A stretch of DNA of 64,000 nt from Acidobacteriota bacterium. GTDB taxonomy: Bacteria; Acidobacteriota; Vicinamibacteria; Vicinamibacterales; UBA2999. The notes beneath the pieces were generated by a model. That model was not told the DNA's origin and ran no database searches. It worked only from the letters and a program-made list of their open reading frames with translations. How positions within the stretch are numbered: the stretch's first letter is position 1; each line of letters begins with the position of its first letter. Made by a program: the position numbers and the translations under genes. The stretch lies in assembly GCA_030697165.1 (NCBI GenBank), contig JAUYQQ010000010.1:62001-126000 (forward strand), read 5' to 3'. This document shows, piece after piece, positions 1 to 64,000 of the stretch.

Positions 1-1
1 C

Positions 2-2188
2 GGTGTCCTGTTCGCCTATTCCGGCGACCTGCCCGAGGTGAGCGCGCTCGACGACTACGCGCCCAACACCATCACCCGCGTGCTCGGCAAAGACAATCAG
101 CTGGTCGGCGAGTTCGCCGTCGAGCGCCGCGTCGTCATCCAGTACACCGACATTCCCGAGAACCTGCGACAAGCGATCCTCGCCGCCGAAGACGGCAACT
201 TCTTCGACCATGCCGGGCTGAGCATTTCGCGCATGATGCTCGCCCTCGTGCGCGACATCGTGTCGAGCGGACGGGTACCGGGCGGCAGCACCCTCACCCA
301 GCAGCTCGCCCGCAACCTGTTTGCCACCAACATCGGGTTCACCACCGGCGATCGCTCCTGGGAACGGAAGATCAAGGAGTCGCTCGTCGCGGTGCAGATC
401 GAAAAGCGATACACGAAGCCAGAGATCTTCACGATGTATTGCAACCAGATCTACTTCGGCCACGGCGCCTACGGCGTGGAAGCGGCATCGCAGCTGTATT
501 TCCGCAAGCCCGCCCGGGACCTCGCGCTCGAGGAGGCCGCCACCATCGCCGGCATCATCCAGGGCAACGTCCGGCAGAGTCCGTTCGTGAATCCGGAGGC
601 GACGCGCCGCCGCCGCAACTACGCGCTCGACCGCATGACCGCCGAAGGCTTCATTACCGCCGCCGTCGCCGAGGAAGCCAAGCAGAAGCCGATTGCCGTG
701 GACGGCGACCCGACGGCCGCCACCAGCCAGGCGCCCTACTTTCTCGAAGAGGTCCGCAAGCACCTCGAAGCCAGCTACGGCGCCAAGGCCCTGTATGAAA
801 GCGGGCTCACCGTCCGTACGGCGCTGGACCTGCGGCTGCAACAGGCCGCCAACCTCGCTGTCGATCGCGGCCTGCGGCGTGTCGACAAGCGCCGCGGGTT
901 CCGCAAGCCGGCCCGCAACGTGATTGCGGAAGGCCGCACCGTCGACACCTTCAAGCACGACCGCTGGGCGCGCCGTATGGCGGCCGGCGACATCGTGCCC
1001 GCGGTGGTGCGCTCGGTCAACGCCACGAGCGCGCAACTGCGCATCGGTTCGCTCACCGGCGAACTGACCAGGGCCGCCATCCAGTGGACCCGCCGGACGT
1101 CGCCCCGGGACCTGGTCAAGGCCGGCGACCTGATCGATGTCCAGTTGACCGCCATCGAGGGCGCCACGGCCACCGTGGCGCTCGAGCAGACACCGGTGCT
1201 CGAAGGCGCGCTGGTGGTCATCGACAACCGCACCGGTCAAGTGCTGGCCATGGTCGGCGGCTACAGCTTCGGACGCAGCAAGTTCAATCGCGCCACGCAG
1301 GCCTATCGTCAGATGGGCTCGACCGTGAAACCCATCCTGTATACCGCGGCCATCGATCGCGGCCTGACCCCCACCACGATCCTGGTGGACGAGCCGACCA
1401 GCTTCAACGCCGGCGCCGGCCAGCCGCTTTACCAGCCACGCAACTACGACCGCAAGTTCGAGGGCCGCATGACGCTGCGCCATGCACTCGAGCAGTCGCG
1501 CAACATCCCGTCGGTCAAGATCATCGACATGCTGGGGCCCGGCCAGGTGGCGTCGTACGCGAAGAAGTTCGGGTTCTCGCAGGAGTTCCGGCCGTTCCTG
1601 TCGATGGCGCTCGGCGCCCAGGAAGTGACGCTGCTGGAGCTCACCAGCGCGTTCTCGGCGTTTCCGAACCATGGCATCCGGATGCAGCCGTTCCTGGCCC
1701 AGGCCATCACCGATCGCGAAGGCGGCCTGCTGGAAGAGGCGCGGCCGCAGCCGAAAGACGCGATTCGCGCCGATACCGCGTACGTGATGACCAACCTGCT
1801 TCAGGGCGTGGTGCAACGCGGCACCGCGGCCGCGGCGCGATCGCTCAACTGGCCGCTCGCCGGCAAGACCGGAACGGTCGACGACAACACCGATGCCTGG
1901 TTCATCGGGTTCGATCCCAACATCACCGTCGGCGTCTGGATGGGCCACGACGCAAAGAAGCCGATCGGCGGCAATGAGACCGGCGCGACCGCCGCCTTGC
2001 CGATGTGGATCGAGTTCATGAAGTCGTATCTCGATCTCTACGCGGACCGCGAACATCCCCCTACGTTCGACCCGCCCGGCAACATCGTCTTCATGGCGGT
2101 CGATCGCGACAGTGGCCAGCCGAACGAGGCCGGCGACCGCATCATCACCGAGGCGTTCATCTCGGGCACTCAGCCGTCCCGTCAATAG
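2..2188 (+). CDS. Penicillin-binding protein 1A (class A PBP), 5' end cut by window
   Basis: Bifunctional peptidoglycan glycosyltransferase/DD-transpeptidase acting in the periplasm. The frame is open from base 2, and the residues before the first possible GTG (38) read like the PBP1A region after the membrane anchor, so the start and the anchor lie left of the window. The glycosyltransferase domain shows EDGNFFDHAG and GGSTLTQQLARNLF. The transpeptidase domain shows the SxxK motif (GSTVKP), the SxN motif (SRN) and KTGT (GKTGTVDDNTDAWFIGF). An OB-like insert lies between the domains. The C-terminus is complete at 2188. Family identity is certain; 1A versus another class A type is inferred from overall order. 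Confidence 0.95.
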   Translation, partial: GVLFAYSGDLPEVSALDDYAPNTITRVLGKDNQLVGEFAVERRVVIQYTDIPENLRQAILAAEDGNFFDHAGLSISRMMLALVRDIVSSGRVPGGSTLTQQLARNLFATNIGFTTGDRSWERKIKESLVAVQIEKRYTKPEIFTMYCNQIYFGHGAYGVEAASQLYFRKPARDLALEEAATIAGIIQGNVRQSPFVNPEATRRRRNYALDRMTAEGFITAAVAEEAKQKPIAVDGDPTAATSQAPYFLEEVRKHLEASYGAKALYESGLTVRTALDLRLQQAANLAVDRGLRRVDKRRGFRKPARNVIAEGRTVDTFKHDRWARRMAAGDIVPAVVRSVNATSAQLRIGSLTGELTRAAIQWTRRTSPRDLVKAGDLIDVQLTAIEGATATVALEQTPVLEGALVVIDNRTGQVLAMVGGYSFGRSKFNRATQAYRQMGSTVKPILYTAAIDRGLTPTTILVDEPTSFNAGAGQPLYQPRNYDRKFEGRMTLRHALEQSRNIPSVKIIDMLGPGQVASYAKKFGFSQEFRPFLSMALGAQEVTLLELTSAFSAFPNHGIRMQPFLAQAITDREGGLLEEARPQPKDAIRADTAYVMTNLLQGVVQRGTAAAARSLNWPLAGKTGTVDDNTDAWFIGFDPNITVGVWMGHDAKKPIGGNETGATAALPMWIEFMKSYLDLYADREHPPTFDPPGNIVFMAVDRDSGQPNEAGDRIITEAFISGTQPSRQ

Positions 2189-2298
2189 ATCCAACTGCGA
2201 TCTGTAAAATCTCGTCCCTCTCGCTCATTTTCTCTTGCGTGCCTCCGCCGACGATGGCACCGTCGTCATACGGTCAGGCGGTCGTCGAGGAAGAAGGA

Positions 2299-2661
2299 AT
2301 GACTGCGATGTATGCGAGGAATGCCCATCGGGCGGAGGTAGTGATGACCGACGACACCAACGATGTCATCCGGACTGTCACCGATCGATTCGAGCGGCGG
2401 CTCACCGAAGAAAGCAGCCGGCTGCGGGTCGAGATGGCGACTGAGTTTGGCAAGGTCAGGCACGAGATGGCGACCGAGTTTGGCAAGGTCAGACACGAAA
2501 TGGCCACCGAGTTTGGCAAGGTCCGCAAGGAGATGGCCGACGGCTTTGGCGCGCTCAAGGTCGAGATGATCGAACGCAACCACGACCTGCTTCGGTGGAT
2601 GCTGATCTTCGCCGTCACCCAGACCGCGGCCATTGTCGGCCTGATCAAGCTCTGGCGCTAA
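2299..2661 (+). CDS. Small hendecad-repeat coiled-coil protein with C-terminal membrane helix
   Basis: About 120 residues of unknown function. The middle carries three near-identical 11-residue units (EMATEFGKVRH) and a fourth diverged one, encoded by 33 bp DNA repeats at 2431-2562. An 11-residue period is typical of right-handed coiled coils. The C-terminus (LLRWMLIFAVTQTAAIVGLIKLW) is one membrane helix. Architecture resembles DUF1640/CCDC90-type proteins, but I cannot prove kinship. ATG at 2299 follows a GAAGGA-type ribosome site; ATG at 2344, preceded by GGAGG (2334-2338), is an equally good start. The stop abuts the convergent prfB stop. Confidence 0.7.
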   Translation: MTAMYARNAHRAEVVMTDDTNDVIRTVTDRFERRLTEESSRLRVEMATEFGKVRHEMATEFGKVRHEMATEFGKVRKEMADGFGALKVEMIERNHDLLRWMLIFAVTQTAAIVGLIKLWR

Positions 2662-3802
2662 CTACTCGTCGACATCGTCCCCGGCCGCCTGGCCCAGCGT
2701 GCCGGTGGCTTTCTGCATCAGGTACGTCTTGATGAACGCGTCGATGTCGCCGCCCAGGACTTTGTCGACCTGGCCCTCCGCGAACTTGGTGCGGTGGTCC
2801 TTGATCATCTGGTAGGGCTGCAGCACGTAGCTGCGGATCTGCGAGCCAAACGCGATGTCTTTCTTGGCGCCGCCAATCTGCGACAGCTTCTCCTGCTGCT
2901 CCTTTTGCTTCAGGTCGTACAGCTTGGCCTTCAGCACCTTCATGGCCACGTCCTTGTTCTTGTGCTGCGACCGTTCGTTCTGGCAGGAGGTGACGATGCC
3001 CGTCGGCAAGTGCGTGATGCGCACCGCCGAGTCGGTGACGTTGACGTGCTGGCCGCCGGCGCCGCTCGACCGGTAGGTATCGATGCGCAGCTCCTTCTCG
3101 GGGATGTCGATCGCGACCTCGTCATCGAACTCGGGCCACACGTAGACCGAGGCAAACGAGGTGTGCCGCCGCGCGGCCTGGTCGAACGGCGAGATCCGCA
3201 CCAGCCGGTGCACGCCGGCCTCGGCCGCCATCAGGCCAAAGGCATACTCCCCCGTTAGCGTGAACGTCACGCTCTTCAATCCCGCCTCTTCGCCCGGCTG
3301 ATACTCGAGCATCTCGCGCTTGAAGCCCCGGCGCTCGGCCCACTTCAAATACATGCGCAGCAGCATCTCGGCCCAGTCCTGCGACTCGACCCCGCCGGCG
3401 CCCGGATGAATAGTGATGATGGCGTTGGCCAGGTCGTGCTCGCCGCTGAGCATCTTCTTGGTCTCAGCGGCCTCGACCTGCTCACCGAGCGCGTCGAGGG
3501 CGCGGGCCAGGTCGGCCAGCACGTCTTCGCCGCTGCGCGCCCACTCGAGCAGCACGCCAATGTCGTCGATCTTCGCGGCCAGGCTGGCGCCGAGTTCAAG
3601 GTCTTCGGCCAGGCGGCGCTGGCGCTGCAGGGTCTTCTGGGCGTCGGCCTGGTTGTCCCAGAAACTGGCGGCCGCGACCTTCTGTTCGAGTTGAGCTAGC
3701 TCACCCGGATCATGCGCATCGTCAAAGATAGCTCCGCATGTCGGCGGCCCGCTTCAGCAGGTCGGTGGCGCGGCGAACGAGGTCATCAATCACGAGTGCC
3801 AA
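2662..3802 (-). CDS. prfB: Peptide chain release factor 2, expressed by programmed +1 frameshift
   Basis: Release factor for UGA/UAA stops. The downstream frame holds the conserved core, including the GGQ loop ([10 protein letters not shown]). The N-terminus is not missing but in the other frame: a TTG start at 3802 after AGGAGA gives 26 codons ending ...RSYL then UGA at 3724-3722. Reading CUU then slipping +1 onto GAC joins it to the main frame ([15 protein letters not shown]). The product is about 379 residues, the normal RF2 length. Its neighbours lnt and ppa lie upstream on the same strand. Confidence 0.95.
3721..3732 (-). promoter_or_regulatory. RF2 programmed +1 frameshift site
   Basis: On the minus strand the mRNA reads CGGAGC UAU CUU UGA C, matching the classic RF2 autoregulatory shift site (Shine-Dalgarno-like purines, UAU CUU UGA C). 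The GGAG just upstream can play the stimulatory anti-Shine-Dalgarno role. Low RF2 favours slippage and full-length synthesis. Confidence 0.95.
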
Positions 3803-3830
3803 AGCAGGTCTCCTACCGGCGGTCGGCGCG

Positions 3831-5372
3831 TTAGCGCTCCGCCTTCAGCCAAGCGGCCACGCCCAGGGCCAGCACCGTCAGCACGGTGGCCACCAGCGCG
3901 ACCAGGTCTCCAATTCTGGCATACGGCGTGCGCTCCTGCACGAACCTGGCTTCGCCAACCACGGCCGCGGTCTCGAACAGTCGGGTGCGAATGAGGACCC
4001 GGCCGTAGGGATCGATGATGCCGCTGACGCCGGTGTTGGCCGCGCGCACCAGGTAACGACCCTGTTCAATCGCCCGCATCGCCGCCATCTCGAAGTGCTG
4101 ATACGCCGCCGACGATTCGCCGTACCAGGCATCGTTGGTGATCGTCGTCAGCAGCTCGCTCCCCTGCCGGACCGCCTCGCGCGCCTGGCTGGGGTAGGTC
4201 ACTTCGTAGCAAATGGCCGTGCTCACCATGTGCTCGCGCACCGGCAGCATGGTGACGCGCTCGCCGGGAGTGAACGCCGCGACCGCCTCCACCAGCGGCG
4301 CCACGAAGAACAGCGCCCATTGAAACGGCACATATTCGCCGAAGGGCACGAGGTGCATCTTGCGATAGACCGCGGCGGTCGTGCCTGCCGGGTCGAGCAT
4401 GAAGGCGGCGTTGTAGTAGCGATCCGGCGGCGGCCCGCGCTCGACCTCGTCGCTGCCGAGCAGCAGGGGGACACGCAGTTCGCGGACCATCGACCGGATC
4501 GCGTTGCCCCCGGGATCGTCCTGGAAGAAAAACGGCGTCGCCGACTCCGGCCACAGTACGAACTGGGCGCCGTTGGCGGTCGCCTGGCGCGTCAACTGCT
4601 CGTACCGTTCCATGATCATTCCGGCGCGGGCGGGGTTCCACTTGTCGACCTGCGCGATGTTGCCCTGGATCAAGCCTACTCGGACCGGCACGCCCTGGGT
4701 CAGGCGGTTCTCGGCCATGCGCTGGCCGCCCCACACCGACGCCGACGCAATCAGCAGGATCGTGCCGGCCAATGCGGTCACGCGGGTTCGCCCGGTGGCG
4801 AGCGCGGTCGCCGCGAACCCGGCGTTGATCACGGCCACCAACGCGGACAGGCCGAACACGCCGACAAGGCTCGCGATCTGCGCGATTGGCAACAGCGTCA
4901 CCATGGTGTTGCCCAGCGGGATCCACGGGAAGCCGCCGAACAGGTGCCCCCGGGTGTATTCGGCCGCCACCCACGCGGCCGGGGCGAGCCCGAGCCCCAC
5001 GAACCCGAAGTGCCGAATGAAGACCGCCGAAGCCGCCGAGGCCAGGGCGACGTAGGCCGCCATGTATAGGACGAGCAGGCCGGTCACGAACACGGCAACG
5101 GGCCACGGCAGGCCGCCGAAGGTCTGCACGGTGGCACCGGTCCAGTAGACCGTGCCGGCAAAGTGGATGAAGCCGGTGATCAGGCCAAGGCGAAAACCCC
5201 GGCCGGCCGTGATTCCGGGCATCCTGCCCGGACGGCCGTTCCAGCCGCTCAGCGCGACGTAGAGCGGCACCAGTGCGATGAAAGCCGCGGCCGGGTGGCC
5301 GTACCGCGGGAACGAGAGGGCCAGCAACACGCCCGATGCGACCGCCGCCAGGGTTGAAGCCGAGATCATCAC
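3831..5372 (-). CDS. lnt: Apolipoprotein N-acyltransferase
   Basis: Inner-membrane enzyme that adds the third acyl chain to lipoproteins. The 513-residue length is normal. About six membrane helices fill the first ~210 residues, followed by the nitrilase-like periplasmic domain. The catalytic triad is visible: Glu in LWPESATPFF, Lys in YRKMHLVPFGEYVPF, and Cys in AICYEVTYP. The start is GTG at 5372 or the ATG directly after it. It sits 6 bp after ppa and 28 bp before prfB, so the three are probably co-transcribed. Confidence 0.95.
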   Translation of the reverse strand: MMISASTLAAVASGVLLALSFPRYGHPAAAFIALVPLYVALSGWNGRPGRMPGITAGRGFRLGLITGFIHFAGTVYWTGATVQTFGGLPWPVAVFVTGLLVLYMAAYVALASAASAVFIRHFGFVGLGLAPAAWVAAEYTRGHLFGGFPWIPLGNTMVTLLPIAQIASLVGVFGLSALVAVINAGFAATALATGRTRVTALAGTILLIASASVWGGQRMAENRLTQGVPVRVGLIQGNIAQVDKWNPARAGMIMERYEQLTRQATANGAQFVLWPESATPFFFQDDPGGNAIRSMVRELRVPLLLGSDEVERGPPPDRYYNAAFMLDPAGTTAAVYRKMHLVPFGEYVPFQWALFFVAPLVEAVAAFTPGERVTMLPVREHMVSTAICYEVTYPSQAREAVRQGSELLTTITNDAWYGESSAAYQHFEMAAMRAIEQGRYLVRAANTGVSGIIDPYGRVLIRTRLFETAAVVGEARFVQERTPYARIGDLVALVATVLTVLALGVAAWLKAER

Positions 5373-5378
5373 GGACTG

Positions 5379-6068
5379 CTAGGCCTTCATGGCCGCGTCA
5401 AGCAGCGCTTCGAGTGAACCGAACTTCTCGTGGTAATCCGCCTGCGCGCGGCGAATCACTTCGAAGGCCTCTTCGTGCCCGTACACATGGGTGATCTCAC
5501 ACGGGTTAGCGACCGTCCCGGGCGCGAGCTTGTACGTCTCGAAATAGTGAATGAGCCGCGATACCAATGCCTCGGGGCAATCCGAGATGTCGCGGAAGCC
5601 CCCATACGCGGTGTCGCCGACCAGGACCGCAACGATCTTGTCGTCAGCTTCGCTGCCGTCGATCATGCGCAGGCCGCCGATGGGGATGGCCTGCAGCAGG
5701 ATGTCGCCGTGCGAGACCGGCCGTTCCGACAGGACGCACACGTCCAGTGGATCCTGATCGCCGCGAATCCCCGTTCTCCCGGTCTTCTCAGCGCTCAACG
5801 CGGCGACCCGCACGCCGCAAAAGGTTTGCGGCAACAGCCCGTAGAGCGCCGGGCAGAAGTTCGAGAACCGCTGCGGGCGATCGAGCTTGAGGAGCCCGGT
5901 CGCCTTATCGAGCTCGTATTTGACGGTATCGGACGGCGTAATCTCGATGTAACACGTGACGACGTCAGAGCCTTTGTCGCCCAGGCGCACGCCGTGCCAC
6001 GGATGGGCCCTGAACAACCGGCCCATCAACTGCCAGATTGGCTGCCGGGATTTCGGAGTGGTGACCAT
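5379..6068 (-). CDS. ppa: Inorganic pyrophosphatase (family I)
   Basis: Hydrolyses pyrophosphate to phosphate in the cytoplasm. The family I signature DxDPxD is present as GDQDPLDVCVL, with YELDK-type substrate residues upstream and a later EADDKIVAV metal/substrate strand. At 229 residues it is longer than the ~175-residue bacterial norm; the extra length is mainly N-terminal. It lies 9 bp after the SPOR gene in the same direction. Confidence 0.92.
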   Translation of the reverse strand: MVTTPKSRQPIWQLMGRLFRAHPWHGVRLGDKGSDVVTCYIEITPSDTVKYELDKATGLLKLDRPQRFSNFCPALYGLLPQTFCGVRVAALSAEKTGRTGIRGDQDPLDVCVLSERPVSHGDILLQAIPIGGLRMIDGSEADDKIVAVLVGDTAYGGFRDISDCPEALVSRLIHYFETYKLAPGTVANPCEITHVYGHEEAFEVIRRAQADYHEKFGSLEALLDAAMKA

Positions 6069-6077
6069 GGGGGCGCC

Positions 6078-6743
6078 CTAGCGGACGACCCAGGGCTTGA
6101 ACTGTTCTTCCTTCTGCAGGCGGGCGGCCACCGTGTCGGCCTCGCGCCGGTCCTTGAACTTGCCGACCCGCACGCGATACACCGACGGCGCCCCCTGAAC
6201 CGGCGCCAGCACGTAGGCGGGGTATCCCTTGCCGGCCAGGCGCTTGACGATGGTGTCGGCCTCGCTGCGTTCACGCAGGGCCGCCACCTGGATGGCATAG
6301 CCGGTACCGGCTGGTTCGGTCGATGCCGCTGTCGCCGGCGCGGTGGCGGCCGGCGATGCCGGCGCGGCGCCCACGGGCTCAGGCTTCGGCGCCGGCGGCT
6401 CGGCTGGAGGCGCGGGCTCAGCGGTCTTCCTGAGCGAATCGGCGGCGCCCTCGTTCCCGGTGAGGCGCTCGGCGTAGCTCAACTTCTCACCCGCGGTGAC
6501 CGGGGTCTCGCTCGACCCCTGGCCAACCGACGCAGCCGGCAGCGGCGGTTCCGACTCGGCCGCCGTCGCGGCAGCCATCTCGACGCCCTCTGGCAACCCG
6601 CGCTCGCCGCGGACGCCGCGACCGACCTGGACCCCCATCAGGAAGATCCCGACGGCGATCACGACAAAGGCCATGGCCATGAAGACCAATTGCTTGCCGT
6701 TCAGCTGAATTTCGCGAAACGCGTCGTCCTGGGTTGTGGCCAT
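6078..6743 (-). CDS. SPOR-domain membrane protein
   Basis: A 221-residue protein with a short cytoplasmic start, one membrane helix (about residues 18-38, VFMAMAFVVIAVGIFLMG), a long Pro/Ala/Glu-rich linker, and a C-terminal SPOR domain (GYAIQVAALRERSEADTIVKR). SPOR domains bind glycan strands stripped of stem peptides at division sites, so a role in cell-wall or septal work is likely. The family is clear, the exact role is not. It is followed closely by ppa. Confidence 0.88.
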   Translation of the reverse strand: MATTQDDAFREIQLNGKQLVFMAMAFVVIAVGIFLMGVQVGRGVRGERGLPEGVEMAAATAAESEPPLPAASVGQGSSETPVTAGEKLSYAERLTGNEGAADSLRKTAEPAPPAEPPAPKPEPVGAAPASPAATAPATAASTEPAGTGYAIQVAALRERSEADTIVKRLAGKGYPAYVLAPVQGAPSVYRVRVGKFKDRREADTVAARLQKEEQFKPWVVR

Positions 6744-6768
6744 TAGTGCAGATCTGGGCAGAATTTTA

Positions 6769-8391
6769 TCACGGCCCCCCGCCGATCTTGGCCTTCAAAG
6801 CCATGGCCTCGGCCGATTGGGGGTCCAAGGCCAGCGCCCGGTCGACTTCAGCCCGCGCCGAGGCGGTGTCTTGCCCCTCGAGGTAGGCCTCGGCCAGCGC
6901 CAGGTGGGCGGGCACGGTCTCGTCGCTCCATAGCGCAATCTTCAGCGCCTCCACGGCCTCGGTGGCGCGGCCACCGCGCAGGTAGAGGCGGCCGAGCAGC
7001 AAGTGCGCTTCCGCCAGGTACGGCGAGAGATACAGCGCGCGGCGCAGTTCCTGGATCGCTTCGCGGTCGGCCTCACGCTGGTAAGCGCGGCGGCCGGCGT
7101 CGAGGTGGAACGCGGCCAGCGTCTGGTTGTCGCGCTGGCCGGCCGACGTCAGGATGCTGTCGACGCGGTTGGCTGACGGCGTGAGCTTCTCGGCCAGCCG
7201 TTCGAGGCCGCGAGGCACGGGGTCGCCGCCGGCGGCACGCGTTTCCCATCCGACGTATTTCGACGAGAGCCGGACCGCCAGCTCGCGCTCGCGCGCGGCC
7301 TCGGCCGTCGCGCCGGTCTGGTGAAGGGCCGCCCCCAGAATGAAGTGCGCGTCGCCGTCGGCGGGATTGCGCCGCACCGCCTCGCGCAGCCAATAGATCG
7401 CCGCGCGCGCATCCCGATCGATCCAGTACGCGTAGCCCAGGTTGAAGAACAGGTCGCCGTCGGCAGGATCGATCTCGCTGGCCTGGCTGAAGTAGTAAGT
7501 GGCACGGCCGGGTTGCGGCGTCGCGGTGCGGCGCAACTCGGCGACGCCGATCGCGTTGGTGACGGCCGCCGACCGCTCTTCGCCTTGCAGCGCGCGGAGT
7601 GTCTGCAGCGCGTCATCGAATCGTTTCAGGCTAATCAAGGACAACGCCCGGCGGAATCGGCTCTCGCGCGAGTAGCGGCTATCGGCACGCACGCCGGCCA
7701 GCGCGTCGAGCGCGCGCTGATGCGCCGAGGCCTCGGAATGCAGATCCCAGATCGCGAGCCGGGCCGGATCGAACCGGGGCGCGGCCGTCAGGGCCTGCTC
7801 CAGGAACGTGATCGCGGTGGCCGGCGCCTCGGCAACCAGGCCCTTGATATACAACTCGAACACCTGCATCGAGGGCGGCAGCCGGTCGGTCGGGACCGGC
7901 GACGGCTCGCCGGTGACGCCGCGGAGCAGGTGCGCGAGGCGGCCGAAAACGCCGAACACCTCGGCCAGGGCGCCCGACACCTGGACTTCGGGTAACAAGC
8001 GACCGGTGTCGAGGCGCACCACCCGGCCGCGGGCCACCAGTTGATCACCGCTCAGTTCGAGTGCACCAATCACCACCACGCCGGCGCCCACCACCTGGCC
8101 GACCTTGATCGACGAGGCCCGGCTCAGCCCGGCGCCGGCGGGGAGTTGCAGCCGGTCGAACGCGCGCAGGCGCTCTTCGCGATCGATGACCCGCTCCCCG
8201 CTCGCGGCCAGCAAGTCGGTCAGCAACACGGCGGCGCCTTCGCGCATCCACGTGAGCCGCGGTTCCTGGGCGGGGTTGTCGAAAGGCAGGACCACCACCG
8301 GCGTGCCGGCCGGCAGTTGCGCCGCCGCGGCGGCCGGCCACGCCAGTGCCACGGCGCACACGACCACGATGGCCCAGCGGCGCCCGCGCAC
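6769..8391 (-). CDS. Exported TPR-repeat protein with FlgO/CsgG-like N-terminal domain
   Basis: A 540-residue protein. I chose GTG at 8391, which gives a signal peptide (RRWAIVVVCAVALAWPAAAAAQ); the frame remains open upstream but there it shadows the preceding gene. Residues ~25-130 (VVVLPFDNPAQEPRLTWMREG) resemble periplasmic CsgG/FlgO-type domains seen ahead of TPRs. The rest is at least six TPR units, including a clear one (DLFFNLGYAYWIDRDARAAIY). It probably scaffolds envelope proteins. The start lies 3 bp after the stop of the upstream hypothetical gene. Confidence 0.85.
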   Translation of the reverse strand: MRGRRWAIVVVCAVALAWPAAAAAQLPAGTPVVVLPFDNPAQEPRLTWMREGAAVLLTDLLAASGERVIDREERLRAFDRLQLPAGAGLSRASSIKVGQVVGAGVVVIGALELSGDQLVARGRVVRLDTGRLLPEVQVSGALAEVFGVFGRLAHLLRGVTGEPSPVPTDRLPPSMQVFELYIKGLVAEAPATAITFLEQALTAAPRFDPARLAIWDLHSEASAHQRALDALAGVRADSRYSRESRFRRALSLISLKRFDDALQTLRALQGEERSAAVTNAIGVAELRRTATPQPGRATYYFSQASEIDPADGDLFFNLGYAYWIDRDARAAIYWLREAVRRNPADGDAHFILGAALHQTGATAEAARERELAVRLSSKYVGWETRAAGGDPVPRGLERLAEKLTPSANRVDSILTSAGQRDNQTLAAFHLDAGRRAYQREADREAIQELRRALYLSPYLAEAHLLLGRLYLRGGRATEAVEALKIALWSDETVPAHLALAEAYLEGQDTASARAEVDRALALDPQSAEAMALKAKIGGGP

Positions 8392-8393
8392 GA

Positions 8394-8984
8394 CTACGCG
8401 GCACCCGCCGGGCCGGGGCCGGCACCGTTCACCGTGACCGCCAGGCTCAAGCCGCCCGGCCGCTCGCCGGCAAACTGAACGGTCGCGTCGACATTGCAGT
8501 GCGCGCATAACTGCTGGAGCGCGGCGGCGTAGAACCCGCGCATGGGAAAGGTCGCCGGGTCGCGCAGCTGCCGGCACAGTTCCGAGTCGATGTCGATCGT
8601 CGCCGTGGTGCCCCGCATCTGTCGCTTGACCTGGGACTGCCTGACCGTCGCCAGGATCAGCCGCTTGGCCAGCGAGAGGGCGGCGCGCGACCGCAGGCCG
8701 AGCGGCAGGCGGTGGATGTACCATCGGCGCAGGCCCGACAGTTCCTGGTAGGTCCAGTCGGCGGCACAGACGCCGGCTCGGGTGGCAATCTGATCGTTCG
8801 ACGGCGGCTCTTCCCGGTGCACGAAGCTGAGGACGGCGCCGAGCGGCGCGAGGCCGATGCGCCCGTCGCGCATCCCGGCCGGGCTCAACCAGTTTTCGTA
8901 AAAATCGAGCCGGCTTGGTGAAACATCGGCAATGCCCTGGTGCAGACTCGAAATGAGCAGGCGGCCGATTCCAGCGTCAACCAT
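8394..8984 (-). CDS. Conserved hypothetical protein
   Basis: 196 residues, no signal peptide or membrane helix. Start taken at ATG 8984; the frame is open far upstream but that part is antisense to argS. I do not recognise the family. The layout (N-terminal helical part, then ...FPMRGFYAAALQQLCAHCN... and a C-terminal beta segment) recalls V4R/HNOB-like small-molecule domains, a weak impression only. It is translationally close to the following TPR gene (3 bp). Confidence 0.65.
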   Translation of the reverse strand: MVDAGIGRLLISSLHQGIADVSPSRLDFYENWLSPAGMRDGRIGLAPLGAVLSFVHREEPPSNDQIATRAGVCAADWTYQELSGLRRWYIHRLPLGLRSRAALSLAKRLILATVRQSQVKRQMRGTTATIDIDSELCRQLRDPATFPMRGFYAAALQQLCAHCNVDATVQFAGERPGGLSLAVTVNGAGPGPAGAA

Positions 8985-9053
8985 GACGAAGCCGTGGGGA
9001 AATGATAACGTGATCGTACCGCTTCGCTTCGATCGAGTCAACGAACCAGCATC

Positions 9054-11081
9054 ATGATTCTTCCCCTTCACGAACAGCTCAAGGCGCGTGTGCGCGCCGT
9101 GCTCGCCGAACGCTACGAGATCATCGATCCCGGCCTGAACATCCCCATCGAGACGCCACCCAACCGGACCATGGGCGACCTCGGCACTCCGGTCGCGTTC
9201 GATCTGGCGCGCCGGCTGCGCCAGGCGCCACGCGTGATCGCGCAGGAGATCGCCGACGCGCTCGGCCCGGTCGCGGGCGTCACCAGGGTCGAGGCGGCTC
9301 CGAACGGCTACCTCAACGTGTTCCTGGATCGGCCCGCGTTCCTGCTGGCGCGCCTCGGCCTCGCCGGCACGCTGCCCGCGCCGCCGCAGCGCGCCGACAA
9401 GACCATCGTCGAACACACCGCGATCAACCCGAACAAGGCCGCGCACATCGGCCACCTGCGCAATTCCGCCCTGGGCGACACGCTGGTTCGCGCCTTGCGC
9501 TTCCGCGGCACGCCCGTCGAGGTGCAGAACTATATCGACGACACCGGCGTGCAAGTGGCCGACGTCGTGGTCGGTTTCCGCGAGTTCGAGAAGATCGACC
9601 TGGCCGGCGCGCACCAACTGGCCGCGACCACGCGCTTTGACTACTACTGCTGGGATCTCTACGCCCGCGTGACCGAGTGGTACGACGGCGACAAGGAACG
9701 GCTGAAGATTCGCGCCGCGACGCTGCACGACATCGAGCACGGCGTCGAGCCGACGGCCGGCCTGGCCGCGTTCATTGCCGACACGGTGGTGCGCGCGCAC
9801 CTCGAGACCATGGCGCGGCTGAACATCGACTACCAGCTGCTCACCTGGGAAGGCGACATCCTGCGCCTGAAGTTCTGGGCCCGCGCTTTTGAGGCGATGA
9901 AAGCCACCGGCGCGGTCTACCTCCAGAACGAAGGCAAGCATGCCGGCTGCTGGGTGATGAAGATCGACACGTCGACGCCGCTCAGGGCAGGCGATCCTGA
10001 CACCCCGCCGAATCCGGAAGACGACGACCCCGAGTCACGCGAGAAGGTGATCGTGCGCTCGAACGGCACCGCCGTCTACGTGGCGAAGGACATGGCCTAC
10101 CAGTTCTGGAAGTCAGGACTGCTCGGTCACGACTTCTCCTATCGGCCGTTCGCGACCCGCATGAACGGCGAAACGCTCTGGGCGACGACCAGCGATCCGT
10201 CGCTGGCGGTGCCGGACCATCCACCGTTCGGCGCCGCCGCCGCCACCTACAACGTGATCGACGTGCGCCAGGCGTACCTGCAGAAGCTGCTGAAGCAGGC
10301 GCTGACGGCGATTGGGCACCCGGCCGAAGCCGACCGCCTCACCCACTTTTCGTACGAGATGGTTGCGCTCTCGCACGCCACCGCCAAAGAGCTCGGGTTT
10401 GCGCCGCCGCCCGACTCCGAGGACGCCAAGCGGCCGTTCGTCGAAGTGTCCGGCCGCAAGGGCCTGGGCGTCAAGGCCGACGACCTGATCGATCGCGTGA
10501 TCGACAAGGCCATGACCGAGGTTGACCGCCGCCAGCCCGAACTGCCGGAGGGCGAGCGCCGCCGCATTGCCGAAACGATCGGCATCGCCGCGGTCCGCTA
10601 CTTCCTGATCAAGTACTCGCGCACCAAGGTGATCGCGTTCGACATCGACGAAGCGCTCAGCTTCGAGGGCGAAAGCGGGCCGTACCTGCAGTACGCCGTG
10701 GTGCGGGCCAACAACATCTTCCAGAAGCTCCACGACCGCCTCGGGCTTGACGAGGCCGCGATGCTCGGGCCGCTGCCGGCCGCCCCGCCCGACTTCATCA
10801 ACGGCAGCGACGGCGACCACGAGCTGTGGGCCCTGGTCCTCGAAGCCTCGCGCCTGGACGAGGTCGTCGAGCAGGTGGTCCGGACGCTGGAGTTCGCGGT
10901 CCTGGCGAAATACGGCTTCGGCCTGGCCCAGATGTTCAACGCCTTCTACCACCGCGCCCAGATTCTCAACGAGGAGCGCGACGACGTCCGCCGCTGGCGG
11001 GCGGCGGCAGTGGCTTATTTCCGTCTCCAGCTGACGCGCATGCTCGGCTTGATGGGCGTTGCTGTTCCACCCCGAATGTAG
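9054..11081 (+). CDS. argS: Arginyl-tRNA synthetase
   Basis: Class I aminoacyl-tRNA synthetase charging tRNA-Arg. The HIGH motif is NPNKAAHIGHLRNS. The KMSKS position is replaced by GRKGLGVKADDLID, a normal variation in many ArgRS. The C-terminal DALR anticodon domain ends at LTRMLGLMGV. At 675 residues it is about 100 longer than E. coli ArgRS, with extra sequence around residues 300-400 (acidic stretch NPEDDDPESRE). It is divergent from the upstream hypothetical gene and 14 bp ahead of the C26 gene. Confidence 0.95.
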   Translation: MILPLHEQLKARVRAVLAERYEIIDPGLNIPIETPPNRTMGDLGTPVAFDLARRLRQAPRVIAQEIADALGPVAGVTRVEAAPNGYLNVFLDRPAFLLARLGLAGTLPAPPQRADKTIVEHTAINPNKAAHIGHLRNSALGDTLVRALRFRGTPVEVQNYIDDTGVQVADVVVGFREFEKIDLAGAHQLAATTRFDYYCWDLYARVTEWYDGDKERLKIRAATLHDIEHGVEPTAGLAAFIADTVVRAHLETMARLNIDYQLLTWEGDILRLKFWARAFEAMKATGAVYLQNEGKHAGCWVMKIDTSTPLRAGDPDTPPNPEDDDPESREKVIVRSNGTAVYVAKDMAYQFWKSGLLGHDFSYRPFATRMNGETLWATTSDPSLAVPDHPPFGAAAATYNVIDVRQAYLQKLLKQALTAIGHPAEADRLTHFSYEMVALSHATAKELGFAPPPDSEDAKRPFVEVSGRKGLGVKADDLIDRVIDKAMTEVDRRQPELPEGERRRIAETIGIAAVRYFLIKYSRTKVIAFDIDEALSFEGESGPYLQYAVVRANNIFQKLHDRLGLDEAAMLGPLPAAPPDFINGSDGDHELWALVLEASRLDEVVEQVVRTLEFAVLAKYGFGLAQMFNAFYHRAQILNEERDDVRRWRAAAVAYFRLQLTRMLGLMGVAVPPRM

Positions 11082-11095
11082 GACGCTTGCTGCAT

Positions 11096-11788
11096 ATGGC
11101 CCTGATTGCGATCGCCCAGAACCGCCGGATGTCCGACTATGTGGAGTCCGTACGCCGGGCCGGTGGCGAGCCCGTCGAAGTGGCCGCCGGCGGTGAGTCA
11201 CCGGAACAGATCGTGGCGCGGTTCGACGGCATCATGCTGACCGGCGGCGGCGACGTCGATCCCATGCTCTACGGCGAGGCCCCGCACGAGACGTTCCAGT
11301 CGGCCGAGACCGATCGCGACGCCTTCGAGATTGCCCTGACCAAGGCGGCGATCGCCGCGAACGTCCCGTTCCTGGCCATTTGCCGCGGCATGCAACTGCT
11401 GAACGTGGCCATGGGTGGCACGCTGATCCAGGACATTCCCAGCCAGGTGCCCGGCGCGCTCGATCATTCGGTGCTCGAACCGCGGGCACACGTCGCCCAC
11501 GAAGTGTGGGTGTCGAAAGACTCGCGGTTGTCGAAACTATTGGCCGATCACATGGAAGACGGCGAGACGTGCCACGTCAACAGCCGCCACCACCAGTCGG
11601 TGGCGAAAGTGGCTCCCGGCTTCGAGGTCACCGCCACCTCGCCCGACGGCGTGATCGAGGCCATGGAGAAACCGGGCGACGCCTTCTGCGTGGGCGTGCA
11701 GTGGCACCCCGAGAACTTCTGGCGCACGGGCGAGTTCCGCTCGCTGTTCGAGGGGTTCGTGCAGGCGGCTAACGCGCGAAAACGGTGA
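11096..11788 (+). CDS. Gamma-glutamyl-GABA hydrolase family (C26) amidotransferase-like peptidase
   Basis: A 230-residue class I glutamine-amidotransferase-like hydrolase, similar to PuuD. The nucleophile elbow is AICRGMQLLNVA with Cys, and the catalytic His is in VQWHPENF. GGGDVDPMLY near the N-terminus is also typical. Start ATG 11096 lies 14 bp after argS. The last 20 bp overlap the 3' end of the convergent rlmD. Substrate is uncertain; gamma-glutamyl-GABA is only the family default. Confidence 0.88.
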   Translation: MALIAIAQNRRMSDYVESVRRAGGEPVEVAAGGESPEQIVARFDGIMLTGGGDVDPMLYGEAPHETFQSAETDRDAFEIALTKAAIAANVPFLAICRGMQLLNVAMGGTLIQDIPSQVPGALDHSVLEPRAHVAHEVWVSKDSRLSKLLADHMEDGETCHVNSRHHQSVAKVAPGFEVTATSPDGVIEAMEKPGDAFCVGVQWHPENFWRTGEFRSLFEGFVQAANARKR

Positions 11789-13031
11789 CCGTCTCGATGT
11801 GCGCGGTGTTCGGAAAGAGATCGAACGCGCGCACGTTGGCCATCTGGTAGCCGGCATCCACCAGGAGACGCGCATCGCGCGCCATCGTCGCGACGTCGCA
11901 CGACACGTAGATCACGCGCGGTGCCTGCACCGCCATCACCCCGGCCAACGCCTGCTTCGACAGTCCCGTCCGCGGCGGGTCCATGATGATGGTCGCAGCC
12001 TTGGTCGCATGGGGCAAGTAGTCTTCCACCGACTCACTGCGCACCCGGACGTCCTCGCGGGCCGACGCGTTGCGCCGCAGGTCCGCCGATGAGAACCGGT
12101 CGCCCTCGACAGCGACCACGGGACCATGGCCGGCGTGCGACGCCGTCAGGCTGAACAAGCCGACGCCCGCATAGAGGTCCAGCACCGGGCCGTCGACGAC
12201 CTGCGACAGCACGTGATCAACCAGCGGCTGCAACAGGAAGCGGTTGCCCTGAAAGAATGATCGCGCGTGACGCGACAGCGTGGCCCCGGACACCGCGTCC
12301 GACACCACCCCCGTCCCCCACAGGTCCATCGTCCGCGCGGTCTCGGGTGGCGCGCAGGTCGCGCCGGTCAGGCCCGCGAGGGTCGTCACCGCTGCCAGTC
12401 GCGAGGGATCGGCGTTCGGCAAGAGCTCGAGATGAAGGGCGCGTTCGCTCGCGTCGCGGTTCTCCGACAGCTCGATCTCGCCGATCGTGTCGCGGCCCAG
12501 TGATTTCAGCGATTGCTCCAGCGCCTGCAGCACCGACAGCGTGTCTGGCCGCAGCTGTCGCGTCGGCCCGGCATCACAGAGCGAGTGGGTGCCTTCGCGA
12601 AAGAAGCCGATGCGGCTGTTGCGCACGTGCAGGCGCGCCCGCATGCGGTAGCCGTCGACCGGCGACGCCAGCACGTCGACGGGGGCATCGAGCGTGAGGC
12701 GACCCAGGCGCCGGAACGCGTCTTCGATGATCGCCGCCTTAATCGAGCGTTGGCGGTCGTAGCCGATGTGCGCGAAGACACAGCCGCCGCAGCCGCCATC
12801 GGACGGCGACGAGCCGTCGGCGGCATCGGGCGCCCGATCGGGCGACCGCTCGATCACCCGGCGGGTGATGGCCCAGCCGGTGCCGCGCTGGACCTTCTCC
12901 ACCTCGGCCTCGACCACCTCGCCGGGAATGGCGCCGGCCACGAAGACGATCGCGCCTTCGTGGCGCGCGATCATGCGGCCGCCTGCCGCGGGCCGTTCAA
13001 TGGTGAGCGTGAGTCGATCGCCTCTGTGCAT
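11769..13031 (-). CDS. rlmD: 23S rRNA (uracil-C5)-methyltransferase, RlmD/RumA type
   Basis: SAM-dependent RNA m5U methyltransferase. It has an N-terminal TRAM domain (residues 1-60), an iron-sulfur region, and a C-terminal Rossmann domain with DLYAGVGLFSL, MDPPRTGL and the catalytic Cys in YVSCDVATMARD. Two of the usual cluster cysteines are in GGCGGCVF and one in SLCDAG. The first Cys of the CX5CGGC pattern is absent, so the 4Fe-4S cluster may be altered. The 420-residue length is normal. It is the last gene of the minus-strand run from valS, after a 98 bp gap containing an inverted repeat. Confidence 0.88.
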   Translation of the reverse strand: MHRGDRLTLTIERPAAGGRMIARHEGAIVFVAGAIPGEVVEAEVEKVQRGTGWAITRRVIERSPDRAPDAADGSSPSDGGCGGCVFAHIGYDRQRSIKAAIIEDAFRRLGRLTLDAPVDVLASPVDGYRMRARLHVRNSRIGFFREGTHSLCDAGPTRQLRPDTLSVLQALEQSLKSLGRDTIGEIELSENRDASERALHLELLPNADPSRLAAVTTLAGLTGATCAPPETARTMDLWGTGVVSDAVSGATLSRHARSFFQGNRFLLQPLVDHVLSQVVDGPVLDLYAGVGLFSLTASHAGHGPVVAVEGDRFSSADLRRNASAREDVRVRSESVEDYLPHATKAATIIMDPPRTGLSKQALAGVMAVQAPRVIYVSCDVATMARDARLLVDAGYQMANVRAFDLFPNTAHIETVTVFAR

Positions 13032-13038
13032 ATATGTC

Positions 13039-13128
13039 CGGGCCTGGCACGGTTACGTCCAAAACGAAGCAGTTCTTGCGAACGTGGCAACTTCTGCCAC
13101 GAAATCGATGTAATCGTGCCAGGCCCCG
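13039..13128. repeat. Inverted repeat element between rlmD and upstream gene
   Basis: Imperfect 17-18 bp terminal inverted repeats (CGGGCCTGGCACGGTTA at 13039-13055; its complement, TAATCGTGCCAGGCCCCG, at 13111-13128) enclose a smaller hairpin (GTGGCA 13084-13089, TGCCAC 13095-13100). It looks like a REP/MITE-type nonautonomous element. It occupies essentially the whole intergenic space. Confidence 0.7.
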
Positions 13129-13851
13129 TTACATCCCGATGTCTGGCAGCCCGAAGTGGTGGCGAACGAGTCGATCGATCGCGGCGCGGCGCGTCTGGGC
13201 GTAGGCCTCGGCCGCCATGCGCTGGCGGAACGGCGCCAGCTCGGCGTCGGCCTCGTGCTCGATCTCGGCCCGGGCCCCTTCGCCGAGGGCCGCGATCGCG
13301 GCCGCGACGAGGCCGGCGTCGATCGCCGCGACCCGCAACAGCAGCGCGTCGCGGGCCTCGCCGCGGGCGCGCGCCGCCTCAGGCTGCAGCGCGTCGAGGG
13401 CTCGCACGGCGGCATCGAGCGCGGCGCCAATCGCCGGCCCCGCCTGGTCACTGCCGCGCAACACGGTCAGGCGCGAGAGGGCCCGTTCGATCTGCGACGC
13501 CAGCGACCGGCGCGACCGGCCGGCGCCCGGCACCGGCTCTTCGACATCGGGTCCGCCCGCGGCATCGGGCACGACCCCGGCAATGCCCAGCGCGCGGCGC
13601 CAGTCGTCGAACGCGTCGAGCACGTCGGCCTCGCAGAAATCAATCCGCACCGGGCGCCGGCGCGGTCCCTTCCGGTAGTAGCGCTCGAAGTAGCGATCGA
13701 TGCCGGCCTGGGCGACCTTCAGGGGAATACCCTGGTGCGCCCACGCCACCACCCGCTCGAACGCCGGACCCGTGATGCGAATCAGGTGGCCGTCATTCTT
13801 GCGACATAGGTAGGTTTCGAGCTCTCGGCAGTAGCCGTCGACGTCAGTCAC
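13129..13851 (-). CDS. Hypothetical protein downstream of coaX
   Basis: A 240-residue protein with no signal peptide or membrane helix. Start taken as GTG 13851 (VTDVDGYCRELETYLCRK); the frame continues upstream only as antisense of coaX. The N-terminal ~90 residues are mixed with many aromatic and basic residues (YFERYYRKGPRRRPVRIDF). The C-terminal half is a long Ala/Arg/Glu-rich helical region. I do not recognise it. It lies 26 bp after coaX, so it is likely in the valS-coaX operon. Confidence 0.6.
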   Translation of the reverse strand: MTDVDGYCRELETYLCRKNDGHLIRITGPAFERVVAWAHQGIPLKVAQAGIDRYFERYYRKGPRRRPVRIDFCEADVLDAFDDWRRALGIAGVVPDAAGGPDVEEPVPGAGRSRRSLASQIERALSRLTVLRGSDQAGPAIGAALDAAVRALDALQPEAARARGEARDALLLRVAAIDAGLVAAAIAALGEGARAEIEHEADAELAPFRQRMAAEAYAQTRRAAIDRLVRHHFGLPDIGM

Positions 13852-13877
13852 AGCTGGGAAACGCCATTCATCGGTGT

Positions 13878-14669
13878 TTAATCTGTGTCTAATCTGTGGC
13901 GGGCTTGACGCTCCCAGACCAGCCGCAAGCCGTACAAGGTCAACTCGACGTCCACGTGATCGATCAGCGACGACTCGGGCGCCACCACCACCGCGAGGCC
14001 ACCGGTCGCGATCACCAGCGCGTGACCACCGAGTTCGGCCTTCATGCGGCGCACGAGGCCCTCGACCATGTCCACGTAGCCCCAGAACAGGCCTGACTGC
14101 ATCGACGCGACGGTATTGGTGCCGATCACCTTCGCCGGCTTCTTCACCTCGATGCGAGGCAACCGTGCCGCGCGCTGGAACAACGCATCCGCGGAAATCT
14201 GCGGCCCCGGGCAAATCACGCCACCCAGGTACTCGCCCTTAGCGGAGATCGCATCGAAAGTGGTCGCCGTGCCGAAGTCCACGACGATGATCGGCGTGCC
14301 CACGCCCCATTGATCGAGCGCGGCGAGCGCGTTGACGACGCGATCGGCGCCGACCTCGGCCGGGTTGTCGTAGAGAATCGGCATGCCGCCGTTCACCGCC
14401 GGCTCAAACAGCAGCGGCGTGCGCTCGAAGTACTTGACGGCCATCGCCTGCAGCGTGGCGGTCAGCGGCGGCACCACCGAGGCGATCACGATGCCGGAGA
14501 TCTGCTGGCGCGTGATCAGATGGTGCTCGCACAGGTCGGTCACGAGAATGCCCAACTCGTCGGCCGTGCGCTCGCGGATCGTCGTCAGCCGCCAGCTGTG
14601 GACCAACTCGCGTCCCTGGAACACGCCGATGACGATATTGGTGTTACCGACGTCGATTGCTAAGAGCAT
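13878..14669 (-). CDS. coaX: Type III pantothenate kinase
   Basis: First step of coenzyme A synthesis. The ASKHA fold shows the phosphate-1 motif AIDVGNTNIVIGVF at the N-terminus, GADRVVNALAA, and VVDFGTATTFDAI. The 263-residue length is standard. The start ATG (14669) directly abuts a 9 bp tandem array that occupies the place of a ribosome-binding site; no clear Shine-Dalgarno is left, so translation may depend on coupling or be weak. Confidence 0.95.
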   Translation of the reverse strand: MLLAIDVGNTNIVIGVFQGRELVHSWRLTTIRERTADELGILVTDLCEHHLITRQQISGIVIASVVPPLTATLQAMAVKYFERTPLLFEPAVNGGMPILYDNPAEVGADRVVNALAALDQWGVGTPIIVVDFGTATTFDAISAKGEYLGGVICPGPQISADALFQRAARLPRIEVKKPAKVIGTNTVASMQSGLFWGYVDMVEGLVRRMKAELGGHALVIATGGLAVVVAPESSLIDHVDVELTLYGLRLVWERQARHRLDTD

Positions 14670-14670
14670 G

Positions 14671-14750
14671 GTGCCAAGGGTGCCAAATGTGCCAAATGTG
14701 CCAAATGTGCCAAGGGTGCCACGGTGCCTAGGTGCTGGTGCCCAGGTGCC
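14671..14750. repeat. 9 bp tandem array (GTGCCAAAT/GTGCCAAGG)
   Basis: Five exact-length 9 bp units at 14671-14715, then degenerate GTGCC-containing copies to about 14750. The array fills the coaX-birA gap, replaces the coaX ribosome site, and extends into birA, encoding its last residues and stop. Confidence 0.9.
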
Positions 14751-15519
14751 AATGCAGTTCCCCCGCGATGACGCGCTCGATGCTGGACGACGTGCGAATC
14801 AACAAGGCGCCCGAATCGTCGACGCCGGCCGTCGTTCCGGTGCGGCCATCCCACTCGACGCGCGTCCCGGTCGCACTTGGTGACGCCGCGCGCCACGCCT
14901 GCAGAATATCACCGGGACTTCTGGCCAGCATGGCCAGGCGGTCCGACAATGCGCCCAGGATCTCGGCTAGCACCTGCCCGCGGTCGACCGCACGGCCCAG
15001 TTCCGCTTCGAGCGACGTCGCCCGCGCGGCGACCTCTGCCGCATAGGCTGACGGCAGCAGGTTCAGGCCCACGCCGATCACCACCGCCTGCGCGGGCGTC
15101 CCCACCGCCAGGCCTTCGGCCAGGATGCCGGCCAGCTTGCGACGGCCCACCATCACGTCGTTCGGCCACTTGAGCGCCGGGGCCCATCCAAGGGCCGCGT
15201 GAATGCCGTCGCGCACCGCGACCCCGGCTGCCAGCGTCACCAGCGGGAGCGTCGCGTTCGCCTGGAGCGGCGGGCGGGCAATGAACGAGAAGTACAGCCC
15301 CGCAGCCGGCGGCGATTCCCACACGCGGCCGCGGCGGCCGCGTCCCGCGGTCTGCACCTCGGCCCCCACCACGACGCCGTGCGCCGCCCCTGCGGCCACC
15401 AGCTCCGCCGCCACATCCATGGTCGACGGCACCTCCGCGTGCCAGCGCACGTCGAGAGGCAGGCCGGCACGCCGGTCCCGCAGCGCGCCAAGCGCCGCCA
15501 CCAAGTCGTCGGGCAGCAT
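14728..15519 (-). CDS. birA: Biotin--[acetyl-CoA-carboxylase] ligase
   Basis: Attaches biotin to carboxylase carrier domains. The biotin-binding loop TAGRGRRGRVWESPP and the strand ALKWPNDVMVGRRKLAGIL are conserved. It has no N-terminal helix-turn-helix, so it is a ligase without the repressor function. The 263-residue length fits that class. Its start overlaps the nadC stop (TGATG), indicating translational coupling. The last residues (LGTST) fall in a tandem array. Confidence 0.93.
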   Translation of the reverse strand: MLPDDLVAALGALRDRRAGLPLDVRWHAEVPSTMDVAAELVAAGAAHGVVVGAEVQTAGRGRRGRVWESPPAAGLYFSFIARPPLQANATLPLVTLAAGVAVRDGIHAALGWAPALKWPNDVMVGRRKLAGILAEGLAVGTPAQAVVIGVGLNLLPSAYAAEVAARATSLEAELGRAVDRGQVLAEILGALSDRLAMLARSPGDILQAWRAASPSATGTRVEWDGRTGTTAGVDDSGALLIRTSSSIERVIAGELHWHLGTST

Positions 15520-16361
15520 CAGGCTGGCTCGAGTTCGAAGCTGAGGTCCGCGCTCGGCGCCGAATGCGTGAGGGCGCCTACCGAGACGTACTGCGCCCCC
15601 GTGGTGGCCAGTTCGGGAATGCGGGCCAGGGTCACGCCCCCCGAAATCTCGATCTCGGCGCGACCGGCAATGCGCTCGACTGCTTCCCGAATGTCGTAGG
15701 TGGTGAAGTTATCGAGCAGGATGCGCGGGACGCCGGTCTGCAGCACCTCGTCCAGTTCTTCGAGTGTCTCCACTTCCACTTCGACCGGCAGTCCGTGTGC
15801 GCCGCCAAGAGCCCGCTCGGCCGCGGCGCGCACCCCACCAGCCAGCCGCTTATGGTTGTCCTTGATCAGGATCCCATCGTCCAAACGCTGCCGGTGATTG
15901 CGGCCGCCGCCGCAGCGGACGGCGTACTTCTCGAGGGCGCGCCAGCCGGGGGTGGTCTTCCGGGTGTCGAGAATCGTGATGCCGCCGGCCGCCGCCTCGA
16001 CGAAGCGGGCGGTCAGGGTGGCGATGCCACACAGGCGCTGCAGGAAATTCAAGGCGGTGCGTTCGGCTTCGAGCAGGGCGCGCGCATCGCCGGTCACCGT
16101 GGCGACGACCTCCCCGGCTTCGACGTGGGCGCCGTCGGACCACCGCACCTCGAACACCGCAGCGGGGTCGGCCTGCGCGAACGTTTCGGCCGCCACGGCG
16201 AGCCCGGCGATCACCATCGGCACCTTGGCGACGATCACGCCGCGGGCGCGCTGGCCCACGGCGATGGTGGCGGTGCTGGTGGCATCGCCCTGTCCGCGAT
16301 CCTCGGCGAGCGCATCGCGAACCAGGCCGCGATACGCCTCCGGCTTCAGCGGCGGAACCAT
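15519..16361 (-). CDS. nadC: Nicotinate-nucleotide pyrophosphorylase (quinolinate phosphoribosyltransferase)
   Basis: NAD synthesis: quinolinate plus PRPP to nicotinate mononucleotide. Signature segments include ERTALNFLQRLCGIATLT, LDTRKTTPGWRALEKYAVRCGGGRNHR and ILIKDNH. ATG at 16361 overlaps the valS stop (TAATG); the frame upstream of it is antisense-like noise inside valS. The 280-residue length is standard. No nadA or nadB is adjacent. Confidence 0.95.
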   Translation of the reverse strand: MVPPLKPEAYRGLVRDALAEDRGQGDATSTATIAVGQRARGVIVAKVPMVIAGLAVAAETFAQADPAAVFEVRWSDGAHVEAGEVVATVTGDARALLEAERTALNFLQRLCGIATLTARFVEAAAGGITILDTRKTTPGWRALEKYAVRCGGGRNHRQRLDDGILIKDNHKRLAGGVRAAAERALGGAHGLPVEVEVETLEELDEVLQTGVPRILLDNFTTYDIREAVERIAGRAEIEISGGVTLARIPELATTGAQYVSVGALTHSAPSADLSFELEPA

Positions 16362-18952
16362 TACGCCTCGGCCGGCCTGAGCGTGATCTCGACGCGCGGT
16401 GGGCCGGCCTTGAGCACCAGGGTGTCGGCGCGGCAGGCCGCCTTCAGGTCGCGCGCGACGAGCGCCAGGCTCGTCGCCGCGTCCTCTCCGGCGAAGTAGA
16501 TCACTTCCTGGACCGGCGTGCCGACCGACACCTTCTGATCGGTCTTGGCCTTGCGAATGGCGTTGAGCGCCTCGGTCAGGTGGAGCACCGATCGCTCGGC
16601 AGCGGCGTCGGTGCCAGAGACGGCAATCAACTCGGCGCGGGTCGGCCACGCCGCGCGATGCACGGAGCCGTCGTTCGACCACGACCACACCTCGTCGCAC
16701 ACAAACGACAGGTACGGCGCCAGCAGGCGCAACAGGACCGACAGCGCCAGCCGCATCGCGGTCGAGGCCGACGCCGCGGCGTCGGCGCCGAAGTCTCCGT
16801 AGCGGCGCGACTTGGCGGCCTCGATGTAGTTGTCGCAGAAATCCCAGAAGAACGACTCGATCTTCGCCAGCGCCTTGGCATACTCGTACTGATCGAGCTC
16901 GGCGGTCGCCTCGTCCACGAGGCTGGCGAGGTTCTGCAGCATGCCGCGGTCGAGCGCCTCGGTGACCGCGCCGGCTGGCTGGTCCCCCGCCAGCACGAAC
17001 TTCGACACGTTCAGCACCTTCATGGCGAGCTTGCGGCCAATCTTCATCTGGCCGACGTCAAACGCGGTGTCGACGCCTGGGCCGCCGCGCGCGGCCCAGT
17101 AGCGCACGCCATCGGAGCCGTACTCCTGCAGCAGACCCAGCGGCGTGACCACGTTGCCCTTCGACTTCGACATCTTCTTGCGGTCGGGATCGAGCACCCA
17201 GCCGGAGATCGCGGCGTTGGTCCACGGCACCGACTCGTTCTCGAAGTGCGCGCGCACCACCGATGAGAACAGCCAGGTGCGAATGATGTCGTGCGCCTGC
17301 GGGCGCAGGTCCATCGGAAACGTGCGCGCGAAGATCTCAGGATCGCTTTCCCACAGGGTCACCAGTTGCGGCGACACCGACGAAGTCGCCCAGGTGTCCA
17401 TGATGTCGGGATCACCGGCGAAACCGCCGGGCTGGCCGCGCTGGTCGGCGGTGTAGCCCTCGGGCACGTCGGTGGATGGATCGATGGGCAGCCGCGACTC
17501 GGCCGGCACCAGCGGGCGGCCGTGGTCGGTCGTGCCGTCGGCGCGCAGCGGATACCAGACCGGGATGGGCACACCGAAGAAGCGCTGGCGGCTCACGCAC
17601 CAGTCGCCATTCAGCCCGTTCACCCAGTTCTCGAAGCGCGCCTGCATGTATTGCGGATGCCACGCGATCTCGCGCCCGCGCCCGATGAACTGGTCGCGAT
17701 GGTCGATGGTCTTGATGAACCACTGGCGGCTGGTCACGATCTCGAGCGGGCGATCGCCCTTCTCGTAGAACTTGACGTTGTGGGTGATCGGCGTGGGGTC
17801 GCCCTGCAGGTCGCCGCTGTCGCGCAGCAACTCGACCATCTTCGCCTGCGCCTTCTTCGCTGACAGGCCGGCCAGCTGGTCGTACGCCTGTTGCGCGCGC
17901 GCCACGTCGGCCGACTCCCAGCCCGGCTCGCCCCAGGGCACGCGGCCGAGCGCGCCGTTCGGCTGCACGATGGCGCGCACCGGCAGCTTGAGCTCGCGCC
18001 ACCAGACCACGTCGGTGGTGTCGCCAAACGTGCAGATCATGGCAATGCCGCTGCCCTTTTCGGGATCGGCCAGCGCATGCGCCAGCACCGGCACCTTCAC
18101 GCCGAAAATCGGTGTGACCACCTCCGTCCCAAACAGCGGCTGGTAGCGCGCGTCATCTGGATGCGCGACCAGCGCCACGCAGGCGGGGATCAATTCAGGG
18201 CGCGTGGTTTCGATCGCGACCACTCCGTCCCCACCGGCCTTGGCGAAATGAATCTTGTGGTACGCGCCCGGCTGTTCGCGATCTTCGAGTTCGGCCTGCG
18301 CCACCGCGGTGCGGAAGTCCACGTCCCACAGGGTCGGCGCTTCCACCTGGTATGCCAGCCCCTTCGCGAGATGCCGCAAGAACATGATCTGCGACACGCG
18401 CTGGGCAGGACGGCCGATCGTCGCATAGGTCATCGACCAATCGACCGAGAGGCCGAGGTACCGCCATAGCTGCTCGAAGACCTTCTCGTCTTCGACCGTC
18501 AGCTTGACGCACAGCTCGATGAAATTGGGCCGCGACACCGAAATCGCCTGCTTGTCGCCCCTCGACTTCGCTCGGGGCGACCCTGAGCCTGTCGAAGGGT
18601 CGGCTTCTTCCGGCAGCTTGAAGTTCGGGTCGTACGGCAGCGACGGATCGCAGCGCACGCCAAAGTAGTTCTGAACGCGCCGTTCGGTCGGCAGGCCGTT
18701 GTCGTCCCACCCCATGGGGTAGAACACTTCCTTCCCGCGCATGCGCTGGAAGCGGGCCACGATGTCGGTGTGCGTGTACGAGAAGACGTGCCCGACGTGA
18801 AGCGACCCGCTTACCGTCGGCGGCGGCGTATCAATCGAGTAGACCTGGTCGCGGGACTTGGTGCGGTCGAACCGGTAGGTGCCGTCACGCTCCCACTTCG
18901 CCGATAGCGTGGCTTCCAGGCCTTCCAGTGCGGGCTTCTCGGGAACGGGCAT
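16361..18952 (-). CDS. valS: Valyl-tRNA synthetase with an in-frame REP-derived insertion
   Basis: Class I synthetase for tRNA-Val, 863 residues. HIGH motif is SGSLHVGHVFSYTHTD and the KMSKS motif is KKMSKSKGNVVTP. CP1 editing and anticodon domains follow in order. At residues ~117-132 there is a low-complexity segment (DPSTGSGSPRAKSRG) encoded by a palindromic intergenic-type repeat inserted in frame (18558-18600). First gene of the tightly overlapping valS-nadC-birA-coaX operon. Confidence 0.95.
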   Translation of the reverse strand: MPVPEKPALEGLEATLSAKWERDGTYRFDRTKSRDQVYSIDTPPPTVSGSLHVGHVFSYTHTDIVARFQRMRGKEVFYPMGWDDNGLPTERRVQNYFGVRCDPSLPYDPNFKLPEEADPSTGSGSPRAKSRGDKQAISVSRPNFIELCVKLTVEDEKVFEQLWRYLGLSVDWSMTYATIGRPAQRVSQIMFLRHLAKGLAYQVEAPTLWDVDFRTAVAQAELEDREQPGAYHKIHFAKAGGDGVVAIETTRPELIPACVALVAHPDDARYQPLFGTEVVTPIFGVKVPVLAHALADPEKGSGIAMICTFGDTTDVVWWRELKLPVRAIVQPNGALGRVPWGEPGWESADVARAQQAYDQLAGLSAKKAQAKMVELLRDSGDLQGDPTPITHNVKFYEKGDRPLEIVTSRQWFIKTIDHRDQFIGRGREIAWHPQYMQARFENWVNGLNGDWCVSRQRFFGVPIPVWYPLRADGTTDHGRPLVPAESRLPIDPSTDVPEGYTADQRGQPGGFAGDPDIMDTWATSSVSPQLVTLWESDPEIFARTFPMDLRPQAHDIIRTWLFSSVVRAHFENESVPWTNAAISGWVLDPDRKKMSKSKGNVVTPLGLLQEYGSDGVRYWAARGGPGVDTAFDVGQMKIGRKLAMKVLNVSKFVLAGDQPAGAVTEALDRGMLQNLASLVDEATAELDQYEYAKALAKIESFFWDFCDNYIEAAKSRRYGDFGADAAASASTAMRLALSVLLRLLAPYLSFVCDEVWSWSNDGSVHRAAWPTRAELIAVSGTDAAAERSVLHLTEALNAIRKAKTDQKVSVGTPVQEVIYFAGEDAATSLALVARDLKAACRADTLVLKAGPPRVEITLRPAEA
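18558..18600. repeat. REP-like palindromic element inside valS
   Basis: The element contains the widely dispersed intergenic palindrome half CCTTCGACAGGCTCAGGG (minus strand) and its partner CCCCGAGCGAAGTCGAGGGG. Such elements are normally intergenic; here it is read through in frame as part of ValRS. Confidence 0.85.
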
Positions 18953-18996
18953 ATCCCCCCATTATCTCGCGGAACACGCCCGGGCGGACGCGTCCC

Positions 18997-19048
18997 AGGC
19001 AACCCTGCCACCGCCGCTGAAGCTACGGCGGACAAGGAAGGGTTGCCT
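18997..19048. terminator. REP-like hairpin upstream of valS, downstream of the receiver-like gene
   Basis: Perfect 10 bp arms (AGGCAACCCT 18997-19006; AGGGTTGCCT 19039-19048) with an inner stem around GAAGCT. The inner AAGCTACGGCGGAC recurs in complement at 26345-26358. It may terminate transcription between the minus-strand genes. Confidence 0.65.
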
Positions 19049-19057
19049 CCACAAGAC

Positions 19058-20500
19058 TTACTGGGTGTCGCGTTCGGCGCGGGTCCTGACACGCGCGATT
19101 TCGTCGCGGACCAGCCGCTCCGACGTCTCGGAGACGACCGATCGCACGGTCTCGCGGACCGAGGCCGCGATGGCGGCGCGCAGCTCGGCGCCAAAAGAGG
19201 CGGCGTTCAGCCGCTCGACCACGCGCTGCGCGATCTGATCGAGCATGTCCTCGGTCACCTCGGGAGCGGCCGCCTGCACGGTCACCGGCGCGGCCAATGC
19301 CGGACCGTCGCCGGTCTCGAATGCCAGCAGCGCCGCAAAGTCATCGGCCACCGAACCTGGCGGCACCGGCGCCAGCGAGACCGGCACGACCGGGCCGACC
19401 GATGCTGGGGGCACGGGCGCGACCGGGGCGGCGGCCAGATCGTCGAGGCGGAAATCGAAGTCGAGCCTCTCCGCCGGCGCCGGCGCATTCGGCACCGGCT
19501 CGGCGGCCGGCAACTCGACATCGTGAATGCCCATCTCGGCGGCGAGTTCGCGCTGTTGGGCGACGCGCATTTCACGCGCCTTCTCGTCCTCCGCAAACCA
19601 CTCATCGTCTACTTCGAAGATCGGATTGGCGGGGCCGGCTTCGGGCCGAGGCGGCAGGGCCACGTGCGTATCGGCCACGAGGTCGCGGCCAACGGCCAGG
19701 TCGCGTTCCTTGTGCTCGTCCGAGAACCAGTCGGTATCGACTTCGAAGACCGAGTTCGACGCCTGCCCATCGGTCGTCATCGCGGGCCGGCGTCCAGGCG
19801 AGCGCGGGTCGGCCGCGCCCGACGACTGGCCGATCGGCGGCGACGGATTGCGGCTGGAGGCCTGCGAATCCTGGTGGCGGCCGGCGAGGTGCTGATCGAG
19901 AGAATCGAACGCCGCGTCGAGGGTATCGAGATAGTCTTCGCGGCCCGAGCCGTTGGCGCCGCCCTCGACCGGGCGGGCGTCTGGTTCGAGGCCGGTCTCC
20001 TTGCGCAGTTCGTCCCAGGACGACACCTGGGGCGGACGCGCAGGCGGTGTGGCCGGACGGCCCGGCTTCCTGGCGTCGGCGGCCGTATCGGCGGCGGTCA
20101 CGAGGCGGCCCGCCGGCAGGGCCGGCCGCGCCTCCTTCAGACCGAGCAACTCTCGTACTCGACTAATCACAGCAGTTGGCTCTAGTGGTTTCTCGATGAC
20201 CCCTCGGGCGCCGCAGCTCGCGAGCTTCGCGGCATCCACCGTCTCGAACGCCCCCGACAGCAACAACACCGGGATGTCGCGCAGCGTCTCGCTGCCGTGC
20301 ATCCGCTCCGACAACTCGTAGCCGTTGGTGCGCGGCAAGGTCGTGCCCGCCAGCACGATATCGGGCCGCCCGGCGGCCATGGCGTCCAGGGCCTGCTGCC
20401 CATCCGACACCGTGACCACGCGGAACGCCTCGTCGGCAAAGGTCAGCGCCACGACCCGCTGGGTCGTGATGCTGTCGTCGGCGAGCAGCAAGGTGCGCAT
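19058..20500 (-). CDS. Response-regulator-like protein with degenerate receiver and long disordered tail
   Basis: A 480-residue protein. Residues 1-120 form a CheY-like receiver: acidic pair in LLADDS, conserved Lys in VIEKPLEP. The phosphoacceptor Asp position is not Asp (PDIVLAGTTLPRTNGYEL, where DxxLP is expected), so it is probably a pseudo-receiver. Residues ~125-410 are Pro/Ala/Asp-rich and probably disordered, with two related short segments (SVFEVDTDWFSDEHKERDLAV and PIFEVDDEWFAEDEKAREMRV, each truncated here). The C-terminal ~70 residues are amphipathic helices (ELRAAIAASVRETVRSVVSE). No DNA-binding domain is visible; the role is unknown. Confidence 0.8.
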   Translation of the reverse strand: MRTLLLADDSITTQRVVALTFADEAFRVVTVSDGQQALDAMAAGRPDIVLAGTTLPRTNGYELSERMHGSETLRDIPVLLLSGAFETVDAAKLASCGARGVIEKPLEPTAVISRVRELLGLKEARPALPAGRLVTAADTAADARKPGRPATPPARPPQVSSWDELRKETGLEPDARPVEGGANGSGREDYLDTLDAAFDSLDQHLAGRHQDSQASSRNPSPPIGQSSGAADPRSPGRRPAMTTDGQASNSVFEVDTDWFSDEHKERDLAVGRDLVADTHVALPPRPEAGPANPIFEVDDEWFAEDEKAREMRVAQQRELAAEMGIHDVELPAAEPVPNAPAPAERLDFDFRLDDLAAAPVAPVPPASVGPVVPVSLAPVPPGSVADDFAALLAFETGDGPALAAPVTVQAAAPEVTEDMLDQIAQRVVERLNAASFGAELRAAIAASVRETVRSVVSETSERLVRDEIARVRTRAERDTQ

Positions 20501-20548
20501 GCAACCGCCTACTTTCTGGTATCGGACGAACGGGTGGGCATCAACACC

Positions 20549-20950
20549 TCAGACCCGGGCCCGCGCGTTGGCGGCAATGTAGTCGATGATGTGCTGCATC
20601 GGCGTGCCGGGAATGAAAATGCCGCGAATGCCCATGGCATGCAGCTTGGGCAGGTCGACGTCGGGAATGATCCCGCCGATCACCACCTGGACGTCGTCCA
20701 GGCCCTTCTCCTTGAGCAGTTCCACGACCCGCGGGCAGATGTGCATGTGGGCGCCCGACAGGATCGACAGCCCAATCACGTCGGCGTCTTCCTGCAGCGC
20801 CGCCGAGACGATCATCTCGGGCGTCTGCCGCAGGCCGGTGTAGATCACCTCCATGCCGGCGTCGCGCAAGGCGCGCGCAATCACCTTGGCACCACGATCG
20901 TGGCCATCCAACCCCGGCTTCGCAATTACCACGCGAATTTTTTGACTCAT
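20549..20950 (-). CDS. Methylmalonyl-CoA mutase, cobalamin-binding small subunit
   Basis: 133-residue stand-alone B12-binding domain. The DxHxxG motif is [13 protein letters not shown], with SILSGAH and GGIIPDVD completing the corrinoid site. It partners the catalytic subunit encoded 46 bp upstream. Split mutases of this kind carry out the succinyl-CoA/methylmalonyl-CoA rearrangement in propionate metabolism. Confidence 0.93.
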
Positions 20951-20995
20951 ACAATCACAAGATCCCGATCACGAGATCACCAACCCACCAGCTCG

Positions 20996-22669
<1,674 letters not shown>

Positions 22670-22769
22670 ATCGCCCTAATTATAAGACTGACGGGAGGTT
22701 TCGGTCCCCGAGGCACCTGTAATTCAGTGTCGCCAAACGATATCAAAAACTCATGCACATGATATGAAA

Positions 22770-22790
22770 TTGACATCCTGACGATGTCAA
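22770..22790. repeat. Short palindrome upstream of the mutase operon
   Basis: TTGACATC (22770-22777) and GATGTCAA (22783-22790) form an 8 bp inverted repeat with a 5 bp spacer in an AT-richer stretch about 100 bp upstream of the mutase large-subunit gene. It could be an operator or part of a promoter; no direct evidence. Confidence 0.45.
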
Positions 22791-22828
22791 CGCTACTTTG
22801 GATCGTTTCGACCGACACGGAATAGGTT

Positions 22829-22885
22829 GTAGCCTCCGGCTTTAGCCGGAGCGTAGTCAGAGTAGCCTCCGGCTTTAGCCGGAGC
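22829..22885. repeat. Two copies of a CTTTAG-loop hairpin (REP-like)
   Basis: Two identical 24 bp copies (22829-22852 and 22862-22885), each a hairpin CTCCGGC-TTTA-GCCGGAG preceded by GTAGC. They end 2 bp from the stop of the VWFA gene and may act as its terminator. Confidence 0.88.
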
Positions 22886-22887
22886 TC

Positions 22888-24978
22888 TTAGGACGTCAGT
22901 CGGAAGGCCACGAGTTCGCTCACGGGCTGGTGGCCCTCGCTATTCGCGGTCAACTCCAGCAGATACTGCCCCGCTGCGTAACTCGCCAGCGAGAAATCGA
23001 TCGTGTAGGGCTCGCCCGCCGCGGCCGGCTGCGCCACGACGACCTCACTCATCTTCGCGCCGGCCTGGTTCAGCAGCGCCGCCGTGACCGTGGCCGGCGC
23101 GGTCCCGGGCGCGAACGCATCGACCCGAATCAACAGGCGATCGGTGCGGCGGAACTCGCGAATCGCCGTGGGCGGCGTGCCGGTGCCCGAGGCGAGCGCG
23201 GTGAACTCGCGCGCGTTCCTGGCGAACCACACCTTCGGCGTGCCAAGCATGAGTTCTGCCGCGGTCAGGTCCGGCACGATCAACTCGCGGTGCTCGGTGT
23301 CGAGCATCCCCGTGCCGTCGCCCTCAATGGTGAGTCGCAGGTCGAGCTTGCCCGGCTTCGCGTCGAAGCTGATCACCGCCCCGGCCCCGGTCGGCGCCAT
23401 CGTCGACGGCACGCGGCCGCGATAGACAATCTCGCCGTTCGCCGTAGTCGCCAGCAGGGTCACGCGCCGCGCTTCGTCGCGTCGAACGCCAGGCGTGGGG
23501 GGCATCGGCTCCCACAGGAACGTCACTTTCGCCAGCCCGTTCGTGCCACGCTCGGTGCCAATCCACGTGCGGACGTAGCGGCGGTTCGTCAGGGGCGCCA
23601 GCGTCGACAGCGCCCGGGTCACCGCCACCGGCGGACCGGCCCTCGGGCCGGCTTCGGCACGCCTGGCGTCCGCCTCGGTATACGCCCAATACCCCTTGCG
23701 CGCGCGCACCTGCACGCCTGGCCGCTTCACGCGAACCCTGATCTCGTGGAACTTGCCGTCCATCGGCGCCTGCGACGAGGTGTAGCCGATCAGGTAGTAG
23801 GCGCTGGCATCGCGAACGATCTGCTTCATCGCGGTGCCCAGGTCGTTGCGATTGACGATGGCCCGGCCGTCGGTGTTTTCGGCGAGCGAGCGCAGGCTAT
23901 CCATGCTGTTGTTGAGGAAGCGCTGGCTGGTCGTACCCGAGATGTTGGTGCTGATGTCGAACTCGCCGGTTGACAGGCCGCGGGGGTCAACCGCGTAGAT
24001 GGAGGTGTTGTTACGATTGGCCGCCGCGAACACGTCCTCCAGTTCCTGGAGCAAGTCCAGGCTGGCCGAGAACTGCACGCGATCCTCCATCAGATTGTTG
24101 TCGGCGGCAAACGGGTCGCGCGTCGCGCGGCCGGGGTCGCCGAAGCCGCCCGGCTGGTCGCTGCGCAACTGCGGCGGCAGCAGCGCCGAATAGCCCTCGC
24201 TGACGAGGATCAGCGACTTGCGGCCCTCGCGCAGGGAGCCCAGCTTGGTGGAGATGCCGCGGATGGCGGTCAGCGACACCTGCCGGCGCAGCCGTTCGAT
24301 GGCATCGGGCGTCAGCTTGTAGACGTACTGCCGCTCCAGGTCGTTGATCGGGTCGTAGTTGTACTTGCGGCCCTCGAACTTCTCGATGGTGTTGATCACG
24401 CCCTGGTGGTTGCGGGTCAGCGTCACGGCATCGATCGGGGTCAACGGATACATCACCGAGACCAGATCGTTCGGCGCCAGTTCATTGGTGATGAACTCGA
24501 TCAGCGGCCGGCGCACCGACATGCTGCTCTCGCGGCGCACGGCGTAGTCGTCCAGAAAGAACACGAAGATCCGCGACGTTTCGTCGGCGGCCGCCGTCTC
24601 CTCGTCGAGCCGCGTGCGGATGGTCCGCTGCGTGTAGCTGGGCGCGACCGCCGGATCGATCTTGATCAGGCGCAACGTTTCCGGTTTCTGTGGCTTGCCG
24701 TCTTCGCTGATCTCGAAATCTTCGAGCGTGAGGTCGTCAACCGGGTTGCCCTGGCGGTCGGTGACGGTGGCGTCGACGCGGATGAAGTTGATGCCGGTGC
24801 GGAACACCGGTTGGCCGCCGTCGGGCGCCGCCGGCGTTTGGGCGGCGGGCGTCTCGGCCGCCGGCTTCTCCTGCCCCGTCGGGGGAGGCACTGGCTTTTC
24901 CTGCCCGGAGGCGCGCAGACTAGCCGCGGCCAGCAATGCCGTCAGCAGGAGAACCGAGCGCGGAGGGGTCATGCGCAT
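22888..24978 (-). CDS. Exported VWFA-domain protein (acidobacterial type)
   Basis: 696 residues. ATG 24978 (or 24972) gives a signal peptide (RSVLLLTALLAAASLRASGQ); the open frame upstream lies in an inverted-repeat element and is not coding. After a Pro/Ala linker comes FRTGINFIRVDATVTDRQG, the hallmark of the acidobacterial VWFA family (TIGR03436). A von Willebrand A domain follows (FVFFLDDYAV..., LILVSEGYS). The C-terminal half is beta-rich and unassigned. Secreted or periplasmic, function unknown. Confidence 0.9.
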   Translation of the reverse strand: MRMTPPRSVLLLTALLAAASLRASGQEKPVPPPTGQEKPAAETPAAQTPAAPDGGQPVFRTGINFIRVDATVTDRQGNPVDDLTLEDFEISEDGKPQKPETLRLIKIDPAVAPSYTQRTIRTRLDEETAAADETSRIFVFFLDDYAVRRESSMSVRRPLIEFITNELAPNDLVSVMYPLTPIDAVTLTRNHQGVINTIEKFEGRKYNYDPINDLERQYVYKLTPDAIERLRRQVSLTAIRGISTKLGSLREGRKSLILVSEGYSALLPPQLRSDQPGGFGDPGRATRDPFAADNNLMEDRVQFSASLDLLQELEDVFAAANRNNTSIYAVDPRGLSTGEFDISTNISGTTSQRFLNNSMDSLRSLAENTDGRAIVNRNDLGTAMKQIVRDASAYYLIGYTSSQAPMDGKFHEIRVRVKRPGVQVRARKGYWAYTEADARRAEAGPRAGPPVAVTRALSTLAPLTNRRYVRTWIGTERGTNGLAKVTFLWEPMPPTPGVRRDEARRVTLLATTANGEIVYRGRVPSTMAPTGAGAVISFDAKPGKLDLRLTIEGDGTGMLDTEHRELIVPDLTAAELMLGTPKVWFARNAREFTALASGTGTPPTAIREFRRTDRLLIRVDAFAPGTAPATVTAALLNQAGAKMSEVVVAQPAAAGEPYTIDFSLASYAAGQYLLELTANSEGHQPVSELVAFRLTS

Positions 24979-25029
24979 GCTCGTGGGTCGATGATAACAT
25001 TGAGTTTTCCGCTGCCGCACGTACCCGGG

Positions 25030-25139
25030 CCACAGAGGACACCGAGAACACCGAGGAAACGCCTTCTTCGACCACGGCAATTCCTGTCCTTTGGGTTTTC
25101 GTGAAAGTCTTACTCTGTGTCCACGGTGTCCTCTGTGGC
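25030..25139. repeat. Long inverted repeat in the VWFA-acyl-CoA dehydrogenase promoter region
   Basis: Left arm 25030-25057 begins GCCACAGAGGACACC. The right arm (about 25111-25139) is its near complement, ending GGTGTCCTCTGTGGC. Inner parts diverge but keep the ACACnGAG theme. It looks like a MITE-type element filling the divergent promoter region. Confidence 0.8.
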
Positions 25140-25159
25140 TTTCGTCGGTTGAGGTTTTC

Positions 25160-26323
25160 ATGAATCAGACAGTTACCACCACCCCTGCACTGACCAGGCT
25201 GGCCGAAGATGAAGCCATCTTCCGCGACAGCGTTTACGAGTTTGCCGACAAGGAAGTCCGTCCGCTCTCCCGCGACATGGACGAGCACGCCGTGATGTCG
25301 CCGGCCCTGATCGAGAAGCTGTTCGCCATGGGCATGCTTAGTGTCGAGGTGCCGGAAAGCTACGGCGGCGCCGGCGGCACGTTCTTCCACTCGGTGCTGG
25401 CCGTCGAAAGCCTGTCGCGGGTCGATCCGTCCGTCGGCGTGCTGGTGGACGTGCAGAACACGCTCGTCATCAACGCCGTGATGCGCTGGGGCAGCGACGC
25501 GATCAAGAAGACCTATCTCACCAAGCTGGCGTCGAACACGATTGGCGCCTACTGCCTGTCGGAGGCCGGCGCCGGCAGCGATGCCTTTGCGCTGACCACG
25601 CGCGCCGTGGAACAGGGGGACGGCTTCGCGTTGACGGGCCGCAAGCTGTGGATCACCAACGGCAACGAGGCGGACATGTTCATCGTGTTCGCCACCATCA
25701 ATCCCGAGGCCGGCTACCGCGGCATCACCGCCTTCATCGTCGATCGCGGCACACCGGGCTTCACCGTGGGCACGAAGGAAGACAAGCTCGGCATTCGCGC
25801 CAGCAGCACCTGCGAGTTGCTCTTCGACAACTGCATCGTGCCGAAGTCGCAAATCCTCGGTGAGGTCGGCAAGGGCTACAAGGTCGCGATCGAGACGCTG
25901 AACGAGGGGCGCATCGGCATTGGCGCGCAGATGCTGGGCCTGGCGCAGGGCGCCCTCGATCACACGGTGAAGTACATCAAGGAGCGCAAGCAGTTCGGCA
26001 AGGCGATCGCCGACTTCCAGGGCGTGCAGTTTCAGCTGGCGCGGATGGCCACCGACGTGGAAACGACCCGCCTGCTGGTCTACAACTCGGCGCGGCTGCG
26101 CGACGCGGGCCTGCCGTTCCTGACGGAAGCAGCCATGTGCAAGGTGTACTCGTCGGAGGTGGCCGAGCGGGTCGCCTCGATGGCGATCAACCTGTTCGGC
26201 GGCAACGGCTTCGTGAAGGAGTACCCGGTCGAGAAGCTCTATCGCGACGCGAAGATCGGACAGATCTACGAAGGCACGACGAACATGCAGCTGATGACGA
26301 TCGCTAAAAATATTCTCGGATGA
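25160..26323 (+). CDS. Acyl-CoA dehydrogenase
   Basis: 387-residue FAD enzyme introducing a 2,3-double bond into acyl-CoA. Signature segments: AYCLSEAGAGSDAFAL (FAD/substrate), GRKLWITNGNEADMF, RKQFGKAI, and the C-terminal YEGTTNMQLMTIAKNIL with the catalytic-base region. ATG 25160 follows GAGG. Closest in feel to short/branched-chain or butyryl-CoA dehydrogenases; this fits the nearby mutase genes in short-chain acyl metabolism. Confidence 0.93.
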   Translation: MNQTVTTTPALTRLAEDEAIFRDSVYEFADKEVRPLSRDMDEHAVMSPALIEKLFAMGMLSVEVPESYGGAGGTFFHSVLAVESLSRVDPSVGVLVDVQNTLVINAVMRWGSDAIKKTYLTKLASNTIGAYCLSEAGAGSDAFALTTRAVEQGDGFALTGRKLWITNGNEADMFIVFATINPEAGYRGITAFIVDRGTPGFTVGTKEDKLGIRASSTCELLFDNCIVPKSQILGEVGKGYKVAIETLNEGRIGIGAQMLGLAQGALDHTVKYIKERKQFGKAIADFQGVQFQLARMATDVETTRLLVYNSARLRDAGLPFLTEAAMCKVYSSEVAERVASMAINLFGGNGFVKEYPVEKLYRDAKIGQIYEGTTNMQLMTIAKNILG

Positions 26324-26328
26324 TGTCG

Positions 26329-26381
26329 AGGCGGGACTTGCGTAGTCCGCCGTAGCTTGAGCGAAGGCGGAAGTCCCGCCT
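26329..26381. terminator. REP-like hairpin between convergent acyl-CoA dehydrogenase genes
   Basis: Perfect 11 bp arms AGGCGGGACTT (26329-26339) and AAGTCCCGCCT (26371-26381), with an inner GTCCGCCGTAGCTT/AAGGCGGA stem. It shares its inner core with the element at 18997-19048 and sits where a bidirectional terminator is expected. Confidence 0.7.
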
Positions 26382-26387
26382 GCCCGC

Positions 26388-27038
26388 CTAGGTCAGAATC
26401 ACCGCAAGGGTTCGGGCGTCTCGCGTGAGGCGCTCGAGCACGCCGCCCCGAACGTAGCCTCCCGGCCCTTCCATTCGAATCGCGGCATCGGCCGCGTGCT
26501 CGGCCGCATTCGCCGCAAACGCTTTCGCGCGGGCCACCAGCACCGCCGCCGCGCTGTCTCCGTAATCGAGGGCTTGAGCGGCCCGGTAGGTCACCATGCG
26601 CGCCGCTTCGACTTCCGTTGCGCTGTCGGCAATGATCCAATGGGGCCTCTGCTCGTCAGGGCCCGGCTTGACGCCGGCAGTCTTCATCGCCGCCACCGCG
26701 TGCGCGATTGCGGCACGGGCGACGCCGAGCGCCACCGCCGCCGCAACCAGCCGCGCGCGAACCGGGTGCGCCTCGCCAACAGCGGCCAAGGCGTCTTCGC
26801 TGCCGAGCAGTCCCGGCAAGGCCATCACCGGGCCGGCCGTGCCGCCCGCCAGCGCCGAGAAGCCCAGTTGCGCACCGAGACCGGCATCGGCGATCGACAC
26901 CTCCTCGACGACGAGCGTCGCCGGCACGGCATCCCGATGAAGCAGGGCCTTCAGTGAATCCAGGGTTGGACCAGCGGCCACGGCAGCACGGACACGGTCA
27001 ACAAGGGCTTGATGTTCGGGGGTGAGATCGAAGGTCAT
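26388..27038 (-). CDS. Acyl-CoA dehydrogenase-like protein lacking the middle domain
   Basis: 216 residues. The N-terminal ~50 residues resemble the start of acyl-CoA dehydrogenases (FDLTPEHQALVDRVRA). They are joined almost directly to a C-terminal helical-bundle-like part (ARLVAAAVALGVARAAIAHAVAAMK, shown in part; VTYRAAQALDYGDSAAAVLVARAKAF likewise). The FAD/substrate signatures are absent, so it is probably not an active dehydrogenase: either a degraded paralogue or a partner subunit. ATG 27038 chosen because it begins the family-like N-terminus. Confidence 0.7.
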   Translation of the reverse strand: MTFDLTPEHQALVDRVRAAVAAGPTLDSLKALLHRDAVPATLVVEEVSIADAGLGAQLGFSALAGGTAGPVMALPGLLGSEDALAAVGEAHPVRARLVAAAVALGVARAAIAHAVAAMKTAGVKPGPDEQRPHWIIADSATEVEAARMVTYRAAQALDYGDSAAAVLVARAKAFAANAAEHAADAAIRMEGPGGYVRGGVLERLTRDARTLAVILT

Positions 27039-27084
27039 ATGGATAAGGTTAATCAACGCTGGCGATAAGCGTCGATTATAGCCA

Positions 27085-27573
27085 TTACCCGGCGAGTCTT
27101 TCAAAAATCGGACGCAGCCGCTCAGCCGTTCGAGGCAGCTCTTCCGGTAGCACCCGCACTTCCCCGACCACCGTCATGAAGTTCGTGTCGCCGTTCCACC
27201 GCGGTACGAGATGCATGTGCAGGTGATCGACGATGCCCGCCCCGGCCGGACGGCCGAGGTTCATGCCGATGTTGATGCCCTGCGGCTGGAACGCTTCCGT
27301 CAGCGCCTTTTCGGACAGCTGCGTGAGGAGCGCCATCTCGGTCAGCTCGTCGCGTTCGAGCACCGCCAGCGTCGCGACGTGGCGGCGTGGCACCACCATC
27401 AGGTGGCCGGCGTTGTAGGGATAGAGGTTGAGGATGACGTAGGCCAGTGCGCCTTCGTGAACGATCAGCGTACGGCCCTCACCAGATGAGGGTGCCTCGC
27501 AGAACACGCACTGGTCGGCTTCCTTACCGCGGGTCACGTAGGAATGTCGCCAGGGAGACCAGATGCGCTCCAT
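27085..27573 (-). CDS. HIT-family nucleotide hydrolase/phosphorylase
   Basis: 162 residues. The histidine triad is HLHMHLVPRW. MERIWSPWRHSYV at the N-terminus and CVFCEAP (zinc-type Cys pair) are typical of the bacterial Ap4A-phosphorylase-like HIT branch. ATG 27573 follows GAGGGG. It lies 40 bp after the HU gene on the same strand. Confidence 0.9.
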   Translation of the reverse strand: MERIWSPWRHSYVTRGKEADQCVFCEAPSSGEGRTLIVHEGALAYVILNLYPYNAGHLMVVPRRHVATLAVLERDELTEMALLTQLSEKALTEAFQPQGINIGMNLGRPAGAGIVDHLHMHLVPRWNGDTNFMTVVGEVRVLPEELPRTAERLRPIFERLAG

Positions 27574-27612
27574 TGAGTTCCCCTCGGGCAACCCTGAAGG
27601 GTCGCCACCACA

Positions 27613-27954
27613 TCACAGGGGGCCGGAGAGGCCTTCGGCGGGCGGGGCCGGGGTGCCGTCGATCGGCGGCTCCCCCGTTTCCCGGTTGATCAGGTCCTTC
27701 AATTCCTTGCCCGGCTTGAAATACGGGACGCGCTTGGGCGGCACGTCCACCTTGTCGCCGGTCTTCGGGTTGCGGCCCTTGCGGGGCTCGCGTTTACGAA
27801 GGCGGAAACTGCCGAATCCGCGCAGCTCGATCTTTTCACCGCGCTTGAGGGCATCGATGATGCTCTCGAACACGGTGTCGACGATGACCTCCGAGTGCTT
27901 CTTCGTGAGGTCCGAGACACGCGAGACTTCTTCGACCAGTTCCGCCTTTGTCAT
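27613..27954 (-). CDS. HU/IHF-family DNA-binding protein
   Basis: 113 residues. The core is MTKAELVEEVSRVSDLTKK, ELRGFGSFRLRKREPRKGRN (each part of a longer stretch) and the PPKRVPYFKPGKELKDLI beta-arm/tail. A ~15-residue Pro/Ala-rich extension follows the normal end. HU homodimer versus IHF subunit cannot be told by eye; the position next to rpsA resembles ihfB in proteobacteria. Upstream is a tandem/inverted 9 bp array, so its promoter region is unusual. Confidence 0.93.
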   Translation of the reverse strand: MTKAELVEEVSRVSDLTKKHSEVIVDTVFESIIDALKRGEKIELRGFGSFRLRKREPRKGRNPKTGDKVDVPPKRVPYFKPGKELKDLINRETGEPPIDGTPAPPAEGLSGPL

Positions 27955-27961
27955 AAATTCA

Positions 27962-28053
27962 GGGTGCCTCAGGTGCTTAAGGTGCCTCAGGTGCCTAAGG
28001 TGCGGTGCCGGATGCATTCATGCACCCTAGGCCCCCTAGGCACCTGAGGCACC
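27962..28053. repeat. 9 bp arrays in inverted orientation between rpsA and HU gene
   Basis: Units such as AGGTGCCTC and AGGTGCCTA run from 27962 to about 28008; the same 9-mer family appears in complement (GCACCCTAG, GCACCTGAG) at 28022-28053. The two halves can pair as a long hairpin. The rpsA stop codon directly abuts the array. Confidence 0.88.
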
Positions 28054-29832
28054 TTACTTGTGTTTCAGATGATCGCCCAGCGTCGCGCCGCCCTGGCCTT
28101 GCGCCTCCGAGAACGACTCGTAGTCGGCCCGGTAGTTGGCGTTGGTCAGTGCCCGAATGCTGAGGCCGATCTTCCGCTCCGCCGGGCTGAGCTTGATGAT
28201 CTTCATCTGGTACGACTTCTCGACTTCCAGATCGATCTTCTCGCCGCCCTGCGAATCGTCGAACTCGCTCACGTGAATCAGGCCCTCGATGCCTTCGTCG
28301 AGCTCGACGAACGCGCCGAAGTTGGTCATGCGGACCACCTTGCCTTCAATGGTCGAACCGACCTGGTGACGGGCAAAGAAGTCTTCCCAGATGTCGGTCG
28401 CAAGCTGCTTGAGGCCCAGTGACAGGCGCTGGTTCTCGGCGTCGATGCTGAGCACCATCGCCTCGACGACGTCACCCTTCTTGAGCACTTCGCTCGGGTG
28501 CTTCACGCGCTTGCTCCACGACATGTCCGAGATGTGGATCAGGCCGTCGATGTCTTCTTCGACTTCCACGAACGCACCGAACTCGGTCAGGTTGCGGACC
28601 TTGCCCTTGATCTTCGTGCCGACCGGGTATTTCTCGGCCAGCTCGTGCCACGGGTTGCTCTCGACCTGCTTGAGGCCGAGCGAGATGCGGCGCGCCGCGG
28701 GGTCCACGCCAAGCACCATCGCGTCAACCGAATCCCCCACGTTGAGGATCTTCGACGGGTGCTTCACGCGCTTGCTCCACGACATTTCGCTCACGTGGAT
28801 CAGGCCTTCAACGCCCGGCTCCAGCTCGATGAACGCGCCGTAGTCGGTCAGGCTCACCACCTTGCCGGCCATCCGGGCGCCGGCCGGGAAGCGATCCATC
28901 ACCGTGGTCCACGGGTCGGCCATCAACTGCTTGTGGCCAAGCGACACGCGCTCGGTGGCCTGGTCGTACTTGAGCACCACCACGTCGATCTCGTCGTTGA
29001 CCTTGAACAGCTCCGACGGGTGGCCGACGCGGCCCCACGACATGTCGGTGATGTGCAGCAGGCCGTCGATGCCGCCCAGGTCGATGAACGCACCGTAGTC
29101 GGTGATGTTCTTGACCACGCCGCGCAGGACCTTGCCCTCGGCGAGCGTCTCGAGTGTCGACTTCTTCTTCTCGGCGTTCTCCTCTTCGAGCAGAACCTTG
29201 CGCGAGAGCACGATGTTGCCGCGCTTCTTGTTGACCTTGATGACGCGCATGCGCAGTTCCTGGCCCTTGAGGGCGTCCAGGTTGCGCACGGGGCGCACGT
29301 CGATCTGGCTGCCGGGCAGGAACGCGCGGACGCCGATGTCCACCGCGAGGCCGCCCTTGATCCGCTCGACGACGCGGCCGATCACGACCTTCCGTTCCTG
29401 GAAGGCGCGCTCGACTTCGTCCCAAATCTTCATCTTCTCGGCTTTTTCGCGCGAGAGAACGATGTGGCCTTCGCGGTCTTCGGTGCGCTCGAGCAGCACG
29501 TCGACGACGTCGCCCTCGCGAACAATGACCTGGCCTGTTTCGTCGAGGAACTCCTCGACGGCAATGACGCCTTCTGACTTGTAACCGACGTCGATTACGA
29601 CTTCGTTTGCGGTGACCTTGAGAACGGTTCCCTTGACGACTTCACCTTCCGCGAGGTTGCGGAAGCTGTTATCGTAAAGGTCCAACAGGCGGGCATACTC
29701 CTGTGGGTCGGTATCATCGTCGTGCCCCCAGGGTGACGTGGTCTTGAGCGCCTGCTTCCCCGGGACCCGGGCCGCGGGGGTCGCCGCGCCTGGTTCTGTA
29801 GCGGGGTTTTGTTCGTCCTGCGAAATTGCCAT
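28054..29832 (-). CDS. rpsA: 30S ribosomal protein S1
   Basis: 592 residues with six S1 (OB-fold) domains. The later four are strongly repeated (GAFIDLGGIDGLLHITDMSWGR; GAFVEVEEDIDGLIHISDMSW, shown in part). It binds mRNA and helps initiation. An extra acidic N-terminal ~40 residues precede domain 1. It is followed by the HU gene, as often seen for rpsA and an IHF/HU subunit. Confidence 0.96.
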   Translation of the reverse strand: MAISQDEQNPATEPGAATPAARVPGKQALKTTSPWGHDDDTDPQEYARLLDLYDNSFRNLAEGEVVKGTVLKVTANEVVIDVGYKSEGVIAVEEFLDETGQVIVREGDVVDVLLERTEDREGHIVLSREKAEKMKIWDEVERAFQERKVVIGRVVERIKGGLAVDIGVRAFLPGSQIDVRPVRNLDALKGQELRMRVIKVNKKRGNIVLSRKVLLEEENAEKKKSTLETLAEGKVLRGVVKNITDYGAFIDLGGIDGLLHITDMSWGRVGHPSELFKVNDEIDVVVLKYDQATERVSLGHKQLMADPWTTVMDRFPAGARMAGKVVSLTDYGAFIELEPGVEGLIHVSEMSWSKRVKHPSKILNVGDSVDAMVLGVDPAARRISLGLKQVESNPWHELAEKYPVGTKIKGKVRNLTEFGAFVEVEEDIDGLIHISDMSWSKRVKHPSEVLKKGDVVEAMVLSIDAENQRLSLGLKQLATDIWEDFFARHQVGSTIEGKVVRMTNFGAFVELDEGIEGLIHVSEFDDSQGGEKIDLEVEKSYQMKIIKLSPAERKIGLSIRALTNANYRADYESFSEAQGQGGATLGDHLKHK

Positions 29833-29921
29833 TATCGGTGCGTGTCCTTTACTCTCAGATTTGCTACTGTCAGGGTGCCAGCGGCGTGATCACAGCGTTG
29901 CTTGTGAAGTGAACTGGAAAC

Positions 29922-29964
29922 TGGCGCCCCGCGTAACCGATAGAGGTTACGTTACTTAGCGCCA
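29922..29964. promoter_or_regulatory. Nested inverted repeat upstream of the H1-like gene
   Basis: Outer arms TGGCGC (29922-29927) and GCGCCA (29959-29964); inner arms CGTAACC (29932-29938) and GGTTACG (29945-29951). It ends 30 bp before the ATG of the H1-like gene, in the divergent rpsA promoter region. It could be a leader hairpin or an operator. Confidence 0.5.
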
Positions 29965-29993
29965 ACTGTCAAGAATCCCTGGAGGATTTTGCC

Positions 29994-30743
29994 ATGGCCC
30001 GCAAGAAGCCCGCACGGCCCGCCAAGAAGGCCAAGAAGGCCCAGAAGAAGGCCGCGCCGAGAGCCGCCGCTCGGAAAATCGTCAAGAAAGCCGCCAAAAA
30101 GGCAAAGACGACGGTCAGAAAGGGCGCCAAGGCCGCTAGGGCGGTCGCCCGCAAGGCCGGCAAGTCCGTGAAGAAGGCCACGGTCGCCGTGAAGAAGACG
30201 GTAAAGAAGGCCCAGAAGTCAGCTGCCCGCGCCAAGGCGTCGGCCACCAAGGCCGCAACCAGGTCCAAGGCCAAGGCGGTCAAGGTCGTGAAGAAGGCGG
30301 TGGTCAACGTGAAAGCGGTGAAAGCCGGCGCCAGGGCTGCGGTGGACTCCCTCAAGAAGCCCAACCTTGACCGGCCGCGCAAGACCGTGGCCGACATTCA
30401 CGGCATCCCGTCGAGCCTGGGCATGGCGGGCCTCGCGTCGGCCGCGCACTCCGGTGGCGAGGAACTGCGCGACACCCTGAAAAAGAACAACAGCGCCAGC
30501 CCCCGGCTCACCGGCGGCGACATCGACGCCAATTGGCAGAACGCCGAATCGCAGGGCGACGAGTCGCCCGGCGGCGACAACCCGACGCCCGATCAGGATG
30601 TGGTCGATGAGATCGGTCGCGCGCTCGGCGTCGAGTACGCCGACGATGAGGAACTGCAGGGTGGCGCCGAGATCGCGGAACGCGATACCCACCGTTGGGA
30701 ACTCGACCCGGCCTCGAAGGACGACTTCGAAGACGAGGAATAA
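29994..30743 (+). CDS. Histone H1-like Lys/Ala-rich protein with C-terminal DUF6335-like domain
   Basis: 249 residues in two parts. Residues 1-~120 are almost only Lys, Ala, Arg, Pro and Val (AKKAKKAQKKAAPRAAARK), like histone H1-type tails that bind DNA. Residues ~125-249 are acidic and contain LTGGDIDANWQNAES, PTPDQDVVDEIGRALG and RDTHRWELDP, which I recall from DUF6335 proteins. ATG follows GGAGG. A perfect hairpin terminator follows. Possible nucleoid protein; the fusion is unusual. Confidence 0.82.
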   Translation: MARKKPARPAKKAKKAQKKAAPRAAARKIVKKAAKKAKTTVRKGAKAARAVARKAGKSVKKATVAVKKTVKKAQKSAARAKASATKAATRSKAKAVKVVKKAVVNVKAVKAGARAAVDSLKKPNLDRPRKTVADIHGIPSSLGMAGLASAAHSGGEELRDTLKKNNSASPRLTGGDIDANWQNAESQGDESPGGDNPTPDQDVVDEIGRALGVEYADDEELQGGAEIAERDTHRWELDPASKDDFEDEE

Positions 30744-30744
30744 G

Positions 30745-30790
30745 ACGCCGGGTTCATTTTTCGCCGTGGCAGGAAAAATGAACCCGGCGT
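30745..30790. terminator. Bidirectional intrinsic terminator
   Basis: Perfect 18 bp arms (ACGCCGGGTTCATTTTTC 30745-30762; complement 30773-30790) with a 10 bp loop. The T-run lies within the stem. It separates the convergent H1-like and aldehyde dehydrogenase genes and ends exactly at the latter's stop. Confidence 0.85.
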
Positions 30791-32163
30791 TATATCGCGA
30801 TCGACACGTACTTCACGTCGAGATATTCCTCGAGGCCCCAGCGGCCGCCTTCGCGACCAATGCCCGACGCCTTCACGCCGCCAAACGGCGCGTGGGGCGT
30901 CGCCGGCAACCCGTCGTTGACCCCGACAATTCCATAATCCAGCGTTTCGGCCACGCGAAACGCGCGGCCCAGGTCGCGCGTCCAGACGTACGCGGCCAGG
31001 CCGTACGGCGTGTTGTTGGCCGCGGCGACCACGTCCCCCTCGGACGTGAAGCCGACTACCGGCGCCACTGGACCGAAGGTCTCCTCTTCGAGAATGCGCA
31101 TGCCGGCGGCGACATCGACCAGCAGCGTCGGCTCGAAGTACAGGCCCGGTCCGGCCTGTCCACCCACGACGGCGCGCGCCCCCTTCCCCACCGCGTCGGC
31201 GACGTGGGCGGCGACCTTGTCGAGGCCCGCGCGATCGACCAGGGGGCCGACCTGCGTCGCGTCGTTGGTCGGATCGCCGACGCGCAACGCGCGCACGGCC
31301 TCGGCCATCTTCGTGACGAACGCATCACGAATGGATTCATGCACGTAGATGCGGTTGGCGCACACGCACGTCTGGCCCGCATTGCGGAACTTGGTCGCCA
31401 TCACCTGGGTGACAGCCGCCGCGATGTCGGCATCCTCGAACACCAGGAAGGGCGCGTGCCCGCCCAGCTCGAGCGAGACGCGCTTCACTGTGCGCGCGGC
31501 CTGGGCGTAGAGCAGCTTCCCCACTTCGGTGCTGCCGGTGAAGGTCAGCTTGCGCACGCGCGCGTCGGCGAAGAACGGCTCGGACACCGCCACCGGATCG
31601 GCGGTGGTCAGCACCTGGAACACGTCGGCGGCACCACCGGCCTCCACCCATAGCTGCGCGAGCAGCACCGCGGTAAGCGGCGACTGCTCGGCGGGCTTCA
31701 GCACCACGGTGCAGCCGGCGGCGAGCGCCGGCGCGACCTTGCGCGTGACCATGGCCGCGGGAAAGTTCCACGGCGTGACCGCGTAGACCGGTCCCACTGG
31801 TTGCCGCGTGGCCAGCAACCGCTTGCCCGCTGCGTGCGTCGGGATGACGTCGCCGTACGCGCGCTTGCCTTCTTCGGCGTACCAGTCGACGAAGCCCGCC
31901 GCGTACTTCACCTCGCCACGCGACTCGGTGATGGGCTTGCCCATCTCGCTGGTCATCAGCCGGGCGATAACGTCTTCGTTCTTCAGGATGAGTTCGCGCC
32001 AGCGGCGCAAGATCTCGCCGCGTTCGAACGCCGTCGTCGCCTTCCAAGCCGGGAAGGCGGCGACAGAACGCGCGATCGCGGCTCGGGCGTCGTCGGCGGT
32101 CGCGTCTGGTGCGGCGCCGATGCTGGCGCCGGTCGCGGGGTTGATAACGTTGAATGATTTCAT
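30790..32163 (-). CDS. NAD(P)-dependent succinate-semialdehyde dehydrogenase-type aldehyde dehydrogenase
   Basis: 457 residues. Conserved parts: PWNFPAAMVTRKVAPALAAG, KPAEQSPLTA, FTGSTEVGK, the general base in LELGGHAPF and the catalytic Cys in NAGQTCVCANRIYV. The similarity pattern is that of GabD-type enzymes. ATG 32163 (MKSFNVINPATG) fits the family start; upstream is hairpin repeat. It follows an aromatic amino-acid decarboxylase gene, so amine/amino-acid breakdown is a plausible role. Confidence 0.88.
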   Translation of the reverse strand: MKSFNVINPATGASIGAAPDATADDARAAIARSVAAFPAWKATTAFERGEILRRWRELILKNEDVIARLMTSEMGKPITESRGEVKYAAGFVDWYAEEGKRAYGDVIPTHAAGKRLLATRQPVGPVYAVTPWNFPAAMVTRKVAPALAAGCTVVLKPAEQSPLTAVLLAQLWVEAGGAADVFQVLTTADPVAVSEPFFADARVRKLTFTGSTEVGKLLYAQAARTVKRVSLELGGHAPFLVFEDADIAAAVTQVMATKFRNAGQTCVCANRIYVHESIRDAFVTKMAEAVRALRVGDPTNDATQVGPLVDRAGLDKVAAHVADAVGKGARAVVGGQAGPGLYFEPTLLVDVAAGMRILEEETFGPVAPVVGFTSEGDVVAAANNTPYGLAAYVWTRDLGRAFRVAETLDYGIVGVNDGLPATPHAPFGGVKASGIGREGGRWGLEEYLDVKYVSIAI

Positions 32164-32175
32164 AATGGTATGGAG

Positions 32176-32224
32176 GGCGATGGCTTTAGCCGTCGCCATT
32201 CTAGCGGGGGCTAAAGCCCCCGCT
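32176..32224. repeat. Two REP-like CTTTAG/CTAAAG hairpins
   Basis: Hairpin one at 32176-32197 (GGCGATGGC-TTTA-GCCGTCGCC arms) and hairpin two at 32203-32224 (AGCGGGGGCT, AAGCCCCCGCT arms). The second overlaps the 3' end of the decarboxylase gene and supplies its stop codon. Confidence 0.88.
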
Positions 32225-33638
32225 CTCCGGACGTCGCGGCCTGTTGCATCAGCGCCCACAGCTGCTCGACGTGGACGCGCTCGGTTTGTTCCGCGCCAAT
32301 CGAAACGCGCACCATCCAGCGGCCGTCGAGGAGGGCCGGCGTCAAGTAGGCCGCGCCGGACTGGTTGACGCGCGCGGCCCAGGCCTGGGTGTGCGCATCG
32401 AGCGCTTCGTCGCTCAGCCAACCGGGCTCGTGGCGCACGCACAATGTTTGCAGCGGCACCGGCGCCAACACCTTCCAGCCGGGCGTCGCCTTGATCTGCT
32501 GCTCGAGCCACTCCGCGTTCTCGATGTCACGGCGGAGCCGCGACTGCAATCCCTCGACACCTTGTTCGCGAATCAGGAACCACAACTTCAGCGCGCGGAA
32601 GCGCCGTCCAAGAGGCAAGCCCCAGTCGCGGTAGTTCTTCACGCGCCCATCGGCCGCGGTCTGCAAGTAGCTCGGGTTCGTGGACATCACCCGCACCAGG
32701 TGTTCGGGGTCGCGAACGAAGTAGAGCGTGCAGTCGAAGACCGCGCCGAGCCACTTGTGCGCGTTGACGATCAGGGAGTCAGCCTGCTCGACCCCGTCCC
32801 ACATGAAGCGGCACTCGGGCAAAATCATCGCCGAACCGGCCATCGCCGCATCCACGTGCAGCCACACGCCGTACTTGGTGGTGATCTGCGCAATTGCCGC
32901 GAGCGGATCGAGCGCGGTCGAGGTCGTGGTGCCGGTCGTCGCCACCACGGCGCAAGGCTGGTTGCCGGCGGCCAGGTCCGCCTGGATCAGCGCGTCGAGC
33001 GCGTAGGGACGCATCGCAAAGGCCGTGTCGTGCGGCACCAGGCGCACCTGGTCCCGGCCGAAACCGGCGAGCAGCGCGGCCTTCTCGACCGAGCTGTGAC
33101 TCTGGGCCGAGGTGTAGACGATGAGCGGTTTGGGTTCGGCCTGCAAGCCGCCGCGGGCGAGACTGTAGTTGGTCGCCCGCTCGCGGGCGCATAACAGGGC
33201 CACCAGCGTGCTCGTTGATGCCGTGTCGTTGAGCACGCCGCTCCAGGCGCCGCTCAGTCCCAGCATTTGCCGCATCCAGTCGACCGTGACCTCTTCGACT
33301 TCGGTCAGCGCGGGGCTCGATTGCCAGGCGAGGCCGATCACGCCAAGGCCAGAGCTCAGCAGGTCGCCAAGGACGCTCGAGAACAGGCCATTCGAGGGGA
33401 AGTACCCAAAGAAGCGCGGATGCTGCCAGTTGGTGATCCCCGGCATCACGACCCGATCGATGTCGGCGGCAATCGACTCGAAGGCCTCGCCCTGTTTCGG
33501 TGGTGCCGGTGGCAACATCGCCTTGACGTCGCCGGGCGCGGACTGGGCGATCACCTTGCGCGACTCTACGGTCGCCCGATAGTCGGCAATCCAGTCGATC
33601 AGCGCGTGACCGGCTTTGCGAAACTCTTCGGGGGTCAT
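32211..33638 (-). CDS. PLP-dependent aromatic-L-amino-acid decarboxylase family protein
   Basis: 475 residues, group II decarboxylase. The PLP lysine is in VNAHKWLGAVFDC, the cofactor-binding segment is WLHVDAAMAGSA, and the substrate region is WQHPRFFGYFPSN. These match DOPA/tyrosine/tryptophan decarboxylases. The C-terminal residues GERGL and the TAG stop come from a GGGGGCTTTAGCCCCC hairpin element. The start overlaps the cmk stop (TGATG). Product amine unknown. Confidence 0.9.
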   Translation of the reverse strand: MTPEEFRKAGHALIDWIADYRATVESRKVIAQSAPGDVKAMLPPAPPKQGEAFESIAADIDRVVMPGITNWQHPRFFGYFPSNGLFSSVLGDLLSSGLGVIGLAWQSSPALTEVEEVTVDWMRQMLGLSGAWSGVLNDTASTSTLVALLCARERATNYSLARGGLQAEPKPLIVYTSAQSHSSVEKAALLAGFGRDQVRLVPHDTAFAMRPYALDALIQADLAAGNQPCAVVATTGTTTSTALDPLAAIAQITTKYGVWLHVDAAMAGSAMILPECRFMWDGVEQADSLIVNAHKWLGAVFDCTLYFVRDPEHLVRVMSTNPSYLQTAADGRVKNYRDWGLPLGRRFRALKLWFLIREQGVEGLQSRLRRDIENAEWLEQQIKATPGWKVLAPVPLQTLCVRHEPGWLSDEALDAHTQAWAARVNQSGAAYLTPALLDGRWMVRVSIGAEQTERVHVEQLWALMQQAATSGERGL

Positions 33639-34300
33639 CAGATCTCGATCTTGTCGAGCAGCAACATCATCACGTGGTTGACGACCACCTCGAGCGGCAT
33701 CTCGGTGGTATCGATGTAGACGGCGTCCTTGGCCAGCGTCAGCGGCGCCACGGCACGGGTTGAGTCGGCCTGGTCGCGGGCCGCCAGCTCGCTTTGCACG
33801 TTCGCCAGGCCATCGCTGCCGCCGGTGTGCGCGGTGTCGGAGGTTCGGCGCCGTGCCCGCTCCTCGGCCGACGCATCCAGGTAGATCTTCAGGTCGGCGT
33901 CCGGGAACACCACGGTGCCGATGTCGCGGCCTTCCATCACGACCGCGCCGCCGGCGCCCAGGGCGCGCTGGCGCGCGACCAGCACCTCGCGCACGCGCGG
34001 CAGGCGGGCGACCGACGCGGCGGCCGTGTCGATCTCGGGGGTGCGAATGGCCCGGGTCACATCGTGCCCGTCAATCGCAATCCGCCCCTCGACCTGCTCG
34101 AGCACCGCCGTCTCGGCCAGCGCCGACACCGCCGCATCGTCGTCCAGCGACAAGCCGTCGTGTGCGGCCTTCCACGCCACCGAGCGAAACATCGCCCCGG
34201 TGTCGACGTGCAAATAGCCAAGTCGGGTGGCCAGCGTGCGGGCCAGGGTGCCCTTGCCGGCGCCCGACGGCCCATCGATTGCGATGATGAGGTTCTTCAC
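33638..34300 (-). CDS. cmk: Cytidylate kinase
   Basis: Phosphorylates CMP/dCMP. P-loop IAIDGPSGAGKGTLA, HVDTGAMFRSVAW, and VVMEGRDIGTVVFPDADLK are diagnostic. 220 residues from GTG 34300; an in-frame ATG at 34324 would add NYRNGTLV-type residues, but these are encoded by the tandem array, so GTG is more natural. The GTG itself is the edge of the first 14 bp repeat unit. First gene of a cmk-decarboxylase-dehydrogenase operon. Confidence 0.94.
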   Translation of the reverse strand: MKNLIIAIDGPSGAGKGTLARTLATRLGYLHVDTGAMFRSVAWKAAHDGLSLDDDAAVSALAETAVLEQVEGRIAIDGHDVTRAIRTPEIDTAAASVARLPRVREVLVARQRALGAGGAVVMEGRDIGTVVFPDADLKIYLDASAEERARRRTSDTAHTGGSDGLANVQSELAARDQADSTRAVAPLTLAKDAVYIDTTEMPLEVVVNHVMMLLLDKIEI

Positions 34301-34479
34301 GAGGGTTCCATTACGGTAGTTCAATCACGGTAGTTCAATCACGACGGTTCAATCACGAGGGTTCAACCACGAGGGTTCAACCACGAGGGTTCAACCACGA
34401 GGGTTCAAACACGAGGGTTCAAACACGAGGGTTCAAACACGAGGGTTCAAACACGTTGGTTCAAACACGGTGGTTCAAG
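34298..34479. repeat. 14 bp tandem array, 13 units
   Basis: Thirteen contiguous 14 bp units (consensus CACGAGGGTTCAAA/C) from 34298 to 34479. The central seven are identical except the last base; both ends decay (CACGGTAGTTCAAT, CACGGTGGTTCAAG). It fills the divergent promoter region between cmk and the S9 peptidase gene, leaving no room for an ordinary promoter of cmk. Confidence 0.96.
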
Positions 34480-34504
34480 GTTAGCATGCGCTGGGAGTGC
34501 ATTG

Positions 34505-36496
34505 ATGCGCAGACTCTTATTGGTTTCCGGCCTGTTTGGCCTCTGTCTCGGGGTTTCGGCGGTCCCGACCGGCGCGCAGGCGCCAGCGGCGCCGTCGATC
34601 GACGACCTGATTAACCTCAAGCGGGCAGGCTCGCCCGCGATCTCGCCCGATGGCCGCCGGGTGGCGTTCACGATCCGCGAAACCAACTGGGACGAAAACG
34701 CGTACGAGACCGAGTTGTGGCTCGGCGATACGACGGGCCCGGCGCGGCAGCTGACCAACGCCAGCAAGTCGAGCATGCAGCCGGCGTGGTCGCCTGATGG
34801 GGCGTCGCTGGCCTTCGTGTCCGATCGCGACGGCAAGCGGCAGCTCTATCGCATCGCGGTGGCCGGCGGTGAAGCCGAGAAGCTGACCAGCGGTGAAGAG
34901 GGCGTCAGCAACTTCTCGTGGTCGCCCAAGGGCGACCGCATCGCCTTCACGATGAGCGACGCGGTCACCGACGTGATGAAGGAACGCGAGAAGCAGTGGG
35001 GCGACCTTCGCATTGAAGACGAGGATCAGCGCTACACGCACCTCCACGTCCTCGACCTCGCCTCGAAGACGGTCACGCGGCTGACGGAGGGCGCATTCGT
35101 GGTGGGCAGCTTCGATTGGTCGCCCGACAGCACCCGGATCGCGTTCGACCACCGCATCACCAGCGATCCCGGTGACGGCATTTCCGCGGACATCTCTGCC
35201 GTGACGGTGGCCACGGGTGCGCGCGAGGCCATCGTCACGCAGGCCGGTCCCGACTCGAACCCCCAGTGGTCGCCCGACGGTTCGCAGATCGCGTTCTCGT
35301 CGGCCATGAGCAAGCCGTTCTACTTCTACCAGAACGGCGTGATCGCAGTCGTGACCCCCGGCAGGAACGACGTTCGCAGCCTGACGGATGCGTTCGACGA
35401 ATCCCCGGGCCTGGTCGCGTGGACCCGCGCCGGCATTTTCATGTCCGCGTCACAGCGGACGTGGTCGTACTTGTTTCACCTGGATCCCGTGACGATGAAG
35501 ACGACGAAGCACGCGGTTCGCGATCAGTGGATCGGCGGCTCGTTCTCGCTGACCCCGGACGGTGGCACCGTGGCCTTCCTCGGATCCGGCCCAACCGACT
35601 TTCCCGACGTCTACATCGCGCCCGTGAAGACGATGGTGGCGACGAAGATCAGCGACACGGCCGCGCAAATCGGCTGGTGGCCGAAGCACGCGCGCGAGAC
35701 CATCCGCTGGAAGAGCCAGGACGGTGCGGAGATTGAAGGCGTGCTGCACAAGCCGGCCGACTTCCAGGCCGGCCGCCGCTATCCCCTGCTCGTCGTCATT
35801 CACGGCGGACCAACCGGCGTGTCGCGGCCGGTGCCCTACGGCAGCACCGGCTACTACCCGATCGACGCCTTCCTCGCGAAGGGCGCGCTGGTGCTCGAGC
35901 CCAACTACCGCGGCAGCGCCGGCTACGGCGAGAAGTTTCGATCGCTGAACGTCCGCAACCTCGGCATCGGCGACGCCTGGGACGTGCTCTCGGGCATTGA
36001 CGCGCTCGTGCAGCAGGGACTGGTCGACAAGGACCGCGTCGGCAGCATGGGCTGGAGCCAGGGCGGCTACATCTCGGCGTTCCTGACCACGCGTCACGCC
36101 GATCGCTTCAAGGCCATCTCGGTCGGCGCCGGCATTTCCGACTGGATGACCTACTACGTCAACACCGACATCCATCCGTTCACGCGCCAGTACCTCAAGG
36201 CCACGCCGTGGGACGACCCGAAGATCTACGCCGACACCTCGCCCATGACCTACATCAAGCAGGCCCGCACGCCCACGCTGATCCAGCACGGTGAGAACGA
36301 TCTGCGGGTGCCCATCCCGAATGCGTTCCAGTTGTACCAGGGCTTGCGCGACCAGAACGTGCCGGTGCAGCTGGCGATCTTCAAGGGCTTCGGCCATGGA
36401 CTGACCAAGCCGAAGGCCAATCGCGGTGCCATGCAGCAGAATCTCGATTGGTTCTCGAAGTACATCTGGGGACAGTCAACCGGAACGGTGCAGTAG
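34505..36496 (+). CDS. Exported S9-family (prolyl oligopeptidase-like) peptidase
   Basis: 663 residues. Signal peptide RRLLLVSGLFGLCLGVSAVP(T). Residues ~40-400 are WD40/TolB-like beta-propeller repeats (PAWSPDGASLAFVSDRDGK, PQWSPDGSQIAFSSAM). The C-terminal alpha/beta-hydrolase has the nucleophile in SMGWSQGGYISA, the Asp in HGENDLRVPIP and the His in GFGHGLTKPK. ATG 34505 follows GGGAG. Likely a periplasmic dipeptidyl- or acylaminoacyl-peptidase, first in a run of hydrolases. Confidence 0.93.
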   Translation: MRRLLLVSGLFGLCLGVSAVPTGAQAPAAPSIDDLINLKRAGSPAISPDGRRVAFTIRETNWDENAYETELWLGDTTGPARQLTNASKSSMQPAWSPDGASLAFVSDRDGKRQLYRIAVAGGEAEKLTSGEEGVSNFSWSPKGDRIAFTMSDAVTDVMKEREKQWGDLRIEDEDQRYTHLHVLDLASKTVTRLTEGAFVVGSFDWSPDSTRIAFDHRITSDPGDGISADISAVTVATGAREAIVTQAGPDSNPQWSPDGSQIAFSSAMSKPFYFYQNGVIAVVTPGRNDVRSLTDAFDESPGLVAWTRAGIFMSASQRTWSYLFHLDPVTMKTTKHAVRDQWIGGSFSLTPDGGTVAFLGSGPTDFPDVYIAPVKTMVATKISDTAAQIGWWPKHARETIRWKSQDGAEIEGVLHKPADFQAGRRYPLLVVIHGGPTGVSRPVPYGSTGYYPIDAFLAKGALVLEPNYRGSAGYGEKFRSLNVRNLGIGDAWDVLSGIDALVQQGLVDKDRVGSMGWSQGGYISAFLTTRHADRFKAISVGAGISDWMTYYVNTDIHPFTRQYLKATPWDDPKIYADTSPMTYIKQARTPTLIQHGENDLRVPIPNAFQLYQGLRDQNVPVQLAIFKGFGHGLTKPKANRGAMQQNLDWFSKYIWGQSTGTVQ

Positions 36497-36504
36497 CGAC
36501 ACTG

Positions 36505-36563
36505 TCGGGAGTCGGGAGTCGGGAGTCGGGAGTCGAGAGTCGAGAGTCGGGAGTCGGGAGTCG
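36505..36563. repeat. 7 bp tandem array (TCGGGAG)
   Basis: Eight 7 bp units, six TCGGGAG and two TCGAGAG, plus a partial TCG. The array lies between the S9 peptidase stop and the ATG of the amidohydrolase gene. The GGGAG in every unit could act as a surplus of ribosome-binding sites. Confidence 0.94.
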
Positions 36564-36567
36564 AAAC

Positions 36568-39207
36568 ATGAACACAATGCGCATTACGCTTGCCGTCTTA
36601 CTCGCCTTGATGGCCGCGCACCAAGCGCGGCCGGTCGCACAAGCGCCCCGGCCATCGGTCATCGCCATCCGCGGCGCCACCGTGCTGACGGTGACCCGCG
36701 GCACCATCGCAAACGGCATCGTCGTGATTCGCGACGGCAAGATTGCCGCCGTTGGCGGGCCGGGCACCAACATCCCGCCCGGCGCTGAGGTCGTCGAGGC
36801 CCAGGGGCGGTTCGTCACGCCGGGCATCATCGACGCGCACTCGCACATCGCGCTCGAGTCCATCAACGAGGGCGGCATCACGGTGAGCTCGATGACCGGC
36901 ACCGACGATGTGCTCGACCCGAGCGACATCAACATCTATCGCGACCTGGCCGGCGGCCTGACGACCGCCAACCTCCTGCATGGCAGCGCCAACCCGATCG
37001 GCGGCAAGAACACCGTGATCAAGATGCGTTGGGGCAAGGACGCCGAGGGCCTGAAGTTCGAAGGCGCCATGCCCGGCATAAAGTTCGCGCTCGGCGAGAA
37101 TCCCAAGCGGCTGCGCCAGTACGGTCCCGGTGGCCCGCGCCGCTATCCGCTCACCAGGCCGGGCGTCGAGTTCGTGATTCGCGATGCGTTCAGCCGTGCC
37201 AGGGCCTACCAGCGCGAATGGCAGGACTACGAGCGCCAGAAACGGGCGAGCGCCGACACGCCCGCGCCGCGGCGTGACCTGCAACTCGAACCGCTCGTCG
37301 AGATTCTCGAGGGCAAGCGCCTGGTGCACGCGCACACCTACCGCGCCGACGAAACGCTGATGCTCATGCGGCTGGCCGAAGACATGGGCTTCAAGATCGC
37401 CACCTTCCAGCACGTCTTCGAGGGCTACAAGGTCGCGGACGAAATGGCGAAGCACGGCGCCGGCGGCTCGACTTCCTCCGACTGGTGGGCCTACAAGATC
37501 GAAGCCGAGGACGGGACGCCCTACAACGCCACCATGATGCACCAGCGCGGCGTGCTGGTGTCGATCAACTCCGACAGCGCCGAGCACTCCCGGCGCCTGA
37601 ACACCGAGGCCGCCAAGTCGATCCATTGGGGCGGACTGACCGACGATGAGGCGCTGGCGCTGGTGACGATCAATCCGGCCAGGCAGCTGCGGATCGACGC
37701 GCGCGTGGGCTCGCTCGAAGCGGGCAAGGACGCGGATGTCGTGATCTGGAACAAGCACCCGCTCAGCACCTACGCGATCGTCGACCGCGTCTACATCGAC
37801 GGCCAGCAGTACTACGACCGGCTGGCCGAGGATCGCCGCATGACTGATGCGGGACGTGAGAAGGGCACCTTGACCGCCGCCGAGGGGCGGCCGGCGAGCG
37901 GTCCGCAAACGCCACAAACACCCCAGGGCGCGGAAGAAACGTTCGGATCGGTGGCGCCCGTAGCGGTACCGGCGGCTCAAAAGGCGGCGAGCGGAAACCA
38001 GGCGGTGGTGGCCATCACCAACGCGCGGATCTTTCCCGTCAGCGGACCAGCGATCGAGCGCGGCACGCTGCTCATTCGCGGCAACCGGATCGAGGCGCTC
38101 GGCGCCAATGTGGCCGTTCCGGCCGGCGCCCAGGTGATTGACGCGAAAGGCGGCGAGCTGTATCCGGGCTTCATCGATGCCCGGACCTCGGTCGGCCTGA
38201 ACGAACCGGGCGCGCGCGGGTTCGAGGACGTGAACGAAATGCTCGAAATAAACGCGTCGGTAAAGGCGCAGGTCGCCTACCAGTCCGACAGCGACGCCAT
38301 TCCGGTGGCACGCGTCAACGGCATCACGACGGTCGCGGTCGTGCCGACCGGCGGGCTGATCGGCGGCCAGATCGCGGTGATGAACCTGGACGGCTGGACG
38401 TGGGAAGAAGCCACGCTCGCGCCGGTGGCCGGCCTCAGCTTCCAGTTCCCGCCCATCGTTCGCGGCGGATTTGGTGGCAACGCCGATGCCAACCGCAAGT
38501 TCGAGGAACTGAAGAAGGAACGCGATGCGCGGGTGCAGCGGGTGGAAGACCTGGTGACCCGGGCGCGCGCCTACGCCGGCATTCCGGCGGCAGAGCGCAC
38601 CACCGACTGGAACCTGGCCGCTCTGGTGCCGGTGGCGCAAGGCCGGCAGCCGCTGTTTGTCGCGGCCGACTCCGCGGGCGATATCACCGATGCGGTTGCC
38701 TTTGCCGATCGCACGGGCATCAAGATCGTGATCATGGGCGGACTGGAGGCCCCGCGGGTGGCACCGCTGCTGAAGTCGAAGAACATTCCGGTCGTGCTCG
38801 GGTCGGTGTTGACCCTGCCGACGCGCGAGGACGATCACCACGCGGCCACCTACCGGGCCGCGGGTGAGCTGGCCCAGGCCGGGGTGCAGTTTGCGTTCGG
38901 CACCGGTGGCGCCGCCAACAACCGGCTGCTGCCTTACGAAGCGGCGATCTCGGTGGCATGGGGCCTTGACCGTGATCGCGCGCTGAAGGCGCTGACGCTC
39001 GACGCGGCCACGATTCTTGGCGTCGCCGACCGCGTCGGTTCACTCGAGGCCGGCAAGCTCGCCAACTTCTTCATTGCCAACGGCGACCCGATGGAGATGA
39101 GGACGCAGTTCACGCACATCTTCATCAACGGCCGGGACGTGGGCGTGAAGAGCAAGCACACCGAGCTCTACGAGCGCTTCTCGAGCCGTCCGGCGGTGCA
39201 GCGATGA
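36568..39207 (+). CDS. Exported tandem amidohydrolase-family protein (second half degenerate)
   Basis: 879 residues: signal peptide (NTMRITLAVLLALMAAHQARP), then two amidohydrolase-like halves. Half one (~25-460) keeps the metal HxH in IIDAHSHIALES, a His in VHAHTYR, another in FQHVFEG and an Asp region SDSAEHSR. Half two (~480-879) has the family frame (ITNARIFPVSGPAIERGTLL, LYPGFIDARTSVG) but no HxH, so it is probably non-catalytic. ATG 36568 follows the repeat array. Its stop overlaps the next start (ATGA). Confidence 0.88.
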   Translation: MNTMRITLAVLLALMAAHQARPVAQAPRPSVIAIRGATVLTVTRGTIANGIVVIRDGKIAAVGGPGTNIPPGAEVVEAQGRFVTPGIIDAHSHIALESINEGGITVSSMTGTDDVLDPSDINIYRDLAGGLTTANLLHGSANPIGGKNTVIKMRWGKDAEGLKFEGAMPGIKFALGENPKRLRQYGPGGPRRYPLTRPGVEFVIRDAFSRARAYQREWQDYERQKRASADTPAPRRDLQLEPLVEILEGKRLVHAHTYRADETLMLMRLAEDMGFKIATFQHVFEGYKVADEMAKHGAGGSTSSDWWAYKIEAEDGTPYNATMMHQRGVLVSINSDSAEHSRRLNTEAAKSIHWGGLTDDEALALVTINPARQLRIDARVGSLEAGKDADVVIWNKHPLSTYAIVDRVYIDGQQYYDRLAEDRRMTDAGREKGTLTAAEGRPASGPQTPQTPQGAEETFGSVAPVAVPAAQKAASGNQAVVAITNARIFPVSGPAIERGTLLIRGNRIEALGANVAVPAGAQVIDAKGGELYPGFIDARTSVGLNEPGARGFEDVNEMLEINASVKAQVAYQSDSDAIPVARVNGITTVAVVPTGGLIGGQIAVMNLDGWTWEEATLAPVAGLSFQFPPIVRGGFGGNADANRKFEELKKERDARVQRVEDLVTRARAYAGIPAAERTTDWNLAALVPVAQGRQPLFVAADSAGDITDAVAFADRTGIKIVIMGGLEAPRVAPLLKSKNIPVVLGSVLTLPTREDDHHAATYRAAGELAQAGVQFAFGTGGAANNRLLPYEAAISVAWGLDRDRALKALTLDAATILGVADRVGSLEAGKLANFFIANGDPMEMRTQFTHIFINGRDVGVKSKHTELYERFSSRPAVQR

Positions 39208-40571
39208 GTACTCAGCCAAAGGCAACCACGATGGACACGAAGGTCAACACGAAAGACGCGAAGCCATTTCTTGATAAGCATGGCTTCGTGAACTTCGTTT
39301 TCTTCGCGTCCCTCGTGGTCGCATTTCTCCTGATCCGCGTATCGGCGCAGCAGGAGGCGACGTATTCCTATGCCATTACCGGCGCGCGGATCGTGCCGGT
39401 GTCGTCGGCGCCGCTCGATAACGCCACCATCGTCTTTTCTGGCGGCGTGATCACGGCCGTTGGTGCCAACGTCACGGTCCCGGCGGGCGCGATCATCATC
39501 GCGGGGAAAGGGCTCACGGTGTATCCCGGGCTGATCGACATGGGGAGCGGCGCCGGGCTCGAGGCGCCGGCGGTGCCGCGCGCCGAAAACGCGCAGACGA
39601 CCGAAGACCTGGAGCGCGTCAAGCGCGCCACGCTGCTGCGGCCCCATTTACGCGCCGCCGATCACATGAACCCGGCATCCCCCGCGCTGCTGAAGGCGGC
39701 ACAGGCCGGCATCACCGCGTCGCTCGCCACCCCTGGCAGCGACGGCATCCGCGGCCAGAGCGCGCTGGTGCTGACGGCACTTGGCGCCGACGCGCCGCAG
39801 ATTGGCGCCGTCGCCGACGACCGCCGCCGCCCGCTGGTCGTGCGCGCGCCGGTGGCCTTGCACGTCGGCACTTCGGGCTCGCCGGCCGGCGGCGAGGTGT
39901 ATCCGAATTCGCTGATGGGCCTCGTCGCGTTCAACCGGCAGGCCTTCGTGGATGCTCAGTGGTACCAGCAGGCCCGGCCGCGGCCGTACGCCGCCGACCT
40001 CGAGGCCATGGGTCCCGCCGTAGCGGGACGACTGCCGGTCGCCTTTCGCGCGACCAGCGCGATCGAGATCCGGCGCGCCCTTGGCATGGCGAAGGAGTTC
40101 AAGCTCGACCCCATCATCACCGCCGCGCGCGAGGTCGAAGCGGTGGCGGCCGACCTCAAGGCCGCCGGCGCGCGCGTGATCTTCAGCCTGAACTTCCCGG
40201 TGCGCCGGGCCTCGCTGGCGCCCGATGCCGACGAACCCCTGCGCGTGTTGCGCGACCGGGCCAACGCGCCGAAGGGGCCGGCCGCGCTTTACCAGACCGG
40301 CGTCATGTTCGCCTTCGAGTCGAATGGGCTGTCGGAACCGAAAGACTTCCTGAAGAACGCTCAGAAGACGGTGGCGGCGGGACTCGACAAGGACGCGGCA
40401 CTCAGGGCGCTGACGATGCACGCGGCGACCCTGGCCGGCGCGGCCGAGCGGCTCGGCTCACTGGACCGCGGCAAAATCGCCAACCTCATCGTTACCGAGG
40501 GTGAGCTATTCGACGAGAAGACCACCATCAGGCACGTGTTCGTCGCCGGGCGGACGGTTCGCCTGAACTAG
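39204..40571 (+). CDS. Amidohydrolase-like exported protein without the metal HxH motif
   Basis: 455 residues. ATG 39204 overlaps the previous stop, so the pair is coupled. After ~25 polar residues comes the hydrophobic export segment VNFVFFASLVVAFLLIRVSA, then the amidohydrolase frame (YAITGARIVPVSSAPLDNAT, VYPGLIDMGSGAGLE). The expected DxHxH is DMGSG, so metal ligands are lost. The signal region is encoded by an inverted-repeat element (39225-39318). Probably partner of the upstream protein; activity unknown. Confidence 0.83.
   Translation: MSTQPKATTMDTKVNTKDAKPFLDKHGFVNFVFFASLVVAFLLIRVSAQQEATYSYAITGARIVPVSSAPLDNATIVFSGGVITAVGANVTVPAGAIIIAGKGLTVYPGLIDMGSGAGLEAPAVPRAENAQTTEDLERVKRATLLRPHLRAADHMNPASPALLKAAQAGITASLATPGSDGIRGQSALVLTALGADAPQIGAVADDRRRPLVVRAPVALHVGTSGSPAGGEVYPNSLMGLVAFNRQAFVDAQWYQQARPRPYAADLEAMGPAVAGRLPVAFRATSAIEIRRALGMAKEFKLDPIITAAREVEAVAADLKAAGARVIFSLNFPVRRASLAPDADEPLRVLRDRANAPKGPAALYQTGVMFAFESNGLSEPKDFLKNAQKTVAAGLDKDAALRALTMHAATLAGAAERLGSLDRGKIANLIVTEGELFDEKTTIRHVFVAGRTVRLN
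39225..39318. repeat. Inverted repeat inside the amidohydrolase-like CDS
   Basis: Left arm 39225-39266 begins CCACGATGGACACGAAGG and ends GCGAAGCCA; right arm 39281-39318 begins TGGCTTCGTGAAC and ends CCCTCGTGG. The CACGAAG-rich type is normally intergenic. Here it encodes the signal-peptide region. Confidence 0.8.
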
Positions 40572-40643
40572 CACCCCAGGCACCCTAGGCACCCTAGGCA
40601 CCCTAGGCACCCTAGGCACCCTAGGCACCCTAGGCACTTAAGC
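40572..40643. repeat. 9 bp tandem array (GCACCCTAG)
   Basis: Eight 9 bp units: one GCACCCCAG, six exact GCACCCTAG, one GCACTTAAG. It begins one base after the amidohydrolase-like stop. The unit is the same family as those at 27962-28053 and 14671-14750. A short ACCTATATAGGT palindrome follows just before the DedA ATG. Confidence 0.95.
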
Positions 40644-40661
40644 ACTAACCTATATAGGTTC

Positions 40662-41312
40662 ATGGAATACGTATTCGACCTGTTTCTGAATCTCGATGTG
40701 CACCTCGCGGAGTTCGTGGCGCAGTACGGCGTGTGGGTCTACGCCATGCTGTTTGCGATCGTCTTCATCGAAACCGGCCTGATCATCTGGCCGTTTCTTC
40801 CAGGCGACTCGCTGTTGTTTGCGGCGGGGGCCATGGCCGCCACCGGCGCGCTCGACCCGTGGCTGACGGCTACCCTGCTGATCGTCGCGGCGATCGCCGG
40901 CGATTCGGTGAATTACTCCGTCGGCCGCTATGCCGGGCCGAAGGTGTTTTCCGCGCAAGACTACCAGGGGTTCCTGCACAAGGTGCTCAATCGTGACCAC
41001 CTCGACAAGGCACACATCTTCTTCGAGAAGCACGGCGGCATGGCCATCGCGTCCGGCCGTTTTGTCCCGATCGTGCGCACCTTCGTGCCGTTTGTCGCGG
41101 GGGCCGCGTCGATGAACCGCGCTACCTTCCTGTTGTGGAACGTACTCGGCGCCTTCATCTGGGTGGGCGTCTGCATGGGCGCCGGCTACGCGTTCGGCAA
41201 CGTGCCGGTGGTCAAGGACAACTTCTCGCTCGTCGCCATGGGCATCATTTTCGTGTCGGTGCTCCCGATCGCGATCGAGATGTACCGTCAACGGCGAGGG
41301 GCCACGGCCTGA
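40662..41312 (+). CDS. DedA/VTT-family inner-membrane protein
   Basis: 216 residues with about five hydrophobic segments. Typical parts: FIETGLIIWPFLPGDSLLFAAG, GDSVNYSVGRYAG, FFEKHGGMAIASGRFVPIVRTF and FVPFVAGAASM. The family moves lipid carriers or phospholipids across membranes and supports envelope homeostasis. ATG 40662 follows a tandem array and lacks a strong ribosome site. Confidence 0.92.
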   Translation: MEYVFDLFLNLDVHLAEFVAQYGVWVYAMLFAIVFIETGLIIWPFLPGDSLLFAAGAMAATGALDPWLTATLLIVAAIAGDSVNYSVGRYAGPKVFSAQDYQGFLHKVLNRDHLDKAHIFFEKHGGMAIASGRFVPIVRTFVPFVAGAASMNRATFLLWNVLGAFIWVGVCMGAGYAFGNVPVVKDNFSLVAMGIIFVSVLPIAIEMYRQRRGATA

Positions 41313-41328
41313 CGGGGCGGGAGACTAA

Positions 41329-43071
41329 ATGAAGAGACCTAACCAGGGAAGCGCGTTTTCCAAAACGGCGATCGTTCTCGTCACGGTCGTCGCTCTCGGC
41401 AGCGGTACGGGACAGAGCGAGAGTTCTCAACCTGCTCAAGCTGCGGGCGGGACTCCAGCGACGATTCCTTCGTCGGTGGTCGCTGCGGCGGAGAAGATCG
41501 CCAACGATCCGCAGGTCCTAGCACTGCTGAAGGATCAGAGCACGGATGCGGCCGCCAAGGCGCGATGGAATCAGTTCCTCGAACTCGTTCGCATCCCCTC
41601 GCCGTCGCGCGAAGAGCACCTGAAGGCGGCCGAGATCCATCGCCGGCTGGTGGAGGAATGGGGCTTCTCTCGCGACGAAGTGATGACCCGCGCCGATGGG
41701 ATTATTCCCGCTTCCGACACGAACATCGTCGATGGCCTTCCGGTCTACAACGCGTGCGTGGTGATCAAGGGGTCGTACTCGGGTCGCCCTGACGCGCAGC
41801 ACTACCAGGGCCAGTTCCCCAAGGTGCTCGTCGAAGGACACATCGACGTCGTCAATCCCGAAACACTGCCGAAGACGGGTGACCCGTCGATCCGCATCAA
41901 GCTCCAGCCGTACGCACAGCCGGTGGTCGCAACACCTGAGGAGCTGGCCGCAATCCCCGACGAGCTGTCATTCGACGCTCGCGGCCGCGTCATCGAGAAC
42001 GACAAGTACGCCATGGCCAGCAAGGCCTTCGCCAATGCGAAGGAAGCCGAAGCCGGCGGCGGCGTGCGTATCTACGTGCCTGGTTACGGCGACATGATGC
42101 CCAGCACGTCAAACGCATTCGTCCTTGCGGCGGCAATGAAGAAACACAAAATTCGGCCGGTCTACGACATCTGGATTTGCGGCACCGCCGGAGAGGAAGG
42201 CAAGGGCAACCTGGCCGGCGTCAAGCAGCTCTACGGCTTCGACCAGAAGGCCGGCACCGGATCCAATCCCCTCAACATCGTCGCCAACTTCGGCCTCGAG
42301 GGCGGCGGGACCGTCAACTTCACCGGCAGCTACCGTTTCGAGATGAAGTTCAAGGCGCCGGTGCCCCGCGGGGGCGGTAAGAGCCCGAGTGCGCCCGAGG
42401 CAATGGCCGCCGCGATCGCGAAGATTGCCGACGTCAAGACCCCGTCGGATCTCCAGGCCGGCGCGCCGCGCACCACCTACACCGTCGGCCGCGCGAGCTG
42501 CGAGCCACCGCCGGCGGGCGGCACGGTCGTGCCGAGTTGCTCGCTCGAGGTGGACATGCGCTCGACGCGCAAGGAGCCGCTCGACGTCATGCGCAACACG
42601 ATCGAGCCCATGTTTCAGGCGGGCGCGTCGGCAGAGAACGCCCGGTATGGGCGCAAGGATGGCAGCCCGGAAGGAATCACCTTGGAGTTGATGTGGTTTG
42701 GCTTGCGGCCGGCGTTCGTGGCAGACAGCGTCGATAACGTGGCTGTACATGCGGGTCTTCAATCGGGCATGCAGTTGGGGGTCCTCACGTCGCCGGTGGT
42801 CGGCACCGGATCGGGCAGCTTGAACGACAACGTGCCGGCCAACACCGGCATCCCCACCTATCAATTCACCCTGGCGTCCTCGGCCGCCGGCGCCGGCGGA
42901 CATGCGTTCTGGGAGTGGGGGACGCGAGGCCTGCCTGCGACGGAGGTGGCCCGCATGCACCGCGTGCTTACGGCAGCGCTGATCGTGTCTGGGTACCACG
43001 CTGCGGACGGCACCGTCGTGCCACCAGCCACCGGCCCGATTGGCAAGCGAACGCGCGAAGTCGCCCGGTAA
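41329..43071 (+). CDS. Exported M20-family metallopeptidase
   Basis: 580 residues. N-terminal signal-like segment (SKTAIVLVTVVALGSGTG). M20 hallmarks: VEGHIDVV (metal His/Asp) and WICGTAGEEGKGNLAG (catalytic Glu and metal Glu). A dimerisation-type insert follows (RFEMKFKAPVPRGGGKSPSA), and GAGGHAFWEWGT near the end carries a further metal His. Unusually long for M20. The start is 16 bp after DedA. It is followed 14 bp on by a lone M20-type domain gene. Confidence 0.88.
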   Translation: MKRPNQGSAFSKTAIVLVTVVALGSGTGQSESSQPAQAAGGTPATIPSSVVAAAEKIANDPQVLALLKDQSTDAAAKARWNQFLELVRIPSPSREEHLKAAEIHRRLVEEWGFSRDEVMTRADGIIPASDTNIVDGLPVYNACVVIKGSYSGRPDAQHYQGQFPKVLVEGHIDVVNPETLPKTGDPSIRIKLQPYAQPVVATPEELAAIPDELSFDARGRVIENDKYAMASKAFANAKEAEAGGGVRIYVPGYGDMMPSTSNAFVLAAAMKKHKIRPVYDIWICGTAGEEGKGNLAGVKQLYGFDQKAGTGSNPLNIVANFGLEGGGTVNFTGSYRFEMKFKAPVPRGGGKSPSAPEAMAAAIAKIADVKTPSDLQAGAPRTTYTVGRASCEPPPAGGTVVPSCSLEVDMRSTRKEPLDVMRNTIEPMFQAGASAENARYGRKDGSPEGITLELMWFGLRPAFVADSVDNVAVHAGLQSGMQLGVLTSPVVGTGSGSLNDNVPANTGIPTYQFTLASSAAGAGGHAFWEWGTRGLPATEVARMHRVLTAALIVSGYHAADGTVVPPATGPIGKRTREVAR

Positions 43072-43085
43072 CAGTGGAGCATCGC

Positions 43086-43526
43086 ATGATGAAGCGTTTG
43101 ATCGTTGCCATCGCATTCGCAGCCGGTCTCGCCGCCTCCGGTATGCCCGCCTCGGCCCAGCAGTCCGGAGGATTGCGCGTCGAGTTCCAGGGGCCCGGCG
43201 GCCATAGTTCCGGCGCCTATGGGCGTGTCAGCGCCCTTCACGCGGCCGCTCGTGCAGTCATCCTGATTCAACAGGCACTGCCCACCGGCAGTTACCAAAT
43301 CACGAACCTCACTGGCGGGAACTCGGTGAATTCGATCGCGTCCGACGGTCTCATCGAGATGAGGCTGACCGCCGCCAATGCCGCCGCATATCAGGCGCTG
43401 GTAGCGGCCGTGTCGAAAGCCGCGGCTGACGGCGCCGACGCTGAGAACAAGTTCCGTGGCGTGAAGGCCGGAGACTTGACGGCCGGAGCGCCGGCGACGG
43501 TCCGGTCTTCGGTGAAGCCGTTCTGA
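43086..43526 (+). CDS. Exported stand-alone M20-type dimerisation (lid) domain protein
   Basis: 146 residues. Signal peptide KRLIVAIAFAAGLAASGMPASAQQ (shown in part by its ends). The rest looks like the bacterial exopeptidase dimerisation domain alone: LRVEFQGPGGHSSGAYG, ALHAAARAVILI, NLTGGNSVNSIASDGLIEMRL. No metal or catalytic motifs are present. It directly follows the M20 peptidase and probably associates with it. ATG 43086 chosen. Confidence 0.78.
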   Translation: MMKRLIVAIAFAAGLAASGMPASAQQSGGLRVEFQGPGGHSSGAYGRVSALHAAARAVILIQQALPTGSYQITNLTGGNSVNSIASDGLIEMRLTAANAAAYQALVAAVSKAAADGADAENKFRGVKAGDLTAGAPATVRSSVKPF

Positions 43527-43617
43527 AGTCGGAGATCAGGACGGGTTCTCACGACGCCCTTCAACAGGAGGTAAGGAGATAACGAGATGTTTTGTTCTCG
43601 TGGTCTTGCACAAGTAT

Positions 43618-43686
43618 TCCCGATCGGGATATTTGTCGACTTTTGATTTTAGGCATGGCACGATTTTCCCGATCGGGAATATCGTG
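43618..43686. promoter_or_regulatory. Two operator-like palindromes with TCCCGATCGGGA core
   Basis: The first core, TCCCGATCGGGA, is at 43618-43629. The second is a 28 bp palindrome with one mismatch at 43659-43686 (arms CACGATTTTCCCGA and TCGGGAATATCGTG). Centres are 49 bp apart. They lie between the 3' end of the minus-strand ATPase gene and the M20 pair, with no regulator gene beside them. Confidence 0.7.
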
Positions 43687-43708
43687 GCGTCTACGAAAGG
43701 CGCGTCGG

Positions 43709-44827
43709 CTACACCAGCCCGCGAAGGAGCTTCGTCGCCGGGGCCACGCGAATGCCGTCTGGTGTGACGTAGTCCTTGGTACCGACCGCCGATACCTGCC
43801 GCGCCTCGTATTTTGGGAACCGTGCTTTCAGGTACTTCAGGCTGCGATCGACCTCGGTATCGGCCCACTTGCATTCAACCATCAACTGTGGCGCCCCTCC
43901 TTCGACGACGACGAAGTCCACCTCGCGGCGGTCGGTATCGCGGAAGTAGCGCAGCTCGACGTCCCGACCCCTGGCATCCTGCTCGTGATGCGTCCATTTC
44001 AAAAGGTGCCCGGCCACCAGATTCTCGAATCGCAGCGACGGCTCTGGCACGACGCTCCAATCCCAGTGGTAGTGCTTTTGTTCCTTCTTGACGGCCCGAA
44101 TGCGGGGTGCGCCGAACGGCGGGAGCCGATGGATGGCATAGAGCCGCTCCAGAATCTGGAGCCAGTTCGCGACCGTCTTGTGCGTGAGCTGAAGATCCTC
44201 GCGCAGGGCATTGATCGACAACGGCGAGCCGACCAGCTCCGGCAGGCGAAGCATCAGCAACTCGAGATTGCCCAAGTCCTGGACGCGTTCGAGCGTCGCG
44301 ACTTCTTCGCGGACCAGCAGGGTGCGGTGTTCGCGTGACCAGCGACGCGCCTCCGTAGCCGAGCCACTGAAGTACGGTTCGGGAAAGCCTCCAAGATTGA
44401 GGAGATCCTGCAACTCCGCGGGCTTGGTCAGGCCCAACTCCGCGACCGACAAGGGATGCAGGCGAAGCAGGTGATAGCGGCCCAGGAGCGAATCGCCTCC
44501 GAAGCGATAGAAGTCCAGCCGCGCGCTGCCGGTAACGAGAATCTGCTGCCCGCGCGAACGGCCATCGAACAGACCCTTGAGAGAATTCCGCCAGGTACGG
44601 TACTTATGGAGCTCGTCGAGCACCCACAGCTTCGTGGCGGGCAGCTCGCGACGGAGGATGCGTTCGCGATGTTCGGCGACATCCCAGTTCAGATAGCCCG
44701 CCGTTCCTCCTGGAAGGCGCTTGGCGAGTGTGGTCTTCCCGACCTGTCGCGGACCCGCGACGAAGACCATCTTCCTGGCCAGATCGCGTCGGACCTGGGG
44801 CATGAGGTAACGGGTAAGCGCGGCCAC
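43709..44827 (-). CDS. DUF4143-type AAA ATPase with PD-(D/E)XK-like C-terminal domain
   Basis: 372 residues from GTG 44827. Walker A is FVAGPRQVGKTTLAKRL and Walker B is LWVLDELHKY. The middle contains a winged-helix-like part (INALREDLQLTHKTVANWLQ). The C-terminus has EVDFVVVEGG...LMVECKW, a D-(E)xK nuclease-like pattern. These stand-alone ATPases are often found with mobile DNA or toxin-type loci; real function is poorly known. A palindrome lies just upstream. Confidence 0.88.
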   Translation of the reverse strand: MAALTRYLMPQVRRDLARKMVFVAGPRQVGKTTLAKRLPGGTAGYLNWDVAEHRERILRRELPATKLWVLDELHKYRTWRNSLKGLFDGRSRGQQILVTGSARLDFYRFGGDSLLGRYHLLRLHPLSVAELGLTKPAELQDLLNLGGFPEPYFSGSATEARRWSREHRTLLVREEVATLERVQDLGNLELLMLRLPELVGSPLSINALREDLQLTHKTVANWLQILERLYAIHRLPPFGAPRIRAVKKEQKHYHWDWSVVPEPSLRFENLVAGHLLKWTHHEQDARGRDVELRYFRDTDRREVDFVVVEGGAPQLMVECKWADTEVDRSLKYLKARFPKYEARQVSAVGTKDYVTPDGIRVAPATKLLRGLV

Positions 44828-44858
44828 GAGTCCGGTCTACGACTGTTTTCACTGGAGG

Positions 44859-44884
44859 GCAAAATTACTCACGTGTAATTTCGC
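44859..44884. promoter_or_regulatory. Palindrome in the promoter of the DUF4143 ATPase
   Basis: GCAAAATTAC (44859-44868) and GTAATTTCGC (44875-44884) form arms with one mismatch around TCACGT. It is centred about 45 bp upstream of the minus-strand GTG start, in an AT-rich spot, so it may be an operator. Confidence 0.6.
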
Positions 44885-44916
44885 CATAACGGCATTTTGC
44901 TGAGGATCTGGAGGCA

Positions 44917-45708
44917 CTAGCCGGGCACCGCCAGCACGAACGCGCGGCCGGTCTTGAGCACCGCCGACGCAATGATCCCGGGGCGGCCCCTGGGCGGCTC
45001 CCGCAGCCCCATCACCACCAGGCCGGCGCCTTCCGCTACGGCACATCGCGAGATCTCCTCGGCCACGTCTCCTCGCCTCACGATCAACGACCTCGGCTTG
45101 ACGGGCGTAAGGCCGTGCGCGAGGCGCCGCAACCGGGCGGCGGCATCGTGGTCGGAAAGCTTGCTGCGCGCCACGGTCATCAGGATCAGGTCCTGGGCGG
45201 CGATCCGTGCGACGCGGCTGGCCAGCTGCAGCTGGTGGTCACACGGCCAGGCCAGGTCGACTGGCACCACCACCGGGCCGCACGTGAGGGCCGGCCGATC
45301 GCCCGCGCTGACGATGTTGATTTCGGTGGGCGGCACCAGCAGCACCGGCGTACGAGCCAGCCCCAACAAGGCCTCGCTGGTCGAGCCGAGCAGCAGCCGC
45401 GCCAGGCCGCCGTGTCCTCGCGAGCCAACGACGATGAGCGTGGCGTGGTGGTGCAAGGCCTCGCGCTGAATGGCTTCCGAGACGCGACCCGTGGCGACGA
45501 TCACCTTCGCGCTGTCGAGGTTCACCTCGTACGGCACCGCGCGGGCGCATTCAGCCAGCACGCGCTCCTTGAGGTCCTCCGAATCGTCGGTGCTGACGTG
45601 CAGGACGCGCAGGTCTGCGTCGAGCACCCTGGACAGGCCGTAGGCGTGAAACAAGACCCGCCCCGTGAGCGGTCCCAGATCGATGGCACAAAGGATCACG
45701 ACCGACAT
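44917..45708 (-). CDS. Universal stress protein, two tandem UspA domains
   Basis: 263 residues. Domain one (~1-140) ends with the ATP-type loop VVGSRGHGGLARLLLGSTSE and TPVLLVPP. Domain two (~145-263) is more diverged (GLVVMGLREPPRGRPGIIAS). Cytoplasmic stress/nucleotide-binding protein. The stop is near the ATPase promoter. A very good sigma54-like site lies only 4 bp upstream of the ATG, so the true start may be a downstream GTG (45699) or the mRNA may be leaderless. Confidence 0.9.
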   Translation of the reverse strand: MSVVILCAIDLGPLTGRVLFHAYGLSRVLDADLRVLHVSTDDSEDLKERVLAECARAVPYEVNLDSAKVIVATGRVSEAIQREALHHHATLIVVGSRGHGGLARLLLGSTSEALLGLARTPVLLVPPTEINIVSAGDRPALTCGPVVVPVDLAWPCDHQLQLASRVARIAAQDLILMTVARSKLSDHDAAARLRRLAHGLTPVKPRSLIVRRGDVAEEISRCAVAEGAGLVVMGLREPPRGRPGIIASAVLKTGRAFVLAVPG

Positions 45709-45711
45709 TAG

Positions 45712-45727
45712 GGCAAGGTTCGTGCCG
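45712..45727 (-). promoter_or_regulatory. Sigma54-like -24/-12 site before UspA gene (45708)
   Basis: Minus strand CGGCACGAACCTTGCC matches TGGCACGRNNNTTGCW at 11 of 13 specified positions, with GG and GC 10 bp apart. The expected transcription start (~45701) falls inside the annotated start codon area, which is odd. Confidence 0.5.
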
Positions 45728-45777
45728 CCGCCAGGCGCGTCAAGTCAGGGGATCACCGGGACCGCACCCAGCCTCGC

Positions 45778-45813
45778 GTGGGGGAATATCGCGACAAACG
45801 GGGGATTTCCCCC
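45778..45813. promoter_or_regulatory. Candidate activator sites (GGGGGAATATC and GGGGGATTTCCCCC)
   Basis: Two related motifs, GTGGGGGAATATCGC (45778-45792) and the near-palindrome GGGGGATTTCCCCC (45800-45813), lie between the divergent UspA and DUF2383 genes. They are 50-115 bp from both sigma54-like sites, a usual distance for enhancer-binding proteins. Confidence 0.55.
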
Positions 45814-45926
45814 ACGGAAGCCCCACACGGCGGTCCTGGCGGTCGCACGGCCGCGTCGGCACGCATTTCGATGGCCATGGGTGCGATCACCAGTCGGCCT
45901 TGACGGTGGCCTAGCCCGAACTCGCG

Positions 45927-45942
45927 TGGCGCGAACTGTGCA
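45927..45942 (+). promoter_or_regulatory. Sigma54-like -24/-12 site before DUF2383 gene
   Basis: TGGCGCGAACTGTGCA matches the sigma54 consensus at 11 of 13 positions. Predicted start ~45953 gives a 44 nt leader with AGGAGG before the ATG at 45997. Confidence 0.65.
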
Positions 45943-45996
45943 TCTGGTCGCGGTGGCGTCGGCGGCGCGTCGCTGCCATCGCGCCAGGAGGAAGTC

Positions 45997-46431
45997 ATGC
46001 CCGATTCCAGTTCTCGAGCGATCCTGAATCACCTGATCGAAACCTGCAAGGACAGCGAGTCTGGTTTCCGCCACGCTGCCGAGCTGGTGAGTGATCCCGC
46101 GTTCAAGACGCTCTTCACCGACCTCGCTCGTCGTCGCTCGCAGGTCGCGGCAGAGCTACAGCCGCACGCGCAGCGATTTGGCGGGTCCGAGGCGGCCGAT
46201 GGCACGACCGCCGCCTCACTGCATCGCAAGTGGATGGACGTGCGCGACAACTGGAGCGGACACGATGATCGCGCGATCCTGGCCGAAACCCGGCGCGGCA
46301 ACAGCATGACGGTAGCCGCGTTCAGGGACGCGCTGGCGGGCGTTCTGCCGGCGTCAGTTCGCGACATGGTGGAGCGGCAATACGCAGAGGTCTGCCGTAG
46401 CGAGGAAGCGCTGGCCGAAAACCTCACCTAG
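45997..46431 (+). CDS. DUF2383 (PA2169-type) four-helix-bundle protein
   Basis: 144 residues, all helical. The pattern (ILNHLIETCKDSESGFRHAAE, shown in part; RRRSQVAAELQPHAQRFGG; VRDMVERQYAEV) matches the ferritin-like PA2169/DUF2383 family, proteins of unknown function often found near stress genes. Start ATG 45997 after a strong AGGAGG. A sigma54-like site lies 55 bp upstream. Followed 15 bp later by a membrane protein gene. Confidence 0.82.
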   Translation: MPDSSSRAILNHLIETCKDSESGFRHAAELVSDPAFKTLFTDLARRRSQVAAELQPHAQRFGGSEAADGTTAASLHRKWMDVRDNWSGHDDRAILAETRRGNSMTVAAFRDALAGVLPASVRDMVERQYAEVCRSEEALAENLT

Positions 46432-46446
46432 CGTAATGTAGGCGTC

Positions 46447-46995
46447 GTGCCGCAGACCACGGAACGGGGATTGATCGAGGTGCACGTCGGCGAGCTGAAG
46501 CAGTTGTTCAACTCGCTCGACCCGACGCCGTTTCGCGAGCGCGACCTCGATCCCAGGGCGGAGGAGTTCATTGTCGGCTGGGCCACTGAACTGCACGGCG
46601 AGCCGCCTCTGTGCCTGGTGGTCCACATCGATCGGGTCGACCCGACACCGGCCGACGCGGCCATGCTGCGCGAGGCCATCGGCGAGTTCTTCAAGCAGCG
46701 GGCGCTCGTCACGCGCCGGCGGCTGCGCCAGGTGCTGCGGGTCGGGCGCACCAGCATGATGATTGGACTCGCGGCGCTGACCGCGTCGATCGTGCTCGGT
46801 GATTTGGTCGCTACCACCCTGGCCGACAACCGCTTCGGCGGGATCTTCCGCGAGAGCCTGCTAATCGGCGGCTGGGTCGCCATGTGGCGGCCGCTCGAGG
46901 TGTTCCTCTACGACTGGTGGCCTATTCGCGCCGAGGCGAGCCGCTTCGATCGCCTCAGCCAGATGTCGGTCCGCGTTATTCCCTCGCGTCAGTGA
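46447..46995 (+). CDS. Conserved membrane protein of unknown function
   Basis: 182 residues from GTG 46447. The first ~95 residues are soluble (GLIEVHVGELKQLFNSLDP, FREAIGEFFKQR-type helices). Two hydrophobic segments follow (SMMIGLAALTASIVLGDLVA; ESLLIGGWVAMWRPLEVFLY), and the tail returns to a basic, polar stretch. I do not recognise a named family. It likely shares the transcript of the DUF2383 gene. Its last 7 bp overlap the convergent UspA-cytochrome gene. Confidence 0.75.
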   Translation: MPQTTERGLIEVHVGELKQLFNSLDPTPFRERDLDPRAEEFIVGWATELHGEPPLCLVVHIDRVDPTPADAAMLREAIGEFFKQRALVTRRRLRQVLRVGRTSMMIGLAALTASIVLGDLVATTLADNRFGGIFRESLLIGGWVAMWRPLEVFLYDWWPIRAEASRFDRLSQMSVRVIPSRQ

Positions 46996-47900
46996 GCCGG
47001 CTTCACCTGCAGCGTGCGGATGAATTCGACCAGCGAATCGATCCGTTCCTTCACCGCCGCCGCATCGCCGCCATCGCGCGAACGGGCAAAGGCATCACCC
47101 CACACCGGCATGTCGGGCCCACCGTGCCCGCGCACCGGCGTCCTGCCGTCGATGGTGCGGAACACCAGCTCTGACGGGTACTCCGCGCCATTACGCTTGG
47201 CGATCTCGGTGAGGTCGGTCGGCGGGCGCCGCATGGAGCTAGCCAGTGGACCATCGCCGCGGCCCGTTGTTCCGTGGCAGGTGGCGCAGTAGGTTCGATA
47301 CACTTCACCGCCGGTCACTCGCTGGCGCATTTCCGTGGCCGGTTGCGAGGCGGCCTGCTGAGCCGTCGCCGGGATGGCAGCTCCGGGCAGGAGCAGTGCG
47401 GCAGCCAGGAAGGCGGCCGTGATGACGGTGGCCGACGCCGACCGGTGCTGAGCTTCCTTCGGCTCACGTACCGTCAGCACCGGACAGGGCGCCGTGCGCA
47501 CCACGCGCTCGGCGACATTGCCCATCAGCGCATGCATCAAGGGCCCGTGCCCGTGCGTGCCCATCACGATGAGGTCGACCTTGCGATTGGTCGCCGCCGT
47601 GACCAGGGCCCGTGCCGGGCTGCCGAACAGCACTTCCGTCGTCACGGTGATGCCGGTCAGTTTCGGCAACAGCTTCAGGAGCTCGCGTTCGGCCTCTTCG
47701 CCCAGTTGCTGGCTCCAGTTCGAGTATGCAACCGCGTACGCGTCCATCGACCCGGTGGTCAGCGACGGCACCTCGCAGACGTGAACGAGATGCAGTGACG
47801 CGCTGAAACGCGTCGCCAGGGTGTGGGCGTAGTCGAGGGCGCGAGAGGAGTTCGAACTGAAGTCCACCGGAACGAGAATGCTCTTGATGTCGGGGCTCAT
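46989..47900 (-). CDS. UspA domain fused through a membrane helix to a cytochrome c domain
   Basis: 303 residues in one uninterrupted frame. Residues 1-~150 are a full UspA domain (IKSILVPVDFSSNSSRALDY; VMGTHGHGPLMHALMGNVAE; CPVLTVREP). Then comes one hydrophobic segment (ATVITAAFLAAALLLPGAAI) ending like a signal peptide (PATAQQ). Residues ~205-303 are a monohaem cytochrome c (YCATCHGTTGRGDGP, axial Met in GGPDMPVWGDAF). The topology fits cytoplasmic Usp and periplasmic haem. ATG 47900 chosen for the Usp start. A sigma54-like site lies 40 bp upstream. Confidence 0.85.
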   Translation of the reverse strand: MSPDIKSILVPVDFSSNSSRALDYAHTLATRFSASLHLVHVCEVPSLTTGSMDAYAVAYSNWSQQLGEEAERELLKLLPKLTGITVTTEVLFGSPARALVTAATNRKVDLIVMGTHGHGPLMHALMGNVAERVVRTAPCPVLTVREPKEAQHRSASATVITAAFLAAALLLPGAAIPATAQQAASQPATEMRQRVTGGEVYRTYCATCHGTTGRGDGPLASSMRRPPTDLTEIAKRNGAEYPSELVFRTIDGRTPVRGHGGPDMPVWGDAFARSRDGGDAAAVKERIDSLVEFIRTLQVKPAH

Positions 47901-47939
47901 GACCTGGTCCCTTTCTGGATGACCGTTACTGATTTTGAG

Positions 47940-47955
47940 GGCAACCTCCATGCCA
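47940..47955 (-). promoter_or_regulatory. Sigma54-like -24/-12 site before the UspA-cytochrome c gene
   Basis: Minus strand TGGCATGGAGGTTGCC, 11 of 13 consensus positions. Predicted start ~47930 gives a ~29 nt leader containing AGGGA before ATG 47900. The GAGTAATATTCCGC motif lies about 85 bp upstream. Confidence 0.68.
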
Positions 47956-48015
47956 TCAGAAAAGCCCCGCCGGCCGGTCTGGCTGGCGTTCGAACCGCGA
48001 CATTTCCAGCCACCT

Positions 48016-48029
48016 GAGTAATATTCCGC
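48016..48029. promoter_or_regulatory. Candidate activator site GAGTAATATTCCGC
   Basis: Related to the GGAATATTCC motif found between the other divergent stress-gene pairs. It lies between the UspA-cytochrome gene and the acyl-CoA synthetase gene. Confidence 0.45.
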
Positions 48030-48031
48030 GC

Positions 48032-48047
48032 TGGCCCGGTCCGTGCA
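48032..48047 (+). promoter_or_regulatory. Sigma54-like -24/-12 site before the acyl-CoA synthetase gene
   Basis: TGGCCCGGTCCGTGCA, 11 of 13 consensus positions. Predicted start ~48058 gives a very short leader with GAGG (48059-48062) before the TTG at 48071. Confidence 0.6.
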
Positions 48048-48070
48048 TGGGTTGAGCCGAGGATCCGAGT

Positions 48071-50188
48071 TTGCCCGAGTTGCCCCCTCCATCCCGCCAG
48101 GCCCTTACCCCGTTCTTCGAGCCGTCGTGTGTCGCCGTGGTCGGCGCGAGCCGCGAGCGCAACAAGATCGGGTCGGAAGTGCTTCATAACCTGTTGGCCA
48201 CCGGTTTCACAGGCGCGGTGGTGCCGGTGCATCCCACTGCCGCCACTCTCCAGGGCCTGACCGCCTATCCGCGGGTCGCCGACATCCCTTCGGCGGTGGA
48301 CCTGGCGGTGATCGTGGTACCCGCGGCGCAGGTGCCGGCGGCGGTGGACGATTGCCTCGCGAAACAGGTGCCCGCGATCTGCATCATCAGCGCCGGCTTC
48401 GGCGAGTGCGGCGAGGAGGGCCGCGCGGTCGAGCGCGAAATGGTCCGGAAGATTCGCAGTGCCGGCAGCCGGCTGATCGGCCCCAACTGCATGGGCCTGC
48501 TGAACACCGATGCGCGCTTCGCATTGAATGCGACGTTCTCGCCGGTGTATCCGCCGGCGGGCGGCGTGGCGATGTCGACACAAAGCGGCGCGCTCGGCCT
48601 CGCGATTCTCGACTACACCCGCCAGCTGAACATCGGCATCTCGACCTTCGTCTCGGTGGGCAACAAGGCCGACGTGTCGGGCAACGACCTGTTGCTCTAC
48701 TGGGAAACGGATCCGAGCACGGCGGTCATCCTGCTGTACCTGGAGAGCTTCGGCAACCCGTCGAAGTTCAGCCACATCGCCCGCCGCATCAGCCGCACCA
48801 AGCCGATCGTGGCGCTCAAGTCGGGACGCTCACCGGTTGGCGCGCGCGCCGCCGCCTCGCATACCGGCGCGCTGGCCTCGAGCGACGACTTCGTCGACGC
48901 GCTCTTTCACCAGGCCGGCGTGATCCGGACCGACACGGTCACCGAGTTGTTCGATGTGGCGACCCTGCTGTCGCGACAACCGCTGCCGCAGGGGCGCCGG
49001 GTCGCGATTCTGACCAATGCCGGCGGTCCAGGCATCCTGGCCGCCGACGCCTGCCTGGCGCATGGCCTGCTCGCCGCCGAGCTGACGGCCGAGACCAAGG
49101 TCGGGCTCAAGACATTGCTGCCGGCCGCGGCCGCCGTCCACAACCCGGTCGACATGCTCGCCTCGGCCTCGCCGGCCCAGTACCGGCAGGCCTTGCAGTT
49201 GCTGTTGGCCGACCCCAACGTCGATAGCGCCATCGTCATCTTCATTCCGCCCCTGATCACCAGCGCCGATGACGTCGCCACGGCCATTGCCGGCGCAGCG
49301 GCGGAGTCGGGCAAGCCCGTGTCGGGCGTGTTCATGCGGAGCCATGCGGCGCCCGAATCGCTGGCGGCGGTACCGTGTTACGCCTTCCCGGAACCGGCGG
49401 CCATTGCGCTGTCGCGGGTCGCGACCTACGGCGAGTGGCGGCGGCAGCCACCGAGTGACGCACCGGCGTTTCCCGACATCCAGGAAGGGTTGGCGCGCGC
49501 GGTCGTCGACACGGCCGTGCGGCGCGGTGGTGGCTGGCTGTCGGCGGTCGAGGCGAACGCGCTGGTTTCAGCGGCCGGGATCACGACGCCGCGATCCCTT
49601 CTCGCCACCTCGATCGACGAGGCCGTCGACGCGGCGGTAAAGGTCGGGCTGCCGGTGGCACTGAAGGCCGTCGGCGCGTCCTTGCTTCACAAGACCGAAC
49701 ACCGGGCCCTGCGGCTCAATCTCGAGTCCAGGCTGGCGGTCCGCCAGGCCGCCGCCGAACTGACCGGCGCGCTCGGCGACCGCATGGAGGGGCTGCTGGT
49801 GCAGCCCATGGTGAACGGCGGCGCCGAGATGATGATCGGCGCGATCAACGACCCCGTCTTCGGCCACGTCGTGGTCTGCGGCAGCGGCGGCGTGCTCGTG
49901 GATCTGCTCGCCGACTCGGCGTGCCGGCTGCACCCGGTGACCGATCGCGATGCGCACGAGATGGTCGAGTCGCTGAAGGGTGTGCGCCTGCTGCGCGGGT
50001 TCCGCGGCGCCGAACCCGCGGACGAACCGGCGTTCCGGGACGCCATCCTGCGCATCTCGGCGCTGGTCGGCCTGTGCCCCGAGATCCAGGAACTGGATCT
50101 CAACCCGGTGAAGGTGTTGCCCGGGGGCGTGTCGGCGATCGACGTGCGCGTGCGGGTCGACGCCGTTCAGCCACGCCCACCGGGCTAA
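48071..50188 (+). CDS. ADP-forming acetyl/acyl-CoA synthetase (NDP-forming, fused subunits)
   Basis: 705 residues from TTG 48071. Order: CoA-binding domain (SCVAVVGASRERNKIGSEVL), succinyl-CoA-ligase-like domains with the phosphohistidine region ARAAASHTGALASSDD, then a C-terminal ATP-grasp domain (LPVALKAVGASLLHKTEHRA; EIQELDLNPVKVLPGG). Makes ATP (or GTP) from acyl-CoA, useful under energy limitation. No acetyltransferase domain is attached. It is divergent from the UspA-cytochrome gene. Confidence 0.92.
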   Translation: MPELPPPSRQALTPFFEPSCVAVVGASRERNKIGSEVLHNLLATGFTGAVVPVHPTAATLQGLTAYPRVADIPSAVDLAVIVVPAAQVPAAVDDCLAKQVPAICIISAGFGECGEEGRAVEREMVRKIRSAGSRLIGPNCMGLLNTDARFALNATFSPVYPPAGGVAMSTQSGALGLAILDYTRQLNIGISTFVSVGNKADVSGNDLLLYWETDPSTAVILLYLESFGNPSKFSHIARRISRTKPIVALKSGRSPVGARAAASHTGALASSDDFVDALFHQAGVIRTDTVTELFDVATLLSRQPLPQGRRVAILTNAGGPGILAADACLAHGLLAAELTAETKVGLKTLLPAAAAVHNPVDMLASASPAQYRQALQLLLADPNVDSAIVIFIPPLITSADDVATAIAGAAAESGKPVSGVFMRSHAAPESLAAVPCYAFPEPAAIALSRVATYGEWRRQPPSDAPAFPDIQEGLARAVVDTAVRRGGGWLSAVEANALVSAAGITTPRSLLATSIDEAVDAAVKVGLPVALKAVGASLLHKTEHRALRLNLESRLAVRQAAAELTGALGDRMEGLLVQPMVNGGAEMMIGAINDPVFGHVVVCGSGGVLVDLLADSACRLHPVTDRDAHEMVESLKGVRLLRGFRGAEPADEPAFRDAILRISALVGLCPEIQELDLNPVKVLPGGVSAIDVRVRVDAVQPRPPG

Positions 50189-50200
50189 CGCGGTGATGCG

Positions 50201-50692
50201 CTAGGCCTTCGCGGCCGCGACCAGCGCGTCGGGCGCGATGAAGTCGCGTTCGTTCGCGCGCACCGCCAGCACCGGACACGGCGCCGTGCGCACGATCCGC
50301 TCGGCGGCGCTGCCGAGCAACAACTGCTTCACGGCGCCGCGGCCGTGCGTGCCGACCACGATCAGGTCGATGGCGTTGGCGCGTGCGTATTCGGTGACGC
50401 CGCCGGGCACGTTGAAGGCGGTCTGCACGACCTCAACCAACTTGAGGGTCTTGCGGTCGTCCTCGGTGATCGACGCCTCGAGGTCGCGCTTCGCGGCCTT
50501 CTCGAGGTCCCGCTGCAGGTCCGGAATGGCAAAACCCACCTCGGGGCTGTAGCGCATCATCACGTCTTCCACCACATGCAGCACGTGGAGGGTGGCGTTG
50601 TAGGAGCGGGCGAGATCACGGCCGTACGCCATGGCGACGGCTGATGGCTCGCCGAAGTCGGTGGCCACGAGAATGTTCTTCAGCACAACCAT
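50201..50692 (-). CDS. Universal stress protein, single UspA domain
   Basis: 163 residues. LKNILVATDFGEPSAVAMAY at the start, VVGTHGRGAVKQLLLGSAAE (nucleotide loop) and TAPCPVLAVR at the end. I chose ATG 50692 because GAGG lies 6 bp before it; ATG 50704 is the alternative. It is divergent from the receiver genes, and a sigma54-like site lies 50 bp upstream. Confidence 0.92.
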   Translation of the reverse strand: MVVLKNILVATDFGEPSAVAMAYGRDLARSYNATLHVLHVVEDVMMRYSPEVGFAIPDLQRDLEKAAKRDLEASITEDDRKTLKLVEVVQTAFNVPGGVTEYARANAIDLIVVGTHGRGAVKQLLLGSAAERIVRTAPCPVLAVRANERDFIAPDALVAAAKA

Positions 50693-50741
50693 TGGAAGCC
50701 TCATCAAATCGCGCGGCGGATGCGCCGGCGACCACCAGGTG

Positions 50742-50757
50742 AGCACAATACATGCCA
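50742..50757 (-). promoter_or_regulatory. Sigma54-like -24/-12 site before UspA gene (50692)
   Basis: Minus strand TGGCATGTATTGTGCT, 10 of 13 consensus positions. Predicted start ~50731 leaves a ~40 nt leader. No GGAATATTCC-type motif was seen nearby. Confidence 0.55.
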
Positions 50758-50892
50758 TCCTCCGGCTCCAGCCATGGCCCGATTATTGAAACGAGATTCG
50801 GCATGGACGCGATCGCCACCACGTTCGCTCGGGTTATCGGGTTTGATTCACCGATACCGGTCCGGACGGCGCGAGAGATTCTGAGGACGGCC

Positions 50893-51276
50893 GTGAAAAA
50901 ACACCCACTCCACGTGCTGGTCGTCGACGATGAACCGCTGATTCGCTGGTCGGTCACCGAGACCCTGGCCGACCTCGGCCTTGATGTGGAGCAGGCCGAC
51001 TGCGCCGCCTCGGCCTTACAGGCCATTACCACCACGGCCCTGCCCTTTGATGTGATCGTGCTGGACCTGCGGCTGCCGGACATGCGCGACCTGTCGCTGC
51101 TGGCCACCATCCGCCAATTGCTGCCCGAAACGCCGGTGGTCCTGATGACCGCCTTCGGCACGCCCGAAGTCATGTTCACCGCCCGCCAGTTGGGGGTACG
51201 TGCCGTCCTGAACAAGCCATTTGAACTGAGCGAGTTGAGCCGCGTCGTGGTGGAGGCGTTGACCCCGGCGCGTTGA
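50893..51276 (+). CDS. Single-domain response regulator (receiver)
   Basis: 127 residues: a complete receiver with VLVVDDEPLIRWSVTETL, phosphoacceptor Asp in IVLDLRLPDM, Thr in LMTAFGT and Lys in LNKPFELSE. No output domain. GTG 50893 has GAGG at the right distance; an in-frame ATG at 50803 would add ~30 non-conserved residues. The stop overlaps the next start (TGATG). It is very like the next two receivers. Confidence 0.85.
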   Translation: MKKHPLHVLVVDDEPLIRWSVTETLADLGLDVEQADCAASALQAITTTALPFDVIVLDLRLPDMRDLSLLATIRQLLPETPVVLMTAFGTPEVMFTARQLGVRAVLNKPFELSELSRVVVEALTPAR

Positions 51277-51736
51277 TGGATGGCGCCAACATGGGCCATA
51301 CTGGCGGCTTCGTGCAGCCCATTTCAGCAGGCGAAGAATCCCGTTTGTCCGACCGTCCGCGGCCGCGCACGGCCCTGGTGGTCGATGACGAGGCGTTGAT
51401 CCGCTGGTCGGTCAGCGAGACCCTCAGCGACCTGGGCTTCGTCGTCGCCCAGGCGGCCGACGGGGCCAGTGCGCTTAGTGCCATCGGCGACGCCGGGACG
51501 GCGTTCGATGTCGTGGTGCTAGACCTCAGGCTGCCGGATGTCAACGACCTGTCGTTGCTCGGCCGTGTGCGCGAGCTGCTGCCGCTGTCAACGGTGGTCT
51601 TGATGACTGCGTTCGGCACGGCCGAGATCGTCGCCGCGGCCCTCGAGCTCGGCGTGATCGGCGTCCTCAACAAGCCGTTCGAGCTCACCGAGCTCGCCCA
51701 GCTTCTCGGCCTGACCGGCACACCCCGGCCATCCTG

Positions 51737-51737
<1 letters not shown>
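51276..51737 (+). CDS. Single-domain response regulator (receiver), paralogue of the preceding gene
   Basis: 153 residues: ~30-residue leader, then a receiver with LVVDDEALIRWSVSETLSDL, Asp in VVLDLRLPDV, LMTAFGTAE and LNKPFELTE. No output domain. It overlaps both neighbours by one base (TGATG on each side), so the three regulators are stoichiometrically coupled. Possibly a phosphate sink or shuttle for the shared kinase. Confidence 0.88.
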
Positions 51738-53078
<1,341 letters not shown>

Positions 53079-53107
<29 letters not shown>

Positions 53108-54164
53108 CGATCGTGCCGCCGTCAGGCGGACAGGTCACGTGGATGCGGCCCTCGTGCAGTTCGACCAGCCGCTTGGCCGTGGCCATGCCAAGGCCGGTGC
53201 CCCGCGCCTTGGTCGTCTTGAACGGACGAAACAGCGCCGCGCGGATCTCGGGGTGAATGCCGGGGCCATGGTCGGCGACCTCCACCCGTAACCAGCCGTC
53301 CGCCGAAGTCATCGAGACCGTGATCGCCCCCTTGCCATGCATGGCCTGCGCCGAGTTGATCAACAGGTTCTGGAACACGATGGTCATCAGGGACGGGTCG
53401 AGCGGCATGGGCGGGGCCTCGCCGGCAATCGTGACCTCGAGAGCGTGAAGCGCCGGGTCGGCCTTCATCAGGTCGGCGACTCTCGACAGCAGGGCACGCA
53501 GGTCACTGGGGACCAGCTTGGGTTGCGGCGGCCGCGCGAACACCAGCAGGTCCTGGATCAGGCTGTTCAGCGCGTCGATGCGGGCGATGATCTCCCTGAT
53601 GATCGCGCCGTCGCCGGACTCGCCCTTCATGCGCGAACCAATCACCTGGATGGCGCCGCGCACGGCGGCCAGGGGGTTCTTCACTTCGTGCGCAATCACT
53701 GCGGCCATCTCGCCCAGGCGGGCCATGGCGGTCGCCTCGCGCAGGCGGTCTTCGAGTTCGACCCGGCTCGACAGGTCGTGCAGGATGCCGGTGAAATGCG
53801 GTTCGCCGTCAATCTCCATCCGGCCGACTGACAGGTGCAGGGGAAAGGTGTGGCCGTCCTTGCGACGGCCGGTGACCGCCCGGCCAATGCCGATGATCTT
53901 CCGCTCGCCGGTCCTGAGGTGTCTCGCCAGGTAGCCGTCATGTTGCGAGTGATCCGGCTCGGGCATCAGCAGTTTGACGTTCCGGCCCATCGCCTCGGCC
54001 TCGCTGTAGCCGAACATCTGCTGGGCCGCAGCGTTGATCACCTCGATCGTGCCCTTCGCGTCGATCACGATGATGCCGTCGACGGCGGCGTCGATCACCG
54101 CGCGCCAGCGCACCTCGGCAATGCGGCCGGCGTCCATCAGCTTCTGCGGTTCGGGTTCACTCAT
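53079..54164 (-). CDS. Soluble PAS histidine kinase with FixL-like haem-pocket residues
   Basis: 361 residues, no membrane helix. PAS domain ~20-135, then HisKA with the phosphoryl His159 in VIAHEVKNPLAAVRG and a HATPase with NLLINSAQAM, ADHGPGI and GTGLGMATAKRL. In the PAS, SQHDGYLARH...KIIGIGR lines up with Bradyrhizobium FixL so that His75, Arg81, Ile90 and Arg95 match its His200, Arg206, Ile215 and Arg220. This suggests haem-based oxygen sensing (inference). It is convergent with the NtrC gene, its likely partner. Confidence 0.88.
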
Positions 54165-54454
54165 GCGCGGTGCCGCACAACGAATAGCAGATTACCTCGG
54201 TTTTGTATCGGCTATTCCGTGGGCCGCTCGCGCGCCGGTAAAGAGGGCCACAGTCCCGTGCGGAACCGCCGGTGTGCGGCACGCACCTTCGCGTTGCGTT
54301 GAGCCATCTGCCGCGCGTCACGCGTCGGTCTACGGTGGTCGCGCGGCGATTGGCGATCAACGGTCCGGCTGAAGCCGGACGCCACATTGGCAGCGAGCGG
54401 GGCTGCCGCCAACGCGCGTCGCTGGGGGCGAGGGACTGTGGCGAGGCTGGTTGT
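54165..54454. other. Intergenic region between CBS gene and kinase gene
   Basis: 290 bp without a supportable gene. It contains a TCCGGCT-GA-AGCCGGA REP-like hairpin (54363-54380). Short open frames here have repeat-derived residues and no family resemblance. Confidence 0.6.
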
Positions 54455-54895
54455 TTACGCCTCCGATTCGATCCACTCCTCCTGTCCGCGGGCCTTGCGC
54501 ACCTCGCGGTTGGACTTGTGTTCGGGCTTGCGGGCGAGCAACTCGAGCAGGTCCGAGACCGTCACGATGCCCGCCACCTTGCCGTTGGCCGAGGTCACGA
54601 CCAGCGATCCGATCGAGCGGCCCTTCATCAGGCTCGCCGCCCGCCGCACCGGCGTGCGGGTCGTCACCGTCAGCACCGGGCTCGTCATCAGGTCGGCCAC
54701 CGTCCACTTGCCAAGGACCTTGGGCAGCTTGGCGCCGCCGAGATCGCGATCCGACACGATGCCCTGCAGCTCGGAGCCGTCGGTCACCACCAGGTGATGG
54801 ATCTTCTTTTGCCGCATGCGAGTCTTGGCTTCCGAGGCGGCCACCTTCGGCTTGACGGTTTCGACGGCCTTGCTCATCACTTCGTAGACTCTCAT
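54455..54895 (-). CDS. Tandem CBS-domain protein
   Basis: 146 residues, two CBS motifs (RVYEVMSKAVETVKPK... and VADLMTSPVLTVTTRTPVRR; IVSDRDLGG and IVTVSDLLELL close each half). Such pairs bind adenosine nucleotides and report energy state. The tail is basic-acidic (KPEHKSNREVRKARGQEEW). AGGAGAG precedes ATG 54895. A sigma54-like site lies 37 bp upstream. Stress or energy sensing fits the surrounding Usp genes. Confidence 0.92.
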   Translation of the reverse strand: MRVYEVMSKAVETVKPKVAASEAKTRMRQKKIHHLVVTDGSELQGIVSDRDLGGAKLPKVLGKWTVADLMTSPVLTVTTRTPVRRAASLMKGRSIGSLVVTSANGKVAGIVTVSDLLELLARKPEHKSNREVRKARGQEEWIESEA

Positions 54896-54931
54896 CGCGA
54901 CTCTCCTGGATAAGGTGTCTGCCGGGAAAGC

Positions 54932-54947
54932 TGCAAACTCGCTGCCG
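54932..54947 (-). promoter_or_regulatory. Sigma54-like -24/-12 site before the CBS gene
   Basis: Minus strand CGGCAGCGAGTTTGCA, 10 of 13 consensus positions. Predicted start ~54921 leaves a 26 nt leader with AGGAGAG. Motifs at 54988-55043 lie 45-100 bp upstream. Confidence 0.62.
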
Positions 54948-54987
54948 CCGGGCCCGCGGGGTGTGCGGCCGGTGACGGTTGTTGAAG

Positions 54988-55043
54988 CGAGGAATACTCC
55001 GCAAGCTGGGGGTATTTCCCCGCTAAACCTGCGGGTATCTGCG
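54988..55043. promoter_or_regulatory. Cluster of three GGAATACTCC/GGGGTATTTCCCC-type motifs
   Basis: CGAGGAATACTCCGC (54988-55002), TGGGGGTATTTCCCCG (55007-55022) and TGCGGGTATCTGCG (55030-55043) lie about 20 bp apart, centre to centre, between two divergent sigma54-like sites. Spacing near two helical turns suggests cooperative binding of an enhancer protein. Confidence 0.58.
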
Positions 55044-55065
55044 TCATTCGCGGCCCGTCCAGTGT

Positions 55066-55081
55066 TGGCATGCGGGATGCT
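55066..55081 (+). promoter_or_regulatory. Sigma54-like -24/-12 site before the winged-helix gene
   Basis: TGGCATGCGGGATGCT, 10 of 13 consensus positions. Predicted start ~55092, with GGGAGG just ahead of ATG 55108. Confidence 0.6.
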
Positions 55082-55107
55082 CTCTCCGGGATGAAACGGG
55101 AGGTGTT

Positions 55108-55356
55108 ATGGCTGGCCAATTGAATGAGCCCTGCACGGTACATGTGTTCCATCGCTCGCCGTCAAGCGCACTGGAACTCCGCATTCGCGGCGAGTACCGC
55201 GAAATGCCGGGCCTGCGACTTCGGCTCGAACAAGCCAGGCGCCTGTGGTCGGTCGATGCCGCCACCTGCCAACAGGCCCTGGACCACCTGGTCAGGGAAG
55301 GTTTTCTGCAGCGCGACGAAACGGGCCGCTACGCGCGTGCACACGGCGGCTATTGA
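55108..55356 (+). CDS. Small winged-helix (GntR-like) protein
   Basis: 82 residues. The second half reads as a winged helix: EMPGLRLRLEQARRLWSVDA, ATCQQALDHLVREGFLQRD and a GRYARAH wing. No ligand domain. It may be a small DNA-binding regulator of the same stress genes. ATG follows GGGAGG. The next gene starts 17 bp downstream. Confidence 0.78.
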   Translation: MAGQLNEPCTVHVFHRSPSSALELRIRGEYREMPGLRLRLEQARRLWSVDAATCQQALDHLVREGFLQRDETGRYARAHGGY

Positions 55357-55373
55357 TCACATTGGAGAACGTC

Positions 55374-55928
55374 ATGCGCACCCTCACTGCCCTTGCCGCC
55401 GCCGTGGCCCTCGCGGTCACCGCGGCCTGCGCCACCATGAACGTCAGCGCCCACCTCGAGCGCGGCGTCAACTTTGCCGAGTTCGTGACCTACGAATGGG
55501 GCCCGCCCGACAACCTGCCGGTCGGCGATCCGCGGCTCGATAACAACCCGTTCTTCAACGATTACCTGCAGGGCGCCGTCGAGAAGCAGATGACGGCCAA
55601 GGGCTTCACGCGCGCCGCCGAGGGCCGGCCCGCCGACCTGCTGGTGCACTACCACGCCAGCGTCAACCAGCGGCTGGACGTGTACGGCGCCGACCACGCG
55701 GCCGGGTACTGCTACGGCGACTGCCAGCCGCAAGTGGTCGACTTCGACCAGGGCACCCTGGTGATCGACATCGTCGACGTCAAGACCAAGAAGGTGATTT
55801 GGCGCGGCTGGTCGCAGGACACCATGACCGGCGTCATCGACAACCAGGAGCGGCTTGAAAAGCAGGTGGATGAAGGCGTGACGAAGATGTTCCAGTTGCT
55901 GCCACGCAGCGGCGCAGCACTTCGGTAA
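55374..55928 (+). CDS. DUF4136-type lipoprotein
   Basis: 184 residues. Signal peptide with lipobox-like VTAAC (Cys20). The body shows NFAEFVTYEWGPPDNLPVGD, LDNNPFFNDYLQGAVEKQM and ADLLVHYHASVNQ, as in DUF4136 proteins. Envelope lipoprotein of unknown role. It is probably co-transcribed with the winged-helix gene, and its stop lies 1 bp from the convergent ATPase stop. Confidence 0.88.
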   Translation: MRTLTALAAAVALAVTAACATMNVSAHLERGVNFAEFVTYEWGPPDNLPVGDPRLDNNPFFNDYLQGAVEKQMTAKGFTRAAEGRPADLLVHYHASVNQRLDVYGADHAAGYCYGDCQPQVVDFDQGTLVIDIVDVKTKKVIWRGWSQDTMTGVIDNQERLEKQVDEGVTKMFQLLPRSGAALR

Positions 55929-55929
55929 C

Positions 55930-57783
55930 CTAAAAGTCGTGCATGGTCGCTGGCGGGAACGCGGCCCGCAACGCGTTCAGCACGGCCAGCACGTCAATCG
56001 CCTCCTGCAGCAAGGCGCCGCCGACGGGCGTCAGGTAGCCGGCGGCGGCGAAGCCCATGCCGATCATGCTGAGCGCCATGCCGCCGACCGCGCTCTGCAG
56101 TGCAATGGCGCGCATCCGCCGCGCGATGTGCATGAATTCATCGACCTTCTTCAGGGTGTTCTCGAGGGCAATCACGCCGGCCGCTTCGGCAGTCACGTCG
56201 CTGTGCTCGCCGATGGCCATGCCCACGGTCGCGGCCATCATCGCCGGCGCGTCGTTGATGCCGTCGCCGACATACAGCGTCGGCGCCAGCGCGGTTTCGG
56301 CGCGGACGAGCGCCAGTTTCTGTTCAGGACTCTGTTCGGCGTGCACCTCGGTCACCCCGACCTTGTCGGCGAGGTAACGCACTTCCGACTCGCGATCGCC
56401 CGACACGATCATCGTCTTGCGAAAGCCATGCTTCACGCCAAGGTGCTGCACGAACGAACGGCTGTCGGGTCGAGGCGCATCGCGGAACCGCAAGGTCGCG
56501 GCGTAGCGATGGTCGAGGGCCACCACGCACTCGAGGCCGCCGGCCGCCGCCGGCAGCTGACCGGCTGCGGACGGGTCGCGCGCGAGCAGTTGCGACCGGC
56601 CGGTCACCATGACTTCGCGACCGAGCACGCTGCCGCGCAGGCCCGCACCGGGCGGTTCGGTTACTTCGGACGCTTCGGCCAGCCCGACGGCGTCGGCGCT
56701 GGCGGCGGCGAGCACCGCACGCGCCAGCGGGTGCTTCGAGTAGCGCTCGAGGCTGGCGACCAGCTTCAGGACCTCCTCCCTCGAGAAGCCCTCGGCCACC
56801 AGGATCTCCGTGAGCGTGGGCTCGCCGTAGGTCAGCGTCCCGGTCTTGTCGAAGATCGCCGTGCGGCAGGTCGCGATCGACTCCAGCACCGCCGGGCTCT
56901 TGACGATGATCGCGCGGCGGGCGCAGAGCGAGATCGAGCCGACAATGGCGACGGGAATGGCAATCAGCAGGGGGCACGGTGTGGCGATGACCAGCACGGC
57001 CAGGAAGCGCGTGGCGTCGCCGGTCGCCGCCCACGCGGCCAACGCGACCGCCAGCGCCACCGGCGTGTAGATCGCGCCCAGCTGATCGCCCAGCCGGCGC
57101 AGTCGCGGCCGGGTCGCTTCCGAGTCGCGCATCACGTCCATGATTCGGGCGTAGCGCGAGTCGGCGGCCCGGCGCGTGGTCCGGATGACGAGCACGGCGT
57201 TGCCGTTGATCGCACCTGAGATCACCTGCGAGCCACGCGTCTTGGTGATCTCGAACGGCTCGCCGGTGAGATAGGACTCGTCCATCACGCCGTGGCCCTC
57301 GAGCACCTCGCCATCGACCGGGCAGATCTCGTGGGGGTGGATCACCAGGGTGTCGCCCACCGCGATGTCGCCGAGCGCCACGTCGGTCGTGGCTCCGTCC
57401 GTGCGGCGATGGGCCACGAGGGGCACGCGGCGGGCCAGTGCGTCAAGCACGGAGGAGGCGCTGCGCAGGGCGTAGCTCTCGAGGGCAGCGCCGCCGGCCA
57501 GCATTAGCACGATGATCGACCCGGCGAGATACTCGCCGAGCCACAGCGAAGTCAGGATGGAAATGCCGCCAAGCAGGTCGGCCCCGAACTCGCGTCGCAG
57601 GAACTTGCGGAACAGGTCGTACAGCAGCGGCGCGCCACCGAGGATGATGGCCGCCAGCAGGGGAAGGTCCGCGGCGGCGGCGCTGGCCAGTTGGCCGTAC
57701 TTCAGCAGTAGATGTAGGCTGATGGCCACCACACATGCGGCGGCTATGGCCGAGGTAGATCGACGGTTGGTGATGCTCAGCAT
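55930..57783 (-). CDS. Heavy-metal P1B-type ATPase with TPC motif
   Basis: 617 residues, no N-terminal metal-binding domain. Membrane motif [14 protein letters not shown] (TPC, not the CPC of Cu/Zn pumps), phosphorylation site [14 protein letters not shown], and hinge [16 protein letters not shown] pumps are grouped with less-studied P1B classes linked to nickel or iron. The annotated ATG is 57783, but a sigma54-like site ends 10 bp upstream, so the mRNA may be leaderless or the start lies further in (GTG 57732). Confidence 0.9.
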
Positions 57784-57792
57784 CAGGCTAGT

Positions 57793-57808
57793 GGCAACGC
57801 GTGTGCCA
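57793..57808 (-). promoter_or_regulatory. Sigma54-like -24/-12 site before the P-type ATPase gene
   Basis: Minus strand TGGCACACGCGTTGCC, 10 of 13 consensus positions. The predicted transcription start (~57782) coincides with the annotated ATG. Confidence 0.5.
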
Positions 57809-57871
57809 GGCCATCGTGCGCGAGGGACCCTGCTGCGCTTGCGGGATTCTGGCTCAGCGATGATGCGGGGC

Positions 57872-57908
57872 GGGGATCTTTCCGTGTGTTTTTGGAATAT
57901 TCCCCCAG
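57872..57908. promoter_or_regulatory. Candidate activator site with perfect GGAATATTCC palindrome
   Basis: TTGGAATATTCCCCCAG contains GGAATATTCC at 57894-57903; a weaker GGGGATCTTTCC lies at 57872-57883. They stand in the 314 bp gap between the divergent ATPase and cytochrome c genes, which otherwise shows only the two sigma54-like sites. Confidence 0.58.
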
Positions 57909-57947
57909 TTGTCGGCGGCGAGCCCGGGCAGGAAGGCCGTCGCAGGA

Positions 57948-57963
57948 CGGCTGGATTCTTGCA
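57948..57963 (+). promoter_or_regulatory. Sigma54-like -24/-12 site before the cytochrome operon
   Basis: CGGCTGGATTCTTGCA, 10 of 13 consensus positions. Predicted start ~57974 gives a ~124 nt leader to ATG 58098. The GGAATATTCC palindrome lies ~75 bp upstream. Confidence 0.55.
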
Positions 57964-58097
57964 CTAAAGCTGGTTGGACCGGCATCGAGCGCGCTCTGGC
58001 AATCCGGACTGAATATGTCCGTTATTGAACAGCAATCGCGGCCGACTTTCCCCAGGATTGGGAACGCGACTAAACAAACTGACTTTTCGGAGGCCTT

Positions 58098-58436
58098 ATG
58101 TTTCGGTTCTGCTCACTGACCCTGATGTTTCTCGGCGGCGCGTTGGTCGTGTCGGCGGGGCCGGCTTACGCGCAGGCAGAAGCGGGAGCCAAGGTCTACG
58201 CGGCTCAGAAGTGCTCGATGTGCCACTCCATCGCGGGCGTTGGCAACAAGAAGTTTCCGCTTGACGGCGTGGGCACCAAGCTGACGGCCGACCAGATCCG
58301 CGAGTGGATGGTCGACCCGGTCGAAGCGGCCAAGAAGGCAAAGTCGACCGCCAAGCCACCGATGCGGGCGTATCCCAAGCTGGAGAAGGCCGACTTGGAT
58401 GCGGTCGTCGCCTACATGAAGTCGCTCACCAAGTAA
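58098..58436 (+). CDS. Periplasmic monohaem cytochrome c
   Basis: 112 residues: signal peptide ending AGPAYAQA, haem site QKCSMCHSIAGVG, axial Met in KPPMRAYPKL. Small class I cytochrome, likely a soluble electron shuttle. GGAGG precedes ATG 58098. First gene of an operon that continues past the window edge; the next gene starts 6 bp after its stop. Confidence 0.93.
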   Translation: MFRFCSLTLMFLGGALVVSAGPAYAQAEAGAKVYAAQKCSMCHSIAGVGNKKFPLDGVGTKLTADQIREWMVDPVEAAKKAKSTAKPPMRAYPKLEKADLDAVVAYMKSLTK

Positions 58437-58442
58437 GCGCTC

Positions 58443-59492
58443 ATGTCGACCCGGGTCGTGTTTGCGGTTGGTGTTCTGGCGGTCTGCCTGATGGCAGCCG
58501 CGGCACCAGCCGCAGCCCAGGCGCCAGCCGAAGGGCAAGCCCCGGCGCCGCCTGCTAACGAAGATTGCCTGGCCTGTCACGAGGACAGTTCGGCCACCCG
58601 CGCCAACGGCTCCAGTATCGCCGTCGCGGTGGACGCCGTCGCCAAGTCCGTGCATGGCCCGCTCACCTGCGTCAGTTGCCACGCCGATCTGGCCAAGACC
58701 ACGGAGTGGCCGCACCCCGAGAAGCTTCAGCCCGCGACCTGTTCCACCTGCCACGACGGGGAAGGTCGTAACTACGAGGATAGCGTGCACGGCCTGGCCG
58801 TTTCGAGGAGCGGCCTGGCGGTCGCGCCACGCTGCGGCACCTGTCATGGCACGCACGACATCCAGGGTCCTTCTAACCCTGAAAGCAAGGTCCATCGCGC
58901 CAAGATCGCCGGCACCTGCACGACATGCCACGAGGGCATCGCGCCGCTGTACGCGACGAGCGTTCACGCCCAACCGCTCGGGCCCAATCAGTCGGCGGCG
59001 GCGGTCTGTTCGGACTGTCACACCGCGCATCGGATCCAGCGCAGCGACGCCGATGCCTGGCGCCTCTCGGTGATCGCCGAGTGCGGCACGTGCCATCTGG
59101 AGCGGGTCTCGTCGTACCGCGACAACTTCCACGGCCAGAAGACCACGCTCGGGTCGACGCGCACGGCGACCTGCAGCAGTTGCCACGACTATCACGGCGT
59201 CCTGCCGGCCAGCAATCCGGCCTCGACCATCGCGCCGCAGAATCTCGTCGCCACCTGCCGCAGCTGCCATCCCCAGGCGAGCGAGTCGTTCGTGAAGTAC
59301 GACCCGCATGCCGACAAGAATGATTCGACCCGCAGCGCGCCGGTCTACTGGACCTATCGGTCCATGCAAGGCCTGTTGCTCGGTGTGTTTGCGTTCTTCG
59401 GAGTGCACACGCTGCTCTGGTTCCCGCGGTCGTACCGGGCGCGGCAGAAGCGGCGCGCGGCCGCGGCGGCCAGAGAGGACTCGGCGTCATGA
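58443..59492 (+). CDS. Nine-haem c-type cytochrome with C-terminal membrane anchor
   Basis: 349 residues: signal peptide ending PAAAQAP, then nine CxxCH sites (CLACH, CVSCH, CSTCH, CGTCH, CTTCH, CSDCH, CGTCH, CSSCH, CRSCH) and extra His residues for bis-His ligation. A C-terminal membrane helix (MQGLLLGVFAFFGVHTLLWF) and basic tail anchor it in the inner membrane, haems outside. Its stop overlaps the cytochrome b start (ATGA), suggesting a complex. Confidence 0.93.
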   Translation: MSTRVVFAVGVLAVCLMAAAAPAAAQAPAEGQAPAPPANEDCLACHEDSSATRANGSSIAVAVDAVAKSVHGPLTCVSCHADLAKTTEWPHPEKLQPATCSTCHDGEGRNYEDSVHGLAVSRSGLAVAPRCGTCHGTHDIQGPSNPESKVHRAKIAGTCTTCHEGIAPLYATSVHAQPLGPNQSAAAVCSDCHTAHRIQRSDADAWRLSVIAECGTCHLERVSSYRDNFHGQKTTLGSTRTATCSSCHDYHGVLPASNPASTIAPQNLVATCRSCHPQASESFVKYDPHADKNDSTRSAPVYWTYRSMQGLLLGVFAFFGVHTLLWFPRSYRARQKRRAAAAAREDSAS

Positions 59493-60313
59493 CGCCCGGC
59501 GAACGCCATGTTGTCCGCTTCCAGCCTTACCAGCGGGCGATGCACCTGGTCCTGTTCACCAGCTTTCTCGGCCTGGCGACTACCGGCCTGCCGCTGATGT
59601 TCAGCGACCGCCCGTGGGCGGGCGTGCTGTCGCGCGGCCTCGGCGGCATCGAAGTCGCCGGCATCCTGCACAGAATCTTCGCGGTGACGCTGCTGGTGCT
59701 GTTCGCGGGTCATCTCGCCGAGTTAGTTTGGCGGCTCACCCGGCGCAAGGAACCAGGTCTGTTGTGGGGGCCGACCTCGATGGTCCCGCAGCCGCGTGAT
59801 GCCGCGCAGTTGTGGCAGCACGTCAAGTGGTTCGTTGGCAAAGCGGAGCGACCGCACTTCGACCGCTTCACGTACTGGGAGAAGTTCGACTACTGGGCGG
59901 TGTTCTGGGGGATGGTGATCATCGGTGGCTCGGGCCTGCTGCTGTGGTTCCCGGAGTTCTTTAGCGGGTTCTTCCCGGGCTGGATCTTCAACGTGGCCGT
60001 GATTATTCACGGTGAGGAAGCACTGCTGGCGACGGGCTTTATTTTCACGATCCATTTCTTCAACAGTCACTTCCGGCCCGAGAAGTTCCCGATGGACATG
60101 GTGATGTTCACCGGGCAGGTCACCGAGGAAGAGCTGCTGAGCGAACGGCCCGCGGAGTACGAGCGGATGGCCAAGGATGGCACGCTCGAGGCGCTGTCGG
60201 CGCCGCCGGCGCCGGGCTGGTTGTCGCAGGCCGGCCGGGTCGTCGGCACCGCGGCGGTGATCCTGGGCCTGGTGTTGCTGGTGTTAATCCTTGTGGGGAC
60301 CTTCAATGAGTGA
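59489..60313 (+). CDS. Inner-membrane cytochrome b (b561/FdnI-like)
   Basis: 274 residues with about five hydrophobic segments. Likely haem-ligand histidines are in YQRAMHLVLF, AGILHRIFAV, LFAGHLAEL and FTIHFFNSHF. Such subunits pass electrons between the quinone pool and periplasmic cytochromes. Coupled to the nonahaem gene by ATGA overlap and overlapping the next gene by 8 bp. A quinol-oxidising b/c module is the natural reading. Confidence 0.88.
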   Translation: MTPGERHVVRFQPYQRAMHLVLFTSFLGLATTGLPLMFSDRPWAGVLSRGLGGIEVAGILHRIFAVTLLVLFAGHLAELVWRLTRRKEPGLLWGPTSMVPQPRDAAQLWQHVKWFVGKAERPHFDRFTYWEKFDYWAVFWGMVIIGGSGLLLWFPEFFSGFFPGWIFNVAVIIHGEEALLATGFIFTIHFFNSHFRPEKFPMDMVMFTGQVTEEELLSERPAEYERMAKDGTLEALSAPPAPGWLSQAGRVVGTAAVILGLVLLVLILVGTFNE

Positions 60314-61706
60314 GACGTTGCCGCCAGCCGAACCCGCCTCGCCGGTGGGCGTGCTTCGCAATCCGATCACGATCGCCGGCGCGGTGCTGACGACCATCTC
60401 GGTGCTGCTGTTCCTCGCCTTCTTCCTGATCGAGCTGAGCGGCGTGATCGCCCACGAGAACCCGTATCTCGGCATCGTGTTCTTCATCACGCTGCCGGCC
60501 CTGGCCGTGCTCGGCCTGCTGATGATTCCGCTCGGCGTCTGGCGGGAACGGCGGCGGCGGCTGGCGGGGCTCGCGCCAAGTTTGCGGGAGTGGCCACGGA
60601 TCGACCTCAACAATTCCCACACGCGCGCGATTCTGTTTGGGATCGCCGTGCTGACACCGGTCAACCTGCTGATTCTTTCGGCCGCGGCCTACAAAGGCGT
60701 CGAGGCGATGGACTCGGTGGAGTTCTGCGGCGCGACCTGCCACGAGGTGATGGAGCCGGAGTATGTCGCCTACCAGAATGGCCCGCACGCGCGCGTCAAG
60801 TGCGTGTCGTGTCACATCGGGTCGGGCGCCGGCTGGTTTGCCAAATCGAAGCTGTCGGGCACCCGCCAGGTGTTCGCGGTGATGTTGAACACGCACAGCC
60901 GGCCGATTCCGTCACCGGTGCACGACCTGCGCCCGGCCCGCGAAACCTGCGCCGAGTGCCACTGGCCGGCCCAGTTCCACGGCGACAAGATCGAGACCAG
61001 GCACGAGTTCGCCGACGACGAGGCGAACACCGAGTCGATCACGACGCTGCGGCTGCGCATCGGCGGGATTGACGGCACCGGCCGGCCGGGCGGCATCCAC
61101 TGGCACGTCGCCGAAGAGAACGTCGTCGAGTACATTGCCCTCGACCGCGAGCGGCAGAACATTGGCTACGTCAAGCTGACGACTGCGGACGGCGAGACGC
61201 GCGAGTACTACAGCGAGGGCGTCACCGAGGCGCAACTCGCCGTCGGCGAGCGCCGGCGCATGGACTGCGTTGACTGCCACAATCGTCCGAGTCACGCCTT
61301 TGCCCGGTCGGCCGATCGGGCGGTCAACGAGGCCATGGCGTCCGGTGCCATTGCCAAGGATCTGCCGTTTGCGAAGCGCGAGGCGGTAGCGGCGCTGACC
61401 GTGCCCTACCCTGACCGCGCCACGGCCGATCGGGAGATCGCCAACCGGGTGAGTGCGTTTTATCGCGACGGCTATCCGGCGCTGTGGACCTCGCGCCAGG
61501 CCGATATCGAGCGCGCCGTGAAGGGGGTACAGACCTTGCACAGCCGCAACGTGTTCCCGGCGATGAAGGTGACGTTTGGGACCCATCCGGACAACAAGGG
61601 CCACATGGAGTTTCCGGGCTGTTTCCGGTGTCATAACGACGAGCACAAGACTCGAGATGGCAAGGTGATTTCACAGGATTGCTCGACCTGCCATGAAGTG
61701 TCCTGA
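60306..61706 (+). CDS. NapC/NirT-like membrane multihaem cytochrome c
   Basis: 466 residues. Two or three hydrophobic segments in the first ~135 residues, then haem sites: a CX3CH site (EFCGATCHEVMEPEY), followed by CVSCH, CAECH, CVDCH, CFRCH and CSTCH. HEVMEPEY resembles the first-haem region of NapC/NrfH quinol dehydrogenases. Beta-rich segments lie between haems 3 and 4. Probably moves electrons from quinol or the b/c module to the periplasmic decahaem cytochrome. Confidence 0.9.
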   Translation: MSETLPPAEPASPVGVLRNPITIAGAVLTTISVLLFLAFFLIELSGVIAHENPYLGIVFFITLPALAVLGLLMIPLGVWRERRRRLAGLAPSLREWPRIDLNNSHTRAILFGIAVLTPVNLLILSAAAYKGVEAMDSVEFCGATCHEVMEPEYVAYQNGPHARVKCVSCHIGSGAGWFAKSKLSGTRQVFAVMLNTHSRPIPSPVHDLRPARETCAECHWPAQFHGDKIETRHEFADDEANTESITTLRLRIGGIDGTGRPGGIHWHVAEENVVEYIALDRERQNIGYVKLTTADGETREYYSEGVTEAQLAVGERRRMDCVDCHNRPSHAFARSADRAVNEAMASGAIAKDLPFAKREAVAALTVPYPDRATADREIANRVSAFYRDGYPALWTSRQADIERAVKGVQTLHSRNVFPAMKVTFGTHPDNKGHMEFPGCFRCHNDEHKTRDGKVISQDCSTCHEVS

Positions 61707-61730
61707 GTAAGACAAGTCAGGTACGAACCG

Positions 61731-61745
61731 GTGGGATATTCCCCC
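61731..61745. promoter_or_regulatory. Candidate activator site GTGGGATATTCCCCC
   Basis: Same motif type as at 57894-57903, located in the 84 bp gap before the decahaem cytochrome gene. A weak -24/-12-like sequence follows at 61751-61766 (7 of 13 positions). Confidence 0.42.
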
Positions 61746-61790
61746 ATCGGCGGGAAAGTTTCAGCACCGGTTGAGTCCGGAGGACTTTGT

Positions 61791-62771
61791 ATGTCGATCA
61801 CCAGATACGTCTTGGTTTTAGCTGCCGGCCTGTGGGGCGCGGTGTTCGTGGCAAGCGGCGTCGCGTCGCCCCCAACGGCGGTTCCGGCCGAGCCGAGTGC
61901 CGTGGAGGCGCCCGCGGCCGAGCCGCAGCAGTCGCAGGCGCCGGCCACGCCGCCAGCCGGGTATGTCGGCGCCGACACCTGTGCCACCTGCCACGAGGGC
62001 TACGACCAGAACGTAGCGGGGACCAAGCACGGGTTCAAGGCCAACCCGGGCACGCCGGCGGCGCAACAAGGCTGCGAGTCGTGCCACGGCCCGGGCGAGG
62101 CGCATGTCAGCGACCCGGAGAAGATCAAGCCCATCCTGTTGGCCAAGGTCTCGGCGAGCCAGTCCAATCAACAGTGCCAGACCTGCCACAGCCGGGGCGA
62201 GCATGCCCTCTGGGAAGGCAGCCAGCACGAAAACCGCAACGTCAAGTGCATCGACTGCCACAGCATCCACTCGGCCAAGGGCCCGGTGCTGATGCGGGCC
62301 AAGACCGAGCAGCTCACTTGCGCCAAGTGCCACCAGAACGTCACCAACAAGCAGCAGCGCTTCAACCACATGCCGGTTCGCGAGGGCAAGATGACCTGCG
62401 CCTCGTGCCACAACGTGCACGGCTCGGTGAATGTGAAACTGCTCAAGGTGGGCACCACGATCGACCAGAGCTGCACCAGTTGCCACACCGAGAAGCGCGG
62501 ACCGTTCCTGTGGGAGCACGCGCCGGTCGCCGACAGCTGCACCACCTGCCACGACTCGCACGGCAGCAACAACGACCGGATGCTCGTCGCCAAGCAGCCG
62601 TTCCTCTGCCAGCGGTGTCACGTGACCTCGCGGCATCCTCCAACCGTTTACGAGGGCTTTACCCTGAACAACTCGCAGAATGCCAACAAGATTTACGGCA
62701 AGTCCTGCGCGAACTGCCACCAGCAGGTTCACGGGTCGAACCATCCGAACGGCAAGTTCTTCCTGCGGTGA
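61791..62771 (+). CDS. DmsE/MtrA-family decahaem c-type cytochrome
   Basis: 326 residues: signal peptide (ITRYVLVLAAGLWGAVFVAS), Pro/Ala linker, then ten CxxCH sites (CATCH, CESCH, CQTCH, CIDCH, CAKCH, CASCH, CTSCH, CTTCH, CQRCH, CANCH). Length, haem number and the following barrel gene mark it as the periplasmic wire of an MtrAB-type conduit. GGAGGA precedes ATG 61791. No Lys or other unusual haem ligand is evident. Confidence 0.94.
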   Translation: MSITRYVLVLAAGLWGAVFVASGVASPPTAVPAEPSAVEAPAAEPQQSQAPATPPAGYVGADTCATCHEGYDQNVAGTKHGFKANPGTPAAQQGCESCHGPGEAHVSDPEKIKPILLAKVSASQSNQQCQTCHSRGEHALWEGSQHENRNVKCIDCHSIHSAKGPVLMRAKTEQLTCAKCHQNVTNKQQRFNHMPVREGKMTCASCHNVHGSVNVKLLKVGTTIDQSCTSCHTEKRGPFLWEHAPVADSCTTCHDSHGSNNDRMLVAKQPFLCQRCHVTSRHPPTVYEGFTLNNSQNANKIYGKSCANCHQQVHGSNHPNGKFFLR

Positions 62772-62784
62772 TTGGAGGCATGTG

Positions 62785-64000
62785 ATGCGCAACCGAACTT
62801 TGACAATCTGTGCGGCGCTGCTGCTGGCCACCGCCCACTCGGCGCTGGCCCAGGCCCCGCCGTCCCTGCCCCTTCCCCCCGCCGGCGTGCCCACCGTGGG
62901 CCTGCTCGACGTCGGCCTCCGCGGCGGCAGCACCGATGGCGACGAAGCGCGCTTCGAGCGTTACAGCGACCTGCGCCCGGGAGCCACGACGTTCTTCGAG
63001 ATGAAGAAGGACGCCGATACCTACCGCTTCGCGGCCGGTGCTTCCAACGTCGGCTATCGCGACCAGCGCTATTCGGCCGCTTACACCAACGGGAAGGTCT
63101 CAATCAGCGGACTGTTTGACCAGGTCCCCATGAACTACCTGTACGACGCGCCGCTGGCGTGGACCAACCAGGGCAATGGCCGGTTCACGCTGGATGCGGC
63201 CGTGCGCCAGGGCATCCAGGGACCGACCAACGCGCCGGCCGACGGTAACGCGGTCGGCGTGCCCTGCGCCCCGGGCTCGGGGCCGACCTCCTGCAACGCG
63301 ACCACCGCCGCGGCCGCCAGGAACAACCGGTCGATCTACAACCAGTTGTTGCAGCCGGACGACATGGAGGTGCTGCGCAGCATCACCGCCGTCAGTCTCG
63401 ACTATGCCGCGACTCCGGCCTTGGGCCTCAACCTCGAGTTCTCGTCCACCGGCCGCAAAGGCTCGATGCCCTGGGCGGCCTCGTTCGCGTTCAATAACGT
63501 GAACCACCTGGCGGCGCCGATCGACCAGCGCAACAACGAGCTGAAGGCGGGCACCGAGTGGGTCAACGCCAAAGGCATGTTCCGCCTGGATTACTGGGGC
63601 AGCTACTTCGAGAACAACGAGCAGACGCTGACGTGGGACAACCCGATTCGGGCCACCGACTTCAACAACGGCCTGGAACCGCCGCGCGGCCCCTTCGACC
63701 CAAGCGCCTACAGCAACGGCAATGGCCCGGCGTTCGGGCAGACCGCCTTGTGGCCGAGCAACACGCTCAACTCGTTCGGCGCGACCGGGATGTACAAGCT
63801 GTTGCCACGGACCACGATCAACGGCAACGTGCAGCTGGCCTACATGCGGCAGAACGAGTCCCTGCTGCCCTGGTCGCTCAACACGTCGATCAACAACCCG
63901 GCGGTGCTGGCCACGTATCCCGTCTTTCGTGACCTGCCGCGGGCCTCGGCGCAGGCCGAGGTGAACAGCCTCAATGCGCTCGTCAACTTCAACAGCCGGC
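62785..64000 (+). CDS. MtrB/PioB-family outer-membrane beta-barrel, 3' end cut by window
   Basis: At least 405 residues from ATG 62785, 13 bp after the decahaem gene, open to the window end. Signal peptide RNRTLTICAALLLATAHSAL(AQ). The body has alternating beta-strand patterns with aromatic girdles (YRFAAGASNVGYRDQRYSAA; MFRLDYWGSYFENNEQTLTW), matching MtrB/PioB decahaem-associated porins. It would house the decahaem cytochrome across the outer membrane. A surface cytochrome gene, if any, would lie to the right. Confidence 0.9.
   Translation, partial: MRNRTLTICAALLLATAHSALAQAPPSLPLPPAGVPTVGLLDVGLRGGSTDGDEARFERYSDLRPGATTFFEMKKDADTYRFAAGASNVGYRDQRYSAAYTNGKVSISGLFDQVPMNYLYDAPLAWTNQGNGRFTLDAAVRQGIQGPTNAPADGNAVGVPCAPGSGPTSCNATTAAAARNNRSIYNQLLQPDDMEVLRSITAVSLDYAATPALGLNLEFSSTGRKGSMPWAASFAFNNVNHLAAPIDQRNNELKAGTEWVNAKGMFRLDYWGSYFENNEQTLTWDNPIRATDFNNGLEPPRGPFDPSAYSNGNGPAFGQTALWPSNTLNSFGATGMYKLLPRTTINGNVQLAYMRQNESLLPWSLNTSINNPAVLATYPVFRDLPRASAQAEVNSLNALVNFNSR

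Follow-up and report, generated by a model that had tools for sequence, protein, structure and literature searches.

A single unbroken gene of an Acidobacteriota bacterium joins a universal stress protein (Usp) domain, a signal-peptide-like segment and a cytochrome c, and this Usp-cytochrome c architecture is conserved within part of one genus. It is undescribed in what could be searched: a search of titles and the openings of abstracts, with full texts for named passages only, found no published description of such a fusion. This agrees with the original prediction, made from the sequence of the region, to which the architecture was likewise not known. The fusion looks like a new way to co-produce a stress protein and an electron carrier. 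On balance it is probable that the two are made together at low oxygen in one precursor, which would be cut to give a Usp tethered to the membrane and a cytochrome free in the periplasm. The features identified in the window, the whole 64,000-nucleotide stretch of contig JAUYQQ010000010.1 that was analysed (contig positions 62,001 to 126,000), are listed in Table 1.

Table 1. Features of the fused gene and its surroundings, in window positions.
Feature	Position	Strand	Basis or remark
Usp gene, 263 aa, perhaps of the same regulon	44917..45708	-	one Pfam Usp match
Looser sigma-54-like site with doublet, before the Usp gene 44917-45708	45713-45727		19 bases ahead of annotated start
DUF2383 protein	45997..46431	+	
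Fused gene (Usp, signal-peptide-like segment, cytochrome c), 303 aa	46989..47900	-	frame, Pfam, orthologues
Cytochrome c domain, residues 190-303	46992..47333	-	PF00034, solved cytochromes, AF2 block
Met264, candidate distal haem ligand	47109..47111	-	Met in 24/24 rows of alignment A4
Haem attachment motif CATCH, residues 205-209	47274..47288	-	C205, C208 and H209 in 24/24 rows of A4
Signal-peptide-like segment, residues 148-180	47361..47459	-	charged start, hydrophobic core, Pro-Gly break, ATA before Gln
Usp domain, residues 6-145	47466..47885	-	Pfam PF00582, Foldseek to solved Usp structures
Sigma-54 promoter TGGCATGGAGGTTGC of the fusion	47941..47955	-	first base 55 bases ahead of ATG
Doublet of GGGGAATATTCCCC-like sites, presumed activator sites	47995..48029	-	upstream of sigma-54 element
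ADP-forming acyl-CoA ligase type protein	48071..50188	+	no NCBIfam cut-off reached; in the retrieved fusion neighbourhood of 4/5 genomes
Single-domain Usp	50201..50758	-	near fusion in 5/5 fusion genomes
Stand-alone receiver protein	50752..51276	+	
Stand-alone receiver protein	51273..51737	+	
NtrC-type sigma-54 response regulator, presumed activator	51737..53107	+	counterpart 79-90% identical near fusion in four other fusion genomes
Histidine kinase with FixL-type haem-PAS domain, presumed oxygen sensor	53079..54164	-	PDB FixL chains
CBS-domain protein	54455..54895	-	likewise near fusion in G001 and G007
Heavy-metal P-type ATPase	55930..57783	-	TIGR01525 above cut-off; sigma-54 site at 57808 (-)
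Sigma-54 promoter TGGCACACGCGTTGC before the P-type ATPase gene, with site doublet	57794..57808	-	25 bases ahead of annotated start

The fused gene and its conservation

The frame of 303 codons runs without a break from the ATG at 47898-47900 to the stop at 46989-46991. The mechanically defined open reading frame extends upstream to 48092; orthologues align only from the ATG at 47900, and the sigma-54 promoter falls within the extension. The join of Usp, hydrophobic segment and cytochrome c in one frame, as originally predicted, recurs full-length and without a stop in 5 of the 9 genomes of the genus that were searched (G000, G001, G002, G007 and G008). The fusion is absent from the other four (G003, G004, G005 and G006), even though completeness reaches 97% in G003 and 100% in G004. 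Identity between the orthologues and the protein of the window is 62-76%.

Both domains appear to be under purifying selection. In the 6 of 15 pairs computed, one of which includes a short paralogue from G002, dN/dS is 0.07-0.29 over the cytochrome part and, for full copies, 0.10-0.21 over the Usp part (residues 1-147), with dS of about 0.6-1.4 across the two. The junction is fast-changing, with dN/dS of 0.34-0.65 and 31-43% identity. The paralogue is a second fused copy 9 kb from the first (L032:18476-19225). An in-frame deletion has removed residues 90-147 of its Usp, the half that carries the phosphate-binding or nucleotide loop; the promoter, the hydrophobic segment and the cytochrome are retained.

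The N-terminal part belongs to the Usp family, with 125.6 bits to PF00582 against a cut-off of 24 (E 2.9e-36). The match covers profile positions 3-141 of 141, and the domain is therefore complete, as had been claimed for it. The 50 PDB matches shown by Foldseek (best E 1.2e-7) either are Usp structures or carry no family name, and the latter are taken to be Usp-type as well. A GTHG-9x-GN motif is present at residues 114-128. The G-2x-G-9x-G(S/T) motif of ATP-binding Usp proteins is thus kept in spacing and departs in its last residue, Asn replacing Ser/Thr in all five full fusions, whereas the other 30 Usp stretches with the motif that were counted in the loci have GS. Nucleotide binding by the fused Usp may be altered by this change.

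The C-terminal part is assigned to the cytochrome c family by PF00034 (Cytochrom_C) over residues 197-297, narrowly, with 22.6 bits against a cut-off of 21.3; Cytochrome_CBB3, with 25.5 bits, is slightly below its cut-off of 27. Solved cytochromes are matched in sequence with a best E of 1.5e-11. The AF2 model has pLDDT of 68-93 over residues 201-300, and the assignment rests on the sequence matches, since the 50 Foldseek matches shown include no cytochrome structure. There is a single CXXCH in each fused chain, which confirms the description as monohaem. This motif and a downstream Met, as expected of a class I cytochrome c, are present in all 24 rows of A4, a hand-picked alignment (the 31 rows of A3 minus six misplaced Usp rows and L047).

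Fusions of Usp domains to kinases, permeases, exchangers and Cl- channels are named in the available parts of two reviews (PMC6560075, PMC12159084). In those fusions, as here, the Usp domain is joined to a membrane-linked partner; they differ from the present one, whose partner is an exported cytochrome c preceded by a signal peptide, and the word 'cytochrome' has no occurrences in the main texts of the two reviews.

Distribution and the two-gene form in relatives

The same domain order was found in relatives within the genus, in the five genomes above, but nowhere full-length in the genomes searched outside it. A search of the family, with nearly all candidates scored, identified the fusion in 5 of 43 genomes, all of this genus. 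The same five of 162 genomes were recovered in the order, among matches listed at E <= 1e-40 and with up to 14 candidates scored per genome. In the phylum, among matches listed at E <= 1e-50 and with up to five candidates scored per genome, the fusion is present in 4 of 396 genomes, again all of this genus, G001 not being among the matches. None of 431 matching plasmid records has a fusion at 80% coverage. No fusion was recovered at E <= 1e-32 in the phyla of G413, G417 and G415 (398, 247 and 247 genomes), a weak result, as these searches lacked a positive control and covered no more than 5 to 9 candidates in each genome. A strongly divergent fusion could escape any of these searches.

A scan of genome contigs with two peptide patterns retained 80 loci, of which four are the orthologues, in three records labelled Acidobacteria and one labelled Cyanobacteria. 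No cytochrome frame in the other 76 also matches Usp, and Usp genes adjoin a cytochrome in just one of them, L065. Locus L040 is record JAIEMQ010000006.1, labelled Cyanobacteria; it has the same fusion and neighbours as the acidobacterial genus and is probably from a mislabelled assembly.

The nearest separate cytochromes are from the same family, have 59-62% identity, and carry ordinary signal peptides that end AEA/Q or ADA/Q (the slash marks the cleavage site). Two genomes of another family in the same order, G1350 and G1352, have a Usp gene, its stop, one codon, and the ATG of a cytochrome c with a signal peptide ending in AQ, all in frame, so that the cytochrome ATG is three bases past the Usp stop. 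Loss of the stop from such an arrangement would give the fused architecture. The Usp genes of G1350 and G1352 have their best match in a different Usp of the window's genome (42%), and the pair therefore illustrates the arrangement rather than the direct ancestor. In L065, from the Acidobacteria isolate nzgw76, two cytochrome and two Usp genes lie in a row as separate genes (cytochrome, cytochrome, Usp, Usp), adjoining a P-type ATPase gene and an NtrC gene that is 73% identical to that of the window. In some relatives both parts are therefore separate proteins of neighbouring genes. The original prediction was to fall if relatives had separate genes and the junction proved broken; the former is the case, but the junction here is without a break. 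The fusion would have originated when a Usp gene merged with the gene for an exported cytochrome c that lay downstream of it.

The junction segment and the fate of the fused chain

A single hydrophobic segment ending like a signal peptide had been predicted between the domains, and a signal peptidase I motif is indeed present in 6 of 6 copies. The cut is predicted between residues 180 and 181. The residues at -3, -1 and +1 are ATA/Q, AAA/Q, AYA/Q, GLA/Q, VAA/Q and AEA/Q, so that every copy has a small residue at -3, Ala at -1 and Gln at +1, the internal signal peptide expected of an FbcH-like precursor. Of the 33 ungapped junction columns just 3 are invariant across the six sequences, -1 and +1 among them, which makes their joint invariance unlikely to be due to chance (0.006 for two named columns). 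By eye, the core is about 11-15 residues long with charges ahead of it, and Pro is found within the core or after its end in 5 of 6 copies. Since the signal peptides of the closest separate cytochromes end alike, the segment is best read as an inherited signal peptide.

FbcH of Bradyrhizobium japonicum is encoded by one gene and made as a single precursor, in which an internal segment resembling a signal peptide precedes a c-type cytochrome; it is cut into two proteins, cytochromes b and c1, which belong to one respiratory complex. The present gene is similar in encoding one precursor with such a segment ahead of a c-type cytochrome, and would be similar in its cleavage. It differs from FbcH in that the first part is a soluble cytoplasmic Usp.

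The following sequence of events is proposed. At low oxygen, the neighbouring FixL-type haem-PAS kinase and NtrC-type regulator would activate the sigma-54 promoter. The Usp would be translated first and the former signal peptide would then enter the Sec channel, with the Usp side staying in the cytoplasm. The topology of the original prediction, Usp in the cytoplasm and haem outside, is plausible. Signal peptidase I would cut after Ala180, and the cytochrome part, freed into the periplasm, would gain its haem and carry electrons. The Usp would remain on the signal-peptide stump at the inner face of the membrane, or be released once the stump is digested; the fusion perhaps keeps it close to the respiratory chain. 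With one fused precursor, the stress protein and the electron carrier would therefore be equal in amount and made at the same time.

Cleavage is judged slightly more likely than not. Weighing against it is the unusual position of the signal peptide, which follows a folded cytoplasmic domain of about 147 residues. A second point against it is the hydrophobicity of the segments, which is strong enough for them to remain as membrane anchors: their best 19-residue means are 1.81-2.28, and just 9 of 24 hand-picked separate cytochromes (range 1.03-2.66) reach 1.81. In G007 the cleavage scan places the site two residues past the aligned one (AQA/T). Gln at +1 is found in just 7 of the 24 hand-picked separate cytochromes. 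The motif could also be a leftover of the signal peptide, retained ancestry explaining part of its conservation. The AF2 model (mean pLDDT 72) has an 11-residue helix at 158-168 within the segment, at low confidence, and pLDDT is under 50 over residues 116-158.

It may tentatively be held instead that the chain stays uncut, as a single-pass membrane protein with its N-terminus inside, in which the Usp domain senses or signals the redox state of a periplasmic cytochrome c to which it is covalently linked. The single conserved unbroken frame with selection on both domains is consistent with this, as are the charges ahead of a hydrophobic run of anchor strength and the Asn that sets the full fusions apart from the other Usp stretches, a change specific to the fused form. 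Against it are the retention of the signal peptidase motif in every copy, the Pro at the end of the core, and the paralogue of G002, in which promoter, segment and cytochrome persist without Usp 90-147. The stretch from the cut site to CXXCH also varies, from 16 residues (18 from the aligned site) to 32. The original prediction saw in nucleotide and haem on one chain a possible direct link between redox state and stress signalling. One chain is indeed encoded, but the link is weakened by the signal peptidase motif and again by the paralogue, which lacks the Usp half carrying the nucleotide loop. The connection between stress and redox state more likely resides in shared control by oxygen limitation than in such a link. 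An uncut redox switch induced by oxygen limitation, with the state of the haem passed through one helix to a Usp with a changed nucleotide pocket, is rather doubtful; if true, the cell would read the redox state of its respiratory chain straight into a Usp.

The Usp could also be in decay and functionless, carried along while only the exported cytochrome is selected. This is compatible with cleavage, and both the in-frame loss of half the Usp in the paralogue and the lack of the Ser of the phosphate motif in the fused Usps suggest it; the low dN/dS across residues 1-147 of the full copies argues against it and makes it unlikely. A cytochrome made from an internal start codon, as two cistrons in one frame, is very unlikely. 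A GTG encodes the Val of PCPVLT ahead of the segment in three of the five full copies (G000, G001 and G007), and the cytochromes of G1350 and G1352 start at an ATG of their own. However, the codon is GTA in G008 and GTC in G002, and inspection by eye shows neither a further in-frame start common to the copies ahead of the core nor a stretch resembling a Shine-Dalgarno sequence. The internal start is rejected because the candidate GTG is not common to all copies. That two genes were joined by chance or by an assembly error through a lost stop or frameshift, for which the original prediction wished the junction to be checked, is extremely unlikely even with a two-gene form separated by one stop in relatives, and is excluded for the assembly by the four further unbroken orthologues, the five assemblies having neither stop nor shift at the dS given above.

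Usp proteins are common, and little is known of what they do. A fixed-ratio tie of a Usp to an exported electron carrier, under one promoter that probably responds to low oxygen, points to respiration at the membrane as the site of the Usp. If the cut is real, the gene is a natural example of a signal peptide acting behind a folded cytoplasmic domain, with the two-gene form of its relatives for comparison.

Promoters, regulators and neighbouring genes

A sigma-54 element, TGGCA(C/T)G-N4-TTGC, lies 44-55 bases upstream of the ATG in 6 of 6 copies. In the whole genome there are 9 matches to TGGCAYRNNNNTTGC and 10 for the reversed control, which means no enrichment for the pattern by itself; the nine include the promoters of the fusion and of the P-type ATPase, 10 kb apart. 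Doublets of GGGGAATATTCCCC-like sites, with the spacing set by the test at 18-22 bases, score 18-22 in the six fusion promoters and 19-21 in four others: those of the P-type ATPase in G000 and G002, of the Usp gene 44917-45708, and of one G002 gene. The background mean is 13.7 and at most 2.2% of random windows attain the promoter scores, figures that are descriptive because the consensus was picked after the promoters had been viewed. The scoring covered 11 promoters and seven other genome sites, leaving out at least two further doublets seen by eye, at the L035 CBS gene and at position 2111 of L034. One of the seven other sites scores 18, equal to the weakest fusion promoters, and the Usp promoter of L065 has a sigma-54 element and no doublet (score 14, at background level). 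When the spacing was left free, 9 of the 11 promoters still gave 18-22, the exceptions being the fusion promoter of the window and that of L065.

The similar promoters and doublets at the P-type ATPase gene and the Usp gene 44917-45708 suggest one regulon. Their sigma-54 sites are so close to the annotated starts that either these starts are annotated too early or the sites are due to chance.

All five full fusion copies lie near an NtrC-type regulator and a FixL-type haem-PAS kinase. The PAS domain of the window's kinase aligns with solved FixL over the length of the haem-PAS domain, including the HD-Y and IIGIGR stretches (best E 1.9e-41, to 8js5), and HDGY and (I/V)IGIGR are kept in the kinase of 5 of 5 fusion genomes of the genus. 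The aligned His and Arg are taken to be the proximal His and the distal Arg of the haem, and by these features the domain is of FixL type. The whole protein has 233.3 bits against the NCBIfam FixL equivalog cut-off of 850; it is therefore a kinase with a FixL-like sensor domain and not a FixL. It also differs from FixL in that the neighbouring output is an NtrC-type regulator. The kinase gene faces the regulator gene, with the two stand-alone receivers beside them, an arrangement that would pair a FixL-like sensor with an NtrC-type output. Oxygen limitation is the likely inducer of the fusion, judging by homology and gene position for both the kinase-regulator pairing and the oxygen signal. 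In another genome, G023, the kinase at L135:14686-16140 has, by eye, two successive FixL-like PAS stretches.

The NmpR regulon of Myxococcus xanthus is, in the passages available, an NtrC-type/sigma-54 system that includes a single-domain Usp, a CBS protein and a P-type ATPase, with one gene induced at low oxygen, the binding site GCGCA-N5-TGCGC and a sensor with a protoglobin domain (PMC11841059). The gene set of the window recalls it, with genes for a single-domain Usp, a CBS-domain protein and a P-type ATPase in the vicinity of an NtrC-type regulator and sigma-54 promoters. It differs in its GGGGAATATTCCCC-like sites and FixL-type sensor, and those passages describe no fused Usp-cytochrome for the NmpR regulon. 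When the 220 bases ahead of each of the six copies were loosely scanned for GCGCA-N5-TGCGC, a single partial match emerged, in G007, so that sites of the NmpR type were not found there.

The edge of the island has an AAA_14/DUF4143 ATPase gene (43709-44827) with no match in the retrieved islands of the other fusion genomes. At 58098-62771, genes for multihaem cytochromes, a small cytochrome c and a membrane protein of b561 type are clustered, and related genes recur next to Usp or separate cytochrome genes in several relatives (L133, L134, L136, L137 and L139).
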